Assembly (NCBI GenBank): GCA_963971285.1
Contig: OZ020246.1
Coordinates: 14,491,217 to 14,555,216 of the forward strand
Source: Astropecten irregularis
Taxonomy: Eukaryota; Echinodermata; Asteroidea; Paxillosida; Astropectinidae
Direction of reading: 5' to 3'
DNA length: 64,000 nt
The notes under the pieces: model-generated
Told to the model about the DNA's origin: nothing
The model's input: the letters and a program-made list of their open reading frames with translations, nothing else
Database searches by the model: none
Shown here: positions 1-64,000 of the stretch, one piece after another
How the letters are laid out: every line of letters starts with the position of its first letter
Position numbering within the stretch: position 1 is the first letter of the stretch
Made by a program: the position numbers and the translations under genes

Positions 1-139
1 CCTGCGTGGACAAAAATGAGTTGTGACATGAAATGGTCTTGGATTATGTTTGTCATAGTCAGTAAGATTCGGTCTAGTTCACACCTTCGTGCATAGGTTT
101 GTGCATGGGACCATTGTTAAAGCGCATGAGGATTTTTTT
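1..139 (+). repeat. Interspersed element, copy 1 (cut by window start)
   Basis: These are bases 90-228 of the 228-bp element described at 23184. It begins inside the right arm of the inner stem-loop and ends in seven Ts before AATCC. It shows that element-bearing array continues to the left of the window. Confidence 0.93.
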
Positions 140-597
140 AATCCTATATTTTGAACACGATCTTTGACATCTGGCTGCTCATTTCTGGAGCAAACTCAGG
201 AAAAACAAAATTACACGTGTCTTTTTATTTTCAGTCTAGATCATATATCTGAGTTTTTGAACCTGAAGTCGCCCTGCTTAACGAAATATGCAATGATTTA
301 TAAATCACGTTATGACGTGCTACACTGTATGTGTATTATATATGGCAGGGCGCTGTGCAATCCTATAATTTGAACACGATCTTTGAAAACTGCCTGCTCA
401 TTTCTGGGGAAAATTAAGGAAAAACAAAATTACACGTGTCTTTTTATTTTCAGTGTAGATCATACATCTGAATTTTTGAACCTGAAGTCGACCTGCTTAG
501 CGAAATCTGGAATGATTTATAAATCACGTTATGACGTGCTACACTGTATGTGTATTATGGTAGCACGCAGTCTAATCCTATATTTTGAACACGATCT

Positions 598-816
598 TTG
601 AAAACTGCCTGCTCATTTCTGGGGAAAATTCAGGGAAAACAAAATGACACGTGTCTTTTTATTTTCAGTGTAGATCATATATCTGAATTTTTTAGCCTGA
701 AGTCGGCCTGCATAGCGAAATCTGTAATGTTTTATAAATCACGTTATGACGTGCTACACTGTATGTGTATTAAATATGGCAGCACGCAGTCTAATCCTAT
801 ATTTTGAACACGATCT
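598..816 (+). repeat. Example monomer: 'GACACG' class (219 bp)
   Basis: This class reads AAAATGACACGTG where most read AAAATTACACGTG, has AGCCTGAAGTCGG with CTGCATAGCG, and ends TATTAAATATGGCAGCACG. It recurs at 11903, 13208, 16466, 17771, 25179, 26706, 29118, 30645, 33057, 34584 and 38407. A sub-form with ATTCATGG and a changed tail is at 9293, 14076 and 18639. Confidence 0.85.
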
Positions 817-1035
817 TTGAAAACTGCCTGCTAATTTCTGGGGAAAATTCAGGGAAAACAAAATTACACGTGTCTTTTTATTTTCAGTGTAGATCATATA
901 TCTGAATTTTTGAACCTGAAGTCGCCCTGCTTAGCGAAATATGCAATGATTTATCAATCACGTTATGACGTGCTACACTGTATGTGTATCATATATGGTA
1001 GCACGCAGTCTTATCCTATAATTTGAACACGATCT
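817..1035 (+). repeat. Example monomer: CTGCTAATTTCTGG class
   Basis: It is marked by CTGCTAATTTC in place of CTGCTCATTTC, which puts a TAA in the otherwise open frame. Related copies also carry GGGGAACATTC, at 12122, 13427, 16685, 17990, 22331, 25398, 29337, 33276 and 38626. It normally follows the GACACG class, so the pair acts as a linked module. Confidence 0.85.
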
Positions 1036-1955
1036 TTGAAAACTGCCTGCTCATTTCTGGGTCAAACTCAGGAAAAACAAAATTACACGTGTCTTTTTAT
1101 TTTCAGTGCAGATCATATATCTGAAATTTTTAGCCTGAAGTCGGCCTGTATAGCGAAATCTGTAATGTTTTATAAATCACGTTATGACGTGCTACACTGT
1201 ATGTGTATTATATATGACAGGGCGCTGTCCAATCCTATAATTTGAACTCGATCTTTGAAAACTGCCTGCTCATTTCTGGGGAAAATTAAGGAAAAACAAA
1301 ATTACACGTGTCTTTTAATTTTCAGTGTAGATCATACATCTGAATTTTTTAACTTGAAGTCGCCCTGCTTAGCGAAATCTGGAATGATTTATAAATCACG
1401 TTATGACGTGCTACACTGTATGTGTATTATGGTAGCACGCAGTCTAATCCTATATTTTGAACACGATCTTTGAAAACTGCCTCCTCATTTCTGGGTAAAA
1501 CTCAGGAAAACAAAATTACAAGTGTCTTTTTATTTTCAGTGTAGATCATATATCTGAATTTTTTAGCCTGAAGTCGGCCTGCATAGCGAAATCTGTAATG
1601 TTTTATAAATCACGTTATGACGTGCTACACTGTATGTGTATTATATATGACAGCGCGCTGTCCAATCCTATATTTTGAACACGATCTTTGAAAACTGCCT
1701 GCTCATTTCTGGGGAAAATTCAGGGAAAACAAAATTACACGTGTCTTTTTATTTTCAGTGTAGATCATACATCTGAATTTTTGAACCTGAAGTCGCCCTG
1801 CTTAACGAAATATGCAATGATTTATAAATCACGTTATGACGTGCTACACTGTATGTGTATTATATATGGCAGGGCGCTGTGCAATCCTATAATTTGAACA
1901 CGATCTTTGAAAACTGCCTGCTCATTTCTGGGGAAAATTAAGGAAAAACAAAACT

Positions 1956-1963
1956 ACACGTGT
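1956..1963. other. 8-bp palindrome ACACGTGT (E-box core), example
   Basis: This perfect palindrome contains CACGTG. It lies between an A-rich tract (GGAAAAACAAAA) and a T-rich tract (CTTTTTATTTTC), making a quasi-palindrome of about 33 bp. Most monomers keep it; the pre-element and some other monomers read ACACTTGT, ACACATGT or ACAAGTGT. Confidence 0.85.
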
Positions 1964-2037
1964 CTTTTTATTTTCAGTGTAGATCATACATCTGAATTTT
2001 TGAACCTGAAGTCGACCTGCTTAGCGAAATCTGGAAT

Positions 2038-2049
2038 GATTTATAAATC
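2038..2049. other. 12-bp palindrome GATTTATAAATC, example
   Basis: Perfect self-complementary 12-mer in monomers with the GATTTATAAATCACG form. Classes with TGTTTTATAAATC, GATTTATGAATC or GATTTATATATC keep only part of it. Confidence 0.85.
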
Positions 2050-2062
2050 ACGTTATGACGTG
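2049..2062. other. Dyad CACGT-TATG-ACGTG, example
   Basis: Five-base arms CACGT and ACGTG are separated by TATG. It abuts the preceding 12-bp palindrome and is among the most constant parts of the monomer. The edge monomer form CACGTTACGACGTG changes only the loop. Confidence 0.85.
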
Positions 2063-2086
2063 CTACACTGTATGTGTATTATATAT

Positions 2087-2100
2087 GACAGCGCGCTGTC
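2087..2100. other. 14-bp palindrome GACAGCGCGCTGTC, example
   Basis: Perfect 14-bp palindrome with GC-rich core, lying just before the monomer junction. It is found in one of the three tail types; a second tail type has the imperfect GACAGGGCGCTGTC and the third is GGCAGCACGCAGTC. It always lies directly upstream of full element copies. Confidence 0.87.
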
Positions 2101-2125
2101 CAATCCTATATTTTGAACACGATCT

Positions 2126-3429
2126 TTGAAAACTGCCTGCTCATTTCTGGGGGAAATTAAGGAAAAACAAAATTACACGTGTCTTTTTATTTTCAGTGTA
2201 GATCATACATCTGAATTTTTGAACCTGAAGTCGCCCTGCTTAGCGAAATCTGGAATGATTTATAAATCACGTTATGACGTGCTACACTGTATGTGTATTA
2301 TGGTAGCACGCAGTCTAATCCGATATTTTGAACACGATCTTTGAAAACTGCCTGCTCATTTCTGGGGAAAATTTAGGGAAAACAAAATTACACGTGTCTT
2401 TTTATTTTCAGTGTAGATCATATATCTGAATTTTTGAACCTGAAGTCGCCCTGCTTAACGAAATATGCAATGATTTATGAATCACGTTATGACGTGCTAC
2501 ACTGTATGTGTATTATATATGGCAGCACGCAGTCTAATCCTATATTTTGAACACAATCTTTAAAAACTGCCTGCTCATTTCTGGGTAAAACTCAGGAAAA
2601 CAAAATTACACGTGTCTTTTTATTTTCAGTGTAGATTATATATCTGAATTTTTTAGCCTGAAGTCGGCCTGCATAGCGAAATCTGTAATGTTTTATAAAT
2701 CACGTTATGACGTGCTACACTGTATGTGTTTTATATATGACAGCGCGCTGTCCAATCCTATATTTTGAACACGATCTTTGAAAACTGCCTTCTCATTTCT
2801 GGGGAAAATTAAGGAAAAACAAAATTACACGTGTCTTTTTATTTTCAGTGTAGATCATACATCTGAATTTGTGAACCTGAAGTCGCCCTGCTTAGCGAAA
2901 TCTGGAAGGATTTATAAATCACGTTATGACGTGCTACACTGTATGTGTATTATGGTAGCACGCAGTCTAATCCTATATTTTGAACACGATCTTTGAAAAC
3001 TGCCTGCTCATTTCTGGGGAAAATTCCGGGAAAACAAAATTACACGTGTCTTTTTATTTTCAGTGTAGATCAAACATCTCAATTTTTGAACCCGAAGTCG
3101 CCCTGCTTAGCGAAATATGCAATGATTTATAAATCACGTTATGACGTGCTACACTGGATGTGTATTATATATGGCAGCACGCAGTCTAATCCTATAATTT
3201 GAACACGATCTTTGAAAACTGCCTGCTCATTTCTGGGTCAAACTCAGGAAAACAAAATTACACGTGTCTTTTTATTTTCAGTGTAGATTATATATCTGAA
3301 TTTTTTAGCCTGAAGTCGGCCTGCATAGCGAAATCTGTAATGTTTTATAAATCACGTTATGACGTGCTACACTGTATGTGTATTATATATGACAGCGCGC
3401 TGTCCAATCCTATATTTTGAACACGATCT
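2126..3429 (+). repeat. Six-monomer HOR, copy 1 (1304 bp, A-B-C-D-E-F)
   Basis: Monomers A 2126 (215 bp), B 2341, C 2560 (218), D 2778 (215), E 2993 and F 3212 (218). Marks are: A, GGGGGAAATTAAGG and AATCCGATATTTTG; B, AAATTTAGGG; C, GGGTAAAACTCAGG; D, CTGCCTTCTC and TGGAAGG; E, AGATCAAACATCTC and CACTGGATG; F, GGGTCAAACTCAGG with AGCCTGAAG. The unit is repeated directly afterwards. Confidence 0.92.
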
Positions 3430-4733
3430 TTGAAAACTGCCTGCTCATTTCTGGGGGAAATTAAGGAAAAACAAAATTACACGTGTCTTTTTATTTTCAG
3501 TGTAGATCATACATCTGAATTTTTGAACCTGAAGTCGCCCTGCTTAGCGAAATCTGGAATGATTTATAAATCACGTTATGACGTGCTACACTGTATGTGT
3601 ATTATGGTAGCACGCAGTCTAATCCGATATTTTGAACACGATCTTTGAAAACTGCCTGCTCATTTCTGGGGAAAATTTAGGGAAAACAAAATTACACGTG
3701 TCTTTTTATTTTCAGTGTAGATCATATATCTGAATTTTTGAACCTGAAGTCGCCCTGCTTAACGAAATATGCAATGATTTATGAATCACGTTATGACGTG
3801 CTACACTGTATGTGTATTATATATGGCAGCACGCAGTCTAATCCTATATTTTGAACACGATCTTTAAAAACTGCCTGCTCATTTCTGGGTAAAACTCAGG
3901 AAAACAAAATTACACGTGTCTTTTTATTTTCAGTGTAGATTATATATCTGAATTTTTTAGCCTGAAGTCGGCCTGCATAGCGAAATCTGTAATGTTTTAT
4001 AAATCACGTTATGACGTGCTACACTGTATGTGTATTATATATGACAGCGCGCTGTCCAATCCTATATTTTGAACACGATCTTTGAAAACTGCCTTCTCAT
4101 TTCTGGGGAAAATTAAGGAAAAACAAAATTACACGTGTCTTTTTATTTTCAGTGTAGATCATACATCTGAATTTTTGAACCTGAAGTCGCCCTGCTTAGC
4201 GAAATCTGGAAGGATTTATAAATCACGTTATGACGTGCTACACTGTATGTGTATTATGGTAGCACGCAGTCTAATCCTATATTTTGAACACGATCTTTGA
4301 AAACTGCCTGCTCATTTCTGGGGAAAATTCCGGGAAAACAAAATTACACGTGTCTTTTTATTTTCAGTGTAGATCAAACATCTCAATTTTTGAACCCGAA
4401 GTCGCCCTGCTTAGCGAAATATGCAATGATTTATAAATCACGTTATGACGTGCTACACTGGATGTGTATTATATATGGCAGCACGCAGTCTAATCCTATA
4501 ATTTGAACACGATCTTTGAAAACTGCCTGCTCATTTCTGGGTCAAACTCAGGAAAACAAAATTACACGTGTCTTTTTATTTTCAGTGTAGATTATATATC
4601 TGAATTTTTTAGCCTGAAGTCGGCCTGCATAGCGAAATCTGTAATGTTTTATAAATCACGTTATGACGTGCTACACTGTATGTGTATTATATATGACAGC
4701 GCGCTGTCCAATCCTATATTTTGAACACGATCT
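3430..4733 (+). repeat. Six-monomer HOR, copy 2 (1304 bp)
   Basis: Monomers at 3430, 3645, 3864, 4082, 4297 and 4516 repeat the A-F order of 2126-3429. By eye only a few bases differ, for example copy 1 reads AATTTGTGAACC near 2868 and copy 2 AATTTTTGAACC. This points to recent duplication. Confidence 0.92.
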
Positions 4734-5385
4734 TTGAAAACTGCCTTCTCATTTCTGGGGAAAATTAAGGAAAAACAAAATTACACGTGTCTTTTTATTT
4801 TCAGTGTAGATCATACATCTGAATTTTTGAACCTGAAGTCGCCCTGCTTAGCGAAATCTGGAAGGATTTATAAATCACGTTATGACGTGCTACACTGTAT
4901 GTGTATTATGGTAGCACGCAGTCTAATCCTATATTTTGAACACGATCTTTGAAAACTGCCTGCTCATTTCTGGGGAAAATTCCGGGAAAACAAAATTACA
5001 CGTGTCTTTTTATTTTCAGTGTAGATCAAACATCTCAATTTTTGAACCTGAAGTCGCCCTGCTTAGCGAAATATGCAATGATTTATAAATCACGTTATGA
5101 CGTGCTACACTGGATGTGTATTATATATGGCAGCACGCAGTCTAATCCTATAATTTGAACACGATCTTTGAAAACTGCCTGCTCATTTCTGGGTCAAACT
5201 CAGGAAAACAAAATTACACGTGTCTTTTTATTTTCAGTGTAGATTATATATCTGAATTTTTTAGCCTGAAGTCGGCCTGCATAGCGAAATCTGTAATGTT
5301 TTATGAATCACGTTATGACGTGCTACACTGTATGTGTATTATATATGACAGCGCGCTGTCCAATCCTATATTTTGAACACGATCT
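4082..5385 (+). repeat. Dimer of D-E-F trimers, copy 1 (2 x 652 bp)
   Basis: Trimers at 4082 and 4734 lack the A, B and C monomers. They differ by marks: the first has GAACCCGAAG in E and TTATAAATC in F, the second GAACCTGAAG in E and TTATGAATC in F. The first trimer is shared with the second half of the HOR at 3430, so this feature overlaps it. Confidence 0.9.
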
Positions 5386-6689
5386 TTGAAAACTGCCTTC
5401 TCATTTCTGGGGAAAATTAAGGAAAAACAAAATTACACGTGTCTTTTTATTTTCAGTGTAGATCATACATCTGAATTTTTGAACCTGAAGTCGCCCTGCT
5501 TAGCGAAATCTGGAAGGATTTATAAATCACGTTATGACGTGCTACACTGTATGTGTATTATGGTAGCACGCAGTCTAATCCTATATTTTGAACACGATCT
5601 TTGAAAACTGCCTGCTCATTTCTGGGGAAAATTCCGGGAAAACAAAATTACACGTGTCTTTTTATTTTCAGTGTAGATCAAACATCTCAATTTTTGAACC
5701 CGAAGTCGCCCTGCTTAGCGAAATATGCAATGATTTATAAATCACGTTATGACGTGCTACACTGGATGTGTATTATATATGGCAGCACGCAGTCTAATCC
5801 TATAATTTGAACACGATCTTTGAAAACTGCCTGCTCATTTCTGGGTCAAACTCAGGAAAACAAAATTACACGTGTCTTTTTATTTTCAGTGTAGATTATA
5901 TATCTGAATTTTTTAGCCTGAAGTCGGCCTGCATAGCGAAATCTGTAATGTTTTATAAATCACGTTATGACGTGCTACACTGTATGTGTATTATATATGA
6001 CAGCGCGCTGTCCAATCCTATATTTTGAACACGATCTTTGAAAACTGCCTTCTCATTTCTGGGGAAAATTAAGGAAAAACAAAATTACACGTGTCTTTTT
6101 ATTTTCAGTGTAGATCATACATCTGAATTTTTGAACCTGAAGTCGCCCTGCTTAGCGAAATCTGGAAGGATTTATAAATCACGTTATGACGTGCTACACT
6201 GTATGTGTATTATGGTAGCACGCAGTCTAATCCTATATTTTGAACACGATCTTTGAAAACTGCCTGCTCATTTCTGGGGAAAATTCCGGGAAAACAAAAT
6301 TACACGTGTCTTTTTATTTTCAGTGTAGATCAAACATCTCAATTTTTGAACCTGAAGTCGCCCTGCTTAGCGAAATATGCAATGATTTATAAATCACGTT
6401 ATGACGTGCTACACTGGATGTGTATTATATATGGCAGCACGCAGTCTAATCCTATAATTTGAACACGATCTTTGAAAACTGCCTGCTCATTTCTGGGTCA
6501 AACTCAGGAAAACAAAATTACACGTGTCTTTTTATTTTCAGTGTAGATTATATATCTGAATTTTTTAGCCTGAAGTCGGCCTGCATAGCGAAATCTGTAA
6601 TGTTTTATGAATCACGTTATGACGTGCTACACTGTATGTGTATTATATATGACAGCGCGCTGTCCAATCCTATATTTTGAACACGATCT
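5386..6689 (+). repeat. Dimer of D-E-F trimers, copy 2 (2 x 652 bp)
   Basis: Trimers at 5386 and 6038 repeat the alternating marks of 4082-5385 in the same order (CCCGAAG/TAAATC, then CCTGAAG/TGAATC). The pair was therefore duplicated as a 1304-bp block after the two trimers had diverged. Confidence 0.9.
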
Positions 6690-7775
6690 TTGAAAACTGC
6701 CTGCTCATTTCTGGGGGAAATTAAGGAAAAACAAAATTACACGTGTCTTTTTATTTTCAGTGTAGATCATACATCTGAATTTTTGAACCTGAAGTCGCCC
6801 TGCTTAGCGAAATCTGGAATGATTTATAAATCACGTTATGACGTGCTACACTGTATGTGTATTATGGTAGCACGCAGTCTAATCCGATATTTTGAACACG
6901 ATCTTTGAAAACTGCCTGCTCATTTCTGGGGAAAATTTAGGGAAAACAAAATTACACGTGTCTTTTTATTTTCAGTATAGATCATATATCTGAATTTTTG
7001 AACCTGAAGTCGCCCTGCTTAACGAAATATGCAATGATTTATGAATCACGTTATGACGTGCTACACTGTATGTGTATTATATATGACAGCGCGCTGTCCA
7101 ATCCTATATTTTGAACACGATCTTTAAAAACTGCCTGCTCATTTCTGGGTAAAACTCAGGAAAACAAAATTACACGTGTCTTTTTATTTTCAGTGTAGAT
7201 TATATATCTGAATTTTTTAGCCTGAAGTCGGCCTGCATAGCGAAATCTGTAATGTTTTATAAATCACGTTATGACGTGCTACACTGTATGTGTATTATAT
7301 ATGACAGCGCGCTGTCCAATCCTATATTTTGAACACGATCTTTGAAAACTGCCTTCTCATTTCTGGGGAAAATTAAGGAAAAACAAAATTACACGTGTCT
7401 TTTTATTTTCAGTGTAGATCATACATCTGAATTTTTGAACCTGAAGTCGCCCTGCTTAGCGAAATCTGGAAGGATTTATAAATCACGTTATGACGTGCTA
7501 CACTGTATGTGTATTATGGTAGCACGCAGTCTAATCCTATATTTTGAACACGATCTTTGAAAACTGCCTGCTCATTTCTGGGGAAAATTCAGGGAAAACA
7601 AAATTACACGTGTCTTTTTATTTTCAGTGTAGATCAAACATCTCAATTTTTGAACCTGAAGTCGCCCTGCTTAGCGAAATATGCAATGATTTATAAATCA
7701 CGTTATGACGTGCTACACTGGATGTGTATTATATATGGCAGCACGCAGTCTAATCCTATAATTTGAACACGATCT
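6690..7775 (+). repeat. A-B-C-D-E partial HOR (5 monomers)
   Basis: Monomers at 6690, 6905, 7124, 7342 and 7557 follow the six-monomer order but lack F. The B monomer ends in GACAGCGCGCTGTCC rather than the usual GGCAGCACGCAG, and the E monomer has ATTCAGGG rather than ATTCCGGG. This marks the transition to the next HOR family. Confidence 0.87.
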
Positions 7776-9077
7776 TTGAAAACTGCCTGCTCATTTCTGG
7801 GTCAAACTCAGGAAAAACAAAATTACACGTGTCTTTTTATTTTCAGTGTAGATCATACATCTGAATTTTTGAACCTGAAGTCGACCTGCTTAGCGAAATC
7901 TGGAATGATTTATAAATCACGTTATGACGTGCTACACTGTATGTGTTTTATATATGACAGCGCGCTGTCCAATCCTATATTTTGAACACGATCTTTGAAA
8001 ACTGCCTGCTCATTTCTGTGGACAATTAAGGAAAAACAAAATTATACGTGTCTTTTTATTTTCAGTGTAGATCATACATCTGAATTTTTGAACCTGAAGT
8101 CGACCTGCTTAGCGAAATCTGGAATGATTTATAAATCACGTTATGACGTGCTACACTGTATGTGTATTATGGTAGCACGCAGTCTAATCCTATATTTTGA
8201 ACACGATCTTTGAAAACTGCCTGCTCATTTCTGGGGGAAATTAAGGAAAAACAAAATTACACGTGTCTTTTTATTTTCAGTGTAGATCATACATCTGAAT
8301 TTTTGAACCTGAAGTCGCCCTGCTTAGCGAAATCTGGAATGATTTATAAATCACGTTATGACGTGCTACACTGTATGTGTATTATGGTAGCACGCAGTCT
8401 AATCCGATATTTTGAACACGATCTTTGAAAACTGCCTGCTCATTTCTGGGGAAAATTCAGGGAAAACAAAATTACACGTGTCTTTTTATTTTCAGTGTAG
8501 ATCATATATCTGAATTTTTTAGCCTGAAGTCGGCCTGCATAGCGAAATCTGTAATGTTTTATAAATTACGTTATGACGTGCTACACTGTATGTGTATTAT
8601 ATATGACAGCGCGCTGTCCAATCCTATATTTTGAACACGATCTTTGAAAACTGCCTTCTCATTTCTGGGGAAAATTAAGGAAAAACAAAATTACACGTGT
8701 CTTTTTATTTTCAGTGTAGATCATACATCTGAATTTTTGAACCTGAAGTCGCCCTGCTGGGCGAAATCTGGAAGGATTTATAAATCACGTTATGACGTGC
8801 TACACTGTATGTGTATTATGGTAGCACGCAGTCTAATCCTATATTTTGAACACGATCTTTGAAAACTGCCTGCTCATTTCTGGGGAAAATTCAGGGAAAA
8901 CAAAATTACACGTGTCTTTTTATTTTCAGTGTAGATCAAACATCTCAATTTTTGAACCTGAAGTCGCCCTGCTTAGCGAAATATGCAATGATTTATAAAT
9001 CACGTTATGACGTGCTACACTGGATGTGTATTATATATGACAGCGCGCTGTCCAATCCTATATTTTGAACACGATCT
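7776..9077 (+). repeat. Transitional block of 6 monomers with hybrids
   Basis: Monomers at 7776, 7995, 8210, 8425, 8644 and 8859. The 7776 monomer joins a GGGTCAAACTCAGG head to a GTCGACCTGC tail. The 8425 monomer joins the head of the 10379 type to the tail of the 10598 type, so one monomer was lost in register. Order matches 18858-20158 apart from that loss. Confidence 0.85.
7995..8209 (+). repeat. Example monomer: CTGTGGACAATTAAGG class (215 bp)
   Basis: It carries CTGTGGACAATT in place of CTGGGGAAAATT and the GTCGAC palindrome in the middle. It is a hallmark of the 4.6-4.8 kb HOR and is found repeatedly from 7995 to 21901 (for example 9078, 9949, 11688, 12993, 13861, 14732). I did not see it in domains II or III. 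Confidence 0.85.
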
Positions 9078-12000
9078 TTGAAAACTGCCTGCTCATTTCT
9101 GTGGACAATTAAGGAAAAACAAAATTACACGTGTCTTTTTATTTTCAGTGTAGATCATACATCTGAATTTTTGAACCTGAAGTCGACCTGCTTAGCGAAA
9201 TCTGGAATGATTTATAAATCACGTTATGACGTGCTACACTGTATGTGTATTATGGTAGCACGCAGTCTAATCCTATATTTTGAACACGATCTTTGAAAAC
9301 TGCCTGCTCATTTCTGGGGAAAATTCATGGAAAACAAAATGACACGTGTCTTTTTATTTTCAGTGTAGATCATATATCTGAATTTTTTAGCCTGAAGTCG
9401 GCCTGCATAGCGAAATCTGTAATGTTTTATAAATCACGTTATGACGTGCTACACTGTATGTGTATTAAATATGGCAGCACGAAGTCTAATCCTATAATTT
9501 GAACACGATCTTTGAAAACTGCCTGCCCATTTCTGGGTCAAACTCAGGAAAAACTAAATTACACGTGTCTTTTTATTTTCAGTGCAGATCATATATCTGA
9601 AATTTTTAGCCTGAAGTCGGCCTGTATAGCGAAATCTGTAATGTTTTATAATCACGTTATGACGTGCTACACTGTATGTGTATTATATATGACAGGGCGC
9701 TGTCCAATCCTATAATTTGAACACGATCTTTGAAAACTGCCTGCTCATTTCTGGGGAAAATTAAGGAAAAACAAAATTACACGTGTCTTTTTATTTTCAG
9801 TGTAGATCATACATCTGAATTTTTGAACCTGAAGTCGACCTGCTTAGCGAAATCTGGAATGATTTATAAATCACGTTATGACGTGCTACACTGTATGTGT
9901 TTTATATATGACAGCGCGCTGTCCAATCCTATATTTTGAACACGATCTTTGAAAACTGCCTGCTCATTTCTGTGGACAATTAAGGAAAAACAAAATTACA
10001 CGTGTCTTTTTATTTTCAGTGTAGATCATACATCTGAATTTTTGAACCTGAAGTCGACCTGCTTAGCGAAATCTGGAATGATTTATAAATCACGTTATGA
10101 CGTGCTACACTGTATGTGTATTATGGTAGCACGCAGTCTAATCCTATATTTTGAACACGATCTTTGAAAACTGCCTGCTCATTTCTGGGGGAAATTAAGG
10201 AAAAACAAAATTACACGTGTCTTTTTATTTTCAGTGTAGATCGTACATCTGAATTTTTGAACCTGAAGTCTCCCTGCTTAGCGAAATCTGGAATGATTTA
10301 TAAATCACGTTATGACGTGCTACACTGTATGTGTATTATGGTAGCACGCAGTCTAATCCGATATTTTGAACACGATCTTTGAAAACTGCCTGCTCATTTC
10401 TGGGGAAAATTCAGGGAAAACAAAATTACACGTGTCTTTTTATTTTCAGTGTAGATCATATATCTGAATTTTTGAACCTGAAGTCGCCCTGCTTAACGAA
10501 ATATGCAATGATTTATGAATCACGTTATGACGTGCTACACTGTATGTGTATTATATATGGCAGCACGCAGTCTAATCCTATATTTTGAACACGATCTTTA
10601 AAAACTGCCTGCTCATTTCTGGGTAAAACTCAGGAAAACAAAATTACACGTGTCTTTTTATTTTCAGTGTAGATTATATATCTGAATTTTTTAGCCTGAA
10701 GTCGGCCTGCATAGCGAAATCTGTAATGTTTTATAAATCACGTTATGACGTGCTACACTGTATGTGTATTATATATGACAGCGCGCTGTCCAATCCTATA
10801 TTTTGAACACGATCTTTGAAAACTGCCTTCTCATTTCTGGGGAAAATTAAGGAAAAACAAAATTACACGTGTCTTTTTATTTTCAGTGTAGATCATACAT
10901 CTGAACTTTTTGAACCTGAAGTCGCCCTGCTTAGCGAAATCTGGAAGGATTTATAAATCACGTTATGACGTGCTACACTGTATGTGTATTATGGTAGCAC
11001 GCAGTCTAATCCTATATTTTGAACACGATCTTTGAAAACTGCCTGCTCATTTCTGGGGAAAATTCAGGGAAAACAAAATTACACGTGTCTTTTTATTTTC
11101 AGTGTAGATCAAACATCTCAATTTTTGAACCTGAAGTCGCCCTGCTTAGCGAAATATGCAATGATTTATAAATCACGTTATGACGTGCTACACTGGATGT
11201 GTATTATATATGGCAGCACGCATTCTAATCCTATAATTTGAACACGATCTTTGAAAACTGCCTGCTCATTTCTGGGTCAAACTCAGGAAAAACAAAATTA
11301 CACATGTCTTTTTATTTTCAGTGCAGATCATATATCTGAAATTTTTAGCCTGAAGTCGGCCTGTATAGCGAAATCTGTAATGTTTTATAATCACGTTATG
11401 ACGTGCTACACTGTATGTGTATTATATATGACAGGGCGCTGTCCAATCCTATAATTTGAACACGATCTTTGAAAACTGCCTGCTCATTTCTGGGGAAAAT
11501 TAAGGAAAAACAAAATTACACGTGTCTTTTTATTTTCAGTGTAGATCATACATCTGAATTTTTGAACCTGAAGTCGACCTGCTTAGCGAAATCTGGAATG
11601 ATTTATAAATCACGTTATGACGTGCTACACTGTATGTGTTTTATATATGACAGCGCGCTGTCCAATCCTATATTTTGAACACGATCTTTGAAAACTGCCT
11701 GCTCATTTCTGTGGACAATTAAGGAAAAACAAAATTACACGTGTCTTTTTATTTTCAGTGTAGATCATACATCTGAATTTTTGAACCTGAAGTCGACCTG
11801 CTTAGCGAAATCTGGAATGATTTATAAATCACGTTATGACGTGCTACACTGTATGTGTATTATGGTAGCACGCAGTCTAATCCTATATTTTGAACACGAT
11901 CTTTGAAAACTGCCTGCTCATTTCTGGGGAAAATTCAGGGAAAACAAAATGACACGTGTCTTTTTATTTTCAGTGTAGATCATATATCTGAATTTTTTAG

Positions 12001-13860
12001 CCTGAAGTCGGCCTGCATAGCGAAATCTGTAATGTTTTATAAATCACGTTATGACGTGCTACACTGTATGTGTATTAAATATGGCAGCACGCAGTCTAAT
12101 CCTATATTTTGAACACGATCTTTGAAAACTGCCTGCTAATTTCTGGGGAACATTCAGGGAAAACAAAATTACACGTGTCTTTTTATTTTCAGTGTAGATC
12201 ATACATCTGAATTTTTGAACCTGAAGTCACCCTGCTGAGCGAAATCTGGAAGGATTTATAAATCACGTTATGACGTGCTACACTGTATGTGTATTATGGT
12301 AGCACGCAGTCTAATCCTATATTTTGAACACGATCTTTGAAAACTGCCTGCTCATTTCTGGGGAAAATTCAGGGAAAACAAAATTACACGTGTCTTTTTA
12401 TTTTCAGTGTAGATCAAACATCTCAATTTTTGAACCTGAAGTCGCCCTTCTTAGCGAAATATGCAATGATTTATAAATCACGTTATGACGTGCTACACTG
12501 GATGTGTATTATATATGGCAGCACGCATTCTAATCCTATAATTTGAACACGATCTTTGAAAACTGCCTGCTCATTTCTGGGTCAAACTCAGGAAAAACAA
12601 AATTACACATGTCTTTTTATTTTCAGTGCAGATCATATATCTGAAATTTTTAGCCTGAAGTCGGCCTGTATAGCGAAATCTGTAATGTTTTATAATCACG
12701 TTATGACGTGCTACACTGTATGTGTATTATATATGACAGGGCGCTGTCCAATCCTATAATTTGAACACGATCTTTGAAAACTGCCTGCTCATTTCTGGGG
12801 AAAATTAAGGAAAAACAAAATTACACGTGTCTTTTTATTTTCAGTGTAGATCATACATCTGAATTTTTGAACCTGAAGTCGACCTGCTTAGCGAAATCTG
12901 GAATGATTTATAAATCACGTTATGACGTGCTACACTGTATGTGTTTTATATATGACAGCGCGCTGTCCAATCCTATATTTTGAACACGATCTTTGAAAAC
13001 TGCCTGCTCATTTCTGTGGACAATTAAGGAAAAACAAAATTACACGTGTCTTTTTATTTTCAGTGTAGATCATACATCTGAATTTTTGAACCTGAAGTCG
13101 ACCTGCTTAGCGAAATCTGGAATGATTTATAAATCACGTTATGACGTGCTACACTGTATGTGTATTATGGTAGCACGCAGTCTAATCCTATATTTTGAAC
13201 ACGATCTTTGAAAACTGCCTGCTCATTTCTGGGGAAAATTCAGGGAAAACAAAATGACACGTGTCTTTTTATTTTCAGTGTAGATCATATATCTGAATTT
13301 TTTAGCCTGAAGTCGGCCTGCATAGCGAAATCTGTAATGTTTTATAAATCACGTTATGACGTGCTACACTGTATGTGTATTAAATATGGCAGCACGCAGT
13401 CTAATCCTATATTTTGAACACGATCTTTGAAAACTGCCTGCTAATTTCTGGGGAACATTCAGGGAAAACAAAATTACACGTGTCTTTTTATTTTCAGTGT
13501 AGATCATACATCTGAATTTTTGAACCTGAAGTCGCCCTGCTGAGCGAAATCTGGAAGGATTTATAAATCACGTTATGACGTGCTACACTGTATGTGTATT
13601 ATGGGAGCACGCAGTCTAATCCTATATTTTGAACACGATCTTTGAAAACTGCCTGCTCATTTCTGGGGAAAATTCAGGGAAAACAAAATTACACGTGTCT
13701 TTTTATTTTCAGTGTAGATCAAACATCTCAATTTTTGAACCTGAAGTCGCCCTGCTTAGCGAAATATGCAATGATTTATAAATCACGTTATGACGTGCTA
13801 CACTGGATGTGTATTATATATGACAGCGCGCTGTCCAATCCTATATTTTGAACACGATCT
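9078..13860 (+). repeat. Large HOR, copy 1 (4783 bp, 22 monomers)
   Basis: Monomers start at 9078, 9293, 9512, 9730, 9949, 10164, 10379, 10598, 10816, 11032, 11251, 11469, 11688, 11903, 12122, 12337, 12556, 12774, 12993, 13208, 13427 and 13642. Six-monomer blocks of 1305 bp starting at 11032 and 12337 are nested in it. A private C insertion at 10906 makes the 10816 monomer 216 bp. The order is repeated at 13861. Confidence 0.92.
9512..9729 (+). repeat. Example monomer: TTTTATAATCACG class (218 bp)
   Basis: It has lost one A in the TTTATAAATC palindrome (reading TTTTATAATCACG), has AGTGCAGATC and CTGTATAGCG, and ends in GACAGGGCGCTGTCC. The deletion shifts the open frame, showing that frame is not maintained. 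Similar copies are at 11251, 12556, 14295, 15814, 17119, 20378 and 21464. An undeleted relative occurs at 1036, 22550, 27146, 31085, 35024, 38845, 60576, 62105 and 63413. Confidence 0.88.
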
Positions 13861-16800
13861 TTGAAAACTGCCTGCTCATTTCTGTGGACAATTAAGGAAA
13901 AACAAAATTACACGTGTCTTTTTATTTTCAGTGTAGATCATACATCTGAATTTTTGAACCTGAAGTCGACCTGCTTAGCGAAATCTGGAATGATTTATAA
14001 ATCACGTTATGACGTGCTACACTGTATGTGTATTATGGTAGCACGCAGTCTAATCCTATATTTTGAACACGATCTTTGAAAACTGCCTGCTCATTTCTGG
14101 GGAAAATTCATGGAAAACAAAATGACACGTGTCTTTTTATTTTCAGTGTAGATCATATATCTGAATTTTTTAGCCTGAAGTCGGCCTGCATAGCGAAATC
14201 TGTAATGTTTTATAAATCACGTTATGACGTGCTACACTGTATGTGTATTAAATATGGCAGCACGAAGTCTAATCCTATAATTTGAACACGATCTTTGAAA
14301 ACTGCCTGCCCATTTCTGGGTCAAACTCAGGAAAAACTAAATTACACGTGTCTTTTTATTTTCAGTGCAGATCATATATCTGAAATTTTTAGCCTGAAGT
14401 CGGCCTGTATAGCGAAATCTGTAATGTTTTATAATCACGTTATGACGTGCTACACTGTATGTGTATTATATATGACAGGGCGCTGTCCAATCCTATAATT
14501 TGAACACGATCTTTGAAAACTGCCTGCTCATTTCTGGGGAAAATTAAGGAAAAACAAAATTACACGTGTCTTTTTATTTTCAGTGTAGATCATACATCTG
14601 AATTTTTGAACCTGAAGTCGACCTGCTTAGCGAAATCTGGAATGATTTATAAATCACGTTATGACGTGCTACACTGTATGTGTTTTATATATGACAGCGC
14701 GCTGTCCAATCCTATATTTTGAACACGATCTTTGAAAACTGCCTGCTCATTTCTGTGGACAATTAAGGAAAAACAAAATTACACGTGTCTTTTTATTTTC
14801 AGTCTAGATCATACATCTGAATTTTTGAACCTGAAGTCGACCTGCTTAGCGAAATCTGGAATGATTTATAAATCACGTTATGACGTGCTACACTGTATGT
14901 GTATTATGGTAGCACGCAGTCTAATCCTATATTTTGAACACGATCTTTGAAAACTGCCTGCTCATTTCTGGGGGAAATTAAGGAAAAACAAAATTACACG
15001 TGTCTTTTTATTTTCAGTGTAGATCGTACATCTGAATTTTTGAACCTGAAGTCTCCCTGCTTAGCGAAATCTGGAATGATTTATAAATCACGTTATGACG
15101 TGCTACACTGTATGTGTATTATGGTAGCACGCAGTCTAATCCGATATTTTGAACACGATCTTTGAAAACTGCCTGCTCATTTCTGGGGAAAATTCAGGGA
15201 AAACAAAATTACACGTGTCTTTTTATTTTCAGTGTAGATCATATATCTGAATTTTTGAACCTGAAGTCGCCCTGCTTAACGAAATATGCAATGATTTATG
15301 AATCACGTTATGACGTGCTACACTGTATGTGTATTATATATGGCAGCACGCAGTCTAATCCTATATTTTGAACACGATCTTTAAAAACTGCCTGCTCATT
15401 TCTGGGTAAAACTCAGGAAAACAAAATTACACGTGTCTTTTTATTTTCAGTGTAGATTATATATCTGAATTTTTTAGCCTGAAGTCGGCCTGCATAGCGA
15501 AATCTGTAATGTTTTATAAATCACGTTATGACGTGCTACACTGTATGTGTATTATATATGACAGCGCGCTGTCCAATCCTATATTTTGAACACGATCTTT
15601 GAAAACTGCCTTCTCATTTCTGGGGAAAATTAAGGAAAAACAAAATTACACGTGTCTTTTTATTTTCAGTGTAGATCATACATCTGAATTTTTGAACCTG
15701 AAGTCGCCCTGCTTAGCGAAATCTGGAAGGATTTATAAATCACGTTATGACGTGCTACACTGTATGTGTATTATGGTAGCACGCAGTCTAATCCTATATT
15801 TTGAACACGATCTTTGAAAACTGCCTGCTCATTTCTGGGTCAAACTCAGGAAAAACAAAATTACACATGTCTTTTTATTTTCAGTGCAGATCATATATCT
15901 GAAATTTTTAGCCTGAAGTCGGCCTGTATAGCGAAATCTGTAATGTTTTATAATCACGTTATGACGTGCTACACTGTATGTGTATTATATATGACAGGGC
16001 GCTGTCCAATCCTATAATTTGAACACGATCTTTGAAAACTGCCTGCTCATTTCTGGGGAAAATTAAGGAAAAACAAAATTACACGTGTCTTTTTATTTTC
16101 AGTGTAGATCATACATCTGAATTTTTGAACCTGAAGTCGACCTGCTTAGCGAAATCTGGAATGATTTATAAATCACGTTATGACGTGCTACACTGTATGT
16201 GTTTTATATATGACAGCGCGCTGTCCAATCCTATATTTTGAACACGATCTTTGAAAACTGCCTGCTCATTTCTGTGGACAATTAAGGAAAAACAAAATTA
16301 CACGTGTCTTTTTATTTTCAGTGTAGATCATACATCTGAATTTTTGAACCTGAAGTCGACCTGCTTAGCGAAATCTGGAATGATTTATAAATCACGTTAT
16401 GACGTGCTACACTGTATGTGTATTATGGTAGCACGCAGTCTAATCCTATATTTTGAACACGATCTTTGAAAACTGCCTGCTCATTTCTGGGGAAAATTCA
16501 GGGAAAACAAAATGACACGTGTCTTTTTATTTTCAGTGTAGATCATATATCTGAATTTTTTAGCCTGAAGTCGGCCTGCATAGCGAAATCTGTAATGTTT
16601 TATAAATCACGTTATGACGTGCTACACTGTATGTGTATTAAATATGGCAGCACGCAGTCTAATCCTATATTTTGAACACGATCTTTGAAAACTGCCTGCT
16701 AATTTCTGGGGAACATTCAGGGAAAACAAAATTACACGTGTCTTTTTATTTTCAGTGTAGATCATACATCTGAATTTTTGAACCTGAAGTCGCCCTGCTG

Positions 16801-18423
16801 AGCGAAATCTGGAAGGATTTATAAATCACGTTATGACGTGCTACACTGTATGTGTATTATGGTAGCACGCAGTCTAATCCTATATTTTGAACACGATCTT
16901 TGAAAACTGCCTGCTCATTTCTGGGGAAAATTCAGGGAAAACAAAATTACACGTGTCTTTTTATTTTCAGTGTAGATCAAACATCTCAATTTTTGAACCT
17001 GAAGTCGCCCTTCTTAGCGAAATATGCAATGATTTATAAATCACGTTATGACGTGCTACACTGGATGTGTATTATATATGGCAGCACGCATTCTAATCCT
17101 ATAATTTGAACACGATCTTTGAAAACTGCCTGCTCATTTCTGGGTCAAACTCAGGAAAAACAAAATTACACATGTCTTTTTATTTTCAGTGCAGATCATA
17201 TATCTGAAATTTTTAGCCTGAAGTCGGCCTGTATAGCGAAATCTGTAATGTTTTATAATCACGTTATGACGTGCTACACTGTATGTGTATTATATATGAC
17301 AGGGCGCTGTCCAATCCTATAATTTGAACACGATCTTTGAAAACTGCCTGCTCATTTCTGGGGAAAATTAAGGAAAAACAAAATTACACGTGTCTTTTTA
17401 TTTTCAGTGTAGATCATACATCTGAATTTTTGAACCTGAAGTCGACCTGCTTAGCGAAATCTGGAATGATTTATAAATCACGTTATGACGTGCTACACTG
17501 TATGTGTTTTATATATGACAGCGCGCTGTCCAATCCTATATTTTGAACACGATCTTTGAAAACTGCCTGCTCATTTCTGTGGACAATTAAGGAAAAACAA
17601 AATTACACGTGTCTTTTTATTTTCAGTGTAGATCATACATCTGAATTTTTGAACCTGAAGTCGACCTGCTTAGCGAAATCTGGAATGATTTATAAATCAC
17701 GTTATGACGTGCTACACTGTATGTGTATTATGGTAGCACGCAGTCTAATCCTATATTTTGAACACGATCTTTGAAAACTGCCTGCTCATTTCTGGGGAAA
17801 ATTCAGGGAAAACAAAATGACACGTGTCTTTTTATTTTCAGTGTAGATCATATATCTGAATTTTTTAGCCTGAAGTCGGCCTGCATAGCGAAATCTGTAA
17901 TGTTTTATAAATCACGTTATGACGTGCTACACTGTATGTGTATTAAATATGGCAGCACGCAGTCTAATCCTATATTTTGAACACGATCTTTGAAAACTGC
18001 CTGCTAATTTCTGGGGAACATTCAGGGAAAACAAAATTACACGTGTCTTTTTATTTTCAGTGTAGATCATACATCTGAATTTTTGAACCTGAAGTCGCCC
18101 TGCTGAGCGAAATCTGGAAGGATTTATAAATCACGTTATGACGTGCTACACTGTATGTGTATTATGGGAGCACGCAGTCTAATCCTATATTTTGAACACG
18201 ATCTTTGAAAACTGCCTGCTCATTTCTGGGGAAAATTCAGGGAAAACAAAATTACACGTGTCTTTTTATTTTCAGTGTAGATCAAACATCTCAATTTTTG
18301 AACCTGAAGTCGCCCTGCTTAGCGAAATATGCAATGATTTATAAATCACGTTATGACGTGCTACACTGGATGTGTATTATATATGACAGCGCGCTGTCCA
18401 ATCCTATATTTTGAACACGATCT
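13861..18423 (+). repeat. Large HOR, copy 2 (4563 bp, 21 monomers)
   Basis: Monomers start at 13861, 14076, 14295, 14513, 14732, 14947, 15162, 15381, 15599, 15814, 16032, 16251, 16466, 16685, 16900, 17119, 17337, 17556, 17771, 17990 and 18205. It matches 9078-13860 monomer for monomer except that the E monomer (11032 in copy 1) is missing between 15599 and 15814. That 219 bp, plus the private 1-bp insertion of copy 1, accounts for the 220-bp length difference. Confidence 0.92.
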
Positions 18424-20158
18424 TTGAAAACTGCCTGCTCATTTCTGTGGACAATTAAGGAAAAACAAAATTACACGTGTCTTTTTATTTTCAGTGTAGA
18501 TCATACATCTGAATTTTTGAACCTGAAGTCGACCTGCTTAGCGAAATCTGGAATGATTTATAAATCACGTTATGACGTGCTACACTGTATGTGTATTATG
18601 GTAGCACGCAGTCTAATCCTATATTTTGAACACGATCTTTGAAAACTGCCTGCTCATTTCTGGGGAAAATTCATGGAAAACAAAATGACACGTGTCTTTT
18701 TATTTTCAGTGTAGATCATATATCTGAATTTTTTAGCCTGAAGTCGGCCTGCATAGCGAAATCTGTAATGTTTTATAAATCACGTTATGACGTGCTACAC
18801 TGTATGTGTATTAAATATGGCAGCACGAAGTCTAATCCTATAATTTGAACACGATCTTTGAAAACTGCCTGCTCATTTCTGGGTCAAACTCAGGAAAAAC
18901 AAAATTACACGTGTCTTTTTATTTTCAGTGTAGATCATACATCTGAATTTTTGAACCTGAAGTCGACCTGCTTAGCGAAATCTGGAATGATTTATAAATC
19001 ACGTTATGACGTGCTACACTGTATGTGTTTTATATATGACAGCGCGCTGTCCAATCCTATATTTTGAACACGATCTTTGAAAACTGCCTGCTCATTTCTG
19101 TGGACAATTAAGGAAAAACAAAATTACACGTGTCTTTTTATTTTCAGTGTAGATCATACATCTGAATTTTTGAACCTGAAGTCGACCTGCTTAGCGAAAT
19201 CTGGAATGATTTATAAATCACGTTATGACGTGCTACACTGTATGTGTATTATGGTAGCACGCAGTCTAATCCTATATTTTGAACACGATCTTTGAAAACT
19301 GCCTGCTCATTTCTGGGGGAAATTAAGGAAAAACAAAATTACACGTGTCTTTTTATTTTCAGTGTAGATCATACATCTGAATTTTTGAACCTGAAGTCGC
19401 CCTGCTTAGCGAAATCTGGAATGATTTATAAATCACGTTATGACGTGCTACACTGTATGTGTATTATGGTAGCACGCAGTCTAATCCGATATTTTGAACA
19501 CGATCTTTGAAAACTGCCTGCTCATTTCTGGGGAAAATTCAGGGAAAACAAAATTACACGTGTCTTTTTATTTTCAGTGTAGATCATATATCTGAATTTT
19601 TGAACCTGAAGTCGCCCTGCTTAACGAAATATGCAATGATTTATGAATCACGTTATGACGTGCTACACTGTATGTGTATTATATATGGCAGCACGCAGTC
19701 TAATCCTATATTTTGAACACGATCTTTAAAAACTGCCTGCTCATTTCTGGGTAAAACTCAGGAAAACAAAATTACACGTGTCTTTTTATTTTCAGTGTAG
19801 ATTATATATCTGAATTTTTTAGCCTGAAGTCGGCCTGCATAGCGAAATCTGTAATGTTTTATAAATCACGTTATGACGTGCTACACTGTATGTGTATTAT
19901 ATATGACAGCGCGCTGTCCAATCCTATATTTTGAACACGATCTTTGAAAACTGCCTTCTCATTTCTGGGGAAAATTAAGGAAAAACAAAATTACACGTGT
20001 CTTTTTATTTTCAGTGTAGATCATACATCTGAATTTTTGAACCTGAAGTCGCCCTGCTTAGCGAAATCTGGAAGGATTTATAAATCACGTTATGACGTGC
20101 TACACTGTATGTGTATTATGGTAGCACGCAGTCTAATCCTATATTTTGAACACGATCT
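18424..20158 (+). repeat. Large HOR, partial copy 3 (8 monomers)
   Basis: Monomers at 18424, 18639, 18858, 19077, 19292, 19507, 19726 and 19944 follow the start of the large HOR. The monomers matching 14295 and 14513 are fused into one hybrid at 18858, an in-register loss of one monomer. Confidence 0.88.
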
Positions 20159-21244
20159 TTGAAAACTGCCTGCTCATTTCTGGGGAAAATTCAGGGAAAA
20201 CAAAATTACACGTGTCTTTTTATTTTCAGTGTAGATCAAACATCTCAATTTTTGAACCTGAAGTCGCCCTGCTTAGCGAAATATGCACTGATTTATAAAT
20301 CACGTTATGACGTGCTACACTGGATGTGTATTATATATGGCAGCACGCATTCTAATCCTATAATTTGAACACGATCTTTGAAAACTGCCTGCTCATTTCT
20401 GGGTCAAACTCAGGAAAAACAAAATTACACGTGTCTTTTTATTTTCAGTGCAGATCATATATCTGAAATTTTTAGCCTGAAGTCGGCCTGTATAGCGAAA
20501 TCTGTAATGTTTTATAATCACGTTATGACGTGCTACACTGTATGTGTATTATATATGACAGGGCGCTGTCCAATCCTATAATTTGAACACGATCTTTGAA
20601 AACTGCCTGCTCATTTCTGGGGAAAATTAAGGAAAAACAAAATTACACGTGTCTTTTTATTTTCAGTGTAGATCATACATCTGAATTTTTGAACCTGAAG
20701 TCGACCTGCTTAGCGAAATCTGGAATGATTTATAAATCACGTTATGACGTGCTACACTGTATGTGTTTTATATATGACAGCGCGCTGTCCAATCCTATAT
20801 TTTGAACACGATCTTTGAAAACTGCCTGCTCATTTCTGTGGACAATTAAGGAAAAACAAAATTACACGTGTCTTTTTATTTTCAGTGTAGATCATACATC
20901 TGAATTTTTGAACCTGAAGTCGACCTGCTTAGCGAAATCTGGAATGATTTATAAATCACGTTATGACGTGCTACACTGTATGTGTATTATGGTAGCACGC
21001 AGTCTAATCCTATATTTTGAACACGATCTTTGAAAACTGCCTGCTCATTTCTGGGGAAAATTCAGGGAAAACAAAATGACACGTGTCTTTTTATTTTCAG
21101 TGTAGATCATACATCTGAATTTTTGAACCTGAAGTCGCCCTGCTTAGCGAAATCTGGAAGGATTTATAAATCACGTTATGACGTGCTACACTGTATGTGT
21201 ATTATGGTAGCACGCAGTCTAATCCTATATTTTGAACACGATCT
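20159..21244 (+). repeat. Five-monomer HOR, copy 1 (1086 bp)
   Basis: Monomers at 20159, 20378, 20596, 20815 and 21030. The first is an E monomer with the private change ATGCACTGAT (elsewhere ATGCAATGAT). The last is a hybrid of the GACACG class head and the D class tail. Confidence 0.9.
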
Positions 21245-22330
21245 TTGAAAACTGCCTGCTCATTTCTGGGGAAAATTCAGGGAAAACAAAATTACACGTG
21301 TCTTTTTATTTTCAGTGTAGATCAAACATCTCAATTTTTGAACCTGAAGTCGCCCTGCTTAGCGAAATATGCACTGATTTATAAATCACGTTATGACGTG
21401 CTACACTGGATGTGTATTATATATGGCAGCACGCATTCTAATCCTATAATTTGAACACGATCTTTGAAAACTGCCTGCTCATTTCTGGGTCAAACTCAGG
21501 AAAAACAAAATTACACGTGTCTTTTTATTTTCAGTGCAGATCATATATCTGAAATGTTTAGCCTGAAGTCGGCCTGTATAGCGAAATCTGTAATGTTTTA
21601 TAATCACGTTATGACGTGCTACACTGTATGTGTATTATATATGACAGGGCGCTGTCCAATCCTATAATTTGAACACGATCTTTGAAAACTGCCTGCTCAT
21701 TTCTGGGGAAAATTAAGGAAAAACAAAATTACACGTGTCTTTTTATTTTCAGTGTAGATCATACATCTGAATTTTTGAACCTGAAGTCGACCTGCTTAGC
21801 GAAATCTGGAATGATTTATAAATCACGTTATGACGTGCTACACTGTATGTGTTTTATATATGACAGCGCGCTGTCCAATCCTATATTTTGAACACGATCT
21901 TTGAAAACTGCCTGCTCATTTCTGTGGACAATTAAGGAAAAACAAAATTACACGTGTCTTTTTATTTTCAGTGTAGATCATACATCTGAATTTTTGAACC
22001 TGAAGTCGACCTGCTTAGCGAAATCTGGAATGATTTATAAATCACGTTATGACGTGCTACACTGTATGTGTATTATGGTAGCACGCAGTCTAATCCTATA
22101 TTTTGAACACGATCTTTGAAAACTGCCTGCTCATTTCTGGGGAAAATTCAGGGAAAACAAAATGACACGTGTCTTTTTATTTTCAGTGTAGATCATATAT
22201 CTGAATTTTTTAGCCTGAAGTCGGCCTGCATAGCGAAATCTGTAATGTTTTATAAATCACGTTATGACGTGCTACACTGTATGTGTATTATGGTAGCACG
22301 CAGTCTAATCCTATATTTTGAACACGATCT
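21245..22330 (+). repeat. Five-monomer HOR, copy 2 (1086 bp)
   Basis: Monomers at 21245, 21464, 21682, 21901 and 22116 repeat 20159-21244, including ATGCACTGAT. The last monomer here is a different hybrid: a GACACG class head and middle with a TATTATGG tail. Confidence 0.9.
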
Positions 22331-23183
22331 TTGAAAACTGCCTGCTAATTTCTGGGGAACATTCAGGGAAAACAAAATTACACGTGTCTTTTTATTTTCA
22401 GTGTAGATCATATATCTGAATTTTTGAACCTGAAGTCGCCCTGCTTAGCGAAATATGCAATGATTTATAAATCACGTTATGACGTGCTACACTGTATGTG
22501 TATCATATATGGTAGCACGCAGTCTAATCCTATAATTTGAACACGATCTTTGAAAACTGCCTGCTCATTTCTGGGTCAAACTCAGGAAAAACAAAATTAC
22601 ACGTGTCTTTTTATTTTCAGTGCAGATCATATATCTGAAATTTTTAGCCTGAAGTCGGCCTGTATAGCGAAATCTGTAATGTTTTATAAATCACGTTATG
22701 ACGTGCTACACTGTATGTGTATTATATATGACAGGGCGCTGTCCAATCCTATAATTTGAACACGATCTTTGAAAACTGCCTGCTCATTTCTGGGGAAAAT
22801 TAAGGAAAAACAAAATTACACGTGTCTTTAAATTTTCAGTGTAGATCATACATCTGAATTTTTGAACTTGAAGTCGCCCTGCTTAGCGAAATCTGGAATG
22901 ATTTATAAATCACGTTATGACGTGCTACACTGTATGTGTATTATGGTAGCACGCAGTCTAATCCTATATTTTGAACACGATCTTTGAAAACTGCCTGCTC
23001 ATTTCTGGGGAAAATTCAGGGAAAACAAAATTACACTTGTCTTTTTATTTTCAGTGTAGATCATATATCTGAATTTTTGAACCTGAAGTCGCCCTGCTTA
23101 GCGAAAGCTGCAATGATTTATATATCACGTTACGACGTGCTACACTGAGTGTGTTTTATATATGACAGCGCGCTGTCCAATCC
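22331..23183 (+). repeat. Right-edge block of domain I (4 monomers)
   Basis: Monomers at 22331, 22550, 22769 and 22984. The 22769 monomer has GTCTTTAAATTTTC in place of GTCTTTTTATTTTC. The last has CACTTGTC, which destroys the ACACGTGT palindrome, and the pre-element signature. The same run precedes the elements at 27780, 31719 and 35658, so this block is the tail of an element-bearing unit. Confidence 0.88.
22984..23183 (+). repeat. Pre-element edge monomer (example)
   Basis: This monomer immediately precedes the element. It is diverged in its second half, reading GAAAGCTGCAATG, CACGTTACGACGTG and CACTGAGTGTGTTTTA before GACAGCGCGCTGTCCAATCC. The T-to-C change in CACGTTACGACGTG keeps the CACGT/ACGTG arms. 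The same signature lies upstream of every full element copy whose upstream flank is in the window, and is seen once without an element, at about 60280. Confidence 0.9.
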
Positions 23184-23411
23184 AATAATACAAAGGGTTG
23201 GGAACTTGACCATATGTCACTGACTATGCCAAACGACTGGCTCATGCCACGCTTATAGGCAAGCCCGTAGAGCCTGCGTGGACAAAAATGAGTTGTGACA
23301 TGAAATGGTCTTGGATTATGTTTGTCATAGTCAGTAAGATTCGGTCTAGTTCACACCTTCGTGCATAGGTTTGTGCATGGGACCATTGTTAAAGCGCATG
23401 AGGACTTTTTT
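23184..23411 (+). repeat. Interspersed 228-bp element, copy 2 (reference copy)
   Basis: This sequence is unrelated to the monomer and lies between CCAATCC and AATCCTATATTTTG, so AATCC is present on both sides. It starts AATAATAC and ends GGACTTTTTT. Arms at 23219-23234 and 23320-23335 form a 16-bp inverted repeat with one mismatch. Between them, 23247-23260 (4-nt bulge) pairs with 23272-23281. It has no ORF of note and no terminal inverted repeats. It could be a short non-autonomous element, a structured RNA fragment, or a remnant of the sequence the array first grew from. No known family was recognised. This copy alone reads ATACAAAGG; later copies read ATACGAAGG. Confidence 0.9.
23219..23335. 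other. Nested stem-loop in the interspersed element
   Basis: The outer stem pairs ACTGACTATGCCAAAC (23219-23234) with GTTTGTCATAGTCAGT (23320-23335), one mismatch in 16. The inner stem pairs CCACGC+AGGC (23247-23252 and 23257-23260, with TTAT bulged) with GCCTGCGTGG (23272-23281) around an 11-nt loop. Stability was not computed. The other full copies keep both sets of arms as far as I read them. Confidence 0.7.
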
Positions 23412-26400
23412 AATCCTATATTTTGAACACGATCTTTGACATCTGGCTGCTCATTTCTGGAGCAAACTCAGGAAAAACAAAATTACACGTGTCTTTTTAT
23501 TTTCAGTCTAGATCATATATCTGAATTTTTGAACCTGAAGTCGCCCTGCTTAGGAAATATGCAATGATTTATAAATCACGTTATGACGTGCTACACTGTA
23601 TGTGTATTATATATGGCAGCACGCAGTCTAATCCTATAATTTGAACACGATCTTTGAAAACTGCCTGCTCATTTCTGGGGAAAATTCAGGGAAAACAAAA
23701 TTACACGTGTCTTTTTATTTTCAGTGTAGATCATATATCTGAATTTTTTAGCCTGAAGTCGGCCTGCATAGCGAAATCTGTAATGTTTTATAAATCACGT
23801 TATGACGTGCTACACTGTATGTGTATTATATATGACAGCGCGCTGTCCAATCCTATATTTTGAACACGATCTTTGAAAACTGCCTGCTCATTTCTGGGGA
23901 ATATTAAGGAAAAACAAAATTACACGTGTCTTTTTATTTTCAGTGTAGATCATACATCTGAATTTTTGAACCTGAAGTCGCCCTGCTTAGCGAAATCTGG
24001 AATGATTTATAAATCACGTTATGCCGTGCTATACTGTATGTGTATTAAATATGGCAGCACGCAGTATAATCCTATATTTTGAACACGATCTTTGAAAACT
24101 GCCTGCTCATTTCTGGGGAAAATTCAGGGAAAACAAAATTACACGTGTCTTTTTATTTTCAGTGAAGATCATATATCTGAATTTTTTAACCTGAAGTCGC
24201 CCTGCTTAGCGAAATTTGCAATGATTTATATATCACGTTATGACGTGCTACACTGTATGTGTATTATACATGGCAGCACGCAGTCTAATCCTATATTTTG
24301 AACACGATCTTTGAAAACTGCCTGCTCATTTCTGGGTCAAACTCAGGAAAAACAAAATTACACGTGTCTTTTTATTTTCAGTGAAGATCATATATCTGAA
24401 TTTTTTAGCCTGAAGTCGGCCTGCATAGCGAAATCTGTAATGTTTTATAAATCACGTTATGACGTGCTACACTGTATGTGCATTATATATGACAGCGCGC
24501 TGTCCAATCCTATATTTTGAACACGATCTTTGAAAACTGCCTGCTCATTTCTAGGGAAAATTAAGGAAAAACAAAATTACACGTGTCTTTTTATTTTCAG
24601 TGTAGATCATACATCTGAATTTTTGAACCTGAAGTCGCCCTGCTTAGCGAAATCTGGAATGATTTATGAATCACGTTATGACGTGCTACACTGTATGTGT
24701 ATTATGGTAGCACGCAGTCTAATCCTATATTTTGAACACGATCTTTGAAAACTGCCTGCTCATTTCTGGGGAAAATTCAGGGAAAACAAAATTACACGTG
24801 TCTTTTTATTTTCAGTGTAGATCATACATCTGAATTTTTGAACCTGAAGTCGCCCTGCTTAGCGAAATCTGGAATGATTTATAAATCACGTTATGACGTG
24901 CTACACTGTATGTGTATTATGGTAGCACGCAGTCTAATCCTATATTTTGAACACGATCTTTGAAAACTGCCTGCTCATTTCTGGGAAAAATTCAGGGAAA
25001 ACAAAATTACACATGTCTTTTTATTTTCAGTGTAGATCATATATGTGAATTTTTGAACCTGGAGTCGCCCTGCTTAGCGAAATATGCAATGATTTATAAA
25101 TCACGTTATGACGTGCTACGCTGTATGTGTAATATATATGGCAGCACGCAGTCTAATCCTATATTTTGAACACGATCTTTGAAAACTGCCTGCTCATCTC
25201 TGGGGAAAATTCAGGGAAAACAAAATGACACGTGTCTTTTTATTTTCAGTGTAGATCATATATCTGAATTTTTTAGCCTGAAGTCGGCCTGCATAGCGAA
25301 ATCTGTAATGTTTTATAAATCACGTTATGACGTGCTACACTGTATGTGTATTAAATATGGCAGCACGCAGTCTAATCCTATATTTTGAACACGATCTTTG
25401 AAAACTGCCTGCTAATTTCTGGGGAACATTCAGGGAAAACAAAATTACACGTGTCTTTTTTTATTTTCAGTGTAGATCATATATCTGAATTTTTGAACCT
25501 GAAGTCGCCCTGCTTAGCGAAATATGCAATGATTTATAAATCACGTTATGACGTGCTACACTGTATGTGTATCATATATGGTAGCACGCAGTCTAATCCT
25601 ATAATTTGAACACGATCTTTGAAAACTGCCTGCTCATTTCTGGGTCAAACTCAGGAAAAACAAAATTACACGTGTCTTTTTATTTTCAGTGAAGATCATA
25701 TATCTGAATTTTTTAACCTGAAGTCGCCCTGCTTAGCGAAATTTGCAATGATTTATATATCACGTTATGACGTGCTACACTGTATGTGTATTATACATGG
25801 CAGCACGCAGTCTAATCCTATATTTTGAACACGATCTTTGAAAACTGCCTGCTCATTTCTGGGTCAAACTCAGGAAAAACAAAATTACACGTGTCTTTTT
25901 ATTTTCAGTGAAGATCATATATCTGAATTTTTTAGCCTGAAGTCGGCCTGCATAGCGAAATCTGTAATGTTTTATAAATCACGTTATGACGTGCTACACT
26001 GTATGTGCATTATATATGACAGCGCGCTGTCCAATCCTATATTTTGAACACGATCTTTGAAAACTGCCTGCTCATTTCTAGGGAAAATTAAGGAAAAACA
26101 AAATTACACGTGTCTTTTTATTTTCAGTGTAGATCATACATCTGAATTTTTGAACCTGAAGTCGCCCTGCTTAGCGAAATCTGGAATGATTTATGAATCA
26201 CGTTATGACGTGCTACACTGTATGTGTATTATGGTAGCACGCAGTCTAATCCTATATTTTGAACACGATCTTTGAAAACTGCCTGCTCATTTCTGGGGAA
26301 AATTCAGGGAAAACAAAATTACACGTGTCTTTTTATTTTCAGTGTAGATCATACATCTGAATTTTTGAACCTGAAGTCGCCCTGCTTAGCGAAATCTGGA

Positions 26401-27779
26401 ATGATTTATAAATCACGTTATGACGTGCTACACTGTATGTGTATTATGGTAGCACGCAGTCTAATCCTATATTTTGAACACGATCTTTGAAAACTGCCTG
26501 CTCATTTCTGGGAAAAATTCAGGGAAAACAAAATTACACATGTCTTTTTATTTTCAGTGTAGATCATATATGTGAATTTTTGAACCTGGAGTCGCCCTGC
26601 TTAGCGAAATATGCAATGATTTATAAATCACGTTATGACGTGCTACGCTGTATGTGTAATATATATGGCAGCACGCAGTCTAATCCTATATTTTGAACAC
26701 GATCTTTGAAAACTGCCTGCTCATCTCTGGGGAAAATTCAGGGAAAACAAAATGACACGTGTCTTTTTATTTTCAGTGTAGATCATATATCTGAATTTTT
26801 TAGCCTGAAGTCGGCCTGCATAGCGAAATCTGTAATGTTTTATAAATCACGTTATGACGTGCTACACTGTATGTGTATTAAATATGGCAGCACGCAGTCT
26901 AATCCTATATTTTGAACACGATCTTTGAAAACTGCCTGCTAATTTCTGGGGAACATTCAGGGAAAACAAAATTACACGTGTCTTTTTTTATTTTCAGTGT
27001 AGATCATATATCTGAATTTTTGAACCTGAAGTCGCCCTGCTTAGCGAAATATGCAATGATTTATAAATCACGTTATGACGTGCTACACTGTATGTGTATC
27101 ATATATGGTAGCACGCAGTCTAATCCTATAATTTGAACACGATCTTTGAAAACTGCCTGCTCATTTCTGGGTCAAACTCAGGAAAAACAAAATTACACGT
27201 GTCTTTTTATTTTCAGTGCAGATCATATATCTGAAATTTTTAGCCTGAAGTCGGCCTGTATAGCGAAATCTGTAATGTTTTATAAATCACGTTATGACGT
27301 GCTACACTGTATGTGTATTATATATGACAGGGCGCTGTCCAATCCTATAATTTGAACACGATCTTTGAAAACTGCCTGCTCATTTCTGGGGAAAATTAAG
27401 GAAAAACAAAATTACACGTGTCTTTAAATTTTCAGTGTAGATCATACATCTGAATTTTTGAACTTGAAGTCGCCCTGCTTAGCGAAATCTGGAATGATTT
27501 ATAAATCACGTTATGACGTGCTACACTGTATGTGTATTATGGTAGCACGCAGTCTAATCCTATATTTTGAACACGATCTTTGAAAACTGCCTGCTCATTT
27601 CTGGGGAAAATTCAGGGAAAACAAAATTACACTTGTCTTTTTATTTTCAGTGTAGATCATATATCTGAATTTTTGAACCTGAAGTCGCCCTGCTTAGCGA
27701 AAGCTGCAATGATTTATATATCACGTTACGACGTGCTACACTGAGTGTGTTTTATATATGACAGCGCGCTGTCCAATCC

Positions 27780-28007
27780 AATAATACGAAGGGTTGGGAA
27801 CTTGACCATATGTCACTGACTATGCCAAACGACTGGCTCATGCCACGCTTATAGGCAAGCCCGTAGAGCCTGCGTGGACAAAAATGAGTTGTGACATGAA
27901 ATGGTCTTGGATTATGTTTGTCATAGTCAGTAAGATTCGGTCTAGTTCACACCTTCGTGCATAGGTTTGTGCATGGGACCATTGTTAAAGCGCATGAGGA
28001 CTTTTTT
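27780..28007 (+). repeat. Interspersed element, copy 3
   Basis: Full 228-bp copy with GGAC before the final T6, followed by an alpha-type monomer. It differs from copy 2 at the ATACGAAGG position. Confidence 0.93.
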
Positions 28008-31000
28008 AATCCTATATTTTGAACACGATCTTTGACATCTGGCTGCTCATTTCTGGAGCAAACTCAGGAAAAACAAAATTACACGTGTCTTTTTATTTTC
28101 AGTCTAGATCATATATCTGAATTTTTGAACCTGAAGTCGCCCTGCTTAGGAAATATGCAATGATTTATAAATCACGTTATGACGTGCTACACTGTATGTG
28201 TATTATATATGGCAGCACGCAGTCTAATCCTATAATTTGAACACGATCTTTGAAAACTGCCTGCTCATTTCTGGGGAAAATTCAGGGAAAACAAAATTAC
28301 ACGTGTCTTTTTATTTTCAGTGAAGATCATATATCTGAATTTTTTAGCCTGAAGTCGGCCTGCATAGCGAAATCTGTAATGTTTTATAAATCACGTTATG
28401 ACGTGCTACACTGTATGTGCATTATATATGACAGCGCGCTGTCCAATCCTATATTTTGAACACGATCTTTGAAAACTGCCTGCTCATTTCTAGGGAAAAT
28501 TAAGGAAAAACAAAATTACACGTGTCTTTTTATTTTCAGTGTAGATCATACATCTGAATTTTTGAACCTGAAGTCGCCCTGCTTAGCGAAATCTGGAATG
28601 ATTTATGAATCACGTTATGACGTGCTACACTGTATGTGTATTATGGTAGCACGCAGTCTAATCCTATATTTTGAACACGATCTTTGAAAACTGCCTGCTC
28701 ATTTCTGGGGAAAATTCAGGGAAAACAAAATTACACGTGTCTTTTTATTTTCAGTGTAGATCATACATCTGAATTTTTGAACCTGAAGTCGCCCTGCTTA
28801 GCGAAATCTGGAATGATTTATAAATCACGTTATGACGTGCTACACTGTATGTGTATTATGGTAGCACGCAGTCTAATCCTATATTTTGAACACGATCTTT
28901 GAAAACTGCCTGCTCATTTCTGGGAAAAATTCAGGGAAAACAAAATTACACATGTCTTTTTATTTTCAGTGTAGATCATATATGTGAATTTTTGAACCTG
29001 GAGTCGCCCTGCTTAGCGAAATATGCAATGATTTATAAATCACGTTATGACGTGCTACGCTGTATGTGTAATATATATGGCAGCACGCAGTCTAATCCTA
29101 TATTTTGAACACGATCTTTGAAAACTGCCTGCTCATCTCTGGGGAAAATTCAGGGAAAACAAAATGACACGTGTCTTTTTATTTTCAGTGTAGATCATAT
29201 ATCTGAATTTTTTAGCCTGAAGTCGGCCTGCATAGCGAAATCTGTAATGTTTTATAAATCACGTTATGACGTGCTACACTGTATGTGTATTAAATATGGC
29301 AGCACGCAGTCTAATCCTATATTTTGAACACGATCTTTGAAAACTGCCTGCTAATTTCTGGGGAACATTCAGGGAAAACAAAATTACACGTGTCTTTTTT
29401 TATTTTCAGTGTAGATCATATATCTGAATTTTTGAACCTGAAGTCGCCCTGCTTAGCGAAATATGCAATGATTTATAAATCACGTTATGACGTGCTACAC
29501 TGTATGTGTATCATATATGGTAGCACGCAGTCTAATCCTATAATTTGAACACGATCTTTGAAAACTGCCTGCTCATTTCTGGGTCAAACTCAGGAAAAAC
29601 AAAATTACACGTGTCTTTTTATTTTCAGTGAAGATCATATATCTGAATTTTTTAACCTGAAGTCGCCCTGCTTAGCGAAATTTGCAATGATTTATATATC
29701 ACGTTATGACGTGCTACACTGTATGTGTATTATACATGGCAGCACGCAGTCTAATCCTATATTTTGAACACGATCTTTGAAAACTGCCTGCTCATTTCTG
29801 GGTCAAACTCAGGAAAAACAAAATTACACGTGTCTTTTTATTTTCAGTGAAGATCATATATCTGAATTTTTTAGCCTGAAGTCGGCCTGCATAGCGAAAT
29901 CTGTAATGTTTTATAAATCACGTTATGACGTGCTACACTGTATGTGCATTATATATGACAGCGCGCTGTCCAATCCTATATTTTGAACACGATCTTTGAA
30001 AACTGCCTGCTCATTTCTAGGGAAAATTAAGGAAAAACAAAATTACACGTGTCTTTTTATTTTCAGTGTAGATCATACATCTGAATTTTTGAACCTGAAG
30101 TCGCCCTGCTTAGCGAAATCTGGAATGATTTATGAATCACGTTATGACGTGCTACACTGTATGTGTATTATGGTAGCACGCAGTCTAATCCTATATTTTG
30201 AACACGATCTTTGAAAACTGCCTGCTCATTTCTGGGGAAAATTCAGGGAAAACAAAATTACACGTGTCTTTTTATTTTCAGTGTAGATCATACATCTGAA
30301 TTTTTGAACCTGAAGTCGCCCTGCTTAGCGAAATCTGGAATGATTTATAAATCACGTTATGACGTGCTACACTGTATGTGTATTATGGTAGCACGCAGTC
30401 TAATCCTATATTTTGAACACGATCTTTGAAAACTGCCTGCTCATTTCTGGGAAAAATTCAGGGAAAACAAAATTACACATGTCTTTTTATTTTCAGTGTA
30501 GATCATATATGTGAATTTTTGAACCTGGAGTCGCCCTGCTTAGCGAAATATGCAATGATTTATAAATCACGTTATGACGTGCTACGCTGTATGTGTAATA
30601 TATATGGCAGCACGCAGTCTAATCCTATATTTTGAACACGATCTTTGAAAACTGCCTGCTCATCTCTGGGGAAAATTCAGGGAAAACAAAATGACACGTG
30701 TCTTTTTATTTTCAGTGTAGATCATATATCTGAATTTTTTAGCCTGAAGTCGGCCTGCATAGCGAAATCTGTAATGTTTTATAAATCACGTTATGACGTG
30801 CTACACTGTATGTGTATTAAATATGGCAGCACGCAGTCTAATCCTATATTTTGAACACGATCTTTGAAAACTGCCTGCTAATTTCTGGGGAACATTCAGG
30901 GAAAACAAAATTACACGTGTCTTTTTTTATTTTCAGTGTAGATCATATATCTGAATTTTTGAACCTGAAGTCGCCCTGCTTAGCGAAATATGCAATGATT

Positions 31001-31718
31001 TATAAATCACGTTATGACGTGCTACACTGTATGTGTATCATATATGGTAGCACGCAGTCTAATCCTATAATTTGAACACGATCTTTGAAAACTGCCTGCT
31101 CATTTCTGGGTCAAACTCAGGAAAAACAAAATTACACGTGTCTTTTTATTTTCAGTGCAGATCATATATCTGAAATTTTTAGCCTGAAGTCGGCCTGTAT
31201 AGCGAAATCTGTAATGTTTTATAAATCACGTTATGACGTGCTACACTGTATGTGTATTATATATGACAGGGCGCTGTCCAATCCTATAATTTGAACACGA
31301 TCTTTGAAAACTGCCTGCTCATTTCTGGGGAAAATTAAGGAAAAACAAAATTACACGTGTCTTTAAATTTTCAGTGTAGATCATACATCTGAATTTTTGA
31401 ACTTGAAGTCGCCCTGCTTAGCGAAATCTGGAATGATTTATAAATCACGTTATGACGTGCTACACTGTATGTGTATTATGGTAGCACGCAGTCTAATCCT
31501 ATATTTTGAACACGATCTTTGAAAACTGCCTGCTCATTTCTGGGGAAAATTCAGGGAAAACAAAATTACACTTGTCTTTTTATTTTCAGTGTAGATCATA
31601 TATCTGAATTTTTGAACCTGAAGTCGCCCTGCTTAGCGAAAGCTGCAATGATTTATATATCACGTTACGACGTGCTACACTGAGTGTGTTTTATATATGA
31701 CAGCGCGCTGTCCAATCC
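27780..31718 (+). repeat. Element unit U2, alpha type (3939 bp, element + 17 monomers)
   Basis: Monomers start at 28032, 28250, 28469, 28684, 28899, 29118, 29337, 29558, 29777, 29996, 30211, 30426, 30645, 30864, 31085, 31304 and 31519. The 28250 monomer is a hybrid with the head of the 23654 type and the tail of the 24311 type, exactly explaining the three-monomer shortening relative to U1. A seven-monomer block of 1527 bp is repeated in tandem (28250-29776, then from 29777). Confidence 0.92.
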
Positions 31719-31946
31719 AATAATACGAAGGGTTGGGAACTTGACCATATGTCACTGACTATGCCAAACGACTGGCTCATGCCACGCTTATAGGCAAGCC
31801 CGTAGAGCCTGCGTGGACAAAAATGAGTTGTGACATGAAATGGTCTTGGATTATGTTTGTCATAGTCAGTAAGATTCGGTCTAGTTCACACCTTCGTGCA
31901 TAGGTTTGTGCATGGGACCATTGTTAAAGCGCATGAGGACTTTTTT
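31719..31946 (+). repeat. Interspersed element, copy 4
   Basis: Full 228-bp copy, GGAC form, exactly 3939 bp after copy 3. Confidence 0.93.
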
Positions 31947-34900
31947 AATCCTATATTTTGAACACGATCTTTGACATCTGGCTGCTCATTTCTGGAGCAA
32001 ACTCAGGAAAAACAAAATTACACGTGTCTTTTTATTTTCAGTCTAGATCATATATCTGAATTTTTGAACCTGAAGTCGCCCTGCTTAGGAAATATGCAAT
32101 GATTTATAAATCACGTTATGACGTGCTACACTGTATGTGTATTATATATGGCAGCACGCAGTCTAATCCTATAATTTGAACACGATCTTTGAAAACTGCC
32201 TGCTCATTTCTGGGGAAAATTCAGGGAAAACAAAATTACACGTGTCTTTTTATTTTCAGTGAAGATCATATATCTGAATTTTTTAGCCTGAAGTCGGCCT
32301 GCATAGCGAAATCTGTAATGTTTTATAAATCACGTTATGACGTGCTACACTGTATGTGCATTATATATGACAGCGCGCTGTCCAATCCTATATTTTGAAC
32401 ACGATCTTTGAAAACTGCCTGCTCATTTCTAGGGAAAATTAAGGAAAAACAAAATTACACGTGTCTTTTTATTTTCAGTGTAGATCATACATCTGAATTT
32501 TTGAACCTGAAGTCGCCCTGCTTAGCGAAATCTGGAATGATTTATGAATCACGTTATGACGTGCTACACTGTATGTGTATTATGGTAGCACGCAGTCTAA
32601 TCCTATATTTTGAACACGATCTTTGAAAACTGCCTGCTCATTTCTGGGGAAAATTCAGGGAAAACAAAATTACACGTGTCTTTTTATTTTCAGTGTAGAT
32701 CATACATCTGAATTTTTGAACCTGAAGTCGCCCTGCTTAGCGAAATCTGGAATGATTTATAAATCACGTTATGACGTGCTACACTGTATGTGTATTATGG
32801 TAGCACGCAGTCTAATCCTATATTTTGAACACGATCTTTGAAAACTGCCTGCTCATTTCTGGGAAAAATTCAGGGAAAACAAAATTACACATGTCTTTTT
32901 ATTTTCAGTGTAGATCATATATGTGAATTTTTGAACCTGGAGTCGCCCTGCTTAGCGAAATATGCAATGATTTATAAATCACGTTATGACGTGCTACGCT
33001 GTATGTGTAATATATATGGCAGCACGCAGTCTAATCCTATATTTTGAACACGATCTTTGAAAACTGCCTGCTCATCTCTGGGGAAAATTCAGGGAAAACA
33101 AAATGACACGTGTCTTTTTATTTTCAGTGTAGATCATATATCTGAATTTTTTAGCCTGAAGTCGGCCTGCATAGCGAAATCTGTAATGTTTTATAAATCA
33201 CGTTATGACGTGCTACACTGTATGTGTATTAAATATGGCAGCACGCAGTCTAATCCTATATTTTGAACACGATCTTTGAAAACTGCCTGCTAATTTCTGG
33301 GGAACATTCAGGGAAAACAAAATTACACGTGTCTTTTTTTATTTTCAGTGTAGATCATATATCTGAATTTTTGAACCTGAAGTCGCCCTGCTTAGCGAAA
33401 TATGCAATGATTTATAAATCACGTTATGACGTGCTACACTGTATGTGTATCATATATGGTAGCACGCAGTCTAATCCTATAATTTGAACACGATCTTTGA
33501 AAACTGCCTGCTCATTTCTGGGTCAAACTCAGGGAAAACAAAATTACACGTGTCTTTTTATTTTCAGTGAAGATCATATATCTGAATTTTTTAACCTGAA
33601 GTCGCCCTGCTTAGCGAAATTTGCAATGATTTATATATCACGTTATGACGTGCTACACTGTATGTGTATTATACATGGCAGCACGCAGTCTAATCCTATA
33701 TTTTGAACACGATCTTTGAAAACTGCCTGCTCATTTCTGGGTCAAACTCAGGAAAAACAAAATTACACGTGTCTTTTTATTTTCAGTGAAGATCATATAT
33801 CTGAATTTTTTAGCCTGAAGTCGGCCTGCATAGCGAAATCTGTAATGTTTTATAAATCACGTTATGACGTGCTACACTGTATGTGCATTATATATGACAG
33901 CGCGCTGTCCAATCCTATATTTTGAACACGATCTTTGAAAACTGCCTGCTCATTTCTAGGGAAAATTAAGGAAAAACAAAATTACACGTGTCTTTTTATT
34001 TTCAGTGTAGATCATACATCTGAATTTTTGAACCTGAAGTCGCCCTGCTTAGCGAAATCTGGAATGATTTATGAATCACGTTATGACGTGCTACACTGTA
34101 TGTGTATTATGGTAGCACGCAGTCTAATCCTATATTTTGAACACGATCTTTGAAAACTGCCTGCTCATTTCTGGGGAAAATTCAGGGAAAACAAAATTAC
34201 ACGTGTCTTTTTATTTTCAGTGTAGATCATACATCTGAATTTTTGAACCTGAAGTCGCCCTGCTTAGCGAAATCTGGAATGATTTATAAATCACGTTATG
34301 ACGTGCTACACTGTATGTGTATTATGGTAGCACGCAGTCTAATCCTATATTTTGAACACGATCTTTGAAAACTGCCTGCTCATTTCTGGGAAAAATTCAG
34401 GGAAAACAAAATTACACATGTCTTTTTATTTTCAGTGTAGATCATATATGTGAATTTTTGAACCTGGAGTCGCCCTGCTTAGCGAAATATGCAATGATTT
34501 ATAAATCACGTTATGACGTGCTACGCTGTATGTGTAATATATATGGCAGCACGCAGTCTAATCCTATATTTTGAACACGATCTTTGAAAACTGCCTGCTC
34601 ATCTCTGGGGAAAATTCAGGGAAAACAAAATGACACGTGTCTTTTTATTTTCAGTGTAGATCATATATCTGAATTTTTTAGCCTGAAGTCGGCCTGCATA
34701 GCGAAATCTGTAATGTTTTATAAATCACGTTATGACGTGCTACACTGTATGTGTATTAAATATGGCAGCACGCAGTCTAATCCTATATTTTGAACACGAT
34801 CTTTGAAAACTGCCTGCTAATTTCTGGGGAACATTCAGGGAAAACAAAATTACACGTGTCTTTTTTTATTTTCAGTGTAGATCATATATCTGAATTTTTG

Positions 34901-35657
34901 AACCTGAAGTCGCCCTGCTTAGCGAAATATGCAATGATTTATAAATCACGTTATGACGTGCTACACTGTATGTGTATCATATATGGTAGCACGCAGTCTA
35001 ATCCTATAATTTGAACACGATCTTTGAAAACTGCCTGCTCATTTCTGGGTCAAACTCAGGAAAAACAAAATTACACGTGTCTTTTTATTTTCAGTGCAGA
35101 TCATATATCTGAAATTTTTAGCCTGAAGTCGGCCTGTATAGCGAAATCTGTAATGTTTTATAAATCACGTTATGACGTGCTACACTGTATGTGTATTATA
35201 TATGACAGGGCGCTGTCCAATCCTATAATTTGAACACGATCTTTGAAAACTGCCTGCTCATTTCTGGGGAAAATTAAGGAAAAACAAAATTACACGTGTC
35301 TTTAAATTTTCAGTGTAGATCATACATCTGAATTTTTGAACTTGAAGTCGCCCTGCTTAGCGAAATCTGGAATGATTTATAAATCACGTTATGACGTGCT
35401 ACACTGTATGTGTATTATGGTAGCACGCAGTCTAATCCTATATTTTGAACACGATCTTTGAAAACTGCCTGCTCATTTCTGGGGAAAATTCAGGGAAAAC
35501 AAAATTACACTTGTCTTTTTATTTTCAGTGTAGATCATATATCTGAATTTTTGAACCTGAAGTCGCCCTGCTTAGCGAAAGCTGCAATGATTTATATATC
35601 ACGTTACGACGTGCTACACTGAGTGTGTTTTATATATGACAGCGCGCTGTCCAATCC
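31719..35657 (+). repeat. Element unit U3, alpha type (3939 bp, element + 17 monomers)
   Basis: Monomer order and length are the same as U2. Reading the two together, the only clear difference I noticed is CTCAGGGAAAAC in the 33497 monomer where U2 at 29558 has CTCAGGAAAAAC. This is the cleanest evidence of very recent duplication in the window. Confidence 0.92.
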
Positions 35658-35885
35658 AATAATACGAAGGGTTGGGAACTTGACCATATGTCACTGACTA
35701 TGCCAAACGACTGGCTCATGCCACGCTTATAGGCAAGCCCGTAGAGCCTGCGTGGACAAAAATGAGTTGTGACATGAAATGGTCTTGGATTATGTTTGTC
35801 ATAGTCAGTAAGATTCGGTCTAGTTCACACCTTCGTGCATAGGTTTGTGCATGGGACCATTGTTAAAGCGCATGAGGACTTTTTT
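35658..35885 (+). repeat. Interspersed element, copy 5
   Basis: Full 228-bp copy, GGAC form, followed by an alpha-type monomer. Confidence 0.93.
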
Positions 35886-38070
35886 AATCCTATATTTTGA
35901 ACACGATCTTTGACATCTGGCTGCTCATTTCTGGAGCAAACTCAGGAAAAACAAAATTACACGTGTCTTTTTATTTTCAGTCTAGATCATATATCTGAAT
36001 TTTTGAACCTGAAGTCGCCCTGCTTAGGAAATATGCAATGATTTATAAATCACGTTATGACGTGCTACACTGTATGTGTATTATATATGGCAGCACGCAG
36101 TCTAATCCTATAATTTGAACACGATCTTTGAAAACTGCCTGCTCATTTCTGGGGAAAATTCAGGGAAAACAAAATTACACGTGTCTTTTTATTTTCAGTG
36201 TAGATCATATATCTGAATTTTTTAGCCTGAAGTCGGCCTGCATAGCGAAATCTGTAATGTTTTATAAATCACGTTATGACGTGCTACACTGTATGTGTAT
36301 TATATATGACAGCGCGCTGTCCAATCCTATATTTTGAACACGATCTTTGAAAACTGCCTGCTCATTTCTGGGGAAAATTAAGGAAAAACAAAATTACACG
36401 TGTCTTTTTATTTTCAGTGTAGATCATACATCTGAATTTTTGAACCTGAAGTAGCCCTGCTTAGCGAAATCTGGAATGATTTATACATCACGTTATGCCG
36501 TGCTATACTGTATGTGTATTAAATATGGCAGCACGCAGTATAATCCTATATTTTGAACACGATCTTTGAAAACTGCCTGCTCATTTCTGGGGAAAATTCA
36601 GGGAAAACAAAATTACACGTGTCTTTTTATTTTCAGTGAAGATCATATATCTGAATTTTTTAACCTGAAGTCGCCCTGCTTAGCGAAATTTGCAATGATT
36701 TATATATCACGTTATGACGTGCTACACTGTATGTGTATTATACATGGCAGCACGCAGTCTAATCCTATATTTTGAACACGATCTTTGAAAACTGCCTGCT
36801 CATTTCTGGGTCAAACTCAGGAAAAACAAAATTACACGTGTCTTTTTATTTTCAGTGAAGATCATATATCTGAATTTTTTAGCCTGAAGTCGGCCTGCAT
36901 AGCGAAATCTGTAATGTTTTATAAATCACGTTATGACGTGCTACACTGTATGTGCATTATATATGACAGCGCGCTGTCCAATCCTATATTTTGAACACGA
37001 TCTTTGAAAACTGCCTGCTCATTTCTAGGGAAAATTAAGGAAAAACAAAATTACACGTGTCTTTTTATTTTCAGTGTAGATCATACATCTGAATTTTTGA
37101 ACCTGAAGTCGCCCTGCTTAGCGAAATCTGGAATGATTTATGAATCACGTTATGACGTGCTACACTGTATGTGTATTATGGTAGCACGCAGTCTAATCCT
37201 ATATTTTGAACACGATCTTTGAAAACTGCCTGCTCATTTCTGGGGAAAATTCAGGGAAAACAAAATTACACGTGTCTTTTTATTTTCAGTGTAGATCATA
37301 CATCTGAATTTTTGAACCTGAAGTCGCCCTGCTTAGCGAAATCTGGAATGATTTATAAATCACGTTATGACGTGCTACACTGTATGTGTATTATGGTAGC
37401 ACGCAGTCTAATCCTATATTTTGAACACGATCTTTGAAAACTGCCTGCTCATTTCTGGGAAAAATTCAGGGAAAACAAAATTACACATGTCTTTTTATTT
37501 TCAGTGTAGATCATATATGTGAATTTTTGAACCTGGAGTCGCCCTGCTTAGCGAAATATGCAATGATTTATAAATCACGTTATGACGTGCTACGCTGTAT
37601 GTGTAATATATATGGCAGCACGCAGTCTAATCCTATATTTTGAACACGATCTTTGAAAACTGCCTGCTCATCTCTGGGGAAAATTCAGGGAAAACAAAAT
37701 TACACGTGTCTTTTTATTTTCAGTGTAGATCATATATCTGAATGTTTGAGCCTGAAGTCGCCCTGCTTAGCGAAATCTGCAATGGTTTATTAATCACATT
37801 ATGACGTGCTACACTGTATGTGTATTATATATGACAGCGCGCTGTCCAATCCTATATTTTGAACACGATCTTTGAAATCTGCCCCCTCATTTCTGGGTCA
37901 AACTCCGGAAAAACAAAATTAGACGTGTCTTTTAATTTTCAGTGTAGATCATGCATCTGAATTTTTGAACTTGAAGTCGCCCTGCTTAGCGAAATCTGGA
38001 ATGATTTATAAATCACGTTATGACGTGCTACACTGTATGTGTATTATGGTAGCACGCAGTCTAATCCTAT
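35658..38070 (+). repeat. Element unit U4, alpha type, broken at its end (element + 10 monomers)
   Basis: Monomers start at 35910, 36128, 36347, 36566, 36785, 37004, 37219, 37434, 37653 and 37872. The first part keeps the three monomers that U2 and U3 lost. The last monomer stops at CCTAT, where it joins a truncated element. The 37653 monomer has a private GTTTATTAATCAC, and 36347 reads GAAGTAGCC. Confidence 0.88.
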
Positions 38071-38167
38071 ATTATGTTTGTCATAGTCAGTAAGATTCGG
38101 TCTAGTTCACACCTTCGTGCATAGGTTTGTGCATGGGACCATTGTTAAAGCGCATGAGGATTTTTTT
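38071..38167 (+). repeat. Interspersed element, copy 6 (truncated, 97 bp)
   Basis: Only element bases 132-228 remain. The junction joins monomer sequence CCTAT to ATTATGTTTG of the element, with ATT shared by both partners, a 3-bp microhomology. The left outer-stem arm and the whole inner stem-loop are lost. It ends in GGA plus seven Ts and AATCC. Confidence 0.92.
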
Positions 38168-39478
38168 AATCCTATATTTTGAACACGATCTTTGACATCT
38201 GGCTGCTCATTTCTGGAGCAAACTCAGGAAAAACAAAATTACACGTGTCTTTTTATTTTCAGTCTAGATCATATATCTGAATTTTTGAACCTGAAGTCGA
38301 CCTGCTTAGCGAAATCTGGAATGATTTATAAATCACGTTATGACGTGCTACACTGTATGTGTATTATGGTAGCACGCAGTCTAATCCTATATTTTGAACA
38401 CGATCTTTGAAAACTGCCTGCTCATTTCTGGGGAAAATTCAGGGAAAACAAAATGACACGTGTCTTTTTATTTTCAGTGTAGATCATATATCTGAATTTT
38501 TTAGCCTGAAGTCGGCCTGCATAGCGAAATCTGTAATGTTTTATAAATCACGTTATGACGTGCTACACTGTATGTGTATTAAATATGGCAGCACGCAGTC
38601 TAATCCTATATTTTGAACACGATCTTTGAAAACTGCCTGCTAATTTCTGGGGAACATTCAGGGAAAACAAAATTACACGTGTCTTTTTATTTTCAGTGTA
38701 GATCATATATCTGAATTTTTGAACCTGAAGTCGCCCTGCTTAGCGAAATATGCAATGATTTATAAATCACGTTATGACGTGCTACACTGTATGTGTATCA
38801 TATATGGTAGCACGCAGTCTAATCCTATAATTTGAACACGATCTTTGAAAACTGCCTGCTCATTTCTGGGTCAAACTCAGGAAAAACAAAATTACACGTG
38901 TCTTTTTATTTTCAGTGCAGATCATATATCTGAAATTTTTAGCCTGAAGTCGGCCTGTATAGCGAAATCTGTAATGTTTTATAAATCACGTTATGACGTG
39001 CTACACTGTATGTGTATTATATATGACAGGGCGCTGTCCAATCCTATAATTTGAACACGATCTTTGAAAACTGCCTGCTCATTTCTGGGGAAAATTAAGG
39101 AAAAACAAAATTACACGTGTCTTTTAATTTTCAGTGTAGATCATACATCTGAATTTTTGAACTTGAAGTCGCCCTGCTTAGCGAAATCTGGAATGATTTA
39201 TAAATCACGTTATGACGTGCTACACTGTATGTGTATTATGGTAGCACGCAGTCTAATCCTATATTTTGAACACGATCTTTGAAAACTGCCTGCTCATTTC
39301 TGGGGAAAATTCAGGGAAAACAAAATTACACTTGTCTTTTTATTTTCAGTGTAGATCATATATCTGAATTTTTGAACCTGAAGTCGCCCTGCTTAGCGAA
39401 AGCTGCAATGATTTATATATCACGTTACGACGTGCTACACTGAGTGTGTTTTATATATGACAGCGCGCTGTCCAATCC
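38168..39478 (+). repeat. Unit U5: transplanted copy of the left-edge block (6 monomers)
   Basis: Monomers start at 38192, 38407, 38626, 38845, 39064 and 39279. Class order matches 383, 598, 817, 1036 and 1255, including GTCTTTTAATTTTC in the 1255/39064 pair. The 38192 monomer fuses the head of the 164 type with the tail of the 383 type, an in-register loss of 219 bp. Confidence 0.87.
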
Positions 39479-39706
39479 AATAATACGAAGGGTTGGGAAC
39501 TTGACCATATGTCACTGACTATGCCAAACGACTGGCTCATGCCACGCTTATAGGCAAGCCCGTAGAGCCTGCGTGGACAAAAATGAGTTGTGACATGAAA
39601 TGGTCTTGGATTATGTTTGTCATAGTCAGTAAGATTCGGTCTAGTTCACACCTTCGTGCATAGGTTTGTGCATGGGACCATTGTTAAAGCGCATGAGGAT
39701 TTTTTT
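39479..39706 (+). repeat. Interspersed element, copy 7
   Basis: Full 228-bp copy, GGAT form (seven terminal Ts), followed by the first beta-type monomer. Confidence 0.93.
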
Positions 39707-41455
39707 AATCCTATATTTTGAACACGATCTTTGACATCTGGCTGCTCATTTCTGGAGCAAATTCAGGGAAAACAAAATTACACGTGTCTTTTTATTTTCA
39801 GTGTAGATCATACATCTGAATTTTTGAACCTGAAGTCGCCCTGCTTAGCGAAATATGCAATGTTTTATAAATCACGTTATGACGTGCTACACTGTATGTG
39901 CATTATATATGACAGCGCGCTGTCCAATCCTATATTTTGAACACGATCTTTGAAAACTGCCTGCTCATTTCTGGGGAAAATTAAGGAAAAACAAAATTAC
40001 ACGTGTCTTTTTATTTTCAGTGTAGATCATACATCTGAATTTTTGAACCTGAAGTCGCCCTGCTTAGCGAAAGCTGCAATGATTTATATATCACGTTATG
40101 ACGTGCTACACTGTATGTGTATTATACATGGCAGCACGCAGTCTAATCCTATATTTTGAACACGATCTTTGAAAACTGCCTGCTCATTTCTGGGGAAAAT
40201 TAAGGAAAAACAAAATTACACGTGTCTTTTTATTTTCAGTGTAGATCATACATCTGAATTTTTGAACCTGAAGTCGCCCTGCTTAGCGAAATCTGGAATG
40301 ATTTATAAATCACGTTATGCCGTGCTATACTGTATGTGTATTAAATATGGCAGCACGCAGTCTAATCCTATATTTTGAACACGATCTTTGAAAACTGCCT
40401 GCTCATTTCTGGGGAAAATTCAGGGAAAACAAAATTACACGTGTCTTTTTATTTTCAGTGAAGATCATATATCTGAATTTTTTAACCTGAAGTCGCCCTG
40501 CTTAGCGAAATATGCAATGATTTATATATCACGTTATGACGTGCTACACTGTATGTGTATTATACATGGCAGCACGCAGTCTAATCCTATATTTTGAACA
40601 CGATCTTTGAAAACTGCCTGCTCATTTCTGGGTCAAACTCAGGAAAAACAAAATTACACGTGTCTTTTTATTTTCAGTGAAGATCATATATCTGAATTTT
40701 TTAGCCTGAAGTCGGCCTGCATAGCGAAATCTGTAATGTTTTATAAATCACGTTATGACGTGCTACACTGTATGTGCATTATATATGACAGCGCGCTGTC
40801 CAATCCTATATTTTGAACACGATCTTTGAAAACTGCCTGCTCATTTCTAGGAAAAATTAAGGAAAAACAAAATTACACGTGTCTTTTTATTTTCAGTGTA
40901 GATCATACATCTGAATTTTTGAACCTGAAGTCGCCCTGCTTAGCGAAATCTGGAATGATTTATGAATCACGTTATGACGTGCTACACTGTATGTGTATTA
41001 TGGTAGCACGCAGTCTAATCCTATATTTTGAACACGATCTTTGAAAACTGCCTGCTCATTTCTGGGGAAAATTCAGGGAAAACAAAATTACACGTGTTTT
41101 TTTATTTTCAGTGTAGATCATACATCTGAATTTTTGAACCTGAAGTCGCCCTGCTTAGCGAAATCTGGAATGATTTATAAATCACGTTATGACGTGCTAC
41201 ACTGTATGTGTATTATGGTAGCACGCAGTCTAATCCTATATTTTGAACACGATCTTTGAAAACTGCCTGCTCATTTCTGGGAAAAATTCAGGGAAAACAA
41301 AATTACACATGTCTTTTTATTTTCAGTGTAGATCATATATGTGAATTTTTGAACCTGAAGTCGCCCTGCTTAGCGAAAGCTGCAATGATTTATATATCAC
41401 GTTACGACGTGCTACACTGAGTGTGTTTTATATATGACAGCGCGCTGTCCAATCC
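39479..41455 (+). repeat. Element unit U6, beta type (1977 bp, element + 8 monomers)
   Basis: Monomers start at 39731, 39950, 40169, 40388, 40607, 40826, 41041 and 41256. The beta mark is GAGCAAATTCAGGG with GTGTAGATCATACATC in the first monomer. The 41041 monomer has GTGTTTTTTTATTTTC (C to T in GTGTCTTTTT). The last is a hybrid of the 40k-type head with the pre-element tail. Confidence 0.9.
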
Positions 41456-41683
41456 AATAATACGAAGGGTTGGGAACTTGACCATATGTCACTGACTATG
41501 CCAAACGACTGGCTCATGCCACGCTTATAGGCAAGCCCGTAGAGCCTGCGTGGACAAAAATGAGTTGTGACATGAAATGGTCTTGGATTATGTTTGTCAT
41601 AGTCAGTAAGATTCGGTCTAGTTCACACCTTCGTGCATAGGTTTGTGCATGGGACCATTGTTAAAGCGCATGAGGATTTTTTT
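41456..41683 (+). repeat. Interspersed element, copy 8
   Basis: Full 228-bp copy, GGAT form, followed by a beta-type monomer. Confidence 0.93.
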
Positions 41684-44600
41684 AATCCTATATTTTGAAC
41701 ACGATCTTTGACATCTGGCTGCTCATTTCTGGAGCAAATTCAGGGAAAACAAAATTACACGTGTCTTTTTATTTTCAGTGTAGATCATACATCTGAATTT
41801 TTGAACCTGAAGTCGCCCTGCTTAGCGAAATATGCAATGTTTTATAAATCACGTTATGACGTGCTACACTGTATGTGCATTATATATGACAGCGCGCTGT
41901 CCAATCCTATATTTTGAACACGATCTTTGAAAACTGCCTGCTCATTTCTGGGGAAAATTAAGGAAAAACAAAATTACACGTGTCTTTTTATTTTCAGTGT
42001 AGATCATACATCTGAATTTTTGAACCTGAAGTCGCCCTGCTTAGCGAAAGCTGCAATGATTTATATATCACGTTATGACGTGCTACACTGTATGTGTATT
42101 ATACATGGCAGCACGCAGTCTAATCCTATATTTTGAACACGATCTTTGAAAACTGCCTGCTCATTTCTGGGGAAAATTAAGGAAAAACAAAATTACACGT
42201 GTCTTTTTATTTTCAGTGTAGATCATACATCTGAATTTTTGAACCTGAAGTCGCCCTGCTTAGCGAAATCTGGAATGATTTATAAATCACGTTATGCCGT
42301 GCTATACTGTATGTGTATTAAATATGGCAGCACGCAGTCTAATCCTATATTTTGAACACGATCTTTGAAAACTGCCTGCTCATTTCTGGGGAAAATTCAG
42401 GGAAAACAAAATTACACGTGTCTTTTTATTTTCAGTGAAGATCATATATCTGAATTTTTTAACCTGAAGTCGCCCTGCTTAGCGAAATATGCAATGATTT
42501 ATATATCACGTTATGACGTGCTACACTGTATGTGTATTATACATGGCAGCACGCAGTCTAATCCTATATTTTGAACACGATCTTTGAAAACTGCCTGCTC
42601 ATTTCTGGGTCAAACTCAGGAAAAACAAAATTACACGTGTCTTTTTATTTTCAGTGAAGATCATATATCTGAATTTTTTAGCCTGAAGTCGGCCTGCATA
42701 GCGAAATCTGTAATGTTTTATAAATCACGTTATGACGTGCTACACTGTATGTGCATTATATATGACAGCGCGCTGTCCAATCCTATATTTTGAACACGAT
42801 CTTTGAAAACTGCCTGCTCATTTCTAGGAAAAATTAAGGAAAAACAAAATTACACGTGTCTTTTTATTTTCAGTGTAGATCATACATCTGAATTTTTGAA
42901 CCTGAAGTCGCCCTGCTTAGCGAAATCTGGAATGATTTATGAATCACGTTATGACGTGCTACACTGTATGTGTATTATGGTAGCACGCAGTCTAATCCTA
43001 TATTTTGAACACGATCTTTGAAAACTGCCTGCTCATTTCTGGGGAAAATTCAGGGAAAACAAAATTACACGTGTTTTTTTTATTTTCAGTGTAGATCATA
43101 CATCTGAATTTTTGAACCTGAAGTCGCCCTGCTTAGCGAAATCTGGAATGATTTATAAATCACGTTATGACGTGCTACACTGTATGTGTATTATGGTAGC
43201 ACGCAGTCTAATCCTATATTTTGAACACGATCTTTGAAAACTGCCTGCTCATTTCTGGGGAAAATTAAGGAAAAACAAAATTACACGTGTCTTTTTATTT
43301 TCAGTGTAGATCATACATCTGAATTTTTGAACCTGAAGTCGCCCTGCTTAGCGAAAGCTGCAATGATTTATATATCACGTTATGACGTGCTACACTGTAT
43401 GTGTATTATACATGGCAGCACGCAGTCTAATCCTATATTTTGAACACGATCTTTGAAAACTGCCTGCTCATTTCTGGGGAAAATTAAGGAAAAACAAAAT
43501 TACACGTGTCTTTTTATTTTCAGTGTAGATCATACATCTGAATTTTTGAACCTGAAGTCGCCCTGCTTAGCGAAATCTGGAATGATTTATAAATCACGTT
43601 ATGCCGTGCTATACTGTATGTGTATTAAATATGGCAGCACGCAGTCTAATCCTATATTTTGAACACGATCTTTGAAAACTGCCTGCTCATTTCTGGGGAA
43701 AATTCAGGGAAAACAAAATTACACGTGTCTTTTTATTTTCAGTGAAGATCATATATCTGAATTTTTTAACCTGAAGTCGCCCTGCTTAGCGAAATATGCA
43801 ATGATTTATATATCACGTTATGACGTGCTACACTGTATGTGTATTATACATGGCAGCACGCAGTCTAATCCTATATTTTGAACACGATCTTTGAAAACTG
43901 CCTGCTCATTTCTGGGTCAAACTCAGGAAAAACAAAATTACACGTGTCTTTTTATTTTCAGTGAAGATCATATATCTGAATTTTTTAGCCTGAAGTCGGC
44001 CTGCATAGCGAAATCTGTAATGTTTTATAAATCACGTTATGACGTGCTACACTGTATGTGCATTATATATGACAGCGCGCTGTCCAATCCTATATTTTGA
44101 ACACGATCTTTGAAAACTGCCTGCTCATTTCTAGGAAAAATTAAGGAAAAACAAAATTACACGTGTCTTTTTATTTTCAGTGTAGATCATACATCTGAAT
44201 TTTTGAACCTGAAGTCGCCCTGCTTAGCGAAATCTGGAATGATTTATGAATCACGTTATGACGTGCTACACTGTATGTGTATTATGGTAGCACGCAGTCT
44301 AATCCTATATTTTGAACACGATCTTTGAAAACTGCCTGCTCATTTCTGGGGAAAATTCAGGGAAAACAAAATTACACGTGTTTTTTTTATTTTCAGTGTA
44401 GATCATACATCTGAATTTTTGAACCTGAAGTCGCCCTGCTTAGCGAAATCTGGAATGATTTATAAATCACGTTATGACGTGCTACACTGTATGTGTATTA
44501 TGGTAGCACGCAGTCTAATCCTATATTTTGAACACGATCTTTGAAAACTGCCTGCTCATTTCTGGGAAAAATTCAGGGAAAACAAAATTACACATGTCTT

Positions 44601-45393
44601 TTTATTTTCAGTGTAGATCATATATGTGAATTTTTGAACCTGGAGTCGCCCTGCTTAGCGAAATATGCAATGATTTATAAATCACGTTATGACGTGCTAC
44701 GCTGTATGTGTAATATATATGGCAGCACGCAGTCTAATCCTATATTTTGAACACGATCTTTGAAAACTGCCTGCTCATCTCTGGGGAAAATTCAGGGAAA
44801 ACAAAATTACACGTGTCTTTTTATTTTCAGTGTAGATCATATATCTGAATGTTTGAGCCTGAAGTCGCCCTGCTTAGCGAAATCTGCAATGGTTTATAAA
44901 TCACATTATGACGTGCTACACTGTATGTGTATTATATATGACAGCGCGCTGTCCAATCCTATATTTTGAACACGATCTTTGAAATCTGCCCGCTCATTTC
45001 TGGGTCAAACTCCGGAAAAACAAAATTAGACGTGTCTTTTAATTTTCAGTGTAGATCATGCATCTGAATTTTTGAACTTGAAGTCGCCCTGCTTAGCGAA
45101 ATCTGGAATGATTTATAAATCACGTTATGACGTGCTACACTGTATGTGTATTATGGTAGCACGCAGTCTAATCCTATATTTTGAACACGATCTTTGAAAA
45201 CTGCCTGCTCATTTCTGGGGAAAATTCAGGGAAAACAAAATTACACTTGTCTTTTTATTTTCAGTGTAGATCATATATCTGAATTTTTGAACCTGAAGTC
45301 GCCCTGCTTAGCGAAAGCTGCAATGATTTATATATCACGTTACGACGTGCTACACTGAGTGTGTTTTATATATGACAGCGCGCTGTCCAATCC
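41456..45393 (+). repeat. Element unit U7, beta type (3938 bp, element + 17 monomers)
   Basis: Monomers start at 41708, 41927, 42146, 42365, 42584, 42803, 43018, 43234, 43453, 43672, 43891, 44110, 44325, 44541, 44760, 44979 and 45194. A six-monomer block of 1307 bp is duplicated (41927-43233 and 43234-44540). Both 43018 and 44325 have one more T in the GTGTTTTTTTT run than 41041, giving 216-bp monomers. Confidence 0.91.
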
Positions 45394-45621
45394 AATAATA
45401 CGAAGGGTTGGGAACTTGACCATATGTCACTGACTATGCCAAACGACTGGCTCATGCCACGCTTATAGGCAAGCCCGTAGAGCCTGCGTGGACAAAAATG
45501 AGTTGTGACATGAAATGGTCTTGGATTATGTTTGTCATAGTCAGTAAGATTCGGTCTAGTTCACACCTTCGTGCATAGGTTTGTGCATGGGACCATTGTT
45601 AAAGCGCATGAGGACTTTTTT
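45394..45621 (+). repeat. Interspersed element, copy 9
   Basis: Full 228-bp copy, GGAC form, followed by an alpha-type monomer. Confidence 0.93.
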
Positions 45622-48022
45622 AATCCTATATTTTGAACACGATCTTTGACATCTGGCTGCTCATTTCTGGAGCAAACTCAGGAAAAACAAAATTACACGT
45701 GTCTTTTTATTTTCAGTCTAGATCATATATCTGAATTTTTGAACCTGAAGTCGCCCTGCTTAGGAAATATGCAATGATTTATAAATCACGTTATGACGTG
45801 CTACACTGTATGTGTATTATATATGGCAGCACGCAGTCTAATCCTATAATTTGAACACGATCTTTGAAAACTGCCTGCTCATTTCTGGGGAAAATTCAGG
45901 GAAAACAAAATTACACGTGTCTTTTTATTTTCAGTGTAGATCATATATCTGAATTTTTTAGCCTGAAGTCGGCCTGCATAGCGAAATCTGTAATGTTTTA
46001 TAAATCACGTTATGACGTGCTACACTGTATGTGTATTATATATGACAGCGCGCTGTCCAATCCTATATTTTGAACACGATCTTTGAAAACTGCCTGCTCA
46101 TTTCTGTGGAAAATTAAGAAAAAACAAAATTACACGTGTCTTTTTATTTTCAGTGTAGATCATACATCTGAATTTTTGAACCTGAAGTCGCCCTGCTTAG
46201 CGAAATCTGGAATGATTTATAAATCACGTTATGCCGTGCTATACTGTATGTGTATTAAATATGGCAGCACGCAGTCTAATCCTATATTTTGAACACGATC
46301 TTTGAAAACTGCCTGCTCATTTCTGGGGAAAATTCAGGGAAAACAAAATTACACGTGTCTTTTTATTTTCAGTGAAGATCATATATCTGAATTTTTTAAC
46401 CTGAAGTCGCCCTGCTTAGCGAAATATGCAATGATTTATATATCACGTTATGACGTGCTACACTGTATGTGTATTATACATGGCAGCACGCAGTCTAATC
46501 CTATATTTTGAACACGATCTTTGAAAACTGCCTGCTCATTTCTGGGTCAAACTCAGGAAAAACAAAATTACACGTGTCTTTTTATTTTCAGTGAAGATCA
46601 TATATCTGAATTTTTTAGCCTGAAGTCGGCCTGCATAGCGAAATCTGTAATGTTTTATAAATCACGTTATGACGTGCTACACTGTATGTGCATTATATAT
46701 GACAGCGCGCTGTCCAATCCTATATTTTGAACACGATCTTTGAAAACTGCCTGCTCATTTCTAGGGAAAATTAAGGAAAAACAAAATTACACGTGTCTTT
46801 TTATTTTCAGTGTAGATCATACATCTGAATTTTTGAACCTGAAGTCGCCCTGCTTAGCGAAATCTGGAATGATTTATGAATCACGTTATGACGTGCTACA
46901 CTGTATGTGTATTATGGTAGCACGCAGTCTAATCCTATATTTTGAACACGATCTTTGAAAACTGCCTGCTCATTTCTGGGGAAAATTCAGGGAAAACAAA
47001 ATTACACGTGTCTTTTTATTTTCAGTGTAGATCATACATCTGAATTTTTGAACCTGAAGTCGCCCTGCTTAGCGAAATCTGGAATGATTTATAAATCACG
47101 TTATGACGTGCTACACTGTATGTGTATTATGGTAGCACGCAGTCTAATCCTATATTTTGAACACGATCTTTGAAAACTGCCTGCTCATTTCTGGGAAAAA
47201 TTCAGGGAAAACAAAATTACACATGTCTTTTTATTTTCAGTGTAGATCATATATGTGAATTTTTGAACCTGGAGTCGCCCTGCTTAGCGAAATATGCAAT
47301 GATTTATAAATCACGTTATGACGTGCTACGCTGTATGTGTAATATATATGGCAGCACGCAGTCTAATCCTATATTTTGAACACGATCTTTGAAAACTGCC
47401 TGCTCATCTCTGGGGAAAATTCAGGGAAAACAAAATTACACGTGTCTTTTTATTTTCAGTGTAGATCATATATCTGAATGTTTGAGCCTGAAGTCGCCCT
47501 GCTTAGCGAAATCTGCAATGGTTTATAAATCACATTATGACGTGCTACACTGTATGTGTATTATATATGACAGCGCGCTGTCCAATCCTATATTTTGAAC
47601 ACGATCTTTGAAATCTGCCCGCTCATTTCTGGGTCAAACTCCGGAAAAACAAAATTAGACGTGTCTTTTAATTTTCAGTGTAGATCATGCATCTGAATTT
47701 TTGAACTTGAAGTCGCCCTGCTTAGCGAAATCTGGAATGATTTATAAATCACGTTATGACGTGCTACACTGTATGTGTATTATGGTAGCACGCAGTCTAA
47801 TCCTATATTTTGAACACGATCTTTGAAAACTGCCTGCTCATTTCTGGGGAAAATTCAGGGAAAACAAAATTACACTTGTCTTTTTATTTTCAGTGTAGAT
47901 CATATATCTGAATTTTTGAACCTGAAGTCGCCCTGCTTAGCGAAAGCTGCAATGATTTATATATCACGTTACGACGTGCTACACTGAGTGTGTTTTATAT
48001 ATGACAGCGCGCTGTCCAATCC
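45394..48022 (+). repeat. Element unit U8, alpha type (2629 bp, element + 11 monomers)
   Basis: Monomers start at 45646, 45864, 46083, 46302, 46521, 46740, 46955, 47170, 47389, 47608 and 47823. It is the fullest form of the alpha unit that recurs at 57039. The 46083 monomer has CTGTGGAAAATTAAGAAAAA as a private variant. Confidence 0.9.
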
Positions 48023-48250
48023 AATAATACGAAGGGTTGGGAACTTGACCATATGTCACTGACTATGCCAAACGACTGGCTCATGCCACGCTTATAGGCA
48101 AGCCCGTAGAGCCTGCGTGGACAAAAATGAGTTGTGACATGAAATGGTCTTGGATTATGTTTGTCATAGTCAGTAAGATTCGGTCTAGTTCACACCTTCG
48201 TGCATAGGTTTGTGCATGGGACCATTGTTAAAGCGCATGAGGATTTTTTT
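48023..48250 (+). repeat. Interspersed element, copy 10
   Basis: Full 228-bp copy, GGAT form, beta-type monomer after it. First element of the first 5.7-kb super-unit. Confidence 0.93.
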
Positions 48251-50652
48251 AATCCTATATTTTGAACACGATCTTTGACATCTGGCTGCTCATTTCTGGA
48301 GCAAATTCAGGGAAAACAAAATTACACGTGTCTTTTTATTTTCAGTGTAGATCATACATCTGAATTTTTGAACCTGAAGTCGCCCTGCTTAGCGAAATAT
48401 GCAATGTTTTATAAATCACGTTATGACGTGCTACACTGTATGTGCATTATATATGACAGCGCGCTGTCCAATCCTATATTTTGAACACGATCTTTGAAAA
48501 CTGCCTGCTCATTTCTGGGGAAAATTAAGGAAAAACAAAATTACACGTGTCTTTTTATTTTCAGTGTAGATCATACATCTGAATTTTTGAACCTGAAGTC
48601 GCCCTGCTTAGCGAAAGCTGCAATGATTTATATATCACGTTATGACGTGCTACACTGTATGTGTATTATACATGGAAGCACGCAGTCTAATCCTATATTT
48701 TGAACACGATCTTTGAAAACTGCCTGCTCATTTCTGGGGAAAATTAAGGAAAAACAAAATTACACGTGTCTTTTTATTTTCAGTGTAGATCATACATCTG
48801 AATTTTTGAACCTGAAGTCGCCCTGCTTAGCGAAATCTGGAATGATTTATAAATCACGTTATGCCGTGCTATACTGTATGTGTATTAAATATGGCAGCAC
48901 GCAGTCTAATCCTATATTTAGAACACGATCTTTGAAAACTGCCTGCTCATTTCTGGGGAAAATTCAGGGAAAACAAAATTACACGTGTCTTTTTATTTTC
49001 AGTGAAGATCATATATCTGAATTTTTTAACCTGAAGTCGCCCTGCTTAGCGAAATATGCAATGATTTATATATCACGTTATGACGTGCTACACTGTATGT
49101 GTATTATACATGGCAGCACGCAGTCTAATCCTATATTTTGAACACGATCTTTGAAAACTGCCTGCTCATTTCTGGGTCAAACTCAGGAAAAACAAAATTA
49201 CACGTGTCTTTTTATTTTCAGTGAAGATCATATATCTGAATTTTTTAGCCTGAAGTCGGCCTGCATAGCGAAATCTGTAATGTTTTATAAATCACGTTAT
49301 GACGTGCTACACTGTATGTGCATTATATATGACAGCGCGCTGTCCAATCCTATATTTTGAACACGATCTTTGAAAACTGCCTGCTCATTTCTAGGGAAAA
49401 TTAAGGAAAAACAAAATTACACGTGTCTTTTTATTTTCAGTGTAGATCATACATCTGAATTTTTGAACCTGAAGTCGCCCTGCTTAGCGAAATCTGGAAT
49501 GATTTATGAATCACGTTATGACGTGCTACACTGTATGTGTATTATGGTAGCACGCAGTCTAATCCTATATTTTGAACACGATCTTTGAAAACTGCCTGCT
49601 CATTTCTGGGGAAAATTCAGGGAAAACAAAATTACACGTGTCTTTTTATTTTCAGTGTAGATCATACATCTGAATTTTTGAACCTGAAGTCGCCCTGCTT
49701 AGCGAAATCTGGAATGATTTATAAATCACGTTATGACGTGCTACACTGTATGTGTATTATGGTAGCACGCAGTCTAATCCTATATTTTGAACACGATCTT
49801 TGAAAACTGCCTGCTCATTTCTGGGAAAAATTCAGGGAAAACAAAATTACACATGTCTTTTTATTTTCAGTGTAGATCATATATGTGAATTTTTGAACCT
49901 GGAGTCGCCCTGCTTAGCGAAATATGCAATGATTTATAAATCACGTTATGACGTGCTACGCTGTATGTGTAATATATATGGCAGCACGCAGTCTAATCCT
50001 ATATTTTGAACACGATCTTTGAAAACTGCCTGCTCATCTCTGGGGAAAATTCAGGGAAAACAAAATTACACGTGTCTTTTTATTTTCAGTGTAGATCATA
50101 TATCTGAATGTTTGAGCCTGAAGTCGCCCTGCTTAGCGAAATCTGCAATGGTTTATAAATCACATTATGACGTGCTACACTGTATGTGTATTATATATGA
50201 CAGCGCGCTGTCCAATCCTATATTTTGAACACGATCTTTGAAATCTGCCCGCTCATTTCTGGGTCAAACTCCGGAAAAACAAAATTAGACGTGTCTTTTA
50301 ATTTTCAGTGTAGATCATGCATCTGAATTTTTGAACTTGAAGTCGCCCTGCTTAGCGAAATTTGGAATGATTTATAAATCACGTTATGACGTGCTACACT
50401 GTATGTGTATTATGGTAGCACGCAGTCTAATCCTATATTTTGAACACGATCTTTGAAAACTGCCTGCTCATTTCTGGGGAAAATTCAGGGAAAACAAAAT
50501 TACACTTGTCTTTTTATTTTCAGTGTAGATCATATATCTGAATTTTTGAACCTGAAGTCGCCCTGCTTAGCGAAAGCTGCAATGATTTATATATCACGTT
50601 ACGACGTGCTACACTGAGTGTGTTTTATATATGACAGCGCGCTGTCCAATCC
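48023..50652 (+). repeat. Element unit U9, beta type (2630 bp, element + 11 monomers)
   Basis: Monomers start at 48275, 48494, 48713, 48932, 49151, 49370, 49585, 49800, 50019, 50238 and 50453. A T-to-A change at 48920 turns the usual TATTTTGAAC into TATTTAGAAC, so the TGA ending the 48713 frame is lost and the frame runs through two monomers (48713-49141). Confidence 0.9.
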
Positions 50653-50880
50653 AATAATACGAAGGGTTGGGAACTTGACCATATGTCACTGACTATGCCA
50701 AACGACTGGCTCATGCCACGCTTATAGGCAAGCCCGTAGAGCCTGCGTGGACAACAATGAGTTGTGACATGAAATGGTCTTGGATTATGTTTGTCATAGT
50801 CAGTAAGATTCGGTCTAGTTCACACCTTCGTGCATAGGTTTGTGCATGGGACCATTGTTAAAGCGCATGAGGATTTTTTT
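50653..50880 (+). repeat. Interspersed element, copy 11
   Basis: Full 228-bp copy, GGAT form. It has the private mark GGACAACAATG (elsewhere GGACAAAAATG), shared only with copy 14. Confidence 0.93.
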
Positions 50881-51323
50881 AATCCTATATTTTGAACACG
50901 ATCTTTGACATCTGGCTGCTCATGTCTGGAGCAAATTCAGGGAAAACAAAATTACACGTGTCTTTTTATTTTCAGTGTAGATCATACATCTGAATTTTTG
51001 AACCTGAAGTCGCCCTGCTTAGCGAAATATGCAATGTTTTATAAATCACGTTATGACGTGCTACACTGTATGTGCATTATATATGACAGCGCGCTGTCCA
51101 ATCCTATATTTTGAACACGATCTTTGAAAACTGCCTGCTCATTTCTGGGGAAAATTAAGGAAAAACAAAATTACACGTGTCTTTTTATTTTCAGTGTAGA
51201 TCATACATCTGAATTTTTGAACCTGAAGTCGCCCTGCTTAGCGAAAGCTGCAATGATTTATATATCACGTTACGACGTGCTACACTGAGTGTGTTTTATA
51301 TATGACAGCGCGCTGTCCAATCC
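50653..51323 (+). repeat. Element unit U10, minimal beta unit (671 bp, element + 2 monomers)
   Basis: Contains a beta post-element monomer at 50905 (with private CTCATGTCTGG) and a pre-element monomer at 51124. It is the shortest element-to-element unit and amounts to the element plus its two specialised flanks. Confidence 0.92.
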
Positions 51324-51551
51324 AATAATACGAAGGGTTGGGAACTTGACCATATGTCACTGACTATGCCAAACGACTGGCTCATGCCACGCTTATAGGC
51401 AAGCCCGTAGAGCCTGCGTGGACAAAAATGAGTTGTGACATGAAATGGTCTTGGATTATGTTTGTCATAGTCAGTAAGATTCGGTCTAGTTCACACCTTC
51501 GTGCATAGGTTTGTGCATGGGACCATTGTTAAAGCGCATGAGGATTTTTTT
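51324..51551 (+). repeat. Interspersed element, copy 12
   Basis: Full 228-bp copy. It has the GGAT end but is followed by an alpha-type monomer, a combination not seen in copies 2-5 or 9. This implies exchange between element and flank. Confidence 0.93.
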
Positions 51552-53737
51552 AATCCTATATTTTGAACACGATCTTTGACATCTGGCTGCTCATTTCTGG
51601 AGCAAACTCAGGAAAAACAAAATTACACGTGTCTTTTTATTTTCAGTCTAGATCATATATCTGAATTTTTGAACCTGAAGTCGCCCTGCTTAGGAAATAT
51701 GCAATGATTTATAAATCACGTTATGACGTGCTACACTGTATGTGTATTATATATGGCAGCACGCAGTCTAATCCTATAATTTGAACACGATCTTTGAAAA
51801 CTGCCTGCTCATTTCTGGGGAAAATTCAGGGAAAACAAAATTACACGTGTCTTTTTATTTTCAGTGTAGATCATATATCTGAATTTTTTAGCCTGAAGTC
51901 GGCCTGCATAGCGAAATCTGTAATGTTTTATAAATCACGTTATGACGTGCTACACTGTATGTGTATTATATATGACAGCGCGCTGTCCAATCCTATATTT
52001 TGAACACGATCTTTGAAAACTGCCTGCTCATTTCTGGGGAAAATTAAGGAAAAACAAAATTACACGTGTCTTTTTATTTTCAGTGTAGATCATACATCTG
52101 AATTTTTGAACCTGAAGTCGCCCTGCTTAGCGAAATCTGGAATGATTTATAAATCACGTTATGCCGTGCTATACTGTATGTGTATTAAATATGGCAGCAC
52201 GCAGTCTAATCCTATATTTTGAACACGATCTTTGAAAACTGCCTGCTCATTTCTGGGGAAAATTCAGGGAAAACAAAATTACACGTGTCTTTTTATTTTC
52301 AGTGAAGATCATATATCTGAATTTTTTAACCTGAAGTCGCCCTGCTTAGCGAAATATGCAATGATTTATATATCACGTTATGACGTGCTACACTGTATGT
52401 GTATTATACATGGCAGCACGCAGTCTAATCCTATATTTTGAACACGATCTTTGAAAACTGCCTGCTCATTTCTGGGTCAAACTCAGGAAAAACAAAATTA
52501 CACGTGTCTTTTTATTTTCAGTGAAGATCATATATCTGAATTTTTTAGCCTGAAGTCGGCCTGCATAGCGAAATCTGTAATGTTTTATAAATCACGTTAT
52601 GACGTGCTACACTGTATGTGCATTATATATGACAGCGCGCTGTCCAATCCTATATTTTGAACACGATCTTTGAAAACTGCCTGCTCATTTCTAGGGAAAA
52701 TTAAGGAAAAACAAAATTACACGTGTCTTTTTATTTTCAGTGTAGATCATACATCTGAATTTTTGAACCTGAAGTCGCCCTGCTTAGCGAAATCTGGAAT
52801 GATTTATGAATCACGTTATGACGTGCTACACTGTATGTGTATTATGGTAGCACGCAGTCTAATCCTATATTTTGAACACGATCTTTGAAAACTGCCTGCT
52901 CATTTCTGGGAAAAATTCAGGGAAAACAAAATTACACATGTCTTTTTATTTTCAGTGTAGATCATATATGTGAATTTTTGAACCTGGAGTCGCCCTGCTT
53001 AGCGAAATATGCAATGATTTATAAATCACGTTATGACGTGCTACGCTGTATGTGTAATATATATGGCAGCACGCAGTCTAATCCTATATTTTGAACACGA
53101 TCTTTGAAAACTGCCTGCTCATCTCTGGGGAAAATTCAGGGAAAACAAAATTACACGTGTCTTTTTATTTTCAGTGTAGATCATATATCTGAATGTTTGA
53201 GCCTGAAGTCGCCCTGCTTAGCGAAATCTGCAATGGTTTATAAATCACATTATGACGTGCTACACTGTATGTGTATTATATATGACAGCGCGCTGTCCAA
53301 TCCTATATTTTGAACACGATCTTTGAAATCTGCCCGCTCATTTCTGGGTCAAACTCCGGAAAAACAAAATTAGACGTGTCTTTTAATTTTCAGTGTAGAT
53401 CATGCATCTGAATTTTTGAACTTGAAGTCGCCCTGCTTAGCGAAATCTGGAATGATTTATAAATCACGTTATGACGTGCTACACTGTATGTGTATTATGG
53501 TAGCACGCAGTCTAATCCTATATTTTGAACACGATCTTTGAAAACTGCCTGCTCATTTCTGGGGAAAATTCAGGGAAAACAAAATTACACTTGTCTTTTT
53601 ATTTTCAGTGTAGATCATATATCTGAATTTTTGAACCTGAAGTCGCCCTGCTTAGCGAAAGCTGCAATGATTTATATATCACGTTACGACGTGCTACACT
53701 GAGTGTGTTTTATATATGACAGCGCGCTGTCCAATCC
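51324..53737 (+). repeat. Element unit U11, alpha type, one monomer short (2414 bp, 10 monomers)
   Basis: Monomers start at 51576, 51794, 52013, 52232, 52451, 52670, 52885, 53104, 53323 and 53538. It matches U8 and U14 except that one 215-bp monomer between 52670 and 52885 is absent. Confidence 0.9.
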
Positions 53738-53965
53738 AATAATACGAAGGGTTGGGAACTTGACCATATGTCACTGACTATGCCAAACGACTGGCTCATG
53801 CCACGCTTATAGGCAAGCCCGTAGAGCCTGCGTGGACAAAAATGAGTTGTGACATGAAATGGTCTTGGATTATGTTTGTCATAGTCAGTAAGATTCGGTC
53901 TAGTTCACACCTTCGTGCATAGGTTTGTGCATGGGACCATTGTTAAAGCGCATGAGGATTTTTTT
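53738..53965 (+). repeat. Interspersed element, copy 13
   Basis: Full 228-bp copy, GGAT form, beta-type flank. It lies 5715 bp after copy 10 and starts the second super-unit. Confidence 0.93.
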
Positions 53966-56367
53966 AATCCTATATTTTGAACACGATCTTTGACATCTGG
54001 CTGCTCATTTCTGGAGCAAATTCAGGGAAAACAAAATTACACGTGTCTTTTTATTTTCAGTGTAGATCATACATCTGAATTTTTGAACCTGAAGTCGCCC
54101 TGCTTAGCGAAATATGCAATGTTTTATAAATCACGTTATGACGTGCTACACTGTATGTGCATTATATATGACAGCGCGCTGTCCAATCCTATATTTTGAA
54201 CACGATCTTTGAAAACTGCCTGCTCATTTCTGGGGAAAATTAAGGAAAAACAAAATTACACGTGTCTTTTTATTTTCAGTGTAGATCATACATCTGAATT
54301 TTTGAACCTGAAGTCGCCCTGCTTAGCGAAAGCTGCAATGATTTATATATCACGTTATGACGTGCTACACTGTATGTGTATTATACATGGCAGCACGCAG
54401 TCTAATCCTATATTTTGAACACGATCTTTGAAAACTGCCTGCTCATTTCTGGGGAAAATTAAGGAAAAACAAAATTACACGTGTCTTTTTATTTTCAGTG
54501 TAGATCATACATCTGAATTTTTGAACCTGAAGTCGCCCTGCTTAGCGAAATCTGGAATGATTTATAAATCACGTTATGCCGTGCTATACTGTATGTGTAT
54601 TAAATATGGCAGCACGCAGTCTAATCCTATATTTTGAACACGATCTTTGAAAACTGCCTGCTCATTTCTGGGGAAAATTCAGGGAAAACAAAATTACACG
54701 TGTCTTTTTATTTTCAGTGAAGATCATATATCTGAATTTTTTAACCTGAAGTCGCCCTGCTTAGCGAAATATGCAATGATTTATATATCACGTTATGACG
54801 TGCTACACTGTATGTGTATTATACATGGCAGCACGCAGTCTAATCCTATATTTTGAACACGATCTTTGAAAACTGCCTGCTCATTTCTGGGTCAAACTCA
54901 GGAAAAACAAAATTACACGTGTCTTTTTATTTTCAGTGAAGATCATATATCTGAATTTTTTAGCCTGAAGTCGGCCTGCATAGCGAAATCTGTAATGTTT
55001 TATAAATCACGTTATGACGTGCTACACTGTATGTGCATTATATATGACAGCGCGCTGTCCAATCCTATATTTTGAACACGATCTTTGAAAACTGCCTGCT
55101 CATTTCTAGGGAAAATTAAGGAAAAACAAAATTACACGTGTCTTTTTATTTTCAGTGTAGATCATACATCTGAATTTTTGAACCTGAAGTCGCCCTGCTT
55201 AGCGAAATCTGGAATGATTTATGAATCACGTTATGACGTGCTACACTGTATGTGTATTATGGTAGCACGCAGTCTAATCCTATATTTTGAACACGATCTT
55301 TGAAAACTGCCTGCTCATTTCTGGGGAAAATTCAGGGAAAACAAAATTACACGTGTCTTTTTATTTTCAGTGTAGATCATACATCTGAATTTTTGAACCT
55401 GAAGTCGCCCTGCTTAGCGAAATCTGGAATGATTTATAAATCACGTTATGACGTGCTACACTGTATGTGTATTATGGTAGCACGCAGTCTAATCCTATAT
55501 TTTGAACACGATCTTTGAAAACTGCCTGCTCATTTCTGGGAAAAATTCAGGGAAAACAAAATTACACATGTCTTTTTATTTTCAGTGTAGATCATATATG
55601 TGAATTTTTGAACCTGGAGTCGCCCTGCTTAGCGAAATATGCAATGATTTATAAATCACGTTATGACGTGCTACGCTGTATGTGTAATATATATGGCAGC
55701 ACGCAGTCTAATCCTATATTTTGAACACGATCTTTGAAAACTGCCTGCTCATCTCTGGGGAAAATTCAGGGAAAACAAAATTACACGTGTCTTTTTATTT
55801 TCAGTGTAGATCATATATCTGAATGTTTGAGCCTGAAGTCGCCCTGCTTAGCGAAATCTGCAATGGTTTATAAATCACATTATGACGTGCTACACTGTAT
55901 GTGTATTATATATGACAGCGCGCTGTCCAATCCTATATTTTGAACACGATCTTTGAAATCTGCCCGCTCATTTCTGGGTCAAACTCCGGAAAAACAAAAT
56001 TAGACGTGTCTTTTAATTTTCAGTGTAGATCATGCATCTGAATTTTTGAACTTGAAGTCGCCCTGCTTAGCGAAATCTGGAATGATTTATAAATCACGTT
56101 ATGACGTGCTACACTGTATGTGTATTATGGTAGCACGCAGTCTAATCCTATATTTTGAACACGATCTTTGAAAACTGCCTGCTCATTTCTGGGGAAAATT
56201 CAGGGAAAACAAAATTACACTTGTCTTTTTATTTTCAGTGTAGATCATATATCTGAATTTTTGAACCTGAAGTCGCCCTGCTTAGCGAAAGCTGCAATGA
56301 TTTATATATCACGTTACGACGTGCTACACTGAGTGTGTTTTATATATGACAGCGCGCTGTCCAATCC
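53738..56367 (+). repeat. Element unit U12, beta type (2630 bp, element + 11 monomers)
   Basis: Monomers start at 53990, 54209, 54428, 54647, 54866, 55085, 55300, 55515, 55734, 55953 and 56168. Same order and length as U9, but without the U9 stop-loss change. Confidence 0.91.
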
Positions 56368-56595
56368 AATAATACGAAGGGTTGGGAACTTGACCATATG
56401 TCACTGACTATGCCAAACGACTGGCTCATGCCACGCTTATAGGCAAGCCCGTAGAGCCTGCGTGGACAACAATGAGTTGTGACATGAAATGGTCTTGGAT
56501 TATGTTTGTCATAGTCAGTAAGATTCGGTCTAGTTCACACCTTCGTGCATAGGTTTGTGCATGGGACCATTGTTAAAGCGCATGAGGATTTTTTT
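56368..56595 (+). repeat. Interspersed element, copy 14
   Basis: Full 228-bp copy with the GGACAACAATG mark shared with copy 11, exactly 5715 bp away. Confidence 0.93.
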
Positions 56596-57038
56596 AATCC
56601 TATATTTTGAACACGATCTTTGACATCTGGCTGCTCATGTCTGGAGCAAATTCAGGGAAAACAAAATTACACGTGTCTTTTTATTTTCAGTGTAGATCAT
56701 ACATCTGAATTTTTGAACCTGAAGTCGCCCTGCTTAGCGAAATATGCAATGTTTTATAAATCACGTTATGACGTGCTACACTGTATGTGCATTATATATG
56801 ACAGCGCGCTGTCCAATCCTATATTTTGAACACGATCTTTGAAAACTGCCTGCTCATTTCTGGGGAAAATTAAGGAAAAACAAAATTACACGTGTCTTTT
56901 TATTTTCAGTGTAGATCATACATCTGAATTTTTGAACCTGAAGTCGCCCTGCTTAGCGAAAGCTGCAATGATTTATATATCACGTTACGACGTGCTACAC
57001 TGAGTGTGTTTTATATATGACAGCGCGCTGTCCAATCC
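56368..57038 (+). repeat. Element unit U13, minimal beta unit (671 bp, element + 2 monomers)
   Basis: Monomers at 56620 and 56839. It carries both private marks of U10 (ACAACAATG and CTCATGTCTGG), so U10 and U13 descend from one unit by duplication of the larger block. Confidence 0.92.
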
Positions 57039-57266
57039 AATAATACGAAGGGTTGGGAACTTGACCATATGTCACTGACTATGCCAAACGACTGGCTCAT
57101 GCCACGCTTATAGGCAAGCCCGTAGAGCCTGCGTGGACAAAAATGAGTTGTGACATGAAATGGTCTTGGATTATGTTTGTCATAGTCAGTAAGATTCGGT
57201 CTAGTTCACACCTTCGTGCATAGGTTTGTGCATGGGACCATTGTTAAAGCGCATGAGGATTTTTTT
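57039..57266 (+). repeat. Interspersed element, copy 15
   Basis: Full 228-bp copy, GGAT form with alpha-type flank, as in copy 12. Confidence 0.93.
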
Positions 57267-59667
57267 AATCCTATATTTTGAACACGATCTTTGACATCTG
57301 GCTGCTCATTTCTGGAGCAAACTCAGGAAAAACAAAATTACACGTGTCTTTTTATTTTCAGTCTAGATCATATATCTGAATTTTTGAACCTGAAGTCGCC
57401 CTGCTTAGGAAATATGCAATGATTTATAAATCACGTTATGACGTGCTACACTGTATGTGTATTATATATGGCAGCACGCAGTCTAATCCTATAATTTGAA
57501 CACGATCTTTGAAAACTGCCTGCTCATTTCTGGGGAAAATTCAGGGAAAACAAAATTACACGTGTCTTTTTATTTTCAGTGTAGATCATATATCTGAATT
57601 TTTTAGCCTGAAGTCGGCCTGCATAGCGAAATCTGTAATGTTTTATAAATCACGTTATGACGTGCTACACTGTATGTGTATTATATATGACAGCGCGCTG
57701 TCCAATCCTATATTTTGAACACGATCTTTGAAAACTGCCTGCTCATTTCTGGGGAAAATTAAGGAAAAACAAAATTACACGTGTCTTTTTATTTTCAGTG
57801 TAGATCATACATCTGAATTTTTGAACCTGAAGTCGCCCTGCTTAGCGAAATCTGGAATGATTTATAAATCACGTTATGCCGTGCTATACTGTATGTGTAT
57901 TAAATATGGCAGCACGCAGTCTTATCCTATATTTTGAACACGATCTTTGAAAACTGCCTGCTCATTTCTGGGGAAAATTCAGGGAAAACAAAATTACACG
58001 TGTCTTTTTATTTTCAGTGAAGATCATATATCTGAATTTTTTAACCTGAAGTCGCCCTGCTTAGCGAAATATGCAATGATTTATATATCACGTTATGACG
58101 TGCTACACTGTATGTGTATTATACATGGCAGCACGCAGTCTAATCCTATATTTTGAACACGATCTTTGAAAACTGCCTGCTCATTTCTGGGTCAAACTCA
58201 GGAAAAACAAAATTACACGTGTCTTTTTATTTTCAGTGAAGATCATATATCTGAATTTTTTAGCCTGAAGTCGGCCTGCATAGCGAAATCTGTAATGTTT
58301 TATAAATCACGTTATGTCGTGCTACACTGTATGTGCATTATATATGACAGCGCGCTGTCCAATCCTATATTTTGAACACGATCTTTGAAAACTGCCTGCT
58401 CATTTCTAGGGAAAATTAAGGAAAAACAAAATTACACGTGTCTTTTTATTTTCAGTGTAGATCATACATCTGAATTTTTGAACCTGAAGTCGCCCTGCTT
58501 AGCGAAATCTGGAATGATTTATGAATCACGTTATGACGTGCTACACTGTATGTGTATTATGGTAGCACGCAGTCTAATCCTATATTTTGAACACGATCTT
58601 TGAAAACTGCCTGCTCATTTCTGGGGAAAATTCAGGGAAAACAAAATTACACGTGTCTTTTTATTTTCAGTGTAGATCATACATCTGAATTTTTGAACCT
58701 GAAGTCGCCCTGCTTAGCGAAATCTGGAATGATTTATAAATCACGTTATGACGTGCTACACTGTATGTGTATTATGGTAGCACGCAGTCTAATCCTATAT
58801 TTTGAACACGATCTTTGAAAACTGCCTGCTCATTTCTGGGAAAAATTCAGGGAAAACAAAATTACACATGTCTTTTTATTTTCAGTGTAGATCATATATG
58901 TGAATTTTTGAACCTGGAGTCGCCCTGCTTAGCGAAATATGCAATGATTTATAAATCACGTTATGACGTGCTACGCTGTATGTGTAATATATATGGCAGC
59001 ACGCAGTCTAATCCTATATTTTGAACACGATCTTTGAAAACTGCCTGCTCATCTCTGGGGAAAATTCAGGGAAAACAAAATTACACGTGTCTTTTTATTT
59101 TCAGTGTAGATCATATATCTGAATGTTTGAGCCTGAAGTCGCCCTGCTTAGCGAAATCTGCAATGGTTTATAAATCACATTATGACGTGCTACACTGTAT
59201 GTGTATAATATATGACAGCGCGCTGTCCAATCCTATATTTTGAACACGATCTTTGAAATCTGCCCGCTCATTTCTGGGTCAAACTCCGGAAAAACAAAAT
59301 TAGACGTGTCTTTTAATTTTCAGTGTAGATCATGCATCTGAATTTTTGAACTTGAAGTCACCCTGCTTAGCGAAATCTGGAATGATTTATAAATCACGTT
59401 ATGACGTGCTACACTGTATGTGTATTATGGTAGCACGCAGTCTAATCCTATATTTTGAACACGATCTTTGAAAACTGCCTGCTCATTTCTGGGGAAAATT
59501 CAGGGAAAACAAAATTACACTTGTCTTTTTATTTTCAGTGTAGATCATATATCTGAATTTTTGAACCTGAAGTCGCCCTGCTTAGCGAAAGCTGCAATGA
59601 TTTATATATCACGTTACGACGTGCTACACTGAGTGTGTTTTATATATGACAGCGCGCTGTCCAATCC
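57039..59667 (+). repeat. Element unit U14, alpha type (2629 bp, element + 11 monomers)
   Basis: Monomers start at 57291, 57509, 57728, 57947, 58166, 58385, 58600, 58815, 59034, 59253 and 59468. It keeps the 215-bp monomer that U11 lacks. Private changes include GTTATGTCGTGC near 58316, which breaks the TGACG half of a dyad. Confidence 0.91.
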
Positions 59668-59895
59668 AATAATACGAAGGGTTGGGAACTTGACCATATG
59701 TCACTGACTATGCCAAACGACTGGCTCATGCCACGCTTATAGGCAAGCCCGTAGAGCCTGCGTGGACAAAAATGAGTTGTGACATGAAATGGTCTTGGAT
59801 TATGTTTGTCATAGTCAGTAAGATTCGGTCTAGTTCACACCTTCGTGCATAGGTTTGTGCATGGGACCATTGTTAAAGCGCATGAGGATTTTTTT
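59668..59895 (+). repeat. Interspersed element, copy 16 (last in the window)
   Basis: Full 228-bp copy, GGAT form, followed by a beta-type monomer at 59920. No further copy occurs downstream. Confidence 0.93.
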
Positions 59896-60357
59896 AATCC
59901 TATATTTTGAACACGATCTTTGACATCTGGCTGCTCATTTCTGGAGCAAATTCAGGGAAAACAAAATTACACGTGTCTTTTTATTTTCAGTGTAGATCAT
60001 ACATCTGAATTTTTGAACCTGAAGTCGCCCTGCTTAGCGAAATATGCAATGTTTTATAAATCACGTTATGACGTGCTACACTGTATGTGCATTATATATG
60101 ACAGCGCGCTGTCCAATCCTATATTTTGAACACGATCTTTGAAAACTGCCTGCTCATTTCTGGGGAAAATTAAGGAAAAACAAAATTACACGTGTCTTTT
60201 TATTTTCAGTGTAGATCATACATCTGAATTTTTGAACCTGAAGTCGCCCTGCTTAGCGAAAGCTGCAATGATTTATATATCACGTTACGACGTGCTACAC
60301 TGAGTGTGTTTTATATATGGCAGCACGCAGTCTAATCCTATATTTTGAACACGATCT
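59896..60357 (+). repeat. Exit junction of the element-bearing domain (2 monomers)
   Basis: The 60139 monomer has the pre-element signature (GAAAGCTGC, TTACGACG, GAGTGTGTTTTATATATGG). It then continues into CAGCACGCAGTCTAATCC of an ordinary monomer where an element would be expected. This is the only place where the complete signature is not followed by an element. Confidence 0.88.
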
Positions 60358-62104
60358 TTAAAAACTGCCTGCTCATTTCTGGGTAAAACTCAGGAAAACA
60401 AAATTACAAGTGTCATTTTATTTTCAGTGTAGATCATATATCTGAATTTTTTAGCCTGAGGTCGGCCTGCTTAGCGAAATATGCAATGATTTATAAATCA
60501 CGTTATGACGTGCTACACTGTATGTGTATTATATATGGCAGCACGCAGTCTAATCCTATATTTTGAACACGATCTTTGAAAACTGCCTGGTCATTTCTGG
60601 GTCAAACTCAGGAAAAACAAAATTACACGTGTCTTTTTATTTTCAGTGCAGATCATATATCTGAAATTTTTAGCCTGAAGTCGGCCTGTATAGCGAAATC
60701 TGTAATGTTTTATAAATCACGTTATGACGTGCTACACTGTATGTGTATTATATATGACAGGGCGCTGTCCAATCCTATAATTTGAACACGATCTTTGAAA
60801 ACTGCCTGCTCATTTCTGGGGAAAATTAAGGGAAAACAAAATTACACGTGTCTTTTTATTTTCAGTGTAGATCATATATCTGAATTTTTGAACCTGAAGT
60901 CGCCCTGCCTAGCGAAATATGCAATGATTTATAAATCACGTTATGACGTGCTACACTGTATGTGTATTATATATGACAGCGCGCTGTCCAATCCTATATT
61001 TTGAACACGATCTTTGAAAACTGCCTGCTCATTTCTGGGGAAAATTCAGGAAAAACAAAATTACACGTGTCTTTTTATTTTCAGTGTAGATCATACATCT
61101 GAATTTTTGAACCTGAAGTCGCCCTGCTTAGCGAAATATGCAATGATTTATAAATCACGTTATGACGTGCTACACTGTATGTGTATTATATATGGCAGCA
61201 CGCAGTCTAATCCGATATTTTGAACACGATCTTTGAAAACTGCCTGCTCATTTATGGGGAAAATTCAGGGAAAACAAAATTACACGTGTCTTTTTATTTT
61301 CAGTGTAGATCATATATCTGAATTTTTGAACCTGAAGTCGCCCTGCTTAACGAAATATGCAATAATTTATAAATCACGTTATGACGTGCTACACTGTATG
61401 TGTATTATATATGGCAGCACGCAGTCTAATCCTATATTTTGAACACGATCTTTAAAAACTGCCTGCTCATTTCTGGGTAAAACTCAGGAAAACAAAATTA
61501 CAAGTGTCTTTTTATTTTCAGTGTAGATCATATATCTGAATTTTTTTAGCCTGAAGTCGGCCTGCATAGCGAAATCTGTAATGTTTTATAAATCACGTTA
61601 TGACGTGCTACACTGTATGTGTATTATATATGACAGCGCGCTGTCCAATCCTATATTTTGAACACGATCTTTGAAAACTGCCTGCTCATTTCTGGGGAAA
61701 ATTAAGGAAAAACAAAATTACACGTGTCTTTTTATTTTCAGTGTAGATCATACATCTGAATTTTTGAACCTGAAGTCGCCCTGCTTAGCGAAATCTGGAA
61801 GGATTTATAAATCACGTTATGACGTGCTACACTGTATGTGTATTAAGGTAGCACGCAGTCTAATCCTATATTTTGAACACGATCTTTGAAAACTGCCTGC
61901 TCATTTCTGGGGAAAATTCAGGGAAAACAAAATTACACTTGTCTTTTTATTTTCAGTGTAGATCAAACATCTCAATTTTTGAACCTGAAGTCGCCCTGCT
62001 TAGCGAAATATGCAATGATTTATAAATCACGTTATGACGTGCTACACTGGATGTGTATTATATATGGCAGCACGCAGTCTAATCCTATAATTTGAACACG
62101 ATCT
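60358..62104 (+). repeat. Domain III: lead monomer plus 7-monomer HOR (1529 bp)
   Basis: A C-class monomer lies at 60358. The HOR monomers start at 60576, 60795, 61014, 61233, 61452, 61671 and 61886. The 61452 monomer has one extra T (GAATTTTTTTAGCC). Class order resembles the left-edge classes and the D-E pair of domain I. Confidence 0.88.
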
Positions 62105-63412
62105 TTGAAAACTGCCTGCTCATTTCTGGGTCAAACTCAGGAAAAACAAAATTACACGTGTCTTTTTATTTTCAGTGCAGATCATATATCTGAAATTTTT
62201 AGCCTGAAGTCGGCCTGTATAGCGAAATCTGTAATGTTTTATAAATCACGTTATGACGTGCTACACTGTATGTGTATTATATATGACAGGGCGCTGTCCA
62301 ATCCTATAATTTAAACACGATCTTTGAAAACTGCCTGCTCATTTCTGGGGAAAATTAAGGGAAAACAAAATTACACGTGTCTTTTTATTTTCAGTGTAGA
62401 TCATATATCTGAATTTTTGAACCTGAAGTCGCCCTGCTTAGCGAAATATGCAATGATTTATAAATCACGTTATGACGTGCTACACTGTATGTGTATTATA
62501 TATGACAGCGCGCTGTCCAATCCTATATTTTGAACACGATCTTTGAAAACTGCCTGCTCATTTCTGGGGAAAATTCAGGAAAAACAAAATTACACGTGTC
62601 TTTTTATTTTCAGTGTAGATCATACATCTGAATTTTTGAACCTGAAGTCGCCCTGCTTAGCGAAATATGCAATGATTTATAAATCACGTTATGACGTGCT
62701 ACACTGTATGTGTATTATATATGACAGCACGCAGTCTAATCCTATATTTTGAACACGATCTTTAAACACTGCCTGCTCATTTCTGGGTAAAACTCAGGAA
62801 AACAAAATTACAAGTGTCTTTTTATTTTCAGTGTAGATCATATATCTGAATTTTTTAGCCTGAAGTCGGCCTGCATAGCGAAATCTGTAATGTTTTATAA
62901 ATCACGTTATGACGTGCTACACTGTATGTGTATTATATATGACAGCGGGCTGTCCAATCCTATATTTTGAACACGATCTTTGAAAACTGCCTGCTCATTT
63001 CTGGGGAAAATTAAGGAAAAACAAAATTACACGTGTCTTTTTATTTTCAGTGTAGATCATACATCTGAATTTTTGAACCTGAAGTCGCCCTGCTTAGCGA
63101 AATCTGGAAGGATTTATAAATCACGTTATGACGTGCTACACTGTATGTGTATTAAGGTAGCACGCAGTCTAATCCTATATTTGAACACGATCTTTGAAAA
63201 CTGCCTGCTCATTTCTGGGGAAAATTCAGGGAAAACAAAATTACACGTGTCTTTTTATTTTCAGTGTAGATCAAACATCTGAATTTTTGAACCTGAAGTC
63301 GCCCTGCTTAGCGAAATATGCAATGATTTATAAATCACGTTATGACGTGCTACACTGGATGTGTATTATATATGGCAGCACGCAGTCTAATCCTATAATT
63401 TGAACACGATCT
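62105..63412 (+). repeat. Domain III: 6-monomer HOR (1308 bp)
   Basis: Monomers start at 62105, 62324, 62543, 62762, 62980 and 63194. It repeats 60576-62104 but lacks the equivalent of the 61233 monomer. The 62980 monomer is 214 bp because one T is missing in CCTATATTTGAAC near 63181. Confidence 0.88.
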
Positions 63413-64000
63413 TTGAAAACTGCCTGCTCATTTCTGGGTCAAACTCAGGAAAAACAAAATTACACGTGTCTTTTTATTTTCAGTGCAGATCATATATCTG
63501 AAATTTTTAGCCTGAAGTCGGCCTGTATAGCGAAATCTGTAATGTTTTATAAATCACGTTATGACGTGCTACACTGTATGTGTATTATATATGACAGGGC
63601 GCTGTCCAATCCTATAATTTGAACACGATCTTTGAAAACTGCCTGCTCATTTCTGGGGAGAATTAAGGAAAATTGAAATTACACGTGTCTTTTTATTTTC
63701 AGTGTAGATCATACATCTGAATTTTTTAACCTGAAGTCGACCTGCTTAGCGAAATCTGGAATGATTTATAAATCACGTTATGACGTGCTACACTGTATGT
63801 GTATTATATATGGCAGCACGCAGTCTAATCCTATATTTTGAACACGATCTTTAAAAACTGCCTGCTCATTTCTGGGTAAAACTCAGGAAAACAAAATTAC
63901 AAGTGTCTTTTTATTTTCAGTGTAGATCATATATCTGAATTTTTTAGCCTGAAGTCGGCCTGCTTAGCGAAATATGCAATGATTTATAAATCACGTTATG
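63413..64000 (+). repeat. Start of the next domain III HOR, cut by window end
   Basis: Monomers start at 63413, 63632 and 63851 (incomplete). The 63632 monomer is locally diverged, with GGGGAGAATTAAGGAAAATTG where others read GGGGAAAATTAAGGAAAAAC. The array continues past the window. Confidence 0.85.

Follow-up and report, generated by a model that had tools for sequence, protein, structure and literature searches.

A probable foldback-element fragment multiplied within a satellite array of Astropecten irregularis

Introduction

Short mobile elements are known to occur within satellite DNA, as in the case of an ant MITE and a mariner-like element inserted in satellite DNA (PMC5139131; also PMC12628747). 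In the mollusc satellite Cg170, the relevant passages of PMC5139131 describe 'cut-and-replace' events, and MITEs that themselves contain tandem repeats are represented by the pearl family of bivalves (PMC5139131) and by miDNA4 of Xenopus (PMC12628747). Satellite arrays of the ananassae subgroup are, according to the passages concerned in PMC11917152, only sporadically interrupted by insertions. In the literature that we searched, no description matched a MITE insertion co-amplified with a satellite monomer, and six strings of 16-17 bases from the monomer and the element had no occurrence.

Here, we analyzed a stretch of 64,000 nucleotides from Astropecten irregularis (GCA_963971285.1; contig OZ020246.1, denoted as C9; C9:14491217-14555216), which we call the window, and searched the genome of 475.7 Mb in 168 contigs. 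A sequence-only reading of the window had described a 228-bp element, fixed at one monomer position, as a single original insertion or founder remnant spread by array expansion.

Results

Element copies in the window and in the whole array

The window is satellite throughout, with a 219-bp monomer, 278 anchors and a mean pairwise difference of 8.1% among its monomers. Fourteen anchor intervals measure 452 bp and contain a full element copy, and one of 320 bp contains a truncated copy. When the 228-bp block at 23184-23411, as delimited in the earlier reading and denoted here as E, was compared with the window by BLAST, 14 full and two partial copies were found, all on the + strand. The full copies lie at 23184-23411, 27780-28007, 31719-31946, 35658-35885, 39479-39706, 41456-41683, 45394-45621, 48023-48250, 50653-50880, 51324-51551, 53738-53965, 56368-56595, 57039-57266 and 59668-59895. 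They are 98.7-100% identical to 23184-23411, and aligning them, as the earlier reading had proposed, revealed three variable sites (9, 103 and 222). One partial copy is cut by the window start (1-139, E 90-228) and is complete in the genome (C9:14491128), and the other (38071-38167, E 132-228) is truncated at its 5' side and joined to the monomer after AATCCTAT. The spacings between successive full copies (671, 1977, 2414, 2629-2630, 3821, 3938-3939 and 4596 bp) are uneven, as expected from unequal exchange. The 16 copies counted earlier are therefore 14 full and two partial ones, and the block itself has to be shortened: its first six bases (23184-23189) most likely derive from the satellite monomer, since related copies read TATAAT there and a monomer variant reads AATCCTATAATTTGAA, which leaves 222 bp (23190-23411) that are not satellite.

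The satellite array around the window spans 143 kb (C9:14,414,191-14,557,244) with 610 anchors, and its element copies, 44 full and one truncated, all lie on the + strand. Two segments of the array, of ~14 kb (14.4434-14.4576 Mb) and ~23 kb (14.4914-14.5144 Mb), contain no element, so the element-free and element-rich domains that the sequence-only reading had described in the window alternate along the array, although the supposedly free stretch at 140-23183 begins right after the copy that straddles the window start. This stretch has short higher-order patterns of its own, with three- and six-monomer units such as bif/bjf and ehbckj, unlike the element-rich part. No element copy lies in the ~107 kb of non-satellite flank covered by the analysis.

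Contig C9 is rich in various satellites. Its 2-kb samples at 12.0 Mb, 13.0 Mb, 15.5 Mb and 5.0 Mb (L025, L017, L022 and L028) hold other tandem repeats, with periods of 217, 192, 116 and 31 bp, respectively. Among the element copies listed, those at C9:14.4-14.86 Mb are on the + strand and those at C9:17.2-18.2 Mb on the - strand; the satellite arrays of C9 are therefore in opposing orientation, with more than 2 Mb between them.

Junctions and linked variants in the flanking monomers

Every full copy in the window is set between ...GTCCAATCC and AATCCTATATTTTG... on its two sides. The 60-bp 5' flanks are identical in the 14 full copies and end in AATCC (23179-23183 at the copy 23184-23411), which is repeated after the block as monomer position 1 (23412-23416), and AATCCTATATTTTGAACACGATCTTTGACATCTGGC directly follows all 14 full and both partial copies. 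In the 143-kb array the insertion point is identical in 44/44 full copies, where the block is preceded by AATCC in 43 and by AATTC in one. The claim of one insertion point with shared flanking monomers, made for the window, thus holds for its 14 full copies and, as to the insertion point, for all 44 of the array.

Clustering of the monomers into 23 types placed a single type, l, before 14/14 full copies (22960-23183 at the copy above). In this monomer, variants at positions 148, 174, 189, 190 and 196 are linked and fixed (14/14), compared with 0.4-4.5% of the other 264 window monomers. Three haplotypes occur downstream (23412-23630 at the same copy), namely type a after seven full copies, type s after the other seven and type r after the truncated copy, and their first part is common to all three. 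Here, the variants at positions 29, 31, 35 and 50 are fixed in 16/16 element-adjacent monomers; in the rest of the window three of the four are absent and one is found at 2.7%. One l-type monomer without an element (60115-60334, + strand) carries the five 5' variants (148-196) followed by an ordinary monomer end near the insertion point; it may have arisen by recombination or may be what is left of the empty site.

The core shared around the copies extends at least 203 bp to the left and at least 110 bp to the right, and further out the surroundings differ between copies. Among the 14 full window copies there are three variable sites in the 228-bp element, six in the 224-bp 5' monomer with none in its last 75 bp, and two in the first 60 bp 3' of the element. 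As such, the element varies to much the same degree as its near flanks and is not clearly more conserved than they are. The locus has the makeup of a satellite with composite higher-order repeats, in which the element is held at a fixed monomer position with linked variants and multiplied with its neighbours. Because all 44 copies share one site, the flank variants are linked and the wider context shifts, the data support that the full copies of this array are one junction multiplied by array expansion, with no repeated transposition.

Foldback structure of the block and its long form

The block pairs with itself over E 7-179 with a score of 86, compared with 26.7 ± 6.2 and a maximum of 60 in 500 shuffles. 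Based on the self reverse-complement alignment and the folds, the surviving inner 5' arm (23190-23256, E 7-73) pairs with a portion of the 3' arm (23290-23362, E 107-179), where both inner limits are approximate. The remaining 49 bp (23363-23411), which end in GGA(C/T)TTTTTT, form an outer 3' arm that is unpaired within the window form, and the matching 5' outer arm of ~47 bp is absent. The monomer is not a foldback, since its self-score was 36 versus 30.1 ± 6.9.

The mirror image of this tail was found 5' of ACGAAGG in six of eight other stretches (L049-L053 and L056; C12, C9:17.2 Mb and C9:14.86 Mb); of the remaining two, L054 has a short copy and the start of L055 falls within a copy. The long form is a foldback of ~268 bp with mirrored ends, AAAAATCC...GGATTTTT. 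Aligned with its own reverse complement, the long form of L049 scored 170, whereas shuffles gave 27.7 ± 6.1 with a maximum of 58 (n=300). The outer arms are ~77% alike (75/97 aligned bases match), and RNA folds of the long form gave z scores of -12.0 and -10.1 (100 shuffles each). The fold energies of the window form and the long form were -74.4 and -122.5 kcal/mol, respectively. Inverted repeats that reach both ends are present in the long form and absent from the short form of the window, where the 5' outer arm is gone. The data do not support the view of the sequence-only reading that the block is the original insert; judging from the aligned arms, it appears to be a 5'-truncated form of the 268-bp foldback that lacks ~47 bp of the 5' arm. 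The 268-bp form is in turn the core of a larger foldback, since the inverted repeat extends further at two loci (L062 on C8 and L064 on C18) and spans 571 bp at the former.

A 10-kb stretch (L057, which includes L056) holds eight long copies and one short copy, the latter with the junction AATCCTATAATACGAAGG. In 8/8 of its long copies the monomer runs to position 149, followed by a spacer of 9 bp (seven copies) or 10 bp (one copy), CTCCCCCTA, and monomer position 1 resumes 2 bp after the element. According to these two junctions, the long form replaces monomer positions ~150-217. The upstream monomers of long-form copies also carry GGCTGC, and the 3' flank variants GACATCTGGCTG are missing after 6/8 long copies in this stretch, where GAAATCTGCCTG is found instead. 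The linked flank variants are private to the array of the window rather than to the element. Short-form copies in this second block of C9 (L009, L020, L054 and L057) read AATCC TATAAT ACGAAGG, and the window array has AATAAT in place of TATAAT, one change away.

Distribution in the genome

A 32-base piece of the element matched 2006 places (962 + 1044) with up to three mismatches, compared with 0 for the control; C9 accounts for all 100 of the places listed. With a 30-base piece taken from the 5' side of the element, 87 places were found, 44 on C9 and 43 on C12. The 5' junction of the long form, used as a fixed-length pattern, had 170 occurrences (control 0), the first 100 listed being on C9, C10, C12 and C15. 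Nothing matched the long form at E 0.1 in 124 kb of C9 samples devoid of this satellite, a set that overlaps the ~107-kb flanks.

Six places, in five stretches (L061-L065), fit a pattern designed to leave out the known satellite junctions, and four of these places adjoin satellite (L062, L063 and two in L065). The other two, L061 (C8:24.2 Mb) and L064 (C18), are relatives of 68-70% identity with no satellite match within the 1.2-1.3 kb covered. At L062 (C8:26.04 Mb) a copy of 84% identity lies near a single monomer, and at L063 (C10) a copy of 91% identity lies in satellite; its 5' junction is that of the long form (monomer position 149), and its 3' junction is near position 18. L065 (C19:13.17 Mb) has two copies in the opposite orientation to the satellite, which they join at monomer position 22. 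A pattern for the 5' end of the long form that leaves out the usual flank was found at eight places, all at C19:10.41-10.53 Mb, and the stretches L058-L060, which cover four of these, have the same reversed arrangement at monomer position 22. The reversed C19 copies (L058, L059, L060 and L065) have a spacer of ~70-105 bp on their other side, and the spacer of L058 matches the C8 locus.

There is therefore more than one junction between element and satellite in the genome, namely the reversed junction at position 22 on C19 and the 3' junction near position 18 on C10. Since the element of C19 is reversed at another monomer position, the view of a single event, which stands for the array of the window, fails genome-wide. 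Likewise, copies at other monomer positions and a longer element that contains the block, either of which the earlier reading had said would change its view, are not seen in this array and are both present elsewhere, as the reversed C19 copies and as the 268-bp form with its larger foldback, respectively.

For the outer arm beyond the 268 bp, the best 40 of 375 candidates were scored, with 78-100% identity on 13 contigs; 13 of these 40 belong to a single tandem series on C1, another is the query, and of the other 26 the one on C18 (L064) was inspected as sequence. The 13 copies on C1 (C1:24203353-24224900) are spaced by ~1.34 kb or multiples thereof, and the series may be another site where the foldback family turned tandem. 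With the outer arm on 13 contigs and with L061 and L064 free of satellite in their stretches, the family appears to be dispersed at unrelated loci, as MITEs or foldback elements are. We infer transposition from dispersal and structure, because neither the C8 palindrome nor the satellite junctions examined showed a clean target-site duplication on inspection by eye; the sequence covered stops short of the true ends of the larger element.

Searches for known families

To compare the block with known families, we implemented several searches. Rfam gave 0 of 4227 families at the gathering threshold. A permissive Rfam search (E 5; one copy and its flanks) gave four weak matches, none of which lay inside the element. 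ARAGORN, with bacterial code settings, found 0 tRNA genes in the element. The three longest reading frames over E matched 0 Pfam families at E 1, and E is in this respect non-coding and without transposase, as a MITE or foldback element would be. The CENP-B-box core had 0 matches in the window even with two substitutions. Relatives were also sought in prokaryote or virus collections, with no hit in viral_contigs (three patterns), genome_contigs (two patterns), phages (one copy plus flanking monomers) or plasmids (the element).

Discussion

Taken all together, we consider it quite likely that the block is a truncated, non-coding, MITE-like foldback fragment that was captured in the satellite, trimmed by recombination and then passively amplified. 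A dispersed foldback, whose inverted repeat spans 571 bp at one locus, would have lost its outer arms, and its 268-bp core would have come into a monomer in place of positions ~150-217, as the junctions suggest. In one lineage, an exchange could then have linked an ordinary monomer (AATCCTATAAT) with the ACGAAGG of the element, at a short patch in which the monomer (TATAATTTGAA) and the long form (ATATTACGAA) are alike. Through it, the outer 5' arm would have lost ~47 bp while monomer positions 150-219 were regained, and AATCC would flank both sides because the lost part of the monomer was restored. Considering the shared junction, the linked variants and the changing context, the composite repeat was multiplied within the arrays by unequal exchange and block duplication. 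The element would be a passive passenger, and its hairpin is now incomplete. The pair of AATCC is more likely a by-product of recombination than a target-site duplication, and the copy at 38071 fits the same kind of exchange with another breakpoint. The direction from the long to the short form is suggested by the symmetry of the long form and by the apparently monomer-derived TATAAT.

The reading that survives best beside this one, which we regard as unlikely, is that the monomer and the foldback were once neighbours in one larger non-autonomous transposon and that the satellite grew from a part of it. The 'insert' would then be a relic or boundary of the parent unit, of which one copy would have survived at the C8 locus. 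This locus (L066, L062 and L067; C8:26038500-26041200, around C8:26.04 Mb) contains the 571-bp foldback and, at a distance of 104 bp, a single diverged monomer (positions 1-217, 75.6%). Their relative orientation matches that in the window, and the similarity to the monomer begins at the monomer position of the 3' junction of the element. The C19 spacer (L058, 77-170) also matches the C8 locus, 465 bp past the foldback (71%, E 1.6e-9), and the C19 units align with the locus in two alignments of 62% identity, 781 and 793 bp long, that span monomer, spacer and foldback; however, both may just bridge unrelated DNA between two true matches. Many places contain monomer-like DNA, and at some of them a single match was scored (best 40 candidates). 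On the other hand, as read from the coordinates, no place other than the query locus pairs both families closely among the best 40 candidates of each search, a weak point given that the lists end there, and the monomer and the element share no sequence. A common origin of satellite and element is possible.

A simpler history, in which the 222-228-bp block is a complete small element, such as a retroposed RNA or a SINE ending in a T run, that was inserted once with a target-site duplication of 5 bp (AATCC) or an imperfect one of 11-16 bp, appears very unlikely to us. It would account for the AATCC on both sides of 14/14 full window copies, for the T run at the 3' end, for the bases past AATCC, which resemble the monomer at 8/11 positions (80 of 5000 random strings do as well), and for the related copies that read AATCCTATAAT. 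However, the long form shows the T run to be the end of a mirrored arm (AAAAATCC...GGATTTTT), and its 3' junction, at monomer position 1, resembles that of the block while its 5' junction differs; moreover, the block had no tRNA and no Rfam match. The long form also speaks against a simple target-site duplication, as long-form copies have no AATCC pair. A duplication directly outside a complete element, as a SINE should have, was not found, and the AATCC pair of the short form fits the joint between monomer and element.

That the hairpin is kept by selection, as a cruciform or a hairpin RNA serving the array at a centromere or through small RNAs, seems highly improbable. The long form does fold strongly, the 32-mer of the element has its 2006 matches genome-wide, and the arrays lie near the middle of contig C9 (28.8 Mb). 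Yet the form amplified here is the one with the weaker fold, in which ~47 bp of one arm are missing; this loss speaks against selection on a hairpin, and the array has its ~14- and ~23-kb segments without the element. The element is also not clearly more conserved than its flanks, and its arms differ (75/97 match). Lastly, the element as a diverged monomer is rejected, since 122/500 shuffles score as well on the + strand and 498/500 on the - strand, which bears out the lack of similarity to the monomer that had been read from the window.

Read as a truncated and passively amplified foldback fragment, the block offers a legible case of satellite arrays that take up, trim and multiply a piece of a transposon, with the long form, the truncated form, single relatives and array copies all within one genome. 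It illustrates how a repeat array can raise the copy number of a passenger in the absence of further transposition and that a by-product of recombination is able to mimic a target-site duplication. With its linked variants, several junction types and domains with and without copies, the element is also a natural tag for unequal exchange, and the case provides both a clean example and a lead on the origin of this satellite.

Compared with the MITEs and other elements in satellite arrays, to the extent that they are described in PMC5139131 and PMC12628747, the likeness lies in a short inverted-repeat element within monomers; here, in contrast, a truncated core has been spread by the array, long and short forms occur together and no target-site duplication was seen. 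The 'cut-and-replace' events of Cg170, as outlined in PMC5139131, similarly have a part of the monomer missing with unrelated DNA in its place, whereas here ~68 bp of monomer are replaced by ~279 bp rather than by a segment of similar length, and the composite recurs with the same 5' junction on several contigs. In tandem-repeat-containing MITEs, as presented in the same two sources, a satellite-like repeat adjoins an inverted-repeat element as it does at the C8 locus; here one such locus was seen, and none of the sequences recovered is a complete element that encloses the repeat. The hairpin-RNA loci of Drosophila, as far as PMC10317233 and PMC10292708 portray them, share the inverted-repeat unit, which here has many copies and outer arms that are ~77% alike. 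The kind of event is already known, and the present case contributes a set of intermediates in one genome.
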